Shown here: positions 1-48,348 of the stretch, piece by piece
Layout of the letters: each line of letters starts with the position of its first letter
Position numbering within the stretch: position 1 is the first letter of the stretch
Origin: Acidimicrobiaceae bacterium
GTDB taxonomy: Bacteria; Actinomycetota; Acidimicrobiia; Acidimicrobiales; Ilumatobacteraceae
Length of the DNA: 48,348 nt
Reading direction: 5' to 3'
Assembly (NCBI GenBank): GCA_024641005.1
Contig: JAHEDX010000027.1
Location: 1 to 48,348 of the forward strand
Translations under genes and position numbers: made by a program
The notes under the pieces: model-generated
Told to the model about the DNA's origin: nothing
The model's input: the letters and a program-made list of their open reading frames with translations, nothing else
The model's database searches: none

Positions 1-134
1 AGGACTGGTTTTCCCAAGCGGTCGGCAAGGAATGCGACCCCCGAGATGCCGTCATCTGCCAGGTAGTTGACGGACTTGAGCCCGTCTCGCACCTGCTGGA
101 CACTGTCGAAGCGGTTCGCAACCTCTGCTGCCAT
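1..134 (-). CDS. MoxR-family AAA+ ATPase (N-terminal fragment)
   Basis: Partial gene running off the left edge; only about the first 44 codons are present. From the ATG at 134 the minus strand reads MAAEVANRFDSVQQVRDG and continues to FLADRLGKPVL at the edge. This matches the start of MoxR-type chaperone-like ATPases, where a helix ending in YLAD..G is followed by the strand that leads into the Walker A loop; the P-loop itself would lie just outside the window. The frame stays open upstream of 134, so a TTG start further out is possible, and no Shine-Dalgarno is obvious. It diverges from the AAA+ gene at 243. MoxR ATPases usually pair with VWA-domain proteins in metal insertion or complex maturation; the partner is not visible here. 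Confidence 0.6.
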   Translation of the reverse strand, partial: MAAEVANRFDSVQQVRDGLKSVNYLADDGISGVAFLADRLGKPV

Positions 135-183
135 GAAGAGAACGCTACACAGCAACTTGACCCGACGGTCAATCGGAAACCGT

Positions 184-218
184 GAGTCACGAATGGTGCC
201 CGGCACCATTCGTGACTC
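184..218. repeat. Perfect 35-bp palindrome between divergent ATPase genes
   Basis: Bases 184-200 (GAGTCACGAATGGTGCC) are the exact reverse complement of 202-218, with a single C at 201 as centre. This gives a 17-bp perfect inverted repeat with no real loop. It lies in the 108-bp gap between the MoxR-type start at 134 and the AAA+ start at 243. A palindrome this long and tight, with the inner core GGTGCC/GGCACC, looks like a dispersed REP-like unit or a large operator. There is no T-tract, so it is not a standard terminator. Confidence 0.75.
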
Positions 219-242
219 GCGTGGCGCGTACGCTGCTCGGCG

Positions 243-1610
243 ATGGGCGGCGCATTGCACAACTACGTCACCACTTTCGTCGAAGGGGTCGAACGCGAGT
301 TGTCCGCATTGTCGGGAGCGCATCATCGCCAGGAATGCACGATCGAAGCCTGCGACCTGGTCTCGGCGATCCTCGCCAGCGACGGGAGGCTGACGACGAG
401 CGAACTGGAGGCATGGCTCGACGACATCGGGCCGCGCCTGGAGCCACCGGTGTCGGTCGGTCCCCAACAGTTGCGAAGCTCGGATCTGATCACCGGCAAG
501 GACGGCTGGCTCGACACGCCGAGCACGCTGTTCGACTTGCTCGTGAAGGCGGATGCTCGAGACGGCGGCCGGCGGGCGAACACCTATTACGACCTGGCCG
601 TCAAGCTCGCCCACGCCTCGGCGGCTCTCGACCTCGTCCCCTCGCCCGACGAGATCGACGCGATCGACGGATTTCGAACCATGTTGCTACACACGATGGA
701 CGTCGCGGGCATTGCGCGTCCAGGACGGCCGACCATGTCCGCCGGCCGTGCGCCCTTGCCCGAATCACCGCCCGAATCACCGCCAGAACACGAGATGCCC
801 GCCGAGCGACCCGTCGAGGAAATCCTCGCCGAACTCGACGATCTGGTCGGTCTGGACCGCGTGAAGACAGAGGTCCGACGCCTGACCAGCTTGCTGCGGG
901 TGCAGAAGCTGCGAGCCGAATACGACCTACCCGTCATCGAAACCAGCCGCCACCTCGTCTTCGTCGGAAATCCCGGGACCGGCAAGACCACCGTGGCACG
1001 CCTGCTGAGCCAGCTGTACCGCAGTCTCGGCGTGGTGACCGAGGGCCACCTGGTCGAGACCGACCGGGCCGACCTGGTGGCCGGGTTCGTCGGGCAGACC
1101 GCCATCAAAACCCAAGCTGTGCTGACGAGCGCGCTCGGGGGCACGCTCCTCATCGACGAGGCATATTCACTGGCGCGCGGCGGCGAGAACGACTTCGGGC
1201 GCGAAGCAATCGACACACTGGTCAAGTTCATGGAGGATCACCGGGACGACTTGGCGGTCGTCGTGGCCGGCTATCCGAACGAGATGCAGCAACTGATCGA
1301 TGCCAATCCCGGGCTCGAGAGCCGCTTCGCACGCACCCTCGAGTTCCCCGATTACACCACCGAGGAGTTGGTGGCGATCTTCGAACTGATCTCGGACAAG
1401 CAGCAATACCACCTCGCGAAGGCAGCGAGGGCCCGCCTTCATGACGTGGTCGAGAACGAGCCGCGTGGCAGGGGTTTCGGCAACGCCAGGTTCGTGCGAA
1501 ACGTGTTCGAGCAGGCGGTGTCGATGCAGGCGGTGCGGCTCGGCGATGTCTCCGCACCCAGCCGAGAGCAGCTCACCACACTCGAGACTGCCGACATCGA
1601 ACCCGTCTGA
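243..1610 (+). CDS. CbxX/CfqX (EccA-like) AAA+ ATPase with TerB-like N-terminal region
   Basis: A 455-aa ATPase. Residues 1-160 are helical with two acidic loop motifs (ASDGRLTTSE near 45 and VPSPDEIDAID near 132) resembling a TerB-like region. A Pro/Glu linker (PPESPPESPPE) follows near 174-183. The AAA+ core starts near 195 (LDDLVGLDRVK), with Walker A GNPGTGKT at 243-250, Walker B LLIDEAY near 302-308, an arginine-finger-like SRF near 360 and a sensor-2 region GFGNARF near 411. This is the layout of CbxX/CfqX and type VII secretion EccA ATPases, which remodel partner proteins. No ESX genes are visible, so the substrate is unknown. ATG 243 is the first usable start because an in-frame stop lies at 213-215 inside the upstream palindrome region. 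Confidence 0.85.
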   Translation: MGGALHNYVTTFVEGVERELSALSGAHHRQECTIEACDLVSAILASDGRLTTSELEAWLDDIGPRLEPPVSVGPQQLRSSDLITGKDGWLDTPSTLFDLLVKADARDGGRRANTYYDLAVKLAHASAALDLVPSPDEIDAIDGFRTMLLHTMDVAGIARPGRPTMSAGRAPLPESPPESPPEHEMPAERPVEEILAELDDLVGLDRVKTEVRRLTSLLRVQKLRAEYDLPVIETSRHLVFVGNPGTGKTTVARLLSQLYRSLGVVTEGHLVETDRADLVAGFVGQTAIKTQAVLTSALGGTLLIDEAYSLARGGENDFGREAIDTLVKFMEDHRDDLAVVVAGYPNEMQQLIDANPGLESRFARTLEFPDYTTEELVAIFELISDKQQYHLAKAARARLHDVVENEPRGRGFGNARFVRNVFEQAVSMQAVRLGDVSAPSREQLTTLETADIEPV

Positions 1611-1720
1611 CCACTGACTCGCCGCCGGTATCGAGACGCCGGCACACGTTGCATCAGGGACGATCGGCCCTGGTCAGGACATCGTCCGGGTTCCTACCGT
1701 GGCGGGGAACGGAGGTAACG

Positions 1721-2935
1721 ATGGATTTCCAGGTGTCCGAGAAGATGTCGACCATGCTCGCGATGATTCGCGAGTTCATGGATCACGAAGTGATCCCGCT
1801 CGAAGGCGAGATGCTGTTCGGTGACGCAGACACGCTCGCCGCCGGTGTGGCCGCCGCTCAGGCCAAGGTGAAGCAGATGGGGCTGTGGGCACCGAACCAC
1901 CCCGTCGAGTTCGGGGGCCTCGGGCTGTCGATGATCGAACACGGCTTGTTCGCCGAGGCCGTCGGACGCAGCCCGCTGGGCATGACGGTGTTCGGCACAC
2001 AGGCGCCGGACGCCGGCAACATCGAGATCCTCCACAAGTACGGCACCGATGAACAGAAGGAACGCTGGCTCCGACCGCTGGTCGAGGGGCAGATCCGGAG
2101 TTGCTTCTCGATGACCGAGCCCGAGACCGCCGGCTCGAACCCGGTGCTGCTCGCCACCACGGCAGTGATCGACGGTGACGACTATGTGATCAACGGCCAG
2201 AAGTGGTTCACCTCGTCGGCCGATGGCTCCTCGGTGGCGATCGTGATGGCGGTCACCAACCCCGGCGCTCCCCCACACAAGCGGGCCAGCATGATCCTCG
2301 TCCCGACCGACACGCCCGGGTTCAATCTGGTTCGCAACGTGAGCGTGATGGGTCATGCGGGGTCGGGGCATGCCAGCCACGGCGAGGTCATCTACCAGGG
2401 ATGTCGTGTGCCCCAATCGAACCTGCTCGGACCCGAAGGCCACGGCTTCATCATCGCCCAGGACCGCCTCGGTCCCGGCCGTATCCACCACTGCATGAGG
2501 TGGCTCGGCATCGCCGGCCGCGCCTTCGACATGATGTGTGAGCGCGCCAACGCGCGTGTCATCGACGCGGACGGCAGCACACTGGCCGACCGCCAGGTGA
2601 TACAGCACTGGGCGGCCGAACTCGATGCCGAGATCCGCGGGGCCCGTCTGCAGACGCTGCACGCCGCTTGGATGATCGACCAATACGGAGCCAAAGCGGC
2701 CCGCGACGAGATATCGGCCATCAAGTTCGTGGTCGCGAACACAATGCTCAAGGCGGTCGACACCGCAATCCAGGTGCACGGCGCACTGGGGGTCACCGAC
2801 GACACCGTGCTGGCGTATTGGTACCGCCACGAGCGGGCGGCCCGCATCTACGACGGCGCCGACGAGGTGCACAAGACCAGTCTCGGTCGGCGCATCCTGC
2901 GCCGCTATGCGACGGCCGCCGACGCGAACGCCTGA
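1721..2935 (+). CDS. Acyl-CoA dehydrogenase (ACAD10/11-like)
   Basis: A 404-aa flavoprotein that would catalyse FAD-dependent alpha,beta-dehydrogenation of an acyl-CoA. The N-terminal helical domain is followed by the flavin signature CFSMTEPETAGSN (128-140), the beta-domain NGQKWFTSSA near 158-167, and the C-terminal helical domain with QVHGALGVTDD (351-361) and RIYDGADEVHK (375-385). The YDGxDEVH form resembles the ACAD10/11 branch, so 3-hydroxyacyl-CoA or long-chain substrates are possible; the exact substrate cannot be read from sequence. The start was chosen at ATG 1721 because GGAGGT lies at 1711-1716. An upstream in-frame ATG at 1649 has no such site. It is isolated on the plus strand with no electron-transfer flavoprotein nearby. 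Confidence 0.9.
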   Translation: MDFQVSEKMSTMLAMIREFMDHEVIPLEGEMLFGDADTLAAGVAAAQAKVKQMGLWAPNHPVEFGGLGLSMIEHGLFAEAVGRSPLGMTVFGTQAPDAGNIEILHKYGTDEQKERWLRPLVEGQIRSCFSMTEPETAGSNPVLLATTAVIDGDDYVINGQKWFTSSADGSSVAIVMAVTNPGAPPHKRASMILVPTDTPGFNLVRNVSVMGHAGSGHASHGEVIYQGCRVPQSNLLGPEGHGFIIAQDRLGPGRIHHCMRWLGIAGRAFDMMCERANARVIDADGSTLADRQVIQHWAAELDAEIRGARLQTLHAAWMIDQYGAKAARDEISAIKFVVANTMLKAVDTAIQVHGALGVTDDTVLAYWYRHERAARIYDGADEVHKTSLGRRILRRYATAADANA

Positions 2936-3037
2936 CGCAACAGCTCCCGAGCACGTCTCCTCGACACCACGGACGTCCCGCCCCATCCCCCTACCTCCCT
3001 CAACGGGCAAGGCAGCTCGGTTAGCGTTCTCGGCGAG

Positions 3038-3757
3038 ATGGGATTCCGCGACCGCTTCTACACCCCGACAACAGCGAAGGCGATCCTCTCGTGGCGGATC
3101 GCGCTCGCTGTCGGCGTCGCAGTGACACTCGCCGTGATCCAGCTGCCCCTCGCCGTCGCTCTCGGCGCCGGAGTCGGCGTCTACGTGGCCACGGTCGCTG
3201 CCGCCATGCCGAAACGGACGGCGAAGAGGGCGATCGATCCATTCATGCTCAGTGAGCCGTGGCGCCAGCTGATGCAGAACGCACAGGCGTCCGGGCGTAA
3301 GTTGCGCGACACCATCGGCGGCATCACCCCAGGCCCCCTGAAGGACACGCTCCTAGGCGTCGCCGAACAACTCGAACGCGGCCTCGGTGAAGCGTGGGAA
3401 GTCGCCAAACGTGGCGACGAGATCGATGACGCCGTTCGCCGGCTCGACCCGACGGCGTTGAGATCCAAGCTGACGACGCTGAGCGAACGCGCTGCGCTCA
3501 GTCCGTCTCCCGAGGCCGATGCCGCGGTGCGGTCGGTCGAGCGGCAACTCGAGTCGGCCGACCGGCTCAAGCAGCAATCGAACGAGACGGCCGCATCGTT
3601 GAGGCTCACGCAAACGCAACTCGACGAACTGGTTGCGCGCGCCAGCGAGGTCAGCCTCGGCGCTGTCGACACCGATGCGTACGCCCGCGAGGTCGACGAC
3701 CTCGTCATCGAGTTGGAGGCACTGCACCAAGCGGTGCAGGAAACCCGCACCTCATGA
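3038..3757 (+). CDS. Membrane-anchored coiled-coil protein, unknown function
   Basis: A 239-aa protein I cannot assign to a named family. Residues about 18-58 form one or two hydrophobic helices (ILSWRIALAVGVAV and LAVALGAGVGVYVATVAAA). The rest is polar and strongly helical with heptad-like leucine spacing, especially 150-239 (ERQLESADRLKQQSNETAA and LVIELEALHQAVQ). This suggests a membrane anchor followed by a long cytoplasmic coiled coil. The stop is only 16 bases before the murJ GTG start, so the two are probably co-transcribed, which hints at an envelope-related role. That role is inferred from position only. Confidence 0.7.
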   Translation: MGFRDRFYTPTTAKAILSWRIALAVGVAVTLAVIQLPLAVALGAGVGVYVATVAAAMPKRTAKRAIDPFMLSEPWRQLMQNAQASGRKLRDTIGGITPGPLKDTLLGVAEQLERGLGEAWEVAKRGDEIDDAVRRLDPTALRSKLTTLSERAALSPSPEADAAVRSVERQLESADRLKQQSNETAASLRLTQTQLDELVARASEVSLGAVDTDAYAREVDDLVIELEALHQAVQETRTS

Positions 3758-3773
3758 GCAGCGCGAGTACCTC

Positions 3774-5345
3774 GTGAGCAGCTTGCTCCGGTCGAACCTG
3801 ACCGTCGCGACGGGCACCGCACTGTCGCGCGTGACCGGTCTCTTGCGGATCATGGTGTTCGGCTGGATCATCGGTCAGACGGCATTGTCCGATGCGTACC
3901 TGATCGCCAACGAGACGCCCAACATCGTTTATGACCTGCTGCTCGGCGGGGTGCTGTCGGCCACGTTGGTGCCGCTGTTCTCCTCATTCCTGGAAACCGA
4001 CGACGACGAGGCCACCAATGTCGTGATCACCATCTCGGCGACGCTGATGGTCGCGCTCACCGTCGTCGCCGTCGTCGCTGCACCCCTGATCTTCCGGATC
4101 TACACACTGAATCCGGCCGCCGATGTCGACCCCGAGTTGCTGCGCAGAGTCGGGACCATGCTCGCCAGGATCTTCCTGATCCAGATCATGTTCTATGGCC
4201 TGACCGGGCTCGCGAACGCATTTCTCAACAGTCGTCGCAGGTTCTTTGCCGCGGCGTGGAGTCCAGTCGTCTCGAATGTCGTGATCATCGCCACCTTGCT
4301 CACACTGCGTGACCGCACCTGGGAACTGGGCGACGTGATCACCGACGGCCGCCTGAGGTGGACACTCGGGCTCGGTGCGACCGGCGGCATCGCCGCGATG
4401 GCGATCATCGTCGTGATCGCCGCAGGTCGTACGGGCTTCAGGTTCCGGCCGTCATGGGACTGGAAACATCCGGTCGTCCGCAAGTTGCTGGGACTGTCGG
4501 CATGGACACTCGGGTTCGTGGTCGCCAATCAGGTCGCACTGATCTTCATCCGCAACCTTGCCGAACCCGGCTCGAGCGACGCCACCGCGTACTTCACGGC
4601 ATTCACGTTCTTCGTACTCCCCCACGGCCTGCTCGCAGTGTCGATCTCGACCACCTTCCAGCCCGAGATGGCCCGCGCTGTGGCCCGCAAGGACCGCGCC
4701 TCCTTCATCGAACAGACGTCGCTCGGGATCCGGTTGATCAGCCTGCTCACACTTCCGGCCGGGTTCGGCATCTTCGTCCTGCGACGCCCCATCGTCGGCG
4801 CCCTGCTCGAATACCGCAACTTCAGCTCGCAGGCGGCACAGAACACTGCCGACGCACTGGCCGGCTTCTCGCTGGGGCTGGTCGGATTCTCCGTCTACCT
4901 CTTCGTACTACGGGGGTTCTACGCGCACCAGGACACGCGCACCCCGTTCATCGTCAACGTCGGCGAGAACGCCCTCAACATCGTCCTGGCCTTCGTGTTG
5001 GTCGGCCGCTATGGGGTGCTCGGCCTCGGCCTCGCCTTCGCGATCGCGTACCTGGTGTCTGCGCTGTGGGTGCTCAAGATCCTGTCGTACAAGGTCAGAG
5101 GCTTCTCGCTGCGAGCGATCATGGCGAGCTTCCGGAGGATGCTGTTGGCCGCGTTGCTGATGGCCGGCGCCGTCTGGTTGATCACCCGTGGCGTCACCCC
5201 CGATTCCGGCTGGCACGCGATCGTGCAACTCGTGGTCGGCGGGATCGTCGGCATGGTCGTGTACGGCAGCGCGCTCGTCGTGCTCAAGGCACCAGAGATC
5301 GAGTCGATACGCGGTCGGCTCACACGCGACGGTGCCACCGCCTGA
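3774..5345 (+). CDS. murJ: Lipid II flippase MurJ (MviN family)
   Basis: A 523-aa polytopic membrane protein of the MATE-like MurJ family, which moves lipid-linked peptidoglycan precursor across the cytoplasmic membrane. The N-terminus TALSRVTGLLRIMVFGWIIG followed by SDAYLIANETPN and LLLGGVLSATLVPLF is the family signature, including the conserved Arg residues of the first helix. About 14 hydrophobic segments are visible. The start is placed at GTG 3774 (VSSLLRSNLT); the frame is open further upstream, but that stretch overlaps the previous gene and lacks family character. The cytoplasmic C-terminal extension of mycobacterial MurJ is absent. It forms a unit with the preceding coiled-coil gene. 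Confidence 0.92.
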   Translation: MSSLLRSNLTVATGTALSRVTGLLRIMVFGWIIGQTALSDAYLIANETPNIVYDLLLGGVLSATLVPLFSSFLETDDDEATNVVITISATLMVALTVVAVVAAPLIFRIYTLNPAADVDPELLRRVGTMLARIFLIQIMFYGLTGLANAFLNSRRRFFAAAWSPVVSNVVIIATLLTLRDRTWELGDVITDGRLRWTLGLGATGGIAAMAIIVVIAAGRTGFRFRPSWDWKHPVVRKLLGLSAWTLGFVVANQVALIFIRNLAEPGSSDATAYFTAFTFFVLPHGLLAVSISTTFQPEMARAVARKDRASFIEQTSLGIRLISLLTLPAGFGIFVLRRPIVGALLEYRNFSSQAAQNTADALAGFSLGLVGFSVYLFVLRGFYAHQDTRTPFIVNVGENALNIVLAFVLVGRYGVLGLGLAFAIAYLVSALWVLKILSYKVRGFSLRAIMASFRRMLLAALLMAGAVWLITRGVTPDSGWHAIVQLVVGGIVGMVVYGSALVVLKAPEIESIRGRLTRDGATA

Positions 5346-5402
5346 TCCACATGTCGCCGAGAACCAGGAGAGCGTTCCGGAGCCAACGGATAAGATCCAG
5401 CC

Positions 5403-6167
5403 ATGTTCAAGCTCGCAAAGAAGTGGTGGAAGTACGCCGTCGCCAAGCTGACCGGCAAGTTCAACGAGAACGCCGACCCGAAGGTGCAGCTCGAGCAGGC
5501 GATCGCTGAGGCCCAGTCCCAGCACAAACGGCTGCGCGAGCAGGCCGTCAGCGTGATCGCCGGACAGAAGCAGGCCGAGATCCGTCTCAACGGCAAGCTG
5601 GCCGAACTCGAGAAGCTCAATGGCAATGCCCGCCAGGCACTGATCATGGCGGCCGATGCCCAACAGGCCGGCAACGCCGACAAGGCGGCGCAGTACACCA
5701 CGGCCGCCGAGTCGATCGCCAGCCAGTTGATCCAGGTCGAAAAGGACGTCGAGAGCCTCAAGGCAATGGTGCTCGACAGCACCGACGCTGCCGATCAGGC
5801 CAAGGCCGCAGTGGCCCAGAACAGCCGCATCCTGCAAGAGAAGATCGCCGAGAAGTCCAAGCTGCTCAGCCAGCTCGAGCAGGCGAAGATGCAGGAAGAG
5901 ATGAACGTCGCCATGACGCAGCTCAACGAGACCGTCGGCGACGACGTTCCGACGCTGAAAGAGGTCGAAGAAAAGATCCAGGCGCGCTACGCGAGGGCCA
6001 AGGCCTCGTCGGAGCTCGCCGAGACATCGGTCGAGTCACGTGTGCTCGAAGTCGAGCAGGCGACCGCGAACATCGAAGCTCAGGGTCGTCTCAGCGAGCT
6101 TCGCGCCGAGCTCGGCCTCGACAGTGCAACAGCGCCCACCCCCGAGGTCGAGGGCGGTACCGCCTGA
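5403..6167 (+). CDS. pspA: PspA/IM30 (Vipp1) family membrane-stress protein
   Basis: A 254-aa, almost wholly helical protein of the PspA/ESCRT-III-like superfamily, which assembles on stressed inner membrane. The amphipathic N-terminus MFKLAKKWWKYAVAKLTGKF is followed by the conserved NADPKVQLEQAI segment and long coiled-coil helices to about residue 225 (RLSELRAELGL). The tail after 230 is short and Thr/Pro rich. No pspF- or pspBC-like partners are adjacent, but murJ ends 57 bases upstream, so an envelope-stress context is reasonable. It is convergent with proB, with only 12 bases between the two stop codons. Confidence 0.88.
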   Translation: MFKLAKKWWKYAVAKLTGKFNENADPKVQLEQAIAEAQSQHKRLREQAVSVIAGQKQAEIRLNGKLAELEKLNGNARQALIMAADAQQAGNADKAAQYTTAAESIASQLIQVEKDVESLKAMVLDSTDAADQAKAAVAQNSRILQEKIAEKSKLLSQLEQAKMQEEMNVAMTQLNETVGDDVPTLKEVEEKIQARYARAKASSELAETSVESRVLEVEQATANIEAQGRLSELRAELGLDSATAPTPEVEGGTA

Positions 6168-6179
6168 AATCCGATCCGT

Positions 6180-7268
6180 TCAGGTCGGCAACACCACGAG
6201 GTCGTCGCGATGGATGACCTCGTGCACCATGCCCTCGGGCAGGTCCTTCGTCTGCCGGCCGACCACTGCTCGTAGGTCGGCCGCAGCGACGTACGCCATA
6301 CCTCGGGCGAACACCACCCCGTCGGGGCCGCGGACATCGACCGTGCCGCCCTCACCGAAATCGCCCGTGACCGTTTGGATACCCGCAGGTAGCAGGCTGG
6401 TCGACCGGGTCGTGAGCGCGTGACGTGCCCCGTCGTCGACCGTGATCGTCCCCGAGACCTCGGCCGCGAACGCGATCCACAGCTTGCGGGCAGGCAGCCG
6501 ACGGTCGTGCGGTGCGAACGTGGTGCCGACGCCGAGGTCGGCGACCGCGTCGGGGAGCACGCCGGGTCGCGATGCACTGGCGATAACGGTTCGCACCCCT
6601 GACCACGACGCGATGCGAGCGGCAGCGAGTTTGCTCGCCATGCCGCCGCTCCCCCGGCCGCTGCCATTGGCACTCGCCCTGATCGACATCAATGGGTCGT
6701 CGGCATCGACTCTGTCGACCAACGAGGCGGTGGGGTCGAAGCGAGGATCGGCAGTGAAGAGCCCATCGAGATCCGTCAACAGCACGAGCACGTCGGCGTT
6801 CACCGAATGGGCGACGAGCGCGGCGATTCGATCGTTGTCGCCGTAGCGCAACTCGTCATTGGCGATGGCGTCGTTCTCGTTGATGATCGGCACGCAGCCC
6901 AACTCGAGCAGTCGGCCGAGCGTGTCGCGGGCGTGCAGATACTGAGTGCGGTCGACGAAGTCGTGTGGATCGACCAGCACCTGGGCACCGACCAGTCCGA
7001 ACGAGGCGAGTTCGTCGTTGTACACCCGCATGATGCGGCTCTGCCCGACCGCCGACACGGCTTGGAGTGTGCGCATGTCGGCCGGACGCGCATCGAACCC
7101 CAGAGCGGCAACGCCGGCCGCGACCGCCCCCGACGACACCAACAACACCTCGTGCCCAGCGGCGCGCACGGCTGCGATCTCGCCGGTCAGTTTGGTGATT
7201 GCCCCATGATCGATCGATCCCGAGTCGTCGGTGACCGATGACGTTCCGATCTTTGCAACGACTCTCAT
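6180..7268 (-). CDS. proB: Glutamate 5-kinase
   Basis: A 362-aa amino-acid kinase fold enzyme that phosphorylates L-glutamate, the first step of proline synthesis. Visible motifs: MRVVAKIGTSSV at the N-terminus (usual VVKxGSS position), LLVSSGAVAAG near 41-51, PIINENDAIAND and YGDNDRIAALVA (substrate site), LLTDLDGLFTADP, and the Gly-rich GSGRGSGGMASKLAAA near 212-227. A C-terminal PUA domain begins around RKLWIAFA and ends near LVVLPT, giving the usual ~360-aa two-domain form. The start was moved to ATG 7268 because the upstream in-frame extension runs back into obg coding sequence. The gene follows obg with a 28-base gap, the standard actinobacterial order. Confidence 0.95.
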   Translation of the reverse strand: MRVVAKIGTSSVTDDSGSIDHGAITKLTGEIAAVRAAGHEVLLVSSGAVAAGVAALGFDARPADMRTLQAVSAVGQSRIMRVYNDELASFGLVGAQVLVDPHDFVDRTQYLHARDTLGRLLELGCVPIINENDAIANDELRYGDNDRIAALVAHSVNADVLVLLTDLDGLFTADPRFDPTASLVDRVDADDPLMSIRASANGSGRGSGGMASKLAAARIASWSGVRTVIASASRPGVLPDAVADLGVGTTFAPHDRRLPARKLWIAFAAEVSGTITVDDGARHALTTRSTSLLPAGIQTVTGDFGEGGTVDVRGPDGVVFARGMAYVAAADLRAVVGRQTKDLPEGMVHEVIHRDDLVVLPT

Positions 7269-7296
7269 GGTCGACCCGGTTCGAACGGATGCTGCA

Positions 7297-8553
7297 TCAC
7301 AGGTCGGGCTGGTACTCGAAGCTGAACTCGCCGATCCACACCACGTCGCCCTCGACTGCTCCGGCGCGGGCGAGCATCTTGTGAACACCCATGCGGTTCA
7401 GCTGATAGTCGATGTAGTTGAGGGCTGTCACCGTGGTGACGTCGTTGAGCGCGACCACCCGTTCGACGTCGCGCCCGACGAGACGGAACTCGCCCTCCTC
7501 GAGCCGTTCGACCACGGCACCGGTGACCTCTGGACGGATCACCACCATGCCTTCCGGCTCGGGAGCGTTCTGACGCGCCTCATGCACCAGCGCTGCCATC
7601 TGGCCCACGAGGTCGCGGACGTTCTCGCCGGTGACCGCCGAGATCACCTGGTGCTGCCATCCCATCTCTTCGAGCTCGGACGGCTGCACGGCGTCGGCCT
7701 TGGTGCCGACGATCAACCGTGGCCGTTCGAGAAGATCGGGCTGGTACTCGCCGAGTTCGTGCAAGAGCACTCGTTCTTGGTCGCCGGGCAGCGTGCCGTC
7801 CATTGGCTGCAGGTCGATCATCAGGCACAGCACGCGAGCGCGCTCGACATGCCGCAGGAACTGATGGCCGAGCCCACGGCCTTCGCTTGCGCCCTCGATC
7901 AGACCAGGGATGTCGGCAACGACGAAGTTGGTGTCGTCGTCGAGGCTGACGACACCGAGATTGGGTTCGAGTGTGGTGAACGGGTAGTTCGCGATCTTCG
8001 GTTTGGCGGCCGAGATCACGCTGATCAACGTGCTCTTGCCGGCATTGGGAAACCCGACCAGCGCGACGTCGGCCATCAGTTGGATCTCGAGCTTGAGCCA
8101 GCGTTCTTCGCCGTGCTCGCCTTGCTCGGCGAAGGTCGGCTCACGTCGCCGGTTGGACAAGAACTTGGCGTTGCCGCGCCCGCCACGGCCACCAGCGGCT
8201 GCCAGGAACCTGTCACCGTTGCGGTACAGCTCGGCCAGCACTTCCCCGTTGTACATGTCGCTGACGACGGTGCCCTCGGGCACCTTGATCTCCAACGACT
8301 CACCCCGGCGACCGTGCATGTCCTTGCCCTTGCCGTGCACCCCATCGTCGGCCCGACGGTGAGGATGATCGCGGAATGCCAGCAGGGACGAGACATTGTG
8401 GTCGGCGACCAACCAGACATCGCCACCCTTGCCGCCGTCGCCACCGTTCGGCCCACCCATCACGACCGGCCCCTCGCGTCGGAACGACACACAACCCGCG
8501 CCGCCATCACCGCCGCGCACGTTCAGTTGGCATTCGTCGACGAACTGAGACAT
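7297..8553 (-). CDS. obg: Ribosome-associated GTPase Obg (CgtA)
   Basis: A 418-aa GTPase involved in 50S maturation and stress control. The Gly-rich Obg fold occupies about 1-158 (FVDECQLNVRGGDGGAGC and GGPNGGDGGKGGDV). The G domain carries G1 GFPNAGKS (167-174), G3 DIPG (214-217) and G4 GTKAD (283-287; Thr replaces the usual Asn of NKxD). The C-terminal OCT domain spans roughly 336-418. ATG 8553 starts the family N-terminus MSQFVDEC; in-frame codons further up are not Obg-like. It is separated from rpmA by the plus-strand dGTPase-like gene, which interrupts the usual rplU-rpmA-obg order. Confidence 0.96.
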   Translation of the reverse strand: MSQFVDECQLNVRGGDGGAGCVSFRREGPVVMGGPNGGDGGKGGDVWLVADHNVSSLLAFRDHPHRRADDGVHGKGKDMHGRRGESLEIKVPEGTVVSDMYNGEVLAELYRNGDRFLAAAGGRGGRGNAKFLSNRRREPTFAEQGEHGEERWLKLEIQLMADVALVGFPNAGKSTLISVISAAKPKIANYPFTTLEPNLGVVSLDDDTNFVVADIPGLIEGASEGRGLGHQFLRHVERARVLCLMIDLQPMDGTLPGDQERVLLHELGEYQPDLLERPRLIVGTKADAVQPSELEEMGWQHQVISAVTGENVRDLVGQMAALVHEARQNAPEPEGMVVIRPEVTGAVVERLEEGEFRLVGRDVERVVALNDVTTVTALNYIDYQLNRMGVHKMLARAGAVEGDVVWIGEFSFEYQPDL

Positions 8554-8595
8554 TGCTACGAGCCTACCGACGCCGCATCGACGCCAGGAGGGAGG

Positions 8596-8623
8596 TTGCC
8601 ACACGTCGCGACCGCCGTAGTGT
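8596..8623 (+). promoter_or_regulatory. Probable leaderless promoter of the dGTPase-like gene
   Basis: TTGCCA (8596-8601) and TAGTGT (8618-8623) are separated by 16 bases and resemble -35 and -10 boxes. The -10 box ends only six bases before the ATG at 8630, so the transcript would start at or very near the start codon. No Shine-Dalgarno is visible, consistent with leaderless translation, which is common in Actinobacteria. Confidence 0.45.
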
Positions 8624-8629
8624 GGCGAG

Positions 8630-9757
8630 ATGGCCGACACCGACGAGGTGATGCAGGAACGTGCTCAACGTTGGGCCTCTACCATGCGCGGACACGCCGC
8701 CGACGGCATCGCCCTCGCCCACGAGAACTCTTGGGCCGGCCCGGGCAGCACTGGCACCCTGGTGCGTCAGGCGCGAGAACACGACGAGTACGAACAATTG
8801 GCGCCGTTGGCCACGAAGGCCCACGGATCAGGCGATCGCGTCACCGAAGAAGACCCCGATCCCTTCCGCACCTGTTTCGAGCGTGATCGCGACCGCATCC
8901 TGCACGCCACGGCCTTTCGGCGGCTCGCCGGCAAGACACAGGTGTTCGTGTTTCCCGACGATCATCAACGCACCCGTCTCACGCACGCTCTCGAGGTCGC
9001 CCAGGTGGCCCGATCGGTCGCCCAGGCGATCGGGCTCAACGTCGCGTTGACCGAGGCGATCGCGATCGGCCACGACTGCGGCCATGGTCCGGGTGGACAC
9101 GCCAGCGAGGACGCTCTCACGCCCTATGTCGCTGAGGGATACGACCATGCCGTTTGGGGTGCCGACGTCACCCTCGTTCCACTCAATCTCTGCAGCGAGA
9201 CACTCGACGGTGTCCGGAATCATTCGTGGAGTCGACCGGCTCCGGCCACGCCGGAAGGCGAGGTCGTTTCGTGGGCGGACCGGATCGCCTACGTATGCCA
9301 CGACTACGAGGACGCGGTGGCCGCAGGCATCGTGTCACCCGACATGCTGCCGCCGATCGTGAAGAGCCGGATCGGCACCGACCGGTCCGGACAGCTGGGC
9401 ACCCTCGTGCGTGCCATGATCGAGGCGACGGCGCAGACCGGGCGGATCGGCATGGTGACGCCGGTCGCCGAGGCGCTCGCCGAGTTCCGTCGGTTCAACT
9501 ACGAGCACGTCTATCTGCGCCCGGCCAGCAACGCGCAGGCCGACGCCGTGATCGCCCTGTTGCAAGCGCTCGTCGAGCACTACGGCGATCGACCGAACCT
9601 GCTACCCGAGGCCCACGGGCTCGACGCAGGATCGGCAGATGCCCTGCGATGCGCTGTCACCTACGTCGGCGGTATGACCGACCGGTTCGCGTGCCGCCAG
9701 GCCCTGGCACTACTCGGATGGGATCGCGATCGCCTGCCGGTCGGCATCGACGTCTGA
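8630..9757 (+). CDS. dGTPase-like HD-domain triphosphohydrolase
   Basis: A 375-aa metal-dependent HD hydrolase of the dGTP triphosphohydrolase family, which removes the tripolyphosphate from deoxynucleoside triphosphates. Motifs: RDRILHATAFRRLAGKTQVF, the first His in RTRLTHALEVAQVAR, the HD pair in IAIGHDCGHGPGGHASEDAL, then RNHSW and the late Asp in VSWADRIAYVCHDYEDA. Length fits the shorter actinobacterial-type proteins rather than the ~500-aa E. coli Dgt. It lies on the opposite strand between rpmA and obg, so it is an insertion into a conserved gene order. Confidence 0.9.
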   Translation: MADTDEVMQERAQRWASTMRGHAADGIALAHENSWAGPGSTGTLVRQAREHDEYEQLAPLATKAHGSGDRVTEEDPDPFRTCFERDRDRILHATAFRRLAGKTQVFVFPDDHQRTRLTHALEVAQVARSVAQAIGLNVALTEAIAIGHDCGHGPGGHASEDALTPYVAEGYDHAVWGADVTLVPLNLCSETLDGVRNHSWSRPAPATPEGEVVSWADRIAYVCHDYEDAVAAGIVSPDMLPPIVKSRIGTDRSGQLGTLVRAMIEATAQTGRIGMVTPVAEALAEFRRFNYEHVYLRPASNAQADAVIALLQALVEHYGDRPNLLPEAHGLDAGSADALRCAVTYVGGMTDRFACRQALALLGWDRDRLPVGIDV

Positions 9758-9801
9758 CCATCGGTGCGCCACCATCCGCCGGTTCGTACGCCCGGACATG
9801 C

Positions 9802-9833
9802 AAACGGCGGGGCGCCGAAGCGCCCCGCCGTTT
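9802..9833. terminator. Bidirectional rho-independent terminator
   Basis: AAACGGCGGGGCG (9802-9814) pairs perfectly with 9821-9833, leaving a 6-base loop that reads CTTCGG on the minus strand, the very stable UUCG tetraloop. The 13-bp stem ends in T runs on both strands. It sits between the convergent stops of the dGTPase-like gene (9757) and rpmA (9856). The UUCG orientation suggests it mainly serves rplU-rpmA. Confidence 0.85.
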
Positions 9834-9855
9834 GTTCAGATCTGTGATGAAGCGG

Positions 9856-10110
9856 TCAGCCCAGCGGGTTGACGTCGATCACCTTGCGACCCTTGCGGGT
9901 GCCGAACTGGACAGAGCCGTCGATCAGCGCGAACAACGTGTCGTCGCCGCCCTGTCCGACGTTCTTGCCGGGGTGAAACTTGGTGCCACGCTGGCGGATC
10001 AGGATCGTGCCGGCGGTGATCTCGGTGCCACCGAAGGCCTTGACGCCCAGACGCTGTGCGTTGGAGTCACGACCGTTGCGGGTTGAGCCGCCACCTTTGG
10101 TCTTCGACAT
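9856..10110 (-). CDS. rpmA: 50S ribosomal protein L27
   Basis: An 84-aa protein with the full L27 signature: [20 protein letters not shown], then [21 protein letters not shown] and [12 protein letters not shown]27 sits at the peptidyl-transferase centre, with its N-terminus reaching the P-site tRNA. The N-terminus is already in the short form without the cleavable Firmicute extension. It lies 10 bases downstream of rplU in a two-gene unit, followed by a strong terminator hairpin. Confidence 0.98.
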
Positions 10111-10120
10111 GTCAGCCCTC

Positions 10121-10432
10121 TCAGCTCTTCTTGATCGACGTGATCTCGACCATCGTGTAGTTCTGACGGTGGCCGTAACGGCGGCGGTTGTTGGTGCGGC
10201 GTTTGTAGGTGAACCCGTTGATCTTCGGGCCCTTCGTGGTTCCGACGATCTTGCCGGTCACCGATGCACCCGAGAGGGCATCGGCACCCGCGATCACGTT
10301 CTCACCGTCGACGAGGAGGACAGGGGTCAGCGAGACTTCGCTGCCCTCTTCCCCGTCGAGCAGTTCGAGCGCGACCTGCTGACCTTCGGTCACCTTTTCC
10401 TGCTTGCCACCAGAGGCGATCACTGCGTACAT
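10121..10432 (-). CDS. rplU: 50S ribosomal protein L21
   Basis: A 103-aa large-subunit protein of normal length. [14 protein letters not shown] at the start and the basic [17 protein letters not shown] near the C-terminus are diagnostic of L21, which binds 23S rRNA. The start ATG at 10432 lies immediately behind a probable promoter, so the leader is only a few bases long. rpmA follows. Confidence 0.98.
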
Positions 10433-10442
10433 AGCTCATGGA

Positions 10443-10471
10443 ATGCTAGCGACCCGGGAGAACGCTCCCAA
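10443..10471 (-). promoter_or_regulatory. Probable rplU-rpmA promoter
   Basis: On the minus strand TTGGGA (10466-10471) and TAGCAT (10443-10448) are spaced by 17 bases and match -35 and -10 boxes. The predicted transcript start is within about six bases of the rplU ATG. A small GGGAG/CTCCC inverted repeat (10456-10469) lies within the spacer. Confidence 0.45.
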
Positions 10472-10538
10472 CCGCACCGACGCGAACATCCGAACCGATT
10501 GTGCAAGGACGTAGCGGCAGCCGGCGGGCTGATCGGTC

Positions 10539-11294
10539 CTAGAGCGCGATCGACATCCCGCCGTCGACGAGCAGCACCTGACCGTTGACGTACGATGCCT
10601 CGTCGGACGCCAGGAACACCGCTGCCGCAGCGATCTCGTGAGGGCGACCCCAACGTGCAGCAGGCGTGCGGTCGATGACCATCTGGTTGAACGCTGCGTC
10701 ATTGACCAGTGGGGTGTTCATCTCGGTGGCGACGTAACCGGGGCCGATCGCGTTGACCGTGATGCCGTGCGGTGCCAGTTCGACCGCGAGCGCCCGGGTC
10801 AGCCCGGCGATCGCACTCTTGCTGGCGACATAGGCCGGGATCGTCGGCCGAGCTATCTGCCCCATGACGGACCCGGTGTTGATGATCCTGCCGCCGCCGG
10901 CACCCATCATGTGCACCGCGGCGGCCCGCGCCAGCGCGAACGGGGCATCGAGATTGACCCCCATCACCCGGTCCCACTCGTGCTGCTCGAAGTCGGCGAG
11001 CGGCGACCGGTGCTGGATCCCCGCATTGTTCACCAGGATGTCGATCGCCCCGTGACGTTCGACGACCGTCTCCACTGCGGCCGTGGCGGCGGAGAGGTCG
11101 GCGACGTCGAAGGCGATGCCGGACGATCGGCCGGTACCGAGCGAGAGTTCGGCGGCCTTGGCCCACACCGCTTGCTCGGTGCGCCCGTTGACGACCACAT
11201 GAGCGCCGACACCCACCATCGCCTGCGCCATCGCCCATCCGAGCCCACGGGTACTCCCCGTGATCAGCGCCACCTTGCCATCGAGCCGGAACAT
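10539..11294 (-). CDS. SDR-family oxidoreductase (gluconate 5-dehydrogenase-like)
   Basis: A 251-aa classical short-chain dehydrogenase/reductase. The cofactor motif TGSTRGLG lies near residues 13-20, NNAG near 88-91, and the catalytic triad in NTGSVMGQ (Ser) and PAYVASKSA (Tyr, Lys). The C-terminal GPGYVATEMN and WGRPHEIAAAAVFLASDEASYVNGQ are typical of NAD(P)-dependent SDRs close to gluconate 5-dehydrogenase and 3-ketoacyl reductases; the true substrate is unknown. Its ATG shares one base with the stop codon of the preceding HesB-like gene (TGATG), so translation of the two is likely coupled. Neither is part of the usual rne-rplU neighbourhood. Confidence 0.88.
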   Translation of the reverse strand: MFRLDGKVALITGSTRGLGWAMAQAMVGVGAHVVVNGRTEQAVWAKAAELSLGTGRSSGIAFDVADLSAATAAVETVVERHGAIDILVNNAGIQHRSPLADFEQHEWDRVMGVNLDAPFALARAAAVHMMGAGGGRIINTGSVMGQIARPTIPAYVASKSAIAGLTRALAVELAPHGITVNAIGPGYVATEMNTPLVNDAAFNQMVIDRTPAARWGRPHEIAAAAVFLASDEASYVNGQVLLVDGGMSIAL

Positions 11295-11602
11295 CAGCAG
11301 GCCTCCCCTGGGTCGCCGCTGCGACCATCGTCGGCGAGCTCGACGACGAGGTTCTTCACGAAGCGACCCCTCGTCGTGATCCGCATGCGAGATGCCATGC
11401 CCGAGAGCACCGGCGTCACGAGGATGCGGTACTCAGGGTGCCGGATGCGGCTGTACGGCGCAAGGTTCTTGTTGGTCGTGTTGGTGTCGACCGACACCTC
11501 TGCCACCTTGCCTCAACCGGTCGGCCGGATGAAGTCGATCGTCATCGTGCCGCCCCGTTTGGCAAGGAGTTCTTTGGCCTCGTCGGTGATCTCGATCTTC
11601 AT
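11294..11602 (-). CDS. Putative selenoprotein, HesB-like (CC/Se motif) family; in-frame TGA read as selenocysteine
   Basis: A 102-aa reading frame if TGA at 11515-11513 (codon 30) is read as Sec. The N-terminal part is MKIEITDEAKELLAKRGG, then TMTIDFIRPTG, the TGA, and GKVAEVSVD in the same frame. The downstream part contains APYSRIRHPEYRILV and ends near RFVKNLVVELADD. This is the layout I recall for small HesB/IscA-related proteins with a redox-active Cys or Sec in a Gly-X-Gly turn. Codons on both sides of the TGA have the same very high third-position GC as neighbouring genes. AGGAAGGA lies 8 bases before the ATG, and the final TGA overlaps the SDR start. A SECIS-like hairpin follows the internal TGA. 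Alternatives are a truncated 29-aa peptide plus a separate GTG-started 70-aa frame at 11506, a recent nonsense mutation, or a sequence error. The biochemical role of the family is not established. Confidence 0.72.
11460..11512 (-). promoter_or_regulatory. SECIS-like hairpin directly after the in-frame TGA
   Basis: Reading the minus strand from the base after the TGA: 14 bases, then GGTGTC (11498-11493), loop GGTC (11492-11489), then GACACC (11488-11483), a perfect 6-bp stem. The apical loop begins 20 bases after the TGA and starts with G. Both fit the published bacterial SECIS rules (loop about 16-37 bases from the UGA, G in its first two positions). An outer stem GCAAGGT (11511-11505) pairs with ACCTTGC (11466-11460). 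The GGUC apex matches, from memory, that of E. coli fdhF. Confidence 0.65.
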
Positions 11603-11621
11603 GTTCGTGTCCTTCCTCGGC

Positions 11622-11670
11622 GTTGCCCGCCAACGCGGGCAACAGTCGGCATCGATGAGACTCGATGCCG
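11622..11670. terminator. Two tandem hairpins between rne and the HesB-like gene
   Basis: Two perfect 9-bp inverted repeats: GTTGCCCGC (11622-11630) with 11635-11643, loop of 4; and CGGCATCGA (11647-11655) with 11662-11670, loop of 6. They lie just after the rne stop in transcription order and before the Shine-Dalgarno of the next gene. There are no T-tracts, so they could be weak terminators, RNA-processing sites or an attenuator controlling read-through. Confidence 0.5.
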
Positions 11671-11676
11671 TTCCGG

Positions 11677-13731
11677 TCAGTCGAGCAACGTGTGGTCGAC
11701 GAGCACACCGCGCCCTTCGCAATCGGGGCAAATCTCCGAGAACTCGGTCAGCAGACCCTCTCCGATGCGTTTGCGCGTCATCTCGACCAGACCGAGTTCG
11801 GAGATGTCGAACACCTGGGTGCGGGTCTTGTCGCGTGCAAGCGCATCCCGGAATGCGGCCACGACCTTGGCGCGATTGTCTTTGATCTCCATGTCGATGA
11901 AGTCGATCACGATGATGCCACCGATGTCGCGGAGACGAAGCTGTTTGGCAATCTCCTCGGCGGCTTCCATGTTGTTGTGGAAGACCGTCTCTTCGAGATT
12001 CGACTTGCCGACGTTCTTGCCGGTGTTGACGTCGATCACGGTCAAGGCCTCGGTGTGCTCGATGATCAACGAGCCGCCCGAGGGCAGCCACACCTTGCGG
12101 TCGAGCGCCTTGTGGACCTGCTCGTGCACATGGAAGCGTTCGAATACCGTGAGACCCTCGGCGGCGGCGTCGTAGAACTCGATACGGTCGGCGAGCTCGG
12201 GGTTGAAGGCTTCGACGTAGTCGCGAACCTCTTCGTAGAGCCGCTGGTCGTCGATGACGACACCGCGATAATCGGAGTTGAACTCCTCGCGGATGACTCG
12301 CACCGCCAGCTCCGGCTCACGATAGAGCAGCGCAGGACGGTTGGCTTTCTGCGCCCTGCGTTCGATCTCCTCCCACTGCTTGAGCAGGACGTTCATGTCG
12401 GCCTCGAGGTCGCTCTCGGTGGCATGTTCGGCGGCGGTTCGCACGATCAGGCCATGCTGTTCGGGCTTGACCCGATCGAGGATGTTTCGGAGCCTCTTTC
12501 GGGTGTCGTCGGGGAGCCGCTTCGAAATCCCGTAGGTCTTCGAATTCGGGATGAGCACCACGAACCGGCCCGGTAGTGACACCTCCTGGGTCAACCGGGC
12601 ACCCTTGGCACCGATCGGGTTCTTGGTCACCTGGCACATGATCATCTGCCGGGCCTTGAGGATGTCCTCGATGCGGGCATTCCTGCCCTTTTCCTCGATG
12701 TCCTCGGCGTCGTATTGGACATCGCCGCGGTACAGCACGGCGTTCTTCGGTGTGGCGATGTCGACGAACGCCGCCTCCATGCCGGGCAGGACGTTCTGCA
12801 CCCGTCCGAGATAGATGTTGCCGTGGATCTGGCTGACGTCATCTGAGGGACGGGACACATAATGCTCGATCAGGTTGCGGCCTTCGAGCACGCCGACCTG
12901 CGCCATGCCCGGACGCACCTGGACACACATGAAATACCGGCCGATCGGTTTGCCGTTGCGCTCGCGACCCTTGCGCTGCTCGATCAGCTCCTGCTCGGCA
13001 GCGTTGGGCTTCGATCGCCCGCGACCACCACGGCGCTTCTTGCGCTGGCCGTCGCCGCCGCTCTGGCCCGCGTCGGCACCCGACCCGTTTCGCTTGGACT
13101 GGGCCGCCCTCGACGGCCGCTCGGACTTCGCCTGCTCCTGATCTGCCGCGTCGCTCACTTGTTTGCCGCCTCCGCCTCCGCCGCCACGCTTGCGACGCCG
13201 ATTTGTCGACTTGGAACCGGTTCCTGCGGCAACGGAGGGTGAACCATCGCCGCTGCGGGCCGGGCCCGGCGGCGGCACCGATGGCACGACCGGGGTGCGG
13301 GTGTCACCGATCTGGGGTTTACGAACCAGCGACCTCTCGGCGGCGTCGACGTCTTGGACACGACCTTCCCGCATCGGTTCGGGCAGTTCGTCGGGCGTGA
13401 CGCCACCTGCCGGGGCCCCTGATGCATCAGGGTCGTCCGAGTCGTCGGATCCACCGGAGTCACCCGTATCGGGCTTGCGGCGCCCCTGGCCGCCACGCGA
13501 GCCGCGACGGCGCTTGCGCTGGGCATTGTCACCGTCGGACCCGGCATCCGTGTCGGGGCCGTCGTCGTTCGCATCGCCCGGGCGATCGGGCTCGGTGCCG
13601 ACGGCAGACGCGTCGGTGGACGACGGCTTCTCGCTCTTCGCCTGGTCAGCCGCCGATCTGTCCGCCGGCGTGCCGGCATCGTCTGACGAGGAATCGAAGG
13701 CGTCGTCCTTCTGCGTCGTGGTGTCGTCCAT
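11677..13731 (-). CDS. rne: Ribonuclease E/G
   Basis: A 684-aa endoribonuclease of the RNase E/G family, which initiates mRNA decay and processes structured RNA. Residues 1 to about 265 are a disordered, charged extension with Arg/Gly tracts (KRRRGSRGGQGRRKP and RKKRRGGRGRSKP), typical of actinobacterial enzymes. The catalytic half begins near RYFMCVQVRPGMAQVGVLEG and includes an S1 region (IYLGRVQNVLPGMEAAFVDI). The two metal-binding Asp motifs are in LTVIDVNTGK and IIVIDFIDME. The Zn-link Cys pair CPDC (668-671) is close to the C-terminus, so there is no C-terminal degradosome scaffold. ATG 13731 is preceded by GAAGGGA. The gene follows the radical-SAM-linked pair in the conserved order. 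Confidence 0.95.
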   Translation of the reverse strand: MDDTTTQKDDAFDSSSDDAGTPADRSAADQAKSEKPSSTDASAVGTEPDRPGDANDDGPDTDAGSDGDNAQRKRRRGSRGGQGRRKPDTGDSGGSDDSDDPDASGAPAGGVTPDELPEPMREGRVQDVDAAERSLVRKPQIGDTRTPVVPSVPPPGPARSGDGSPSVAAGTGSKSTNRRRKRGGGGGGGKQVSDAADQEQAKSERPSRAAQSKRNGSGADAGQSGGDGQRKKRRGGRGRSKPNAAEQELIEQRKGRERNGKPIGRYFMCVQVRPGMAQVGVLEGRNLIEHYVSRPSDDVSQIHGNIYLGRVQNVLPGMEAAFVDIATPKNAVLYRGDVQYDAEDIEEKGRNARIEDILKARQMIMCQVTKNPIGAKGARLTQEVSLPGRFVVLIPNSKTYGISKRLPDDTRKRLRNILDRVKPEQHGLIVRTAAEHATESDLEADMNVLLKQWEEIERRAQKANRPALLYREPELAVRVIREEFNSDYRGVVIDDQRLYEEVRDYVEAFNPELADRIEFYDAAAEGLTVFERFHVHEQVHKALDRKVWLPSGGSLIIEHTEALTVIDVNTGKNVGKSNLEETVFHNNMEAAEEIAKQLRLRDIGGIIVIDFIDMEIKDNRAKVVAAFRDALARDKTRTQVFDISELGLVEMTRKRIGEGLLTEFSEICPDCEGRGVLVDHTLLD

Positions 13732-13746
13732 TGTGGGGGTCCCTTC

Positions 13747-14460
13747 TCATGCGAGCACCCACTGGGTGCGCGCGTCCACGTCGGCGGGCAGGGCAAGCAC
13801 CTCGTGCCTCATGCCGTCGTGGTCAAGCCATTGGTGAGTACGTAGTGCCCGCACGTCGCGTGCATCGATGTGCGGGTAGGCCAACTCGGCGAGCTCTCCA
13901 GGGCGGAGGGCACGACCGATCGTGACCAGGTCGGCGACCAAACGGTCACCTGAGGGGTCGGGGCGCAGGTCGAGAATCATCGGGCGCACGTCGTCGGCGC
14001 TTCGCTTTCCCTTGCGTTCCCGTTCCAGAACGAGTTCGGCCGGCTCGAGGAGCCGACAGGCATCGAGATGATCCGCTGCGGTCAGCAGCGGGCTCCAGAG
14101 CTCCCACGTACACGACGTGACCGCTTCCTGGAGCGAGTCCACTCCCGGTTCCCGTTCGGCGGCGACGAGCACGTCGAAGCCGGTCGGAAGCGCGTCCGAC
14201 AAACGCGCTGGGAGGGTGTCCAGATCGACGTCGGCGGCCGCGATCTCTCGCTGCAGCTCGATGTCGACGTATTCCGCAATCGACTCGGCACCCGTTGGGA
14301 GCGCCAGGCCGAAGCTGATCTTCGGGCGAGGGGTGAACCCCTCGGTGAATGCCACCGGCAGCCCTGCCCGCCGGAGCGCACGTTCCCACATGCGCGCCGC
14401 GTCACGGTGGCTGGTGAAACGCACCTTTCCGATCTTGGTCGCTCGAACGCGGAGCTTCAC
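13747..14460 (-). CDS. TIGR03936-type radical SAM-linked protein (DUF2344)
   Basis: A 237-aa protein of the family always found beside or fused to a particular radical SAM enzyme. Family features: KLRVRATKIGKVRFTSHRD at the start, then RALRRAGLPVAFTEGFTPRP and KISFGLALPTGAES. Its function is unknown; a role in modification of tRNA or ribosomal components has been suggested from its position near rne and ribosomal genes, but that is inference. The start is GTG 14460, which overlaps the stop of the upstream radical SAM gene by four bases (GTGA), showing translational coupling. Confidence 0.9.
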   Translation of the reverse strand: MKLRVRATKIGKVRFTSHRDAARMWERALRRAGLPVAFTEGFTPRPKISFGLALPTGAESIAEYVDIELQREIAAADVDLDTLPARLSDALPTGFDVLVAAEREPGVDSLQEAVTSCTWELWSPLLTAADHLDACRLLEPAELVLERERKGKRSADDVRPMILDLRPDPSGDRLVADLVTIGRALRPGELAELAYPHIDARDVRALRTHQWLDHDGMRHEVLALPADVDARTQWVLA

Positions 14461-16439
14461 GTGGATGCTCCTGCCGGCTCGCGACGGGTGGGCAACAGCG
14501 TGACCGGTACATCGCCACCATGGGACAGGTCCTGACCGGTGCCCTGGCTGCCCCCGGCGGGCGCGATCGGCGACGCCACGACGTGTTCGATGCCGTAGCC
14601 GGTGCACACGCCGCAGTCGTAACAGGGAGTCCAACGACAGTCTTCGACACCCGACTCGGCCAGCGCGTCGAGCCAGTCGCCCCACAGGAAATCGTGATGC
14701 AATCCAGCGGTGAGGTGCGCCCAGGGCAGGATCTCGTGCTCGTCACGATGACGGAACACGTACCAGTCGAGCGACAGCCCCTCGGCCTCCATCGCTGCCG
14801 CCCAGCGGTCGAGGTCGAAATGCTCGCCCCACTCCTGGAACAGCCCACCCTCGCGCCACACCCGCTCGATCACGCGACCGATCCGCCGGTCGCCTCGGCT
14901 GGTGATGCCCTCAGCGGTGGTGGCGGCGGGATCGTGCCACTTGACGTTGACGCCGTTCATCCGCCTCGTCGCTTCGCGCACCATGTTGATCTTGCGGCGC
15001 AGCTCTTCGTCGGTGTTCTGACCGAACCACTGGAACGGCGTGTGTGGCTTGGGCACGAACCCGCCGAGGCTGACGGTGACCGAGGCACGGTTGGTGTAGC
15101 GCTTACCGATCGCCACACAGTTCTTGGCGAGCTCGGCGATGCCGAGCGTGTCCTCGTCGGTTTCGGTGGGAAGGCCCGTCAGGAAATACAGCTTCATACG
15201 GGTCCAGCCCTGGCTGAACGCCGATTCGACCGCACCGTAGAGATCTTCTTCCGTGATCAGCTTGTTGATCACTTTGCGAAGCCGCCACGAACCGCCCTCG
15301 GGTGCGAACGTGAGTCCGCTGCGGCGCCCGTTGTTGACCTCGCCGGCCAGACCCACCGTGAAGGCGTCGACCCGCAGCGAGGGCAGATTGATCGTCATGG
15401 TGTCGCATGCGCCGGGAATTTCTTTCGCATCGTCGAGGATGCCGCGAACGACGGGTTCGATATCGGAGAAATCTGCGGTCGACAACGACGTGAGGCTGAC
15501 CTCGTCATATCCGGTGGACCGCAGGCCCTCCCGGATCATGGTGCGGACCTGCTCGGCCGGACGCTCTCGCACCGGGCGAGTAATCATGCCCGCCTGGCAG
15601 AATCTGCATCCGCGAGTACACCCGCGGAACACTTCGACGCTGAGGCGGTCGTGAACCACCTCGGTGAGTGGCACGAGCGGGTGCTTCGGGTACGGCCACT
15701 CGCCCAGATCGGCGACCGTGCGCTTGTCGACCGTGGCCGGCACGTCTGGATATCGAGGCTGGACAGCGGCGATGTGTTCGCCCTCGTACGTGACCTCGTA
15801 CATGGCAGGCACGTACACGCCGGGGATCTTGGAAAGTTCGCGCAGCACCGATTCTCGATCGGACCGACCGGCCGCCTTCCAGGCCCGTAACACCTCGGTG
15901 ATCTCGGAGACGACCTCTTCGCCCTCACCGAGCACGGCGGCGTCGATGAAATCGGCGAGCGGCTCAGGGTTGAACGCTGCGTGCCCCCCGACCAGCACGA
16001 ACAGATCGTCGGCGTCACGCTCGGCCGAACGTACCGGTGCCCCGGCGAGGTCGATCATGTTGAGCACGTTCGTGAACACGAGTTCGCTCGACAGGTTGAA
16101 CGCGAGGACGTCGAATTCGCCGGCCGCTCGGTGGGTGTCGACGCTGAAGAGCGGCACGCCCGCGGCACGCATCTCGTGGTCGAGGTCTGCCCACGGGGCA
16201 TATGTGCGCTCGGCGAGCGCATCGTCACGTTCGTTCAGGATTTCATAGAGGATCTGGAGCCCCTGGTTGGGCAGACCGATCTCGTAGGTGTCGGGATATG
16301 CGAGCAACCACGCCACCACATCCCCGCCATCGAGCTTGTCGTGCCGGGGGGTGATGGCACCGTCCTCACAGCCGATGTAACGAGCTGGTTTTTGCACCCG
16401 CGCCAGGAGCGGTTCGATCCGCGCCCAGAGTGTTGACAT
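14457..16439 (-). CDS. TIGR03960-type B12-binding-like radical SAM protein
   Basis: A 660-aa radical SAM enzyme. Residues about 40-190 form a cobalamin-binding-like Rossmann region (WLLAYPDTYEIGLPNQG, and LVGGHAAFNPEPLADFID leading to GEGEEVV). The [4Fe-4S]/SAM motif CTRGCRFC provides Cys 274, 278 and 281. A second Cys cluster near the C-terminus (CRWTPCYDCGVCTGYG) is typical of this family. The substrate is unknown. Coupled to the TIGR03936 partner downstream, it lies between rodA and rne as in many Actinobacteria and Firmicutes. The region upstream carries two copies of a 52-bp repeat. Confidence 0.92.
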   Translation of the reverse strand: MSTLWARIEPLLARVQKPARYIGCEDGAITPRHDKLDGGDVVAWLLAYPDTYEIGLPNQGLQILYEILNERDDALAERTYAPWADLDHEMRAAGVPLFSVDTHRAAGEFDVLAFNLSSELVFTNVLNMIDLAGAPVRSAERDADDLFVLVGGHAAFNPEPLADFIDAAVLGEGEEVVSEITEVLRAWKAAGRSDRESVLRELSKIPGVYVPAMYEVTYEGEHIAAVQPRYPDVPATVDKRTVADLGEWPYPKHPLVPLTEVVHDRLSVEVFRGCTRGCRFCQAGMITRPVRERPAEQVRTMIREGLRSTGYDEVSLTSLSTADFSDIEPVVRGILDDAKEIPGACDTMTINLPSLRVDAFTVGLAGEVNNGRRSGLTFAPEGGSWRLRKVINKLITEEDLYGAVESAFSQGWTRMKLYFLTGLPTETDEDTLGIAELAKNCVAIGKRYTNRASVTVSLGGFVPKPHTPFQWFGQNTDEELRRKINMVREATRRMNGVNVKWHDPAATTAEGITSRGDRRIGRVIERVWREGGLFQEWGEHFDLDRWAAAMEAEGLSLDWYVFRHRDEHEILPWAHLTAGLHHDFLWGDWLDALAESGVEDCRWTPCYDCGVCTGYGIEHVVASPIAPAGGSQGTGQDLSHGGDVPVTLLPTRREPAGAST

Positions 16440-16512
16440 GTCGCATCAAGCCTACCCGGAGTGACTCCCTCCGCACCGGCATGGGCCGGGCACGACGCGC
16501 CCAGCAGCACCC

Positions 16513-16564
16513 GCCTGGGTGGCAACGAGCGGCGAGGCGCAACGCCGCGATCGGCGAAACCGGC
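16513..16564. repeat. 52-bp direct repeat, copy 1
   Basis: Starts GCCTGGGTGGCAACGAGCGG and ends GCGAAACCGGC; identical over 52 bases to 16645-16696. It contains nested inverted repeats (GCGGCG with CGCCGC, and CGCCG with CGGCG), so each unit can fold. It lies in the 262-bp gene-free gap between the radical SAM gene and rodA, and resembles a dispersed intergenic element. Confidence 0.85.
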
Positions 16565-16644
16565 ACAGACCACACCACCGGACCATCCCGACCCCCTGAG
16601 CGGCGATCGGTTCCGTCGAGCGCAAGGCGCGATGAGACCGAGTT

Positions 16645-16696
16645 GCCTGGGTGGCAACGAGCGGCGAGGCGCAACGCCGCGATCGGCGAAACCGGC
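16645..16696. repeat. 52-bp direct repeat, copy 2
   Basis: Exact second copy, 132 bases after the first. Its left edge is extended by a further inverted repeat, GTTGCC (16643-16648) with GGCAAC (16654-16659). The unit ends six bases before the rodA stop codon, so it may also act as the rodA terminator. The rest of the gap (16440-16512 and 16565-16644) shows no gene. Confidence 0.85.
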
Positions 16697-16701
16697 GCCG
16701 C

Positions 16702-17853
16702 TCAGCGCATGCGTCGCATGTGGACGGACTGCACGAGGCCGAACATCGCGAAATAGGTGAGCAGGCTCGATCCGCCGTACGAGATGAACGGCATCGGGAG
16801 GCCGGTCACCGGCATGATCCCGAGCGTCATACCGACGTTCTGGAAGACCTGCCACAGCAACATCGTGAACACACCTGCGCACAGGTACGTACCGAGCAGG
16901 TCGCGCGACAGCGACGCGATTCGCCAGATCCGCATCAGCGCGACGACGAACAAGCTCAACAACAACGCACTGCCGACCAGACCGAACTGCTCCCCGACCG
17001 CAGCGAACGGGAAGTCGGCCCACATCACGGGCACATAGCGGTCGTTCGTGAGATTGCCCTCGAGCCAGCCCTTCCCCCACACTCCGCCGGTTCCGACCGC
17101 TCGAATTGCGTTGCGAACCTGGTAGATCGAGTCCTCGTTGGCATTCTGACCCACGAAGACCCGCAACCGCTCCTTCTGGTACTCGTTGACGAATCCGCTC
17201 ACGAAGGTCGCGGCAACGGTGGAGATCGACAGGAACGTGATCGTGGCGATGTATTTCGGCTTGGCACCGGCGACGAACAGCACACCCATCGCGATGCTGA
17301 TGATCACCGATGCCGAACCCAGGTCGGGCTGGGCGATGATCAGCACCGCCGGCGCGCCGACGAGGATGAGTCCGACCAGGAACCTCGGGTAGGTGACCTC
17401 GTCACTACGTCCCTCGGCGAGGAAGCTCGCCAAGGCGATCAGAGTGGTGAACTTCGCCAGTTCGGCGGGCTGGAAGTTGATCGGCCCGAGGTCGAACGAG
17501 ATCCGACTGAGTCCCTGCGCGAGACCCATCAGGATCAGCAGCACGAGGATGACGATCGTGACCCCGTAGAGAAAGGCCGCCCGTTCCTTGAACCACTCGT
17601 AGTCGACCGACATGATGCCGAGCATCACGACGCTCGCCGCGATCGCGAACACGACTTGTCGCGTCACGAATGCATACGGATCACCCGTGATCGTCGTCCA
17701 CGACGCCGAATACACGACGAAACAGCCGATGATGGTGAGCGCACCCTGCGTGATGAGCAACACCCAGTCGACATTTCGACTCGGATCACCAGGGCTGGAT
17801 CTGATGTTGCCGAGACCGCTGTCGGGCCGACGACTCAGGAACGTCATCGTCAT
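16702..17853 (-). CDS. rodA: SEDS peptidoglycan polymerase RodA
   Basis: A 383-aa membrane protein of the SEDS (FtsW/RodA/SpoVE) family, the glycosyltransferase that polymerises lipid II during cell elongation. About ten hydrophobic segments are visible. Signature regions: FQPAELAKF in the centre, then IIAQPDLGSA (family Asp-containing loop), GTGGVWGKGWLEG, PFAAVGEQFGLVG and the C-terminal GLPMPFISYGGSSLL. It follows the class B PBP gene with a 9-base gap, the usual cognate pair. The start is either ATG 17853 or the second ATG six bases later. Confidence 0.95.
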   Translation of the reverse strand: MTMTFLSRRPDSGLGNIRSSPGDPSRNVDWVLLITQGALTIIGCFVVYSASWTTITGDPYAFVTRQVVFAIAASVVMLGIMSVDYEWFKERAAFLYGVTIVILVLLILMGLAQGLSRISFDLGPINFQPAELAKFTTLIALASFLAEGRSDEVTYPRFLVGLILVGAPAVLIIAQPDLGSASVIISIAMGVLFVAGAKPKYIATITFLSISTVAATFVSGFVNEYQKERLRVFVGQNANEDSIYQVRNAIRAVGTGGVWGKGWLEGNLTNDRYVPVMWADFPFAAVGEQFGLVGSALLLSLFVVALMRIWRIASLSRDLLGTYLCAGVFTMLLWQVFQNVGMTLGIMPVTGLPMPFISYGGSSLLTYFAMFGLVQSVHMRRMR

Positions 17854-17862
17854 GACGTCGGC

Positions 17863-20070
17863 TCACTCGACATCTCGCACCTGCGTCTGCACACCGTCGC
17901 CGTACTTCGACCGGTAACAGGTCCGGTCCTTGAGCTCGAGGGGAGGGGCCGAGACCGTTGCGGTCAGGTCGAGCGGCTCGGACAGCTCGACGGGTTCCAT
18001 GGCAGCGAGCTCGGACAGCGCCAGGAAGACACACTTGACCACCGGCGCTGCCGCCTGCGAGCCGTACCCGGACTTCTCGAGATACGCGGTCACGACGTAC
18101 GGACGCTTGTCATCGGTACTGAACCCGGTGAACACCGACGAATCGTACCAGGGGTAGTTGTTGGCACCCTGGGCAGTGCCGGTCTTGCCGGCGAGCGGAA
18201 TCGCCTCATCACCACGCGGGTAATCGTCGAAGAGATGCTCACCCGTCGTCTTGTGGTACGAGTCGGATTCGACCCCTCGTCCGTAGATGACGCGCTGCAG
18301 GCCCTGCACGATCGGCTGGCGCACGTCGTCGGGCATCGCGATCTGCCGAGTCAATGTCGGGGCTTTCAAGTCCTTGAAGATCGTTCCCTGCGAGAAGTCC
18401 GCGTAGCCGGGAGCACCGTCGGGAACCCCTGGATTCCAGATCGCCCGCACGATCGTCGGTTGCAGCACGAACCCGCGATTGGCGATCGTTGCGTAGCCGT
18501 TGGCGAGTTGGAGCGGGGTGGAGGACAACAGTCCCTGGCCGATCGCCAGCTGAACGTTGTCGCCGACGTAGTAGCCGCGCCCTTCGTCCTCGCTGATCAC
18601 CCCGCGCTCGGCATACAACCGCTTGAGTTCCTTGTCGGGCACTGTGCCGTCGAATTCGAACGGCAATTCGACGCCGGAGTCGGCCCCGAACCCGAACAGT
18701 TTGACCTGCTCCTGGAGGATCGGCAGACCACCGTTGCGCTCGAGAATCTCTTCACCGATCCGGTAGAAGAACGCGTCCGACGACACGGCAAGCGCGTCTT
18801 CCACGTCGACCTTGCCGTACACGCACGGGCGCCCGTTGCCGCAGGTGGCGTTCTTGTACTCGCATCGCACGAGACCTGCACGACACTTCGCCTGGTCGAC
18901 CGAATACAGCTGGTACGCGCCGGTGTCGGTGAAGATCTCGCTCGAGGTGATCAGGCCGGTATTGAGCGCCGCGAACGCCGTGAAGGGCTTGAACGTCGAG
19001 CCCAGGTTGTAGCGACCCTGCACCGCCCGGTTGACGAGGATCGATTTGTCGGGGTCGTCGGTCACCGGGAAGATCTGCTTGAACTTGGTGCTCGACAGCC
19101 CTGCCTCGAACCATCGGTTGTCGAATGTCGGATAGCTCGCCATCGCGATGATGTCGCCAGTCGTGTAATCGAGCACCACCGACGAAGCCGCCGGCGCCTT
19201 GAAGTAGACCTCCTCGCCCTGTGTGAGATCCATCCGTTCCCGCGTCCCATCCGGCTTCTTGACGATCGGGTTCGGTGCCGTCTGGGTGCGGCGCAGATCG
19301 AGTGTGGTCTCGATCGCCTGCTCGGCATATTGCTGCACGTCGAGATCGATGGTGAGCTGGACATCGAACCCGTTGATCGGGGGAACCTCTTCGATCACGC
19401 GAACCGGCCGATTGGCCGCGTCGACCTCGATGACCTTCTTGCCCCAGGCCCCGTGCAACACATCCTCGAAGCTGCGTTCGACTCCGAACTGCCCGATTCT
19501 CTCGTTGCGGAGATACCCGAGTTGCAGCTTCTCGTCGAGCTGCTCGGGGGTGATCGCCCCCATGTACCCGATGACGTGGGCAGCGTGGGGTGCGTACGGG
19601 TACACCCGTTTCCAGTCGGTGACGATCTCGACACCCGGGAAGTCCTCGATCCGCTCGAGGATCGCGATCGCGGTCGGCTCGTCGATGTCCTGCTTGATCG
19701 GGAAGGGCAAGAACGGGCTGTCGATCTGTGAGTCGAACCGGGCTTGCATCGCCTCGACCGGCACCTGCACCCAGCCGGACAGGCGGGTGAAGATCTCTTC
19801 TCGCTGTGTCTTGCGCCGAAGCATCTGCCAATCGACCGCAACGGTGAGAATTCGTTCGTTGTCCGCGAGTATCCGCCCGTGGACATCGAAGATCCGGCCC
19901 CGCTCGGGGGCCAACCGCACGGTGCGCGTCTTCGAGATCGTGACACTCTCCTGTAGCTCGTCCGACTTCACGGTCTGCAGGAACCAGAGCCGGACTCCGA
20001 GCAGCGAGAAGAGCAACACCCCAACCAGGGCGAGCACGCCCAGGCGCGTGGCGCGGCGATCAACAGCCAT
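17863..20070 (-). CDS. mrdA: Class B penicillin-binding protein 2 (elongasome transpeptidase)
   Basis: A 735-aa transpeptidase that cross-links peptidoglycan made by RodA. One N-terminal membrane helix (11-31), the PBP dimerisation region with RGRIFDVHGRILADN, then the transpeptidase domain with STFK (358-361, catalytic Ser358), SSD (430-432, usually SxN) and KTGTAQ (629-634). An insertion between the first two motifs holds four Cys (396, 403, 410, 416), probably extracellular. At 735 aa it is longer than most PBP2 proteins (about 630). Start at ATG 20070; codons upstream are not family-like. It belongs to the mreBCD-mrdA-rodA unit. Confidence 0.95.
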   Translation of the reverse strand: MAVDRRATRLGVLALVGVLLFSLLGVRLWFLQTVKSDELQESVTISKTRTVRLAPERGRIFDVHGRILADNERILTVAVDWQMLRRKTQREEIFTRLSGWVQVPVEAMQARFDSQIDSPFLPFPIKQDIDEPTAIAILERIEDFPGVEIVTDWKRVYPYAPHAAHVIGYMGAITPEQLDEKLQLGYLRNERIGQFGVERSFEDVLHGAWGKKVIEVDAANRPVRVIEEVPPINGFDVQLTIDLDVQQYAEQAIETTLDLRRTQTAPNPIVKKPDGTRERMDLTQGEEVYFKAPAASSVVLDYTTGDIIAMASYPTFDNRWFEAGLSSTKFKQIFPVTDDPDKSILVNRAVQGRYNLGSTFKPFTAFAALNTGLITSSEIFTDTGAYQLYSVDQAKCRAGLVRCEYKNATCGNGRPCVYGKVDVEDALAVSSDAFFYRIGEEILERNGGLPILQEQVKLFGFGADSGVELPFEFDGTVPDKELKRLYAERGVISEDEGRGYYVGDNVQLAIGQGLLSSTPLQLANGYATIANRGFVLQPTIVRAIWNPGVPDGAPGYADFSQGTIFKDLKAPTLTRQIAMPDDVRQPIVQGLQRVIYGRGVESDSYHKTTGEHLFDDYPRGDEAIPLAGKTGTAQGANNYPWYDSSVFTGFSTDDKRPYVVTAYLEKSGYGSQAAAPVVKCVFLALSELAAMEPVELSEPLDLTATVSAPPLELKDRTCYRSKYGDGVQTQVRDVE

Positions 20071-20126
20071 GTCGAGAGTCTCGCGTGGCGAGGCGTGCAA
20101 CGGTGGGCGGGCACGATCCGATGTGG

Positions 20127-20657
20127 TCAGCCATCAGCAGGCATCTTCCATTCGGGGCGTTCGAGCTTGAGCGCCCACCGCGCCAACGGCACGAGCAACA
20201 CACTGGACGCTGCTGCCGCAATCGCGACGACCGGAACAATTTTCGCCATCTCGGGAACGAAGGCATCCTCCTCACCGATGAATCGCCGAACGACGGGCAC
20301 GCACGCCTCGCCGATCCCGGCGCCGACACCGACGAAGAGCGCCGCCAGCCACCAGGTCGTCTCGATCCGGATCAAGTCGACCCAGCCGGCGACGTATCCG
20401 GCGATACCCATGGTGATCGACGTCGATCCGAGCGGGGAACCGACCGCGAGATCGAACATGATCCCGAGCGCGAAGCCGGTGATCGCCCCGCGTTCCGGAC
20501 CGCCGGCCGCTCCGGCGGCCGCTGCGAACGCCAGCACGATCTGGATGATCACCCCAAAGGGCTGCAACTCGACGAACAGGGTCTTCTGCAACGCCAGCAG
20601 CATCATTCCGATCGGGATGACGCGTGTCAGCGAGCTCGTCAGTAGGGCGCCGAGCAT
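20127..20657 (-). CDS. mreD: Rod-shape protein MreD
   Basis: A 176-aa integral membrane protein with about five or six hydrophobic helices. Features fit MreD: the short N-terminal helix and LQKTLFVELQPFGVI, a Gly/Ala-rich segment, then GFALGIMFDLAVGSPLGSTS, the most conserved MreD region. It links cytoskeletal MreB and MreC to the elongation synthases. Position and size match, with its ATG six bases after the mreC stop. MreD is poorly conserved in general, so gene order is part of the evidence. Confidence 0.9.
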   Translation of the reverse strand: MLGALLTSSLTRVIPIGMMLLALQKTLFVELQPFGVIIQIVLAFAAAAGAAGGPERGAITGFALGIMFDLAVGSPLGSTSITMGIAGYVAGWVDLIRIETTWWLAALFVGVGAGIGEACVPVVRRFIGEEDAFVPEMAKIVPVVAIAAAASSVLLVPLARWALKLERPEWKMPADG

Positions 20658-20663
20658 CGAGAG

Positions 20664-21773
20664 CTACCTGAGCGCCGGAGCTTCGGTCGGCGGAACATAG
20701 AGGATCACCGTCAAGAAGATGAGGCGGTTGAGGTCGGCATTCAGCTCGACCTCGAGTTCGAGACCGGCGGTGCCGGCCCTCTGGATCACGTTGGCCACCT
20801 TCCCCACCGGGATGTCGGGCGGCGCAAGGCTGAGGCTGCCGCCCGCGGTCAGCACCGCGTCGCCCTCGGCGACGCGACCGAACTGCGGTGAGTCGGCGAT
20901 GAACCGGACGCGGGGCAGCCGGTCGGCGCCGAAACCGTTCAGCTCTCCGGTTTCGCGGGTGACCTCGACCATTTCGACCGCGGTGGTCGTGGTGGTCGAC
21001 GAGGTCGAGGTCGTCGCTCCTGGCGGACCTTGCAGGTTGGGATCGATCGGGTTGCCGGCGCCGTCGACGGGCCGCGGAATCGTGGTCGTCGTCGTCGTGG
21101 TGGTCGAGGTACTCGTGGTCGATGTGGTCGTGGTCGACGTCGTCGTGGTGACGTCGGAGACGGCCAGCCCGCTCGGCACCGTGTCGGGCACGCTGGTCGT
21201 GGGCGTCGCACGCACTTCGGCCACCACCTTCACGGGGACGTGGTACTGCGGATCGGTCGCGAGCATGACGATCGCTGTCTCGGGGAACACGTTCGTGATC
21301 TTGCCCACCAGACCCGCGCTGTTGATCACGGGCATCCCGACGCGGATACCGTCGAGCGACCCACGGTCGATCTCGACCCGCTGGTCGAAGTTGCTGGGGG
21401 ACGACCCGATGATGCTTGCGGTGACCCGGTCGAACGCTGCGAGCGACTCGAGGTCGAGCAGTGCGCGTAGGTCTCTGTTCTCGATCAGCGCGTTCTGCGC
21501 CGCGATCTGGTCGCTGCGCTGGGCGTCGAGTTGCTCTTGGAGACGCTGGTTCTCTTGTTCGAGTTCGTCGATGTCGGTCATGCCGTGCCACATCCGCGAG
21601 ACCGGTCGCGTGATGACGTCGCCGGCGATCTCGAAGGGCCGCAGCGCGTATTCGAACCCGGAGCGGGCAGCGTTGAAGACCGCGTTGCCACGCAAGTCGA
21701 GAGTGATGAGCAGCACGGACGACAGCAGCAGGATGATCATCGTGCGGCGCCGGCCGGCGGAGTAGATCGCCAT
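20664..21773 (-). CDS. mreC: Rod-shape protein MreC with Thr/Ser-rich insertion
   Basis: A 369-aa bitopic protein: membrane helix at 11-28, coiled coil about 68-105 (DELEQENQRLQEQLDAQRSD), then the MreC beta-domains (IIGSSPSNFDQRVEIDRGSLDGIRVGMPVI near 121-150 and GEGDAVLTAGG-like VAEGDAVLTAGG near 301). MreC organises the periplasmic side of the elongasome. The unusual part is residues about 190-268: a low-complexity Thr/Ser block with nearly uninterrupted Thr at 208-231 and 253-264 that splits the two beta-domains. Such blocks are seen in linkers of exported actinobacterial proteins, but not in standard MreC. It starts 13 bases after the mreB stop. Confidence 0.93.
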   Translation of the reverse strand: MAIYSAGRRRTMIILLLSSVLLITLDLRGNAVFNAARSGFEYALRPFEIAGDVITRPVSRMWHGMTDIDELEQENQRLQEQLDAQRSDQIAAQNALIENRDLRALLDLESLAAFDRVTASIIGSSPSNFDQRVEIDRGSLDGIRVGMPVINSAGLVGKITNVFPETAIVMLATDPQYHVPVKVVAEVRATPTTSVPDTVPSGLAVSDVTTTTSTTTTSTTSTSTTTTTTTTIPRPVDGAGNPIDPNLQGPPGATTSTSSTTTTTAVEMVEVTRETGELNGFGADRLPRVRFIADSPQFGRVAEGDAVLTAGGSLSLAPPDIPVGKVANVIQRAGTAGLELEVELNADLNRLIFLTVILYVPPTEAPALR

Positions 21774-21786
21774 GGAGCCGGACGCG

Positions 21787-22821
21787 TTAGTCGTCGCCGC
21801 CGAGCGACATCAGCCCCCGCATGGCATCGATGTTCTCGAGGGCCCGCCCGGACCCGATGACGACGCTGTACAACGGCTCGTCCGCAACCCGGATCGGCAT
21901 GCCGGTCTCGTGAGCAAGACGCTGATCGAGCCCACCGAGCAATGCCCCACCGCCGGTGAGGGTGATGCCGTCTTCCATGATGTCTGCCGCTAGTTCGGGC
22001 GGCGTCTTGTCGAGCGTGGTCTTCACGGCATCGACGATCGCGCTGACCGGCTCGGCGAGCGCCTCACGGACGTGCTCGGTGGTGAGCTGAATCGTGCGAG
22101 GAAGCCCGGACACGAGATCGCGGCCGCGGATGTCGGCCGTGAGCTCTTCTTCCATCGGCCAGGCAGAGCCCATCTGGATCTTGATCTCTTCGGAGGTGCG
22201 ATCGCCGATCGCGAGCGAGTACTCCTTCTTGACGTACTGCAGGATCGCGTCGTCGAGTTCGTCGCCGGCGACGCGTACCGACTGCGCCGTCACGATGCCG
22301 CCGAGCGAGATGACCGCCACCTCGGTGGTGCCACCGCCGATATCGACGATCATGTTGCCGCTCGGCTCGTGGACGGGAAGGTTCGCTCCGATCGCGGCCG
22401 CCATCGGCTCTTCGATGATGTGAACCGGCTTGCGGGCGCCGGCGTACTCGGCAGCATCCTGCACTGCTCGCTGCTCGACACCGGTGATGCCCGACGGCAC
22501 ACAGATGATCATCCGCGGCTTGGACCACTTGCTGGCGTGCACCTTCTGGATGAAGTACCGCAGCATCTTCTCGCAGACCTCGAAGTCGGCGATCACACCG
22601 TCTTTCAACGGTCGGATGGCCTTGATGTGGTTCGGAGTACGACCCATCATCCGCTTGGCCTCGACGCCGACCGCGACCGGCCTGCCGTCATTGACGTTGA
22701 TCGCCACGACCGAGGGTTCGTCGAGGACGATGCCGAGGCCGCGGGCGTAGATGAGGGTGTTGGCAGTGCCGAGGTCGATCGCGAGGTCGCGGCCCAGGCT
22801 CAGGGGATTACTGCGTGCCAT
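21787..22821 (-). CDS. mreB: Actin-like rod-shape protein MreB
   Basis: A 344-aa bacterial actin that positions cell-wall elongation. Nucleotide-binding motifs: [14 protein letters not shown] (phosphate 1), [28 protein letters not shown], the second phosphate loop [17 protein letters not shown], and the adenosine motif [15 protein letters not shown]. Length and sequence are canonical. A very strong Shine-Dalgarno, GAAAGGAGGTCGAG, lies directly before the ATG, so high expression is expected. It is first in the mreBCD-mrdA-rodA cluster. Confidence 0.98.
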
Positions 22822-22896
22822 CTCGACCTCCTTTCAACGATCGTTCGGGCGACTCCGATGGCCGGACACTCACCAGAATCGCACAATGAGACGATG

Positions 22897-23307
22897 TTAC
22901 AGATTCGGGAAGAAGATACCGATCTCGCGCTCGGCGCTGGCGAGCGAGTCGCTGCCGTGAACCAGGTTCTCGGTGAACAAGATGCCGAGGTCACCGCGGA
23001 TCGTTCCCGGCGCCGCCGTGCGCGGATTGGTCGCACCCATCATCGCCCGCACCACTTCCCACGTGTCCTCGGGGCCTTCGACGACCATCGCAACGACCGG
23101 ACCGCGGCTCATGAAGGCCACGAGTTCAGCGTAGAAGCCCTTGCCGACGTGTTCTTCGTAATGGCGAGCCAACGTGTCGGCATCGAGCCGGCGCAGCTCC
23201 ATCGCGACGATGTCGAGGTTCTTGGCCTCGAAACGGGACACGACCTCACCGACGAGCTTGCGCTCGACGGTGTCGGGCTTCAACAGGACCAATGTGCGAT
23301 CAGACAT
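22897..23307 (-). CDS. ndk: Nucleoside diphosphate kinase
   Basis: A 136-aa enzyme that balances NTP and dNTP pools by phosphate transfer through a phospho-histidine. The N-terminus is MSDRTLVLLKPDTVER; GATNPRTAAPGTIRGDLG and the active-site block ENLVHGSDSLASAEREI (His117) are diagnostic. Length is normal. The ATG at 23307 was chosen because upstream in-frame sequence runs toward folC and lacks family similarity. No clear Shine-Dalgarno is visible. Confidence 0.97.
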   Translation of the reverse strand: MSDRTLVLLKPDTVERKLVGEVVSRFEAKNLDIVAMELRRLDADTLARHYEEHVGKGFYAELVAFMSRGPVVAMVVEGPEDTWEVVRAMMGATNPRTAAPGTIRGDLGILFTENLVHGSDSLASAEREIGIFFPNL

Positions 23308-23387
23308 GGCCCGTGACGCTATCGGGCAAACCGAGCGCCGACGCCGCGACCGTCGGCCAGGCGGGGCGCAGCCCAGCCCTCGTCGGC

Positions 23388-24683
23388 TCAGGTCGCGTAT
23401 TTGCGCAACGCCGAACGGGCAGCGCCCGCGACATAGATGCTGCCTGCGGCCAGGATGGCATCGTCGATGTCGGCGTTCGCCAACGCCGCTCGACACGCCG
23501 CATCGACCGAGTCGTGGACGTACACCTCGTCACATCCGAGCCGCCGGGCGGCCCGAGCCACTTCGTCGCCCGGAACGCCACGCGGCGACGGCGCCGTGCA
23601 AGCGTGCACCACGTCGAACTCGTCGGCACGGAGGGCAGCGACCATCTCGTCGGGGTCGCGCAGGGTGCCAACGATCAGAATGCGGCGACCGTCTGGATGG
23701 AAGTCGCCGAAGAAGACCGCAGCGCAGACGTCGGCACCTGGAGGGTTGTGCGCGCCATCGATGATCGTCAGCGGCTGAACGCCCAGCACCTCGAACCGTC
23801 CGGGCATCTCGACGTTGGCGAAGCCTTCGTGTACGACGTCCTCCGACAACGGCGCGGCGAAGAAGGTTTCGACGGCGGCAAGCGCCACGGACGCGTTGTC
23901 CCCCTGGTGGGCGCCGTGCAGCGGTAGGAAGACCTCGGAGTAGATCGTGGTCGGGGTTCGCAGGTCGAGCGCACGCCCACCGATCGCGAGAGAGTTGTCG
24001 AGTGTCTCGAAATCGTCGCCCCGTACCAGCGTGCTCGCCCCGCCCTCGTCGCGGAAGATCTGCACGAGATCCGGCTTGGTCTCACCGATCACCGCTGCAC
24101 TTCCTGGCTTGATGATGCCTGCCTTCTCGCGCGCGATGTCCGCCAGGGCCGGGCCGGCGAACTCGGTGTGGTCGAGGGCGATGTTCGTGACCACGGCAAC
24201 CTGCGCATCGACGATGTTGGTGGCGTCCCACCGTCCGAGCATGCCCACCTCGATGACAGCGATGTCGACGGCCACGTCGGCGAACCAGCGGAACGCAGCT
24301 GCTGTGACCGCCTCGAAGTAGGTGGGGCGCACGCCCGTGATCACCTCGACCGCAGCGATGCTGGCGACCTGCTCGGCAAAGTCCTCATCGGAGATCGGTT
24401 CACCATTGCGCTTGATGCGCTCGTTGATGCGCTCGAGATGTGGACTGGTGTAGGTACCGACGGTGAGGCCCTGCGCCATGAGCAGACGGCTGATCATCTG
24501 CACGGTCGAGCCCTTGCCGTTGGTGCCGGTGACGTGGATCACCGGCTGGGCGTGCTGAGGGTCGCCCATCGCCGCACACAACGCCGCTATCGAATCGGTC
24601 GACGGGTCATCGACCCGTCCCGTCTTGTCGTATGACGCGTGCTCGTCGAGATATGCGAGCGCGTCAGCGAAATCCATCGTCAT
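23388..24683 (-). CDS. folC: Folylpolyglutamate synthase / dihydrofolate synthase
   Basis: A 431-aa Mur-ligase-superfamily enzyme that adds glutamate to folates (and dihydropteroate). The P-loop is VTGTNGKGST near 51-60, followed by TYTSPHLERINERI, the metal/ATP region EVGMLGRWDATNIV, and the C-terminal domain with LTIIDGAHNPPGAD (conserved DGAHNP). Two ATGs six bases apart (24683 and 24677) are possible starts. It lies between clpX and ndk; the valS gene often found upstream of folC in Actinobacteria is not here. Confidence 0.95.
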   Translation of the reverse strand: MTMDFADALAYLDEHASYDKTGRVDDPSTDSIAALCAAMGDPQHAQPVIHVTGTNGKGSTVQMISRLLMAQGLTVGTYTSPHLERINERIKRNGEPISDEDFAEQVASIAAVEVITGVRPTYFEAVTAAAFRWFADVAVDIAVIEVGMLGRWDATNIVDAQVAVVTNIALDHTEFAGPALADIAREKAGIIKPGSAAVIGETKPDLVQIFRDEGGASTLVRGDDFETLDNSLAIGGRALDLRTPTTIYSEVFLPLHGAHQGDNASVALAAVETFFAAPLSEDVVHEGFANVEMPGRFEVLGVQPLTIIDGAHNPPGADVCAAVFFGDFHPDGRRILIVGTLRDPDEMVAALRADEFDVVHACTAPSPRGVPGDEVARAARRLGCDEVYVHDSVDAACRAALANADIDDAILAAGSIYVAGAARSALRKYAT

Positions 24684-24707
24684 GGGAATCTCGCGCTTCG
24701 ATGGCGG

Positions 24708-25988
24708 TCAGCTTGCGGCCCGACGCGGGCGAGGCGAAGCGCTCTTGCGCGGCACGAGCGTCGGCAGGGTGCGCTGGTGGACGGTGGCGTCATCGATCAC
24801 GACCTTGCCCACGTCGGTGCGGCCAGGCAGGTCGTACATCGTGTTGAGCAGGACCTCTTCGAGGATCGCCCGAAGCCCTCGGGCGCCGGTACCGCGCAGG
24901 ATCGCCAGCTCGGCGATCGCGGTCAGCCCATCCTCGGTGAACTCGAGCTCGACGTCCTCGAACGCGAAGACCTTCTGATACTGCTTGACGAGCGAGTTCT
25001 TCGGCTCGGTGAGGATCTGGACCAGTGCCGACTGATCGAGCGAGCGAACGACACCCACCATCGGCAACCGGCCGATGAACTCGGGGATCATGCCGAACTT
25101 GACGAGGTCTTCGGGCAACACCTGGGAAAACAGCTCGCCGGCGTCTCGGTCGGCCTTGGTCTTCACCGTGCCGTGGAAACCGACACCCTGCTTGCCGACA
25201 CGTTGCTCGATGATCTTCTCGAGTCCGGCGAAGGCGCCTCCCAGGATGAACAACACGTTGGTGGTGTCGATGGTGATGAACTCTTGGTGGGGATGCTTGC
25301 GGCCGCCCTGAGGTGGCACGGATGCCTGTGTTCCCTCGAGGATCTTCAACAATGCTTGCTGCACGCCCTCGCCCGAGACGTCACGGGTGATCGACGGATT
25401 CTCGCTCTTGCGGGCGATCTTGTCGATCTCGTCGATGTAGATGATGCCGGTCTCGGCACGCTTGGTGTCGAAGTCTGCGGCCTGGATGAGCTTGAGAAGA
25501 ATGTTCTCGACGTCCTCACCGACATAGCCGGCCTCGGTGAGCGCCGTGGCGTCAGCGACGGCGAACGGCACGTTGAGCATTCGCGCCAGTGTCTGCGCGA
25601 GATGCGTCTTGCCGCAACCGGTGGGGCCGAGCATCAAGATGTTGGACTTCTGCAGCTCGACGTCGTCGCGCCGGCCGATACCGGTCTGCTGCTGGTATTG
25701 GATTCGCTTGTAGTGGTTGTAGACCGCCACCGACAGGATCTTCTTGGCATCGTCCTGACCGACCACGTAATCGTCGAGGAACTCGCGGATCTCTCGTGGG
25801 TTGGGCAGCTGGTCAAAGGTCAGCTCGCCGGTGTCGGTGAGCTCTTCCTCGATGATCTCGTTGCAGAGATCGATGCACTCGTCGCAGATGTAGACGCCAG
25901 GACCGGCGATCAGCTTCTTGACCTGCTTTTGGGACTTGCCGCAGAACGAACACTTCAAGAGTTCGCCGGTGTCTCCGAATTTCGCCAT
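24708..25988 (-). CDS. clpX: ATP-dependent Clp protease ATP-binding subunit ClpX
   Basis: A 426-aa AAA+ unfoldase that feeds substrates to ClpP. The N-terminal zinc-binding domain has Cys13, 16, 35 and 38 (CSFC and CDEC). The AAA+ core has Walker A GPTGCGKT, pore loop GYVGED, Walker [11 protein letters not shown], and the ClpP-binding IGF-type region near [15 protein letters not shown]. The C-terminus is [13 protein letters not shown] plus a basic tail. GAAAGGGGGCGG precedes the ATG. ClpP is immediately upstream, giving the tig-clpP-clpX unit. Confidence 0.97.
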
Positions 25989-26077
25989 GTGTGCCGCCCC
26001 CTTTCAGAATGCCCGAGTGTCGCCTCGGTGGTCACCGACACCGTCGGCGACCGAGGTTAGTGACCCTGACCCCGCAG

Positions 26078-26710
26078 TCAGCGGATTGCCGACGACGTGT
26101 CGACCGCGTCACGTGAGGAGAGCACCGTATCGATGATGCCATACTCGAGAGCTTCGTTGGCCTCCAGGACGAAGTCGCGGTCGGTGTCGGCATGGACTTT
26201 CTCGAGCGATTGGCCCGTGTGCTTGGCGAGTATGTGCTCGAGGAGGTCCCGCATCCGAAGGATCTCCTTGGCCGCCAACTCGAGATCGGTCACCTGTCCG
26301 TAGCCGACCTGGCCGTACGGCTGGTGCAACAGCACACGGCTGTGGGGAAGCGCCAGCCGCTTGCCCTTGGTGCCCGCGGCGAGCAACACAGCGGCCGCAG
26401 ATGCAGCCTGACCGAGACAGATCGTGGCGATGTCGTTGCGGATGAACTGCATCGTGTCGTAGATCGCGAACAGCGCCGTGATGTCGCCGCCCGGACTGTT
26501 GATGTAGATGTTGATGTCCTTCTCGGGGTTCTCTGACTCGAGATGGACCAACTGGGCACACAGCAATGACGCGATCTGATCGTCGATCGGCGTCTGCAGG
26601 AAGATGATGTTGTCTTTCAGCAGGCGGCTGTACAGGTCGTACGCCCGTTCGCCGCGGCTGGTCGTCTCGACAACATTGGGGACCAGATAGTTGACCGCAT
26701 CGAGGTTCAT
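26078..26710 (-). CDS. clpP: ATP-dependent Clp protease proteolytic subunit ClpP
   Basis: A 210-aa serine protease subunit. The catalytic Ser lies in [16 protein letters not shown], the His in [11 protein letters not shown] and the Asp in [33 protein letters not shown] is the usual oligomer-contact and oxyanion segment. The ATG overlaps the tig stop by four bases (ATGA), so synthesis is coupled to trigger factor. Actinobacteria usually carry two clpP genes; only one is in this window, so a second is probably elsewhere or absent. Confidence 0.97.
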
Positions 26711-28098
26711 TCGGAGTCCTCTCCCGCTTCGTCGTGATCGTGATCGTCGTCACCGTGATCGTGATCGTGATCGTCGTCATCATGAGTATGCCCGAGCACG
26801 AGGTCACGATCGACCACCTGCCCCTCGTGGTCGACCATCTCGACATGATGCAGCAGCCAGTCCATTGCCTTGGACTTGCGGATCTGGGCGATCAATTCGG
26901 GTACGGCGTCGTTGCGCTCGTACATCTTGCGGACGTCTTTCGCCTTCTGGCCGTACTGCATCGCCATGCGGGCGTATTCCATCTCGAGTTCGTGATCGTC
27001 GACCTCGATCTGCTCAGCGGCGGCGACAGCCCGCAGTGCGAGGTCGGCCTTGACCGACCGCTCGGCTTGCGGCCTGGTCGCCTCGATGAACTGCTGGGGC
27101 GTCTGTCCGGTCGCCGACATCCACGCCTGGAAATCGATGCCCTGCATCTGCAACTGACGCGCCATGTTCTCGGCCTGACTCTGCATCTCGGCCTGCACCA
27201 TCGACTCGGGTGCGTCGAGTTCGACCAGTCCGGTCAACGCGTCGGTGAGCTTCGACATCACGGTCGACCGCACCTGCGACAGCTTGCGCTCGGTGAGATT
27301 GTCGGTGATCGATGCGTTCCACTCGTCGACCGTCTCGAACTCGCCGGTGTTGTCGGCGACCCACTCGTCGGTCAGCTCCGGAAGTTCGAGGGCCTGCACC
27401 AGCTTGACCGTGACCGTGAAGTCAGCGGCCTCCTCGGTGCCCTTGGGGGTCGTGGTGAAGTTGAGCACGTCGCCCGCCTTCGCCCCGGTGATCTGCTCGT
27501 CGAAATCTTCGGCGACCCATCCCTGTCCGAGCTCGTACGACCAGTCTTCGGTGTTGAGACCCATGACCTCTTCGCCGTCGCGTGTCGCCGAGAGATCGAG
27601 CGTGAGGTAATCCCCCACCTGAGCCTCGCGATCGACGTCGGCCAGCGAGCCACCCGCCCGGAGTTCGGCTTGCTTCGCCTCGTGGATCTCGTCGTCGGAC
27701 GGGTGGGGAGAGTCGATCTCGATCCGCAGGCCGGCGTAGCCCGGCACCGAGACCTCGGGTCGCACCTCGCACTCGGCCTCGAATTCGACCAGGCCGTCCT
27801 CCTGGCCACCGGTGATCTCGACGTCGGGTGTGGCGACGAGATCGACGTCGTGTTCACGCACCGCCTTTCCCAGATACTGCGGGATCGCGTCGCGCAACGC
27901 CTGTTCGCGGGCCGGCCCGATGCCGATGCGGGCCTCGAGCACCCGGCGCGGGGCCTTGCCGTTCCGGAAGCCTGGCAGCTTCACTTCCCGGGCGATCACA
28001 CGAAAGGCTTGTTCGATGTCTTTGTCGAACTCGGCCTCGTCGATCTCGATGTACAGCTTGACTTTGTTCCCCTCGAGGGGTTCGACCGAAGATTTCAC
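26707..28098 (-). CDS. tig: Trigger factor with His/Asp-rich C-terminal tail
   Basis: A 463-aa ribosome-associated chaperone and peptidyl-prolyl isomerase. The ribosome-binding loop is in [15 protein letters not shown] near 40-54. The PPIase (FKBP-like) domain is around 150-245 ([17 protein letters not shown] and [19 protein letters not shown]), and the helical C-domain follows to about 425. The last 30 or so residues are a repetitive metal-ligand tail ([19 protein letters not shown]). It begins with GTG at 28098; no Shine-Dalgarno is seen, and TAGAGT lies nine bases before the start, so the transcript may be nearly leaderless. clpP and clpX follow. Confidence 0.95.
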
Positions 28099-28199
28099 AG
28101 GGCGACAACTCTACCGGCGACAGATCGGCGTGACCTCGCCCAGCGCCGCGTTCGGCCGCGCCCGGCACGGCGATTCACCCGAGTCTCGGAGGCTCCCCG

Positions 28200-28526
28200 G
28201 TGCCGAACGTGCACGAACCCCTTGCGATCCGGCAGAATGACGCCGTGCAGTTGTTCTGGAAACCACACGCGCTCGCCGTTCCCCACGAAGGTCAACTCGA
28301 CCTCAAGATCGGTGACAAGGTTCGCGCCACCGAGGATCTGTTGGGGGTGCCCGCCGGCACCGAGGGAAAGGTCATCCTCGCCAACGGCTTCAACTGGCAG
28401 CGGTATCGCGTGCTCTTCGACAACGGCGGCGAACTCGGAGACCTCGACAACCGCCACCTCGCTCCGATCGGACGCACCGCCAAACGCCTGGCGAAGAAGG
28501 CCAAGATCGCCGCACGCGGCAGCTGA
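28200..28526 (+). CDS. Small KOW/SH3-like barrel protein, unknown function
   Basis: A 108-aa basic protein. Residues 35-90 (KIGDKVRATEDLLGVPAGTEGKV, then WQRYRVLFDNGGELGDLDNRHL) read like an SH3-type barrel of the KOW or hypothetical-beta class, followed by a Lys/Arg-rich tail (GRTAKRLAKKAKIAARG) that could contact nucleic acid. GTG 28200 is favoured as start because GGAGG lies at 28188-28192 with seven-base spacing; an alternative GTG at 28245 gives 93 aa. It diverges from tig and converges on the NYN gene. Function unknown. Confidence 0.7.
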   Translation: MPNVHEPLAIRQNDAVQLFWKPHALAVPHEGQLDLKIGDKVRATEDLLGVPAGTEGKVILANGFNWQRYRVLFDNGGELGDLDNRHLAPIGRTAKRLAKKAKIAARGS

Positions 28527-28533
28527 CAGCTCA

Positions 28534-28546
28534 CCGCCACCGGCGG
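28534..28546. terminator. Short GC hairpin between convergent genes
   Basis: CCGCC (28534-28538) pairs with GGCGG (28542-28546) across a 3-base loop in the 26-base gap between the KOW-like gene stop and the NYN gene stop. Too short for firm assignment, but its position suggests a shared terminator. Confidence 0.3.
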
Positions 28547-28552
28547 CGCAAG

Positions 28553-29776
28553 TCAGCGCATCAGAGCGATCAGCTGATCGCTCTTCATCGTGTTGGCGCC
28601 CAGCGACCTGACGTCACGCACGATCTCCTGGTCGTTGGTGACCACGACGACAGCTCGGGTGGCCGGCAGCCTGCGAACCTCGTCACGGATCACGTCGTCG
28701 GCGATCACCCCCGCCGGTGAGAACACCACTCTCACGATGCGGCGACCGTCGGCGGCGGCGCCGATCACGTCGGCCCCGTCGAAGACCACGGTGATATCGC
28801 TCCCGAAACGGCGGATCAGGTTCTCGATCGCATCGAGCAACACCACTCGTTGCCCGGCGAGGTCGAGCCCGGGCCAGGCGAGTTTGGCGACGTTGTAGCC
28901 ATCGACCAGTACCGATGCCCCGGAACGCAGCAGGTACTCGCCGGCCGCGACAGAATCGCCCACCACGCCGCCAGGGAGCGGCAGAGCGTTGCGTTTGACC
29001 GGCTTGGGGGCGCCAGCGGCCCCCGGAGCTGACAGCGCGGCGAGCTGTTGTGTGAGCGACTCGGCCATGCCGGCCAGACGCGCCAGCTCGGACCGTTCAG
29101 CCGCGAGCGCGGCACGGTCGGCGAGCACGTCGTCGCGCACGTCCTCGGCCTTGGTCTGCGCTGCGGACGCCGCCGCACGGGCCGCTTGAGCCGCTTGCAG
29201 CTTGTCGATCGCCGCTACGGCGCGATCGCGGGCGTGCCGGGCCTCTGTTCGCAGATCGACGATCTCGGCTCGCTGCTCGTCGACGGTCTCACCAAGCTTG
29301 ACGACGTCGGATCGCAATCCCTCGATGACGACATCGCGATCGGCGAGCTGCTCTTGGAGCACCACCACCTCGGCGCGACTGCGCGCCGTCGCCGTCTCGG
29401 CGGCGTCACGACGTCGCTCGGCCCTCTTCAGCTCGTTGGCCGCGTCCGCTGCATCCTCGGCGGCCACTGCGACCGCTTCGAGATCGCGCACCTGGTCTTC
29501 CCAACCCGACGGGCGCTCCAGCCAGAGCCTGCCGATCGGGTCGACGAGCTCGGGAAGAGCCCCGACCGAGATCCGCGAGCGGAACAACTCGTCACCTTCG
29601 ACGATTCGGCGCACTGCCGGCAACGAGGTACCCGGGATCCGGGCCATCTTGAGATATTTGTCGAGCCCTTTCGGGTACTTCAGCGGCGGCTTGAACTTGC
29701 GGCCCTCACGAGCCATCAGCACCGCAAATTCGAGTGCCGACCGCAGATGGCGGTGCTCGATCGGCAGTGAGGACAT
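28553..29776 (-). CDS. NYN-domain (YacP-like) putative RNA nuclease with coiled coil
   Basis: A 407-aa protein. The N-terminal ~110 residues are globular (FAVLMAREGRKFKPP and LDKYLKMARIPGTSLPAV). Residues about 115-260 are an Ala/Glu/Arg coiled coil. The C-terminal ~115 residues carry a PIN-like NYN fold: ASVLVDGYNVAKLAWP, TVVFDGADVIGAA, then AVVVVTNDQEIVRDVRSLGA, with the acidic residues expected for metal-dependent RNA cleavage. The family includes YacP/Rae1-type ribosome-associated nucleases. ATG 29776 is set just after a GATACCAT box, consistent with a very short leader. It diverges from the exonuclease/UvrC-like gene across two SOS boxes, so DNA-damage control is possible. Confidence 0.82.
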   Translation of the reverse strand: MSSLPIEHRHLRSALEFAVLMAREGRKFKPPLKYPKGLDKYLKMARIPGTSLPAVRRIVEGDELFRSRISVGALPELVDPIGRLWLERPSGWEDQVRDLEAVAVAAEDAADAANELKRAERRRDAAETATARSRAEVVVLQEQLADRDVVIEGLRSDVVKLGETVDEQRAEIVDLRTEARHARDRAVAAIDKLQAAQAARAAASAAQTKAEDVRDDVLADRAALAAERSELARLAGMAESLTQQLAALSAPGAAGAPKPVKRNALPLPGGVVGDSVAAGEYLLRSGASVLVDGYNVAKLAWPGLDLAGQRVVLLDAIENLIRRFGSDITVVFDGADVIGAAADGRRIVRVVFSPAGVIADDVIRDEVRRLPATRAVVVVTNDQEIVRDVRSLGANTMKSDQLIALMR

Positions 29777-29811
29777 ATCGGTATGGTATCCGGTCGTCCC
29801 GTCGCGGCAGA

Positions 29812-29844
29812 CGAACACATGTTCTTGACGCGAACACATGTTCG
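29812..29844. promoter_or_regulatory. Two tandem SOS (LexA) boxes
   Basis: CGAACACATGTTCT (29812-29825) and CGAACACATGTTCG (29831-29844) each fit the Gram-positive/actinobacterial SOS box CGAAC-N4-GTTCG, the second perfectly. They are 19 bases apart. A -35-like TTGACG (29825-29830) lies between them, so the second box fills the promoter spacer upstream of the start at 29860, the expected place for repression. The other side serves the divergent NYN gene (start 29776). Confidence 0.8.
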
Positions 29845-29859
29845 TGATTGCATCGTGCC

Positions 29860-31590
29860 ATGACAGCACTGATGTTGGGCCAGCGCAGCTTCGAAGATCT
29901 CGGCACTCCGTTGAGAGAGGCAAGCTTCGTCGTGCTCGATCTCGAGACAACCGGCGGCAGCCGAAACGACGACATGATCACCGAGATCGGTGCCGTCAAG
30001 GTTCGTGGGGGCGAATGCATCGGCACCTTCCACACGCTCGTCAATCCCGGCCGAGCGATCCCTCCCCAGATCACCGTGCTGACGGGTCTCACCGACGCGG
30101 TCGTGCAGACGGCGCCCCGCATCGAGACCGTGCTCGGATCACTCGTCGACTTCCTGGGCGATGCCGTGTTCGTCGCCCACAACGCCTCGTTCGATCTCGG
30201 GTTCATACGCGCCGCGCTCAACCGGGACGGCCGAAACGATTACCGACCGACCGTCGTCGACACCGCCGCGCTGGCCCGACGACTCCTGCGCGACGAAGTG
30301 CCGAACTGCAAGCTCTCGACGCTCGCGTCACGCCTGCGACTCGACCACACACCTACACACCGCGCGCTCGACGACGCGCTCGCCACCACCGATCTGCTGC
30401 ATCTCCTCATCGAACGCGCCGCCGGCCTCGGCGTGCTCGGTCTCGACGATCTCGTCACGCTCGCCAAGCTGGCCGGCCACCCCCAGGCGCGCAAGCTCAC
30501 CATGACGACCACGCTCCCCCGCACGCCGGGCGTGTACATGTTCTGCGGCAGCCGCGACGAGGTGCTGTACGTCGGCAAGGCCACCAACCTGCGCCAGCGC
30601 GTCCGCAGCTACTTCGGGCAAGAGGATCGAAGGCGGATCGGTCCGATGCTGCGCGAGATGCAACAGGTCCGCCATCTCGAACTGGCCGACCCACTGTCGG
30701 CGGAGATCATCGAGTCGCGGCTGATCGCTCGCATGCTGCCCCGCTACAACCGCGCCGGCACTCGTGCCGACAAGTATTGCTTCGTACGGCTCGACGTCGA
30801 TTCCGCCTGGCCACGTCTCGCGATCGTCAAGGAACCGTCGAGCAAGGGACTCCATCTCGGCCCCCTACCGTCTCGGGCGATGGCAGCCCTGGTGGTCGAG
30901 GCGCTCCAGGCGGTCCTGCCGCTGCGGCGCTGCTCGACCCGCCTGGGCCACCATCACCGACCCCCCGACGGTGCGGTCCCGTGCAGTTCCGCACAACTCG
31001 GTGTCAGCCAGTGCCCCTGCGCCGGCCTGGCCGACCGCGCCCGGTACGACGCGGCCGTCGTCGCGGCGTCGCGGGTGTTCACTGGCGATCCCTCGCTCGT
31101 CACCGAGCAACTCATGGGCCGGATGGGCCGGTTGGCGGCGACTCAACGGTACGAGGAGGCCGCCTTGGTGCGCGACCGGCTGTCAGCACTGCTGAGCGCG
31201 GTGCGACGGCACCAACTGGTCGCCGCACTGCGCGCCGCCGAGCGCTGCGTGATACGACGCGGAGACACCACCTGGGTGATCGACGGCGCCCGCCTGATCG
31301 ACACATCGATGTCCGGCGAGGCAGGCCGAGCGTTGCCCGTCGACCCGCCCGCTGCCCCGGCCGTCGGACACCCTCTCGACCGCCGTCAGATCGACGAAGC
31401 CCTGTGTCTCGCCAAGTACTTCGACAAGCACGCCCACCGAGTCGAGGTGACACAGTGCTCGGGTCTCTGGCTCTTCCCCATCCCGACCAGCGACGAGATG
31501 CCGCGGCTCACACGTTCCACGCTTCACGACGTGGCGTCGTCGACCGACTCGCTCTCGTCGACGACCGCTGTCACCGTGGCGCCTTCATGA
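29860..31590 (+). CDS. DEDD exonuclease fused to UvrC-like GIY-YIG nuclease
   Basis: A 576-aa DNA-repair fusion. Residues 20-190 are a DnaQ-type 3'-5' exonuclease: VVLDLETTGG (Asp27, Glu29), NASFDLGF (Asp112) and THRALDDA (His167, Asp171/172). Residues about 220-300 are a GIY-YIG nuclease as in UvrC: PGVYMF, VLYVGKATNLRQRVRSYF and the catalytic Glu in AEIIESRLI. A UvrB-binding UVR-like helix pair follows at about 417-445 (RLAATQRYEEAALVRDRL). The UvrC C-terminal RNase H and HhH domains are absent, as in E. coli Cho. ATG 29860 is preceded by no Shine-Dalgarno; a leaderless transcript is likely. SOS boxes lie 16-48 bases upstream. The last 67 bases overlap the convergent thrB. Confidence 0.88.
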   Translation: MTALMLGQRSFEDLGTPLREASFVVLDLETTGGSRNDDMITEIGAVKVRGGECIGTFHTLVNPGRAIPPQITVLTGLTDAVVQTAPRIETVLGSLVDFLGDAVFVAHNASFDLGFIRAALNRDGRNDYRPTVVDTAALARRLLRDEVPNCKLSTLASRLRLDHTPTHRALDDALATTDLLHLLIERAAGLGVLGLDDLVTLAKLAGHPQARKLTMTTTLPRTPGVYMFCGSRDEVLYVGKATNLRQRVRSYFGQEDRRRIGPMLREMQQVRHLELADPLSAEIIESRLIARMLPRYNRAGTRADKYCFVRLDVDSAWPRLAIVKEPSSKGLHLGPLPSRAMAALVVEALQAVLPLRRCSTRLGHHHRPPDGAVPCSSAQLGVSQCPCAGLADRARYDAAVVAASRVFTGDPSLVTEQLMGRMGRLAATQRYEEAALVRDRLSALLSAVRRHQLVAALRAAERCVIRRGDTTWVIDGARLIDTSMSGEAGRALPVDPPAAPAVGHPLDRRQIDEALCLAKYFDKHAHRVEVTQCSGLWLFPIPTSDEMPRLTRSTLHDVASSTDSLSSTTAVTVAPS

Positions 31591-32405
31591 TCGATCCGCA
31601 ACACCTTCGTGTGGCCCAGATCGGGTAGCCGCGCTGCGATCTCGTCGGCCCGACTCGACTCACAGAACATCGCCACCGTCGGTCCGCTACCCGACAACCA
31701 CGACGCCCACGCCCCGGCGTCGAGACCCGCCCGCATGGCCTCGGCCGACCGGGGAACATGAGACAAGCGCCCGGATTGGTGCAACCGGTCCTGCGTCGCC
31801 GAGCGGAGCGCCGCCGCGTCTCCGTTCGCGCATGCGGCCACGAACATTGCCACCCGACCCAGGTTGAAGACAGCATCGGCCCGACTGACCTGATCTGCGA
31901 GCGCCGTTCGCGACTGTTCGGTCGACGTGGTCGTGTCATCTGGAATCCACACCACGACCGCCGGATCGAATGCCATCGGCACCCGGGTCACGGTGCCGGC
32001 AGCAGCGACGACCAGACCGCCGTACAGCGAGGCGGCCGCGTTGTCGGCATGACGTTCAAGTTCGGACGCGACCGCGAGCACCTGTGAGCGGCCATCGGCG
32101 TCGTCGAGCGACGAGGGCCCGAGACGTTGCACAACGGCTGCCGCCGCACCGCCGACCCGGGCTGCGCCGCTGAAGCCGAGCCCGCGACCCATCGGAATCG
32201 ACGATCGGAACCAGAGGTCGCCGACACCACCCAGCTGCCGGAAGGCAACGGTTGCCGGGTGTCGAGCGTCGATGGCGAGGGCACGGCCGGGCATCGGACC
32301 GCATCCCACCTCGGCGTGCAGCGCCAGGGCCATGCCCAGCACGTCGAATCCAGCGCCCAGGTTCGCAGACGATGCCGGAACGCGAACGGCCCAGCCGGAC
32401 GTCAC
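31524..32405 (-). CDS. thrB: Homoserine kinase (GHMP family)
   Basis: A 293-aa GHMP kinase that phosphorylates homoserine in threonine synthesis. Family features: VRVPASSANLGAGFDVLGMALAL at the start, the ATP loop IPMGRGLGFSGAARVGG (a variant of PxGxGLGSSAA), the Asn in ERHADNAAASLYGGL, and the C-terminal LSGSGPTVAMF. The start is GTG 32405, four bases after the trpD stop; an in-frame TTG one codon earlier is possible. The thrA and thrC partners are not nearby; instead it follows trpD, which suggests only general amino-acid co-expression. Its 3' end overlaps the exonuclease gene on the other strand by 67 bp. Confidence 0.88.
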   Translation of the reverse strand: MTSGWAVRVPASSANLGAGFDVLGMALALHAEVGCGPMPGRALAIDARHPATVAFRQLGGVGDLWFRSSIPMGRGLGFSGAARVGGAAAAVVQRLGPSSLDDADGRSQVLAVASELERHADNAAASLYGGLVVAAAGTVTRVPMAFDPAVVVWIPDDTTTSTEQSRTALADQVSRADAVFNLGRVAMFVAACANGDAAALRSATQDRLHQSGRLSHVPRSAEAMRAGLDAGAWASWLSGSGPTVAMFCESSRADEIAARLPDLGHTKVLRIDHEGATVTAVVDESESVDDATS

Positions 32406-32409
32406 CAAC

Positions 32410-33459
32410 TCAGCTCGCCGCTTCCTGCGATGCTGCCACGAGCCGGCGCAACGTATCGGTCCCCGCACCTCGATCGATCGCATCGCACGCCATCGCAACG
32501 CCTTCGGCGAGGGATCGTGCCAGGCCCCCGACGACGAGGCCGGCACCGGCATTGAGTACGACGATGTCGCGGTGTGGACCCCGCTCGCCACCGAGCACCC
32601 GTCGCACGACCTCGGCGTTCTCGGCAGGTTCGCCACCGGCGAGATCCTCGTTGCGTGCCCGGGCGAGTCCGAGTTCTCCCGGGTCGATGGCGAAATGATC
32701 GATCTCACCGTCCTTGAGCTCGATGACCTGACTGGGCCCGGTGGTCGTGAGCTCGTCGAGTCCGCCGCCGTGCACCACCCAGGCGTGGATCGACCCGTGT
32801 GTCGCGAGCGTCTCGACCATGCGTTCGGCGAAGGCCGCGTTGGCGACACCGATCACCTGACGTCGGACCCGACCCGGATTGGCCATGGGCCCCAACAGGT
32901 TGAAGACGGTCGGAATGCCGATCTCGCGTCGCGAAGGCGCAGCGAAACGGAATGCCGGGTGGAAAGCCGGGGCGAAACAGAAGCCCATCCCGGCTTCGTC
33001 GATGCAGTGCTTGACGCCTTCGGGACTGAGCGTGATGACGACGCCGAGCTCTTCCAGCACGTCGGCAGTGCCGCATTTCGACGACGCCCCACGCGCCCCG
33101 TGCTTGCAGACCGGCGCACCGGCGGCCGCGGTGACGATGGCCGCCATCGTCGACACATTGATCGAGTGCGAATGGTCACCACCCGTGCCCACGATGTCGA
33201 CCGCTGTGTCGCGCTGCTGATCCGAGAGCGGCACGATTGCAGCATGAGCCAGAACCGCGTCGAGGAGGCCCGCCAGCTCTTCGGCACTCTCACCCTTGGC
33301 TCGCAACGCCACGACGAACGCGATCAGCTGAGCCGGCGTCGCGTCACCTGACAAGATCGTCGTCATGGCCGACCGCGCTTGTGCCGACGTCAGATGGTTG
33401 CGGTCGAGCAGCAGCGTCAGTAGCGCGGCCCAACCACCATGGTCGTCGATCGTGTCCAT
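32410..33459 (-). CDS. trpD: Anthranilate phosphoribosyltransferase
   Basis: A 349-aa enzyme joining anthranilate to PRPP in tryptophan synthesis. The PRPP-binding DIVGTGGDHSHSINVSTM matches the GTGGD motif; KHGARGASSKCGTADVLEELG, FAPAFHPAFR and FNLLGPMANPG are all canonical. Length is normal. It is not clustered with other trp genes here: it lies downstream of whiB (36-base gap) and upstream of thrB. The order whiB-trpD-thrB points to one transcript. Confidence 0.95.
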   Translation of the reverse strand: MDTIDDHGGWAALLTLLLDRNHLTSAQARSAMTTILSGDATPAQLIAFVVALRAKGESAEELAGLLDAVLAHAAIVPLSDQQRDTAVDIVGTGGDHSHSINVSTMAAIVTAAAGAPVCKHGARGASSKCGTADVLEELGVVITLSPEGVKHCIDEAGMGFCFAPAFHPAFRFAAPSRREIGIPTVFNLLGPMANPGRVRRQVIGVANAAFAERMVETLATHGSIHAWVVHGGGLDELTTTGPSQVIELKDGEIDHFAIDPGELGLARARNEDLAGGEPAENAEVVRRVLGGERGPHRDIVVLNAGAGLVVGGLARSLAEGVAMACDAIDRGAGTDTLRRLVAASQEAAS

Positions 33460-33495
33460 GTGGGCGAGGTTAACGGGCGAGCTGACCGCGAACGA

Positions 33496-33735
33496 TCACG
33501 CAGTGCGGCGGCGTTGACGCAGGAGGCGACGACGCTCGCGCTCGGTCGCTCCGCCCCACACACCGGCCTTCTCCCGACTCGTCAAGGCGTAATCGAGACA
33601 AACCTGCCGCACCCCGCACTCGTCGCACACCTGTTTGGCGTATTCGGCCTCTTCGTCATTTTCGGGATAGAAGAGCCCTGCATCGAGGCCACGGCAGGCC
33701 CCGAGCATCCTCCACTCCAGTTCGTGTGCTGACAC
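33496..33735 (-). CDS. whiB: WhiB-family Fe-S transcriptional regulator
   Basis: A 79-aa actinobacterial regulator. Four Cys ligands for a [4Fe-4S] cluster at 14, 37, 40 and 46 (C-x22-C-x2-C-x5-C), then the beta-turn GVWGG (58-62) and a basic C-terminus (ERERRRLLRQRRR) for DNA contact. WhiB proteins bind the housekeeping sigma factor and respond to redox or nitric oxide. The GTG start at 33735 has a G-run (GGGGGG) at good spacing. The exact paralogue (WhiB1, WhiB2 or other) cannot be decided. Confidence 0.93.
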   Translation of the reverse strand: MSAHELEWRMLGACRGLDAGLFYPENDEEAEYAKQVCDECGVRQVCLDYALTSREKAGVWGGATERERRRLLRQRRRTA

Positions 33736-33769
33736 GTCGTCCCCCCGGGCGCTGGTCGTACGTTTTCGG

Positions 33770-33775
33770 ACACTA
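33770..33775 (-). promoter_or_regulatory. Probable -10 box of whiB-trpD-thrB
   Basis: TAGTGT on the minus strand lies 34 bases before the whiB GTG, leaving a leader of about 28 bases that contains the Shine-Dalgarno. TGGCAT about 18 bases upstream is a poor -35. The box is identical to that before the dGTPase-like gene at 8618. Confidence 0.35.
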
Positions 33776-33856
33776 GAGCGACTCCGGCCCGAATGCCAGG
33801 GGTTTTGTGCAATCGGACAGCGTTTACGATGCCGCCGAGGCCCGCGTCTCGCGCCC

Positions 33857-34453
33857 TCAGGCGATCAGGTCGGTCAGTAGTTCGGCGCGGGTGACGTCAC
33901 TCAGTTCGACCGACTCGAGATACGCGGGATGGTCGATCTGTAGACGCACCGGACCGGCCTGAAACGCCTCGACCTGGTCGGGCGAGAACTCCCAGCGCAG
34001 GTAGTGGACTGCGGCCGTGACCTCTTCGCGCGTCAAACCCTGCTCGTGTTGCTCGTCGACGATGCCGCGAACCTGATCGCCGTTCGAGAGCACCAACAAC
34101 ACCGAGCGCTCGACGTTCGCCAGCTTGGGCAACCACTCGCGCATCTGGTCGTCGGAGGTGAGTTCGATGAACATCGTGGCGGTCACCTGGCCGGCGTCGG
34201 GAACCATCGGGTTGTAGATGTCGAGTTCGGTTCGAATGTCCTCGTCGGTGATCAGCTTCTCGACACGCGCCATCTCTTGGATCTGGAACCGAATGGTGTC
34301 ACGCGTCTCGAACAGGAGCGTCACGACGGTGCCCACGTGGACACGCCGACGACGCTTGAGTTCGATCACGTGGGAACGGAACTCATCACGCTGGCGCTCG
34401 TAGGCACGCACGTCGGAGATGTCTTCGAGGGTGAGCTTTCGGGGGGAGGCCAT
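33857..34453 (-). CDS. DUF3501 family protein
   Basis: A 198-aa protein matching DUF3501 as I recall it: KLTLEDISDVRAYERQRDEFR, the basic VIELKRRRRVHVGTVVTLLFE, then RFQIQEMARVEKLITDEDI, ELDIYNPMVP and FIELTSDDQM. It has no signal peptide, Cys cluster or membrane helix, so it is probably a soluble cytoplasmic partner. AAAGGACG precedes the ATG. Members occur next to a CCG-type Fe-S oxidoreductase and rubrerythrin in many bacteria, as here. No biochemical function is known to me. Confidence 0.85.
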   Translation of the reverse strand: MASPRKLTLEDISDVRAYERQRDEFRSHVIELKRRRRVHVGTVVTLLFETRDTIRFQIQEMARVEKLITDEDIRTELDIYNPMVPDAGQVTATMFIELTSDDQMREWLPKLANVERSVLLVLSNGDQVRGIVDEQHEQGLTREEVTAAVHYLRWEFSPDQVEAFQAGPVRLQIDHPAYLESVELSDVTRAELLTDLIA

Positions 34454-34586
34454 GGGTGCTCGACTCGTCCTTTCGAGTTGTCGGTTTAGGAGGTTGTTGG
34501 AAGCCAGGGACCGGGCGGCCGACGAGCATGCTGCACGCGGGCGCTCGCCCCTCCGTGGGCGATCATCGGAACTCGCGCTCTGGCGG

Positions 34587-35888
34587 TCAGTCTTCGGGGA
34601 TGCCGTACGCGCGCGCGATCAACTGGATCGGATGGCTGGGGGCCGTGCCGGTCTGTTCGGCGATCGCAGTGTTCGCGAGGTTGCAGTCACCGGTGACGAC
34701 GTCGCCGTTGGCCTTGACGATTTGGTCGCCGAGCTTCTTGGCGATCGGGATCGAGATGTCCTCGTTCTCTGCTCGCAACCCCCACATCCCGTCGATGCCC
34801 GAGCATTGCTGCACCAGCTTGACCGTGGCACCGGTGAGCTTCATGAGGTCACGGCTCTTGAAACCGATGTTCTGGGCTCGCAGGTGGCATGCGGTGTGAT
34901 AGGTGATCTTCTCGGGAACCTGGCCGGTGAAGTCGGTGTCGAGTTCGGTGTCGTCGGCTTTGTGCACCTTCATCAGATACTCGGCCGCGTCGTAGGTGTG
35001 CTCGGCGACCAGTTCGGCGTCGGGACCGCCGACATAGTCGACATAGTCCTTCTTCAGTACGTAACCACACGTCGGCTGCGGCACGACGATGTCGCCGCCC
35101 TTGCGCACTTCGTCGGCCAGGATCTTGACGTTCTTCTCGGCGACCTTCGTGAAGTGCTTGATGTCACCCGAGTGCAGCCACGGGGCGCCACAACAACCCG
35201 CCTCGGTGTTCGAACATTCGATGCCGTTGCGCTCGTAGACACGCACGAGGTCCTTGCCGATCCGCGTCTCCTGGTATTCGACCAAGCAGGTCGGGAACAC
35301 GGTGACCTTGCCCTGGTGCTTGCCCGTCAGATCGCTCGTGCGCTTCTTGAACCAGGTCGAGAAACGTTGCTTGGCATACGGCGGGAGCAAGCGAACCGAG
35401 GAGACACCGGTGACCGTCGCCATCGCCTTGCGGACGATCGATCCCTCAGGAGCACCCAGCACCTTGTTGGCCACGGGAGCAGCGACGGTCGCAGCGCTTC
35501 CGAGCAGATCCGTGCGGCTGAGCATCTGTGTGGTGGCACGCTGGCGGATGGGCTTTTGCCCCGTGCTGTAACGCATCGCCTCGGCCCGCAGCATCAGACG
35601 AGGGAAGTCGAGCTGCCACTCGTGCAGCTCGGGGATGTACGGACAGTTGACGTAACAGAGCTTGCACTGAAAACACTCGTCGATGACCTGGTCCTGCTGG
35701 GCCGGTGTGAGTCGGCCGGCGTCCTGATCATCGTGCTGGTCGATCATCTCGAACAGTGTCGGGAACGACGTGCAGAACTTGAAGCACAATCGGCAGCCGT
35801 GACAGAGGTCGTACACCCTCGTCAGCTCGTCACGGACGTCGGCCTCGTCGAGATACTTCGGATGCTTGGGGTCGTATGTGATCGTCAT
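34587..35888 (-). CDS. Heterodisulfide-reductase-like (CCG) Fe-S oxidoreductase
   Basis: A 433-aa soluble electron carrier. Two [4Fe-4S] ferredoxin motifs are near the N-terminus (CHGCRLCFKFC at 29-39 and CFQCKLCYVNCP near 72-83). They are followed by two CCG-type cysteine-rich domains like those of HdrB, GlpC and LutA: FPTCLVEY with AGCCGAPW, and TACHLRAQN with QQCSGIDG. The second domain has Ser where the second Cys of CCG usually stands. A late CNLAN Cys may complete the site. ATG 35888 fits the family start MTITYDPKHP. The gene lies between rubrerythrin and DUF3501 and could pass electrons to rubrerythrin, which is inference from context. Confidence 0.88.
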   Translation of the reverse strand: MTITYDPKHPKYLDEADVRDELTRVYDLCHGCRLCFKFCTSFPTLFEMIDQHDDQDAGRLTPAQQDQVIDECFQCKLCYVNCPYIPELHEWQLDFPRLMLRAEAMRYSTGQKPIRQRATTQMLSRTDLLGSAATVAAPVANKVLGAPEGSIVRKAMATVTGVSSVRLLPPYAKQRFSTWFKKRTSDLTGKHQGKVTVFPTCLVEYQETRIGKDLVRVYERNGIECSNTEAGCCGAPWLHSGDIKHFTKVAEKNVKILADEVRKGGDIVVPQPTCGYVLKKDYVDYVGGPDAELVAEHTYDAAEYLMKVHKADDTELDTDFTGQVPEKITYHTACHLRAQNIGFKSRDLMKLTGATVKLVQQCSGIDGMWGLRAENEDISIPIAKKLGDQIVKANGDVVTGDCNLANTAIAEQTGTAPSHPIQLIARAYGIPED

Positions 35889-36062
35889 CGCCTCGGAACC
35901 TGTCTCTTCGAAGCACATTGGATCGGCGACGACGCCGGGCCCAGCCGTTGGCGGTTCCCTTTGCCGACCCGTGCCGGAGTCGGATGGAACGTGTCCTGCT
36001 GCGCCGCTCGCACCTTGCTGACGAACGGCGCAGCCGGACTCGTGGAGCGACCTGCCCGAACT

Positions 36063-36081
36063 CCGGCGCCACGAGCGCCGG
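36063..36081. terminator. Hairpin downstream of rubrerythrin
   Basis: CCGGCGC (36063-36069) pairs perfectly with GCGCCGG (36075-36081) across 5 bases. It lies in the 259-bp gap between the rubrerythrin stop and the Fe-S gene start. There is no T-tract, so it may be a partial terminator or processing site. The remainder of that gap shows no gene. Confidence 0.4.
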
Positions 36082-36147
36082 CGAGCAAGTCTGAAGATCA
36101 GGCCCGACCGCCGCCGACGTCGCCGGCAGCGGTGGCCCGATCAGCGG

Positions 36148-36564
36148 TCACAGAGCGTCGAGACCCTGCTGGAATCGACCGGCATGGCTCTTCTCGGCGC
36201 GAGCGAGCGTCTCGAACCACTCGGCGATCTCCTCGAAGCCCTCTTCGCGAGCGGTCTTCGAGAAGCCGGGGTACATCTGCGTGTACTCGTAGGTCTCGCC
36301 GGCGATCGACGCCTTGAAGTTCTGGTCGGTGTCACCGATCGGCTCGCCGCTGGCGGGATCGCCGACTTCGGCGAGGTACTCGAGGTGACCGTGTGCATGA
36401 CCGGTTTCGCCCTCGGCGACCGACCGGAACAAGGCGGCTGCGTCGGGGTAGCCCTCGATGTCGGCCTTCTGTGCGAACCACAGGTAGCGACGGTTGGCCT
36501 GGCTTTCACCGGCGAACGCTTCCTTCAGGTTCTCATGGGTTTTGGTGCCGCTGAGATCGGCCAT
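36148..36564 (-). CDS. Rubrerythrin (erythrin domain only)
   Basis: A 138-aa di-iron four-helix protein for peroxide reduction. Diiron ligand motifs are visible: [15 protein letters not shown] (Glu-x-x-x-Arg/Tyr region), [11 protein letters not shown], then [10 protein letters not shown] and [11 protein letters not shown]. The C-terminal rubredoxin domain of classical rubrerythrin is absent, so an outside electron donor is needed; the Fe-S oxidoreductase downstream is a candidate. ATG 36564 is favoured by GGAGGA seven bases upstream. It sits directly behind the Fur/PerR-like gene. Confidence 0.92.
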
Positions 36565-36603
36565 GGGGTCCTCCATTGGAGTGTTGCTGATTGGGACTGT
36601 TGG

Positions 36604-37020
36604 TCACGTTCGAGCGCACGAGGCACACGATCCGTGGAACACGATCGACGCCGAGTCGGGTCGGAACCCGGCAAGACCGTCGATCGCGAGCTGGTCGGCG
36701 CCGTCGACGTAGACGTCGGTGATAGCGCCGCATACGTCACAGACCGCGTGATGGTGGTCGGCGACATTTGGGTCGAAGTGAGCGGGGCCCGAACCGAAGG
36801 TGACTTGATCGAGCTCGCCCATGGCCGTGAGGTCGGTGAGCGTTTGGTACACCGTGCGCAGCGAGATACCCGGCATCTCGGACGTCGCCTGGGCGTACAA
36901 CGTGTCGGCGGTGGGATGCCGATCGTTGTCGTGCAGCAGCCGGAACAACAACTGTCGCTGCGGAGTGACCTTGAGGCCCTGCGCCCGGAAGGCGTCGACG
37001 AGTTGGGCAGGCGACCTCAC
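36604..37020 (-). CDS. Fur/PerR-family metalloregulator
   Basis: A 138-aa repressor. The winged-helix half has LKVTPQRQLLFRLLH and LRTVYQTLTDLTAMGEL (recognition helix). The dimerisation half has HFDP (81-84), HHH (89-91) and two CxxC zinc pairs (Cys94/97 and Cys132/135). This mix fits Fur or PerR. Immediate linkage to rubrerythrin (39-base gap) favours a PerR-like peroxide-sensing role, but the metal cannot be proven. The start is GTG 37020. It diverges from glpD; a weak TTGC-N6-GCAA repeat lies at 37043-37056 in the shared intergenic region. Confidence 0.88.
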   Translation of the reverse strand: MRSPAQLVDAFRAQGLKVTPQRQLLFRLLHDNDRHPTADTLYAQATSEMPGISLRTVYQTLTDLTAMGELDQVTFGSGPAHFDPNVADHHHAVCDVCGAITDVYVDGADQLAIDGLAGFRPDSASIVFHGSCASCART

Positions 37021-37111
37021 GGGAGAAGCATATCCGCAGGACTTGCTAGTTCGCAACGTGTGCAGACAGCTGGTGCCAGTCGTCCATCGCCCGCCTCGTA
37101 ACATCCAGCTC

Positions 37112-38770
37112 ATGTCCGCCAGACCGTTCGATCGCACCGAGATGCTGGCGGCATTGGAAGTCGAGGAGTTCGACGTACTGGTGATCGGGGGCGGCATCAC
37201 CGGGGTCGGCATCGCCCTCGACGCTGCGACGCGCGGATTGAGCACCGCTCTGGTCGAGCGCGACGACTTCGCGTCCGGCACGTCGTCGAAGAGCTCGAAA
37301 ATGATCCACGGAGGCTTGCGCTACCTCCAGCAGGGAGACGTACGGCTCGTGTACGAGGCGCTGCGCGAACGTCAACGACTGATGCACAACGCACCGCATC
37401 TCGTCTCGGTTCTGCCGTTCCTGATTCCGGTCCTCACCAAGGACGGGCCGGTCTCGAAGAAGATCGCGAAGGCGCTGCGGTCCGCGCTCTGGATGTACGA
37501 CCTCACCGGAGGGCTCCGGATCGGCAAACGCCATCGACGACTCGACGCCCGCGAGACGCTCGCACACTGCCCCACGATGCCAGCCGAGAAACTGTCTTCG
37601 GGATTCGTGTACTACGACGCCGGTGCCGACGATGCCCGCGTCACGCTGGCGGTTGCCCGCACGGCCGCGCGTCATGGCGCCGTGATCACCAACCGGTGCG
37701 AGGTCGTCGAGATGACCAAGGACCTCACCGGCAACCTGGACGGAGCGGTCGTCGACACAGGTGCGGGCCGGATCCGGGTGCGCGCTCGATCGGTGGTGTC
37801 GGCGACAGGGGTGTGGGCCGACGCGGTGCGCGAACTCGACGAGGGATCCGACCCTGGTTCGATTCGCCCGGCCAAAGGTGTTCACATCACCGTGCCCTGG
37901 CACCTCGTCCGCAACGACATCGCTGTGATCCTGTCGGTACCCGGCGACAAGCGCAGCGTGTTCCTCGTGCCATGGGGCCAGCTGCCCGACGGCACCTTCG
38001 AGCACTGTTACATCGGAACCACCGACACCGATTTCCTCGGCGACCTCGACGATCCACAGACCAACGACGACGACATCGATTACCTGTTGCGCGCGCTGCA
38101 GCACAACCTGACCAGCACGATCACGCGCGCCGACGTGACCGCGGTGTGGGCAGGGCTGCGACCTCTCGTCCGGCAAGCCGCGTCCGGGCGCACCGCAGAT
38201 CTCTCCCGTCGGCACAGCATCACCATCGGCGAATCGGGGCTGGTCACGGTGACCGGCGGGAAGTTCACCACGTACCGGGCAATGGCGGAAGATGTCGTCG
38301 ATGTGGTGCTCGATCGGCTCGGACGTCGTTCTCGATGCCGCACCCGACGACTCCAACTCCAAGGTGCGGTTGCATTCGATCGGGTCGACCCGTCCCACCC
38401 TGACGCTCGGCTGGCGGGACGGTACGGCACAGAGGCCGCCGAGATCAAGGCACTGGTCGCGCTCGACTCCTCGCTGGGTGAACCCATGGTGCCAGGTCTG
38501 CCGTACCTCCGAGCCGAGGCGATCCACGCGGTGCGCAACGAGATGGCGACCACACTCATCGATGTGCTGGCACGCCGCACTCGTTCGCATCTGGAGGATC
38601 GCGCCGCTTGCCTGTCAGCAGCAGGCGACCTGGCCGCCCTGTTGGCAACCGAGCTCGGCTGGAGCGACGATGACACCCGCCGCCAGATCGCCGATTACCG
38701 GCTGATGTGCGACCATGAACTCGCCGCGGCCGAGTATCCCGACGCCCGGCACGCGGAAGCGACACCATGA
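37112..38770 (+). CDS. glpD: Aerobic glycerol-3-phosphate dehydrogenase
   Basis: A 552-aa membrane-associated flavoenzyme oxidising glycerol-3-phosphate to dihydroxyacetone phosphate with quinone as acceptor. The FAD-binding VLVIGGGITGVGIALDAATRG and the GlpD signature SGTSSKSSKMIHGGLRYLQQGD lie at 25-80; GTTDTDFLGD, WAGLRPLV and GGKFTTYRAMAEDVVD are typical of the substrate domain. The C-terminal helical domain is present. ATG 37112 gives the normal length. The stop overlaps the next ATG by four bases, starting a chain of four coupled genes. Confidence 0.93.
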   Translation: MSARPFDRTEMLAALEVEEFDVLVIGGGITGVGIALDAATRGLSTALVERDDFASGTSSKSSKMIHGGLRYLQQGDVRLVYEALRERQRLMHNAPHLVSVLPFLIPVLTKDGPVSKKIAKALRSALWMYDLTGGLRIGKRHRRLDARETLAHCPTMPAEKLSSGFVYYDAGADDARVTLAVARTAARHGAVITNRCEVVEMTKDLTGNLDGAVVDTGAGRIRVRARSVVSATGVWADAVRELDEGSDPGSIRPAKGVHITVPWHLVRNDIAVILSVPGDKRSVFLVPWGQLPDGTFEHCYIGTTDTDFLGDLDDPQTNDDDIDYLLRALQHNLTSTITRADVTAVWAGLRPLVRQAASGRTADLSRRHSITIGESGLVTVTGGKFTTYRAMAEDVVDVVLDRLGRRSRCRTRRLQLQGAVAFDRVDPSHPDARLAGRYGTEAAEIKALVALDSSLGEPMVPGLPYLRAEAIHAVRNEMATTLIDVLARRTRSHLEDRAACLSAAGDLAALLATELGWSDDDTRRQIADYRLMCDHELAAAEYPDARHAEATP

Positions 38771-40245
38771 CCAAGCCATTGCAGCCCATCGAACTCGAGG
38801 GCATCGAGGACCGGCTCACCGGTCGGCCCACTCCCCTGCCCGACGGCCTGCTCGAACGCCTCGAAGCCATCTGCGACATCACCACTGATGTGGTCGCCAC
38901 GGCCGAGGCCTCTCGCGACTGGTGGCCGCTGGCACTCCACTGGGCGCTGGGTGGCTCTGTCCCGCGACGCGCAGCGGTCATCGCCAGACCCTCCTCGACG
39001 GCACAGGTGGCCGACGTACTCGCGATCTGCAACGAGGCCCGCGTCCCGGTCACTCCCGCAGCGGGGCGCAGCGGCGTCTGCGGCGCCTCGGTTCCGGTGT
39101 TCGGTGGGGTGCTGCTCGACCTGACCGCACTCGATTCGATCGGCGACGTCGACGCGGCCGCCGGGATCATCGAGGTGGAGGCCGGCGTGTTCGGCCCCGA
39201 CCTCGAACGGGTCGTCAACACGCATCACGGACTCACGGTCGGCCATTTCCCGCAGAGCTTCGACATCGCGACCGTCGGCGGGTGGGTGGCCTGTCGTGGG
39301 GCAGGCCAGTTCTCGACGCGTTACGGAAAGATCGAAGACATGGTGGTCGGACTCGAGGTCGTGCTCGCCGACGGCCGCGTGATCCGAACGGGCGGCTCGC
39401 CCGCCGCTGCTGTCGGCCCCGACCTCAACCAGGTGTTCATCGGTTCGGAGGGGACCCTGGGAGTGATCACCCGCGTCTGGCTGCGGGCCCACCCGGTCGC
39501 ACCCGCACAGCGCCGAGCAGCGTTCCACCTGCCCGACCTGTCCACCGGCTTCGAAGCTTGCCGCCAGATCATTCGCCGGGGGGCGACACCGGCCGTCCTG
39601 CGTCTGTACGACGGCCCGGAATCACGACGAGGTCGAGGCGGCGACGGCACGACATGCGCCCTGCTCGTCCTCGACGAGGGAGACGAGCAGATCGTCGACG
39701 CGACGATGTCGATCGTGCACGAAGTGTGCGAGACGCTGGGCCGACGCTCCGACGATGAACTCGTCGAAGAGTGGTTGGGACATCGCAACGACACGACCGC
39801 TCTGCAGGCCCTGACCAAGAAGGGGTACGTGGTCGACACGATGGAGATCGCCGCTCCGTGGAGCGCACTCGATCACATCTACGCCGCTACCACGCAAGCG
39901 ATCATGGCCGTGCCAACGGCAGTCGCCGCGAGTTGCCATCTGTCGCACAGCTACCTCGACGGAGCGTGTCTCTACTTCTCGTTCGCCGCCCAGCCACCTG
40001 CCGACGAGGTCGAGTCCACCTATGTAGCCCTCTGGGACGCCGGCCAACGCGCGGTGCTCGCCACAGGTGGCAACCTGTCGCACCATCACGGCGTCGGCCT
40101 GAACCGCAGCCGGTTCGTGGCCGAAGCGCTCGGACCGGCCTTCGACGTACTCGCCGGCATCAAGCGATCCCTCGATCCGAACGGCGTACTGAACCCGGGC
40201 AAGCTGGGGCTGCCGAGCCCGTTCGGCACGCCGGACTGGCCATGA
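38767..40245 (+). CDS. FAD-binding oxidase, alkyldihydroxyacetonephosphate synthase-like
   Basis: A 492-aa vanillyl-alcohol-oxidase-type flavoprotein. The FAD domain has VTPAAGRSGVCGAS, TVGHFPQSFDIATVGGWVACRGAGQFS and RYGKIEDMVVGLEVVLADG; the last resembles the AGPS segment with YGNIEDLV. The C-terminal cap contains LSHHHGVGLNRS, the His triplet characteristic of alkyl-DHAP synthases, and ends SLDPNGVLNPGKLG. AGPS exchanges the acyl chain of acyl-DHAP for a fatty alcohol to make ether lipid. Whether this protein does so or is a related D-lactate- or glycolate-type oxidase is open. Its overlap with glpD, which makes DHAP, supports a glycerol-phosphate-linked role. Confidence 0.85.
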   Translation: MTKPLQPIELEGIEDRLTGRPTPLPDGLLERLEAICDITTDVVATAEASRDWWPLALHWALGGSVPRRAAVIARPSSTAQVADVLAICNEARVPVTPAAGRSGVCGASVPVFGGVLLDLTALDSIGDVDAAAGIIEVEAGVFGPDLERVVNTHHGLTVGHFPQSFDIATVGGWVACRGAGQFSTRYGKIEDMVVGLEVVLADGRVIRTGGSPAAAVGPDLNQVFIGSEGTLGVITRVWLRAHPVAPAQRRAAFHLPDLSTGFEACRQIIRRGATPAVLRLYDGPESRRGRGGDGTTCALLVLDEGDEQIVDATMSIVHEVCETLGRRSDDELVEEWLGHRNDTTALQALTKKGYVVDTMEIAAPWSALDHIYAATTQAIMAVPTAVAASCHLSHSYLDGACLYFSFAAQPPADEVESTYVALWDAGQRAVLATGGNLSHHHGVGLNRSRFVAEALGPAFDVLAGIKRSLDPNGVLNPGKLGLPSPFGTPDWP

Positions 40246-40658
40246 GTTCCGAACGCTGGGACTTCGACGCCCTGCGGGCCGGCGGAGCCGTTGCACTCGT
40301 CTTCGCCGTCCCGTTCTCGCTCGCTGCCCGCTGGGCAGCCGACAGCAAGGACGACAGCGCTTTGGCCCTGTGGCTGTCGCTCGGAGCCATCGTCGGCTTC
40401 GTGCTCGGCGCGGGGTGCGCTGCATGGGTCCAGCGACGAGAGCTACCGCTGTCGCACGGTCTCGCAACTGCGATCGGCACCTACGTCCTCGCCCAGGCAG
40501 TGTTCATCATCATCAGGCTGGCCCGCGGTAATGACGTCAACTGGTTCGCCGCCTTGTTCAACCTGTCGGTCGTCGCCGGCGCTGGCTTGATCGGCGGCGT
40601 ACTCGGGCAGCGGCTGCGGAGTCGTGGTTTCCGGCCGAGCGGAATGGAGTCATCGTGA
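40242..40658 (+). CDS. Small membrane protein of the glp-like operon
   Basis: A 138-aa protein with about four hydrophobic helices: AGGAVALVFAVPFSLAA, LALWLSLGAIVGFVLGAG, ATAIGTYVLAQAVFIIIRL and LSVVAGAGLIGGVLGQ. No family is recognised. Both ends overlap neighbouring genes by four bases (ATGA and GTGA), so it is firmly part of the operon. It might be a membrane partner for the flavoproteins or a lipid-related protein, but nothing in the sequence shows it. Confidence 0.8.
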   Translation: MSSERWDFDALRAGGAVALVFAVPFSLAARWAADSKDDSALALWLSLGAIVGFVLGAGCAAWVQRRELPLSHGLATAIGTYVLAQAVFIIIRLARGNDVNWFAALFNLSVVAGAGLIGGVLGQRLRSRGFRPSGMESS

Positions 40659-42106
40659 TTCTCGTCATCGACGTCGGAACGACCGGCCTGCGCGCCGCCC
40701 TGGTCGCGCAGGACGCGTCCATCACAGCGGTCGAGCACCGGCCGTTCAGCCCCGACAGTCCATTCCCCGGATTGGTCGAGTTCGACGCGTCACGCATGGC
40801 CGAACTCGTCATCGAGGCCTCGCACTCGGTGCTCGACCAGGCCGGCAATCCCGCGATCAACGGCGTCGGCATCGCCAACCAGCGAGCGTCGACGATCGTC
40901 TGGGACCGGTCGACCGGTCGACCGGTCGGTCCGGCGATCGGGTGGCAGGACCTGCGCACGGTTGGAGAATGCCTCACCCTCAAAGCCGAGCACGGCCTCA
41001 ACCTGGCACCCAACCAGTCCGCTACGAAGCTCGCGTGGCTGCTCGCCAACGCTGCGGCCGCACACGATCCCGCCGACCTGTGCTTCGGCACCGTCGACAG
41101 CTGGATCGTTTGGACCCTGTCCCAGGGCGCGCTCCACATCACCGATCGCACGAATGCCGCTGTCACCGGCCTGTACTCGATCGGAGCGCGCGGCTGGCAC
41201 AGCGGCGTGTGCGAGCTACTCGGCATCGATCTCGCCCTGCTCCCGACGATCGTCGACTCGTCCGGGGTCACCGGGTCGGCGACCGCGCTGCCCGGGGCGC
41301 CCCCGATCGCAGCGATCGCCGGCGATCAGCAGGCGTCCCTGGTCGGGCAGGGCTGCACTCGGCCGGGCATGGCGAAGATCACCTTCGGGTCGGGCGGGAT
41401 GCTCGATCTCTGCACCGGACCCCAGCCGCCCCCAGCGGCCGACCGGTCGAAGCACGGGACGTTCCCGATCGTCGCCTGGAGTGTCGGCGACCAGGACACC
41501 TGGGCCGCGGAAGCAATCATGTTGTCTGCCGGCACGAACGTCGAATGGCTGCGCGACGACCTCGGTCTGATCGAGACCGCAGCCGAATCGCACGACGTGG
41601 CCAGCAAGTGCTCCGACAGTGACGGCGTCGTGTACGTCCCTGCCCTGCTCGGCCTGGGCACGCCGCGTTGGGACTATGGCGCGCGGGGCACGTTGCTCGG
41701 CGTGACCCGCGGCACCGGACGTCCGCACGTCGTGCGTGCCGTTCTCGAGGGCATCGCGCATCGAGGCGCGGACATGGTCGAAGCCGCTCAAGCCGACACC
41801 GGCTACGACATCCCCACGCTGCACATCGACGGCGGAATGAGCCGCAACCCCACGTTCGTGCAGGCGCTCGCCGATGCGACCGGCAAGCCGGTCGAGGTCT
41901 CGCCCGTCGTCGAGGCGACCACACTCGGCGCTGGATTTCTGGCCGGCGTCGCGACCGGGTCGTGGTCCGATCTCGACGATGCAGCCGCCGCTTGGACGCC
42001 ACAGTCCGTCGTCGAACCCTCCGGCTCGCTCGATCGCGAGCGATGGGCACAGGCCATCGAACGCTCGGTTTCGTGGATTCCGGAGTTGTCGGCACTCGAC
42101 TTCTGA
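40655..42106 (+). CDS. FGGY carbohydrate kinase, glycerol-kinase-like
   Basis: A 483-aa sugar kinase of the FGGY family. DVGTTGLRAALV is the phosphate-1 loop; ANQRASTIVWDRSTGRPVGP and AIGWQDLRT parallel the glycerol kinase substrate segment. FGTVDSWIVWTLSQG, AGDQQASLVGQG (catalytic Asp), FGSGGMLD, and the late HIDGGMSRNPTFVQALAD and TLGAGFLAGVA complete the fold. Glycerol is the most likely substrate given glpD in the same operon, but residues diverge enough that another polyol is possible. GTG 40655 overlaps the preceding stop. Confidence 0.88.
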   Translation: MILVIDVGTTGLRAALVAQDASITAVEHRPFSPDSPFPGLVEFDASRMAELVIEASHSVLDQAGNPAINGVGIANQRASTIVWDRSTGRPVGPAIGWQDLRTVGECLTLKAEHGLNLAPNQSATKLAWLLANAAAAHDPADLCFGTVDSWIVWTLSQGALHITDRTNAAVTGLYSIGARGWHSGVCELLGIDLALLPTIVDSSGVTGSATALPGAPPIAAIAGDQQASLVGQGCTRPGMAKITFGSGGMLDLCTGPQPPPAADRSKHGTFPIVAWSVGDQDTWAAEAIMLSAGTNVEWLRDDLGLIETAAESHDVASKCSDSDGVVYVPALLGLGTPRWDYGARGTLLGVTRGTGRPHVVRAVLEGIAHRGADMVEAAQADTGYDIPTLHIDGGMSRNPTFVQALADATGKPVEVSPVVEATTLGAGFLAGVATGSWSDLDDAAAAWTPQSVVEPSGSLDRERWAQAIERSVSWIPELSALDF

Positions 42107-42217
42107 CGCGAGGAATCCTTCCAATGACACCGCACCCTCCTAAACTGGCGTGGCTGCGACCCCAGACACCATCATGTGGGTCGTTCACGCAGCAGAACAT
42201 CTCGAAAGGACCCACCC

Positions 42218-42796
42218 GTGACTGACTCCGCCGTTGCGGATCAAGCAGATTCCGACCGGCCCACACGGCGCGCGCTCTTCGGCGCCGGCGTGATCGGCGC
42301 AGCGCTTGCGATGGCCGGTTCCCGGTCGGCGTCCGCCGCGACCACTGGGTTGTCCGAGGGCGATGCCTCCCTCGTCGGGTTCGCGATCTCGCTCGAACTC
42401 ACCGCCCGCGACCTGTATGACGCAGCGATCGAAGCCGGAGCGACCGGCCAGGTGTGGGACGTCATGCGCGAGCAGCACGAGTCGTACGCTCAGCGACTTG
42501 CCGGAATCATCGGCGTCTCCGCCAACACCCGCAACGACGATGTCTACGACGCTCTGGTCGGCGGCTTCCGTGGAGCGACCAGCCAAGCAGCCTTCGATCT
42601 CGAGAACGTTGCGGCTGCGACTCACACCGAGTTGCTCGGTGTGGTGACCCACACCGTCTTGGCGGGTGCCATCGCCTCGATCGCCGCCATGGAGTCACGC
42701 CACGCCACCGTCCTCGCCGACGTCGCCGGAATGGGCGACGACCTCGACGCACTGTTTCTCAACACCGCGACCCCGGTGTCGCCGCCGGAGGCCTGA
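42218..42796 (+). CDS. Tat-exported ferritin-like domain protein
   Basis: A 192-aa protein. The N-terminus has a twin-arginine signal: TRRALFGAGVIGAALAMAG followed by SASAA, with likely cleavage near residue 35. The mature part is a four-helix ferritin-like domain (SLVGFAISLELTARDLYDAAI, REQHESYAQRLAG, ENVAAATHTELLG, SIAAMESRHATVLADVAG) with Glu and His residues at roughly ferritin spacing. GTG 42218 is supported by GAAAGGA at 42204-42210. The next gene encodes a related protein two bases after this stop. Iron handling or a structural role outside the cell is possible; unknown. Confidence 0.85.
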   Translation: MTDSAVADQADSDRPTRRALFGAGVIGAALAMAGSRSASAATTGLSEGDASLVGFAISLELTARDLYDAAIEAGATGQVWDVMREQHESYAQRLAGIIGVSANTRNDDVYDALVGGFRGATSQAAFDLENVAAATHTELLGVVTHTVLAGAIASIAAMESRHATVLADVAGMGDDLDALFLNTATPVSPPEA

Positions 42797-42798
42797 TC

Positions 42799-43611
42799 GT
42801 GAACCGTTTCCCCAATCCCTCGCTCGACCGTCGCCAGCTGCTGCGCAATGGTGGCATCGTGCTGTCGATGGGTGCCCTCGTCGCCGCCTGCGGACCCGAT
42901 CGCAAGGGCAGCACCGACCCGGGACGCCTCGGCGTCGCTGACGAGCCGACCGAGCTCCCGGATGCCGTCGTCGACGACACAGCGCTGTTGCGTACCGCTC
43001 AGTCGCTCGAGTACACCGCTCTCGCCGTGTACTCCGCTGCCACCGCGACCAATGCGCTCAGCACCGCCGAGACAGCGCTCGCGCAGCGCTTCGTCGAGGA
43101 CCACCAGCGGCATGCAGCACTGTTCGGCTCGCTCGTCACCGACCAGGGCGGCGTCAGTTTCGATTGCGCCAACCCGTTCTTGATGGACCGGGCAGTGACA
43201 CCTACCCTCGCGGCGCTCGATGGCACCGACGACTTGCATCGCGACGTGCTGAACATCGCTCATGCCTTCGAGTCACTCGCCGCTGCCTCGTTCCAGGCGC
43301 TCGTCCCGTCACTCGTCGACCTGTCGCTGCGCACCGAGATGATGCGGATCGGCGGCGAGGAGAACCGTCACGCCGCCGCCCTCGCTGCGGTGATCAATCC
43401 CGACGTGATCTTCAGCCCGGCGATGTTCGGTGAGCCGGTCGAGAAGGATGCAGACGGCTTCCCGGTTCCCTACGCGATCCCGGGTGTCTTCGGCCGCCTG
43501 ACCGGTATCGAACTCGTCGTCGGTGCCCGCGATGCAGAGGGCGCCCGCTACTCGACACAGCTCCAGACTCCGGCGCCCAACACCTACGTCTACGAGTACC
43601 AGAGCTGCTGA
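42799..43611 (+). CDS. Tat lipoprotein with ferritin-like domain
   Basis: A 270-aa protein with a Tat-type n-region (LDRRQLLRNGG), a short hydrophobic stretch and lipobox LVAAC (Cys30), so it should be exported folded and anchored by lipid. The mature domain repeats the ferritin-like pattern of its upstream neighbour: LLRTAQSLEYTALAVYSAA, RFVEDHQRHAALFGSLV, then MMRIGGEENRHAAALAAVI. The C-terminal 60 residues (FPVPYAIPGVFGRLTG and beyond) lie outside the four-helix core. GTG 42799 starts two bases after the previous stop. The pair probably acts together. Confidence 0.87.
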   Translation: MNRFPNPSLDRRQLLRNGGIVLSMGALVAACGPDRKGSTDPGRLGVADEPTELPDAVVDDTALLRTAQSLEYTALAVYSAATATNALSTAETALAQRFVEDHQRHAALFGSLVTDQGGVSFDCANPFLMDRAVTPTLAALDGTDDLHRDVLNIAHAFESLAAASFQALVPSLVDLSLRTEMMRIGGEENRHAAALAAVINPDVIFSPAMFGEPVEKDADGFPVPYAIPGVFGRLTGIELVVGARDAEGARYSTQLQTPAPNTYVYEYQSC

Positions 43612-43624
43612 CCCCCTCTGTCGG

Positions 43625-43644
43625 CCGGCCGTCGACTCGGCCGG
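43625..43644. terminator. Hairpin after the ferritin-like pair
   Basis: CCGGCC (43625-43630) pairs with GGCCGG (43639-43644) across an 8-base loop, 14 bases after the lipoprotein stop. There is no T-run. The rest of the gap to 43790 shows no gene. Confidence 0.4.
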
Positions 43645-43790
43645 TTGCGCACACGCGGCTCGGGTCCCGACCCTGCCACTCAGCGGGATTCTGATGATCG
43701 GTCGGTCGCGTATGCACGGATTCGGAGTCTCGCGGCAGCGATGAGGAACGCAGCGACCCATCGAACGAGTCGGCCAGGTCGGATCGGCGG

Positions 43791-44327
43791 CTAGGAGACC
43801 CGAAAGGCCTCGACGAGGTTGTAGAGGAACGATGCGCCGAGGATCGCTCCGACCAGCAGCATGATCCGGCTCGCCATCGCGGTGCCCTTACGCCACAAGA
43901 ACACAGCAGCGACGCAAGCGACCATCACCACCAACAAAAAGCCGGTGTCCCCGGCGAATGCGACATCCCACAGCTTGGTGGCGCTGACATCGCCGGGGAA
44001 CAGCGGGTTGTCCTGGGCGGTGAACGTGTTCCAGCCCAACCATCCGGCCCAAAAGGCCCCAATGCCCACCGGTACCAGCACCGCCTTGTGCACCTCGAGG
44101 TTGAGCATGGCGATGATCGCGGCCGTCGCTACCACGAGCGCCAGGCCGGTTTGATACCCGTTGTTGCCGAGATTGTCGATCACCGACGAGATGAGGTCGG
44201 CGAGGCTCGAGGCGAAGCCCTTGCCAGCGGACGCGGGCGAGGACGCAGCGAGATCCGTCGTAGGCGGCACCGAAGGGTCGGTGATGAGGCGGAACACCAA
44301 CTCCAACATCATCAACCAGCTTGTCAC
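43791..44327 (-). CDS. Multi-pass membrane protein, unknown function
   Basis: A 178-aa protein. After a variable N-terminal region (Ser/Pro-rich near 18-40) there are about four hydrophobic segments: GLALVVATAAIIAML, AVLVPVGIGAFWAGWLGW, FLLVVMVACVAAVFLW and RIMLLVGAILGASFLYNLV. No family is recognised. The GTG start at 44327 is preceded by GGGGGAAG. It diverges from the DUF2855 gene with a 59-base gap; no functional link is apparent. Confidence 0.7.
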   Translation of the reverse strand: MTSWLMMLELVFRLITDPSVPPTTDLAASSPASAGKGFASSLADLISSVIDNLGNNGYQTGLALVVATAAIIAMLNLEVHKAVLVPVGIGAFWAGWLGWNTFTAQDNPLFPGDVSATKLWDVAFAGDTGFLLVVMVACVAAVFLWRKGTAMASRIMLLVGAILGASFLYNLVEAFRVS

Positions 44328-44386
44328 GGCCGCTTCCCCCGTTGGCGGATGGCGGTCGGTTCGACCTCGAGCGATACCTTCGGGTC

Positions 44387-45475
44387 ATGACCGACTGGCA
44401 TTTCCTGGTTGACCGCGACGACTATCGCAACACTCGCCTGGTCGACGCCACCCCGGCCGAGCTCGACGAGGGCGAGGTACGCCTCAGGGTCGACTCGTTC
44501 GGCTTCACCGCCAACAACATCACATATGCAGCCGCCGGAGACATGATCGGCTACTGGACGTTCTTCCCGCCACCCGATGTGGGCGATGACGTCAACTGGG
44601 GCCGGGTCCCGGTGTGGGGTTTCGCCGACGTCGTCGAGTCGCGCTGCGACGGTGTGAGCGAGGGCGAACGGCTCTTCGGGTACCTGCCGATGTCGACCGA
44701 GTTGGTGATCCGGCCCGAGTATCTGTCAGAGCGATCGTTGCGCGACGGTGCTGCCCATCGTGCCGGGCTGCCGGCGGTCTACAACAACTACGAGCGCTGC
44801 GGCGCCGATCCTGGCTATCGCGCCGATCTCGAGGCCGAACAGATGCTGTACCGACCGTTGTTCTTCACGGCATTTCTGATCGACGACTTCCTCGCCGACA
44901 ACGACTTCTTCGGTGCGACCACGATCGTGCTGGCGAGCGCCTCGAGCAAGACGGCGTTCGGTACCGCCCATCTGCTCAGCGGACGACCGAACCTGACCGT
45001 CGTCGGGCTGACCTCGGACGGCAACGTCGAGTTCGTGCGTGGCCTCGGCTGCTACGACCAGGTCGTGACCTACGGCGACCTTGCGGCCCTTCCACCCGGA
45101 CCGGCCGCACTGGTCGACATGAGTGGCAACGCATCGGTCGTCCGGGCGATCCACGAGCACTATGGCGACGAACTCGTAAGCTCCGCGATCGTCGGTATCA
45201 CCCACTGGGAAGACCGCCTGGGCAGCTTCGACCCGATGCCGGGCCCGGCCCAGACGATGTTCTTCGCGCCGACACAGATCGACAAGCGTCACGCTGATTG
45301 GGGCCCCGGGGTGGTCGAATCGAAGCTCGGCGACGCGTGGGGGCCGTTCATCGAACAGGTCACGGGCTGGATCGCGATCGACCACGGCACCGGACCCGAC
45401 GCTGTCGCCGACGTGTACTTCGAGATCTTGGAGAATCGGACCCGGCCCGACACGGCTCACGTACTGCACCCCTGA
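44387..45475 (+). CDS. DUF2855 family protein
   Basis: A 362-aa protein with the fold pattern of medium-chain dehydrogenase/reductase relatives. The N-terminal GroES-like part includes VRLRVDSFGFTANNITYAAAGD, WGRVPVWGFADVVES and ERLFGYLPMST. The Rossmann-like part includes ATTIVLASASSKTAFGTAHLL, VVGLTSDGNVEFVRGLG and ALVDMSGNASVVRAIHEHY. This matches DUF2855, a family of unknown reaction; NAD(P)H-dependent reduction is likely. No zinc-ligand pattern is evident. No Shine-Dalgarno is seen before ATG 44387. Confidence 0.85.
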   Translation: MTDWHFLVDRDDYRNTRLVDATPAELDEGEVRLRVDSFGFTANNITYAAAGDMIGYWTFFPPPDVGDDVNWGRVPVWGFADVVESRCDGVSEGERLFGYLPMSTELVIRPEYLSERSLRDGAAHRAGLPAVYNNYERCGADPGYRADLEAEQMLYRPLFFTAFLIDDFLADNDFFGATTIVLASASSKTAFGTAHLLSGRPNLTVVGLTSDGNVEFVRGLGCYDQVVTYGDLAALPPGPAALVDMSGNASVVRAIHEHYGDELVSSAIVGITHWEDRLGSFDPMPGPAQTMFFAPTQIDKRHADWGPGVVESKLGDAWGPFIEQVTGWIAIDHGTGPDAVADVYFEILENRTRPDTAHVLHP

Positions 45476-45503
45476 CGCCCCTCGCCTCGGCCCTCCCCCG
45501 CCG

Positions 45504-45509
45504 TACACT
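45504..45509 (+). promoter_or_regulatory. -10 box of the RNase P RNA gene
   Basis: TACACT lies seven bases before the predicted RNA 5' end (45516). No good -35 is seen at the usual distance in the preceding GC-rich stretch. Confidence 0.5.
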
Positions 45510-45515
45510 GGCGGT

Positions 45516-45883
<368 letters not shown>

Positions 45884-45926
45884 AACCGTCATCCACCGAG
45901 AGCGACGACCACACAGGAACGCTCAT

Positions 45927-45957
45927 CGTCACCGTGCTCGCCCTCGACACGGTGACG
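45927..45957. terminator. Hairpin downstream of rnpB
   Basis: CGTCACCGTG (45927-45936) pairs perfectly over 10 bp with 45948-45957, loop of 11. It lies between the RNase P RNA 3' end and the methyltransferase stop (minus strand). Suitable as a shared terminator for the two convergent units, although it lacks a U-tract. Confidence 0.45.
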
Positions 45958-45991
45958 GCCCCACCTCACCAGGGCGGACGAGCCGCTTCGA

Positions 45992-46606
45992 TCACACTGG
46001 GTATGCGCTACGTGACAGCACAGCGACGAGGAAGTCGGACTCGTCGGTGAAAGGTCGCAGGTCCCAGGTCGACAGCAGCAGTTCGGCCACGAGGCCCACC
46101 TGCTCGACGTCTTCGAAGAACTCGGCGAACGAGTAGTCACGTCCCGACCCGAACCCGGTCACGATCCGACCACCGTCGCGCAGGTGCGCGGCAAGGCGGT
46201 CGAGGACAGGCCGTCGCGTCGCCGGATCGAGGAAGGTCATGACGTTGCCCGCACATATGACGACGTCGAATCCCGCCTCGATCCCTGTCGCCTCGAGGTC
46301 GAGTTCGGCAAGGTCCGCGACCATCCAGGTCGAGCCGGGATGGTCGGCCTCGGCCGCGGTGATCAAGACCGGGTCGATGTCGACGCCCACGACATCGTGC
46401 CCGACGCGTGCGAGATGGCTCCCCACCCGACCGGGCCCACACCCGGCATCGAGCACGCGGCATCTACGCCCCACCATGGCGTCGACGAAGCGTGCCTCAC
46501 CGCCGAGATCGTCGCCGGCGGCAGCCATCGACCGGAACCTCTCGACGTACCAGGATGAGTGTTCGGAGTTCTGCTCGGTCAGCTCGATCCACCTGTTGCC
46601 AGCCAT
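45992..46606 (-). CDS. SAM-dependent methyltransferase (class I)
   Basis: A 204-aa Rossmann-fold methyltransferase. Motif I is VLDAGCGPGRVGSHLA near 51-66, then the acidic residue binding the SAM ribose in VVGVDIDPVLI, motif II/III around TWMVADLAELDL, and FDVVICAGNVMTFL. The substrate cannot be inferred. ATG 46606 begins MAGNRWIELTEQNSEHSSWY, a common N-terminus among related methyltransferases that modify small molecules. It faces rnpB and diverges from the secreted protein gene. Confidence 0.88.
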   Translation of the reverse strand: MAGNRWIELTEQNSEHSSWYVERFRSMAAAGDDLGGEARFVDAMVGRRCRVLDAGCGPGRVGSHLARVGHDVVGVDIDPVLITAAEADHPGSTWMVADLAELDLEATGIEAGFDVVICAGNVMTFLDPATRRPVLDRLAAHLRDGGRIVTGFGSGRDYSFAEFFEDVEQVGLVAELLLSTWDLRPFTDESDFLVAVLSRSAYPV

Positions 46607-46969
46607 CCGCGCGACGTTAACGGCAACGCCTCAAAGTGGCTGCACGATCGATCGAGAACTCGGCGCAGCGGTGGCCACCTCCTGCCGGCGAGCCTTGTGT
46701 TCAGCGGCATCCGACCGTCTGCACAGCGCCCTGTCAAGTCGTCATTTCTCAAGATTTCTATTGACGGTCCCGAACCCCGCGGGCGAGCGTTCGGCGATCG
46801 AACCATCGACCGATACCTGCTGAGCTGGGATGATGGAGACGAACTCGACCTAGCGTGGCACAGATCATCATTGACGTAATTGCACACTGGGCGCATGTCT
46901 GACCACGTTACGTGGGATTCGGCAGATGTCCGCTCCGGACGGTGATTCTGCTCCTGTACTGTGCCCGCC
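46607..46969. other. Gene-free divergent intergenic region (363 bp)
   Basis: Noticeably lower GC than flanking genes, with short AT-rich stretches (for example 46740-46760) and two TTGACG hexamers (near 46764 and at 46871-46876) that could be -35 boxes. A small GTCCG/CGGAC hairpin lies at 46928-46940. Short frames here lack coding character. It probably holds the promoters of the methyltransferase and the secreted protein gene. Confidence 0.5.
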
Positions 46970-48348
46970 ATGGCGGAACGCAAATTCCTGAACAACTCGG
47001 CAAATTGGCGCGCGCTCGATCGGCGTGCTCCCGGCCACCCGTTTCGGTGGACCTACCTCTTGGCCGCGCTCGCGATGGTGCTGGGAACGTTCCTGCCCGT
47101 CGGCGGGCTCGCGTCGACCGTGCAAGCCACGGGAACGGTCAACCACACCGGGCTCGTGCCGTGGACACCACGGCTCGACACCCCACGCATCCAGACCGGC
47201 GCCGTCGACGACATCGTCCAGTGGGGCGATCGCATCATTCTCGCCGGCACCTTCACCGAGGCCACCGACAACGACAGCTCGGTGTTCAATCAGCCGTACC
47301 TGCTGGCATACGACGTCAACACCGGCGCCATCGACCGAACCTTCACCCCGGTGATCGACGACGAGGTGCAAGCGATCGCTGTGGCCCCGGACGGACAATC
47401 GCTCTACATCGTGGGCCAGTTCAACACGGTCAACGGCGTCACGCGACGCAAGGTCGCGAAGATCGCGGCCAACGGCTCGACCATCACCGCGTTCACAGCG
47501 AACGCCGACTCTCGCGTCTCGGCCGTCGCTGTCTCCGGCAGCGCCGTCTATGTCGGTGGGTTCTTCTCGGCGATCGGCATCAGCGGCACCCTGCCTACCG
47601 GCGTCTCGCGCAGCAGGCTCGCAGCGCTCGATCCCGTCACCGGCGCGGTCGACGCCGGGTTCGACTTGCCCGTCACCGAAGGCCTCGGTAGCGGCGGCCT
47701 GCTCAAGGTGCACGATCTGCTCCTCACCCCCGATGCCAGCCGACTCGTGGTCGTCCACTCGGGCCGCCGGGTCGCCGGACAGATCCGCACCGGTGCAGCG
47801 ATCGTCAACACCGTGTCGAAGTCGCTCACGTCCTGGTCGACGGGCCTGTACGAAGACAACCTGAGCCGCGTCGGCGGCGTGGTCCGGATCAACGCAGCCG
47901 ACATCTCGCCCAACGGTTCCTACTTCGTGGTCGTGTCGGGCTCGGGCGGCGACCGCCCGCCCATCAGCGACACCGCTGTCGCCTTCCCCGTCGCTGGTGG
48001 TGCGAACACCGAACCGCTGTGGGTGTCGCGCATGTTCGACTCGCTCTTCTCGGTCGGCATCTCCGAGGTCGCCGTCTACGTCGGCGGCCACTTCCGTTGG
48101 CAGGAGGCGCCCGGGTCGACCGACCCGTACCCCGGTGATCCCGACGTCAACTACGGCTGGGATTCGGGTCTGGGCGCATACAGTCTCGGCGACGAGGTAG
48201 TGCGCCGGGATCAGATCGGTGCGCTCGATCCCGCCACCGGCAAGGCCATGAACTGGGACCCCGGCAGCGATGCCGCCGTCGGCGTCCAGGTGCTCGCGCC
48301 GATCGAACGCGGCCTGCTCGTCTTCCACGACGGAACCCGCATCGGCGG
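46970..48348 (+). CDS. Secreted beta-propeller-like protein (partial, runs off right edge)
   Basis: At least 459 codons, open to the window end. The N-terminus has a long charged n-region (MAERKFLNNSANWRALDRR), a hydrophobic core (YLLAALAMVLGTFLPVGG, 29-46) and a small-residue cleavage site near 49, so export by Sec is likely. The mature part contains repeated blades of the form ILAGTFTEATDND, LAYDVNTGAIDRTF, LYIVGQFNTVNG, VYVGGFFSAI, AALDPVTGAVDAGF and VYVGGHFRWQ, typical of delta-60-type or kelch-like propellers. These proteins often carry further adhesion or carbohydrate-binding domains beyond this point. No ligand can be named. Confidence 0.85.
   Translation, partial: MAERKFLNNSANWRALDRRAPGHPFRWTYLLAALAMVLGTFLPVGGLASTVQATGTVNHTGLVPWTPRLDTPRIQTGAVDDIVQWGDRIILAGTFTEATDNDSSVFNQPYLLAYDVNTGAIDRTFTPVIDDEVQAIAVAPDGQSLYIVGQFNTVNGVTRRKVAKIAANGSTITAFTANADSRVSAVAVSGSAVYVGGFFSAIGISGTLPTGVSRSRLAALDPVTGAVDAGFDLPVTEGLGSGGLLKVHDLLLTPDASRLVVVHSGRRVAGQIRTGAAIVNTVSKSLTSWSTGLYEDNLSRVGGVVRINAADISPNGSYFVVVSGSGGDRPPISDTAVAFPVAGGANTEPLWVSRMFDSLFSVGISEVAVYVGGHFRWQEAPGSTDPYPGDPDVNYGWDSGLGAYSLGDEVVRRDQIGALDPATGKAMNWDPGSDAAVGVQVLAPIERGLLVFHDGTRIG

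Follow-up and report, generated by a model that had tools for sequence, protein, structure and literature searches.

The CC/Se motif family (NF041239, Moor_selen_rel) is a family of selenoproteins predicted in Moorella thermoacetica, for which the available text of PMC13188914 gives a single selenocysteine (Sec) and the motif CxxU. Double selenoproteins, with two Sec in one chain, and 'UXX-star' selenoproteins are also listed in the accessible part of that source, MbdU (NF045648) and NF041211 being examples. The bacterial SECIS element (bSECIS) is described by a set of rules: a loop of 3-9 nt with G within its first two positions, a stem of 4-16 bp, a distance of 16-37 nt from the UGA and an MFE of at most -7.5 (PMC13188914).

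The gene described here lies on the minus strand of the window, which is the whole stretch of DNA analysed (48,348 nucleotides from an Acidimicrobiaceae bacterium). As the original prediction had it, the frame runs from an ATG, preceded by a Shine-Dalgarno-like sequence, through a TGA at codon 30 set within Gly-TGA-Gly, and on for 72 more codons to a stop overlapping the following frame's ATG by a single base (Table 1). The high GC at third codon positions continues across the TGA, the values for positions 1/2/3 being 0.52/0.41/0.83 before it and 0.61/0.49/0.88 after it. The neighbouring frames were named by eye; in one relative (L025) the frame in the corresponding upstream place is RNase_E_G (Pfam), and gene neighbours vary from clade to clade. 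Elsewhere in the window, a bacterial class A RNase P RNA is found at 45523-45880 on the plus strand (206 bits).

Table 1. Positions of the selenoprotein gene, its elements and its neighbours in the window.
Feature	Position	Strand	Remark
Selenoprotein gene, divergent from but related to the CC/Se motif family (predicted)	11294..11602	-	102 aa with one Sec, TGA read as Sec
ATG start	11602-11600	-	
Shine-Dalgarno-like AGGAAGGA	11610..11617	-	7 nt 5' of the ATG
UGA codon 30, predicted to be read as selenocysteine	11513..11515	-	31 homologous genes, this one among them, have TGA; 4 have TGC/TGT
Putative SECIS hairpin GGUGUC-GGUC-GACACC	11483..11498	-	loop 11489-11492, 20 nt past the UGA
Cys102, C-terminal	11297..11299	-	near the place of a Cys or second Sec in relatives (alignments, sequences)
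True stop TGA	11294..11296	-	one base in common with the ATG of the next frame
Downstream overlapping frame, short-chain dehydrogenase-like (by eye)	10539..11294	-	outside the selenoprotein
Upstream frame, ribonuclease E/G-like (by eye)	11677..13731	-	

Codon 30 and its hairpin

Of 296 genomes of the class Acidimicrobiia, 21 gave a homologue in a search with the single protein, the source genome included, each with exactly one TGA within the match. A 29-row profile recovered the same 21 class genomes, ten of them now with two TGA because the match extends to the C-terminus, and in none of these 21 was a Cys form found at the main site. At the level of the phylum, a profile matched 12 of 396 genomes, 4 in the same family and 8 in other classes; the 8 homologues outside the class carry, at the same place, either TGA (4) or a Cys codon (4). 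A further search of 138 genomes from one order of the class gave 16 matches, six of them new, which brings the Sec genes to 21 + 4 + 6 = 31. In the alignment the TGA stands at the same place in the homologues, and amino-acid conservation crosses it in the 29 aligned members. The UGA has homology on both sides and gives way to Cys in some homologues, a pattern that marks bacterial selenoprotein genes.

The frame could instead end at the TGA, leaving a 29-aa peptide or a pseudogene, with the downstream part in decay or forming a separate gene. Translation under table 11 does stop at codon 30, which is the truncation that had been foreseen for automatic annotation, and a 70-aa internal frame can be opened from a GTG. 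Such an early end is very improbable, given the conservation across the TGA in the aligned members, the continuation of four homologues through a Cys codon, the retention of TGA in 31 genes and the presence of Sec machinery in the genome.

That machinery is complete in the source assembly (4.14 Mb in 175 contigs, 94% complete). The tRNA-Sec scores 65.6 bits and has the anticodon UCA (ARAGORN); selA (400.9 bits) adjoins selB (264.7 bits), whose frame carries a SelB-wing_3 domain, and selD scores 325.8 bits, all four being above their cut-offs. UGA seems to be decoded at another locus of this genome too, since a formate dehydrogenase alpha-like frame (L075, G000:C44:3225-5096; 651.5 bits, just below the model cut-off of 666.25) has one in-frame TGA within the matched stretch, in the context N-I-D-S-C-N-R-T-U-H-A-P-S, followed by a predicted hairpin GUGGUC-GGUCU-GGCCAC. 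This hairpin resembles that of the window gene in having GGUC in its apex, with the loop 18 nt past the UGA, but differs in stem sequence and in its 5-nt GGUCU loop.

The hairpin of the window gene, found as originally described with its loop 20 bases 3' of the TGA, conforms to the published bSECIS rules of spacing and loop (6 bp, GGUC, 20 nt), and the 16-mer on its own folds at -8.1 kcal/mol. All 25 Sec genes first compared have a stem of 6-7 bp closing GGUC at 20 nt, none was found in the 4 Cys genes, and the six Sec genes found later all have the same hairpin (6/6). Being the same in 31 of 31 Sec genes, it is beyond chance.

A hairpin 3' of a stop codon can increase readthrough, and the element could on that account be a stimulator of UGA readthrough by near-cognate insertion. 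We give this very little credence, as tRNA-Sec, selA, selB and selD are all in the genome, Cys is the residue in each of the 4 sense-codon homologues, and the GGUC apex is common to the hairpin of the genome's own formate dehydrogenase. It could also be argued that only the protein motif EVSVDT is conserved, with no RNA element at all, and the 25 Sec genes do indeed all have V-S-V-D-T, nearly all of them with the E before it. What makes this account hardly credible is the codons themselves: GAG GTG TCG GTC GAC shows zero synonymous variation in the 25 genes (one gene has CAG as the first codon), while the other 16 conserved columns show synonymous variation of 0.41 to 1.95 bits. Moreover, the four Cys homologues differ at this site, reading E-A-A-I-D-T (two), E-V-A-I-D-T or E-I-A-F-D-T, and they have no hairpin, a change of motif that is expected once an RNA constraint has been lifted. 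Judged from these comparisons, strong constraint at the level of RNA holds the UGA and its neighbouring hairpin together, and the Cys homologues lack both.

RNA folds, which were computed without the ribosome, vary among homologues outside the hairpin core. In a 45-nt fold, four outer pairs surround the core, where the original prediction has an outer stem of 7 bp. Folds of 48 nt contain the core in 25 of 25 Sec genes, the window's own included, and folds of 60 nt contain the hairpin in 22 of 25, it being missing from the 60-nt minimum-energy fold of the window's own RNA and of L022 and L025; in folds begun at nt 14 the hairpin is present in 19 of 25 genes and absent in 6. We regard the conservation of the site as stronger evidence than these folds, although no covariation could be obtained from it, the sequence being too conserved among the Sec genes.

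With the machinery present, homologues aligning across the TGA, Cys in four of them and a hairpin of the bSECIS type, the codon-30 UGA is very probably read as selenocysteine and the gene a genuine selenoprotein gene, as first proposed. By analogy with Sec decoding as established in bacteria, SelB, together with GTP and Sec-tRNA(Sec), would bind the GGUC apex, and insertion of Sec at UGA30 would yield the 102-aa protein.

Relation to the CC/Se motif and HesB/IscA families

The only significant family match of the window protein is to NF041239, at 23.2 bits against a cut-off of 40. With E allowed up to 10, every one of the 29 aligned members is matched by this model, the best at 7e-9. Homology at profile level extends over nearly the whole length, hhalign giving 98.1% (E 9.7e-14) against 5 of the 12 phylum matches of NF041239, 3 above and 2 below cut-off; L079 and L082 (above cut-off) were excluded from this set, and L085, L086, L087, L089 and L090 were already in the 29-row alignment. 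The phylum matches of NF041239 show C-C-G, and it is with the second Cys of this motif that Sec30 aligns, the first Cys being, by alignment, missing in the clade. None of the 29 members has a C-C or C-Sec pair, each having G, S or H in the first position. The clade differs from the family as the available text of PMC13188914 presents it (CxxU, one Sec) in its G/S/H-U-G and in the two TGA of 16 relatives. On this profile evidence we class the clade as divergent but related to the CC/Se motif family.

The link to HesB is weaker. When the clade was compared with 20 HesB/IscA proteins from the class (20 of 30 loci), the probability was 71.6% and the match collinear, placing Sec30 over the invariant Cys of a G-G-C-S-G loop. 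No match to PF01521 or TIGR01911 was found for any of the 29 members at E up to 10. Like the A-type carriers (PF01521), the clade has a Cys near the C-terminus, but the invariant C-terminal C-G-C-G of those proteins is absent from it. The original description of the protein as small and HesB-like, of the CC/Se motif kind, is thus upheld for CC/Se at the level of profiles, though below the score cut-off, and the clade can be called HesB-like only tentatively.

In A-type carriers, the loop Cys cooperates with the C-terminal C-G-C. Sec30 and the C-terminal Cys or Sec of the present clade look like two ends of one reactive or metal-binding site in the same manner, the C-terminus of relatives having Cys, Cys-Cys, Cys-x-x-Cys or else an apparent second Sec with His on both sides. 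Pfam assigned no family to the protein, and no solved structure was matched significantly by sequence (one match at E 1.2, none in a second comparison). A structure model from the single sequence was poor (pLDDT 56); the fold matches of this low-confidence model were weak, with no IscA among the matches listed. It is possible, and we put it forward with less than even confidence, that a single active or metal-binding site is made up by Sec30 and the C-terminal Cys on a scaffold like that of HesB/IscA, serving thiol/selenol redox chemistry or the handling of a soft metal or Fe-S unit. Redox or soft-metal chemistry, the two not being distinguished, is our best guess at the role.

The second TGA in relatives

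The gene in the window encodes a single Sec and has Cys as its last residue; no SECIS-like hairpin was found past its final TGA, where at most 3 pairs form. Sixteen genes from a single order, 10 among the 21 of the class and all six later ones, have a second in-frame TGA near the C-terminus, within the motif H-x-H-x(3)-U-x-H and with a stop two or three residues on. This apparent second Sec does not figure in the original prediction. Two other Sec homologues (L038 and L039, family f6) end in CPINLVR followed by TGA and are without H-x-H-x(3)-C/U-x-H.

In these 16 relatives the second TGA might be an ordinary stop and the hairpin after it a terminator, as the hairpins are mostly G+C-rich and extend beyond the gene end, and the next stop is again TGA in 8 of 16. 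In 16 of 16, nevertheless, x-H, x-H-G or x-H-D stands between the second TGA and the next stop, and Cys takes the place of that TGA in L031, L033, L049-L051 and L055.

The hairpin itself also speaks against a terminator. Its loop starts with GG or GU 17-22 nt past the second TGA. Under a strict rule (uninterrupted stem of at least 6, loop GGU or GGUC) it is found in 8 of 10 second-TGA genes as against 53 of 50000 shuffles, and at the terminal stops of the 19 other members the best stem is 2. Under a looser rule (one mismatch allowed, loop of 3-5 nt starting GG or GU), at least 6 pairs are formed in 16 of 16 genes, a count that is not independent because the rule was set after all sixteen were known. 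The looser rule also picks up 1005 of 32000 shuffles and one of the 19 control terminal stops (L055, 7 pairs), but none of 18 last-Cys positions. Taken alone, the six later genes include four with a GGUC loop and at least 6 pairs, one mismatch being allowed; the other two are L126, with the loop GUU, and L121, with a weaker stem. The hairpin covaries: stem sequences at the second site diverge widely, and pairing is kept in 87 of 91 cells over 13 distinct hairpins, the arms having been placed by hand and L121 and the duplicate L032 excluded. When the arms are shuffled, the mean is 55.6 and 87 is reached in 0 of 20000 shuffles.

The reading of the second TGA as a stop before a terminator is, in our view, unlikely. 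The 16 relatives are apparently double selenoproteins, with a putative second SECIS lying largely in the 3' untranslated region. Two Sec in one chain would be a trait in common with the double selenoproteins listed, beside the 'UXX-star' selenoproteins, in the accessible part of PMC13188914. From its name, we take UXX-star to mean a Sec three residues before the stop. The models for these proteins, reportedly the work of Haft and Tolstoy 2025, gave no match to the 29 aligned members, three rows of which are incomplete at the C-terminus. No description of the clade or of its second Sec was found in the openly accessible literature searched, which included the available text of PMC13188914, PMC1794560, PMC5029168 and PMC2398784.

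Selenocysteine use in the class

The original prediction held that Sec use is not widely described in this lineage. In text searches a single paper naming selenocysteine together with Acidimicrobiia or Acidimicrobiales was found; in the genomes Sec use is common, since selA is above cut-off in 200 of the 296 class genomes. All 21 class genomes with a homologue have selA, compared with 200/296 overall (hypergeometric p 2e-4, uncorrected for kinship). Two further observations concern selA in the class. In at least 12 of 40 class genomes (G015:C44, G036:C72 and G039:C78, for example) the contig that carries selA also has a HesB/IscA gene (PF01521) no more than about 10 kb away, and many genomes of about 1 Mb in the genus g65 (family f29) have two selA matches each, which may be weak second hits, split genes or paralogues.

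We lean slightly towards seeing in these genes an undescribed clade with Sec and never Cys at the main site (27 class genomes), in one order of which a second Sec stands in H-x-H-x(3)-U-x-H with its SECIS mostly past the stop; such a protein of about 100 residues would have a selenium-histidine site and may bind metal through two selenolates.

Cut at codon 30 by the standard code and scoring below the cut-off of the only family model that matches it, the protein is likely to be missed by annotation; L075 would likewise be truncated under the standard code. By the presence of selA in 200 of 296 genomes, the class is marked as a common user of selenocysteine. The Sec homologues with the hairpin and the Cys homologues without it amount to an experiment of nature on the constraint that an RNA element places on a protein. 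The two-Sec forms, if truly such, would be very small proteins with a defined selenium-rich C-terminal motif, and would provide a case of a bacterial SECIS largely within the 3' untranslated region.
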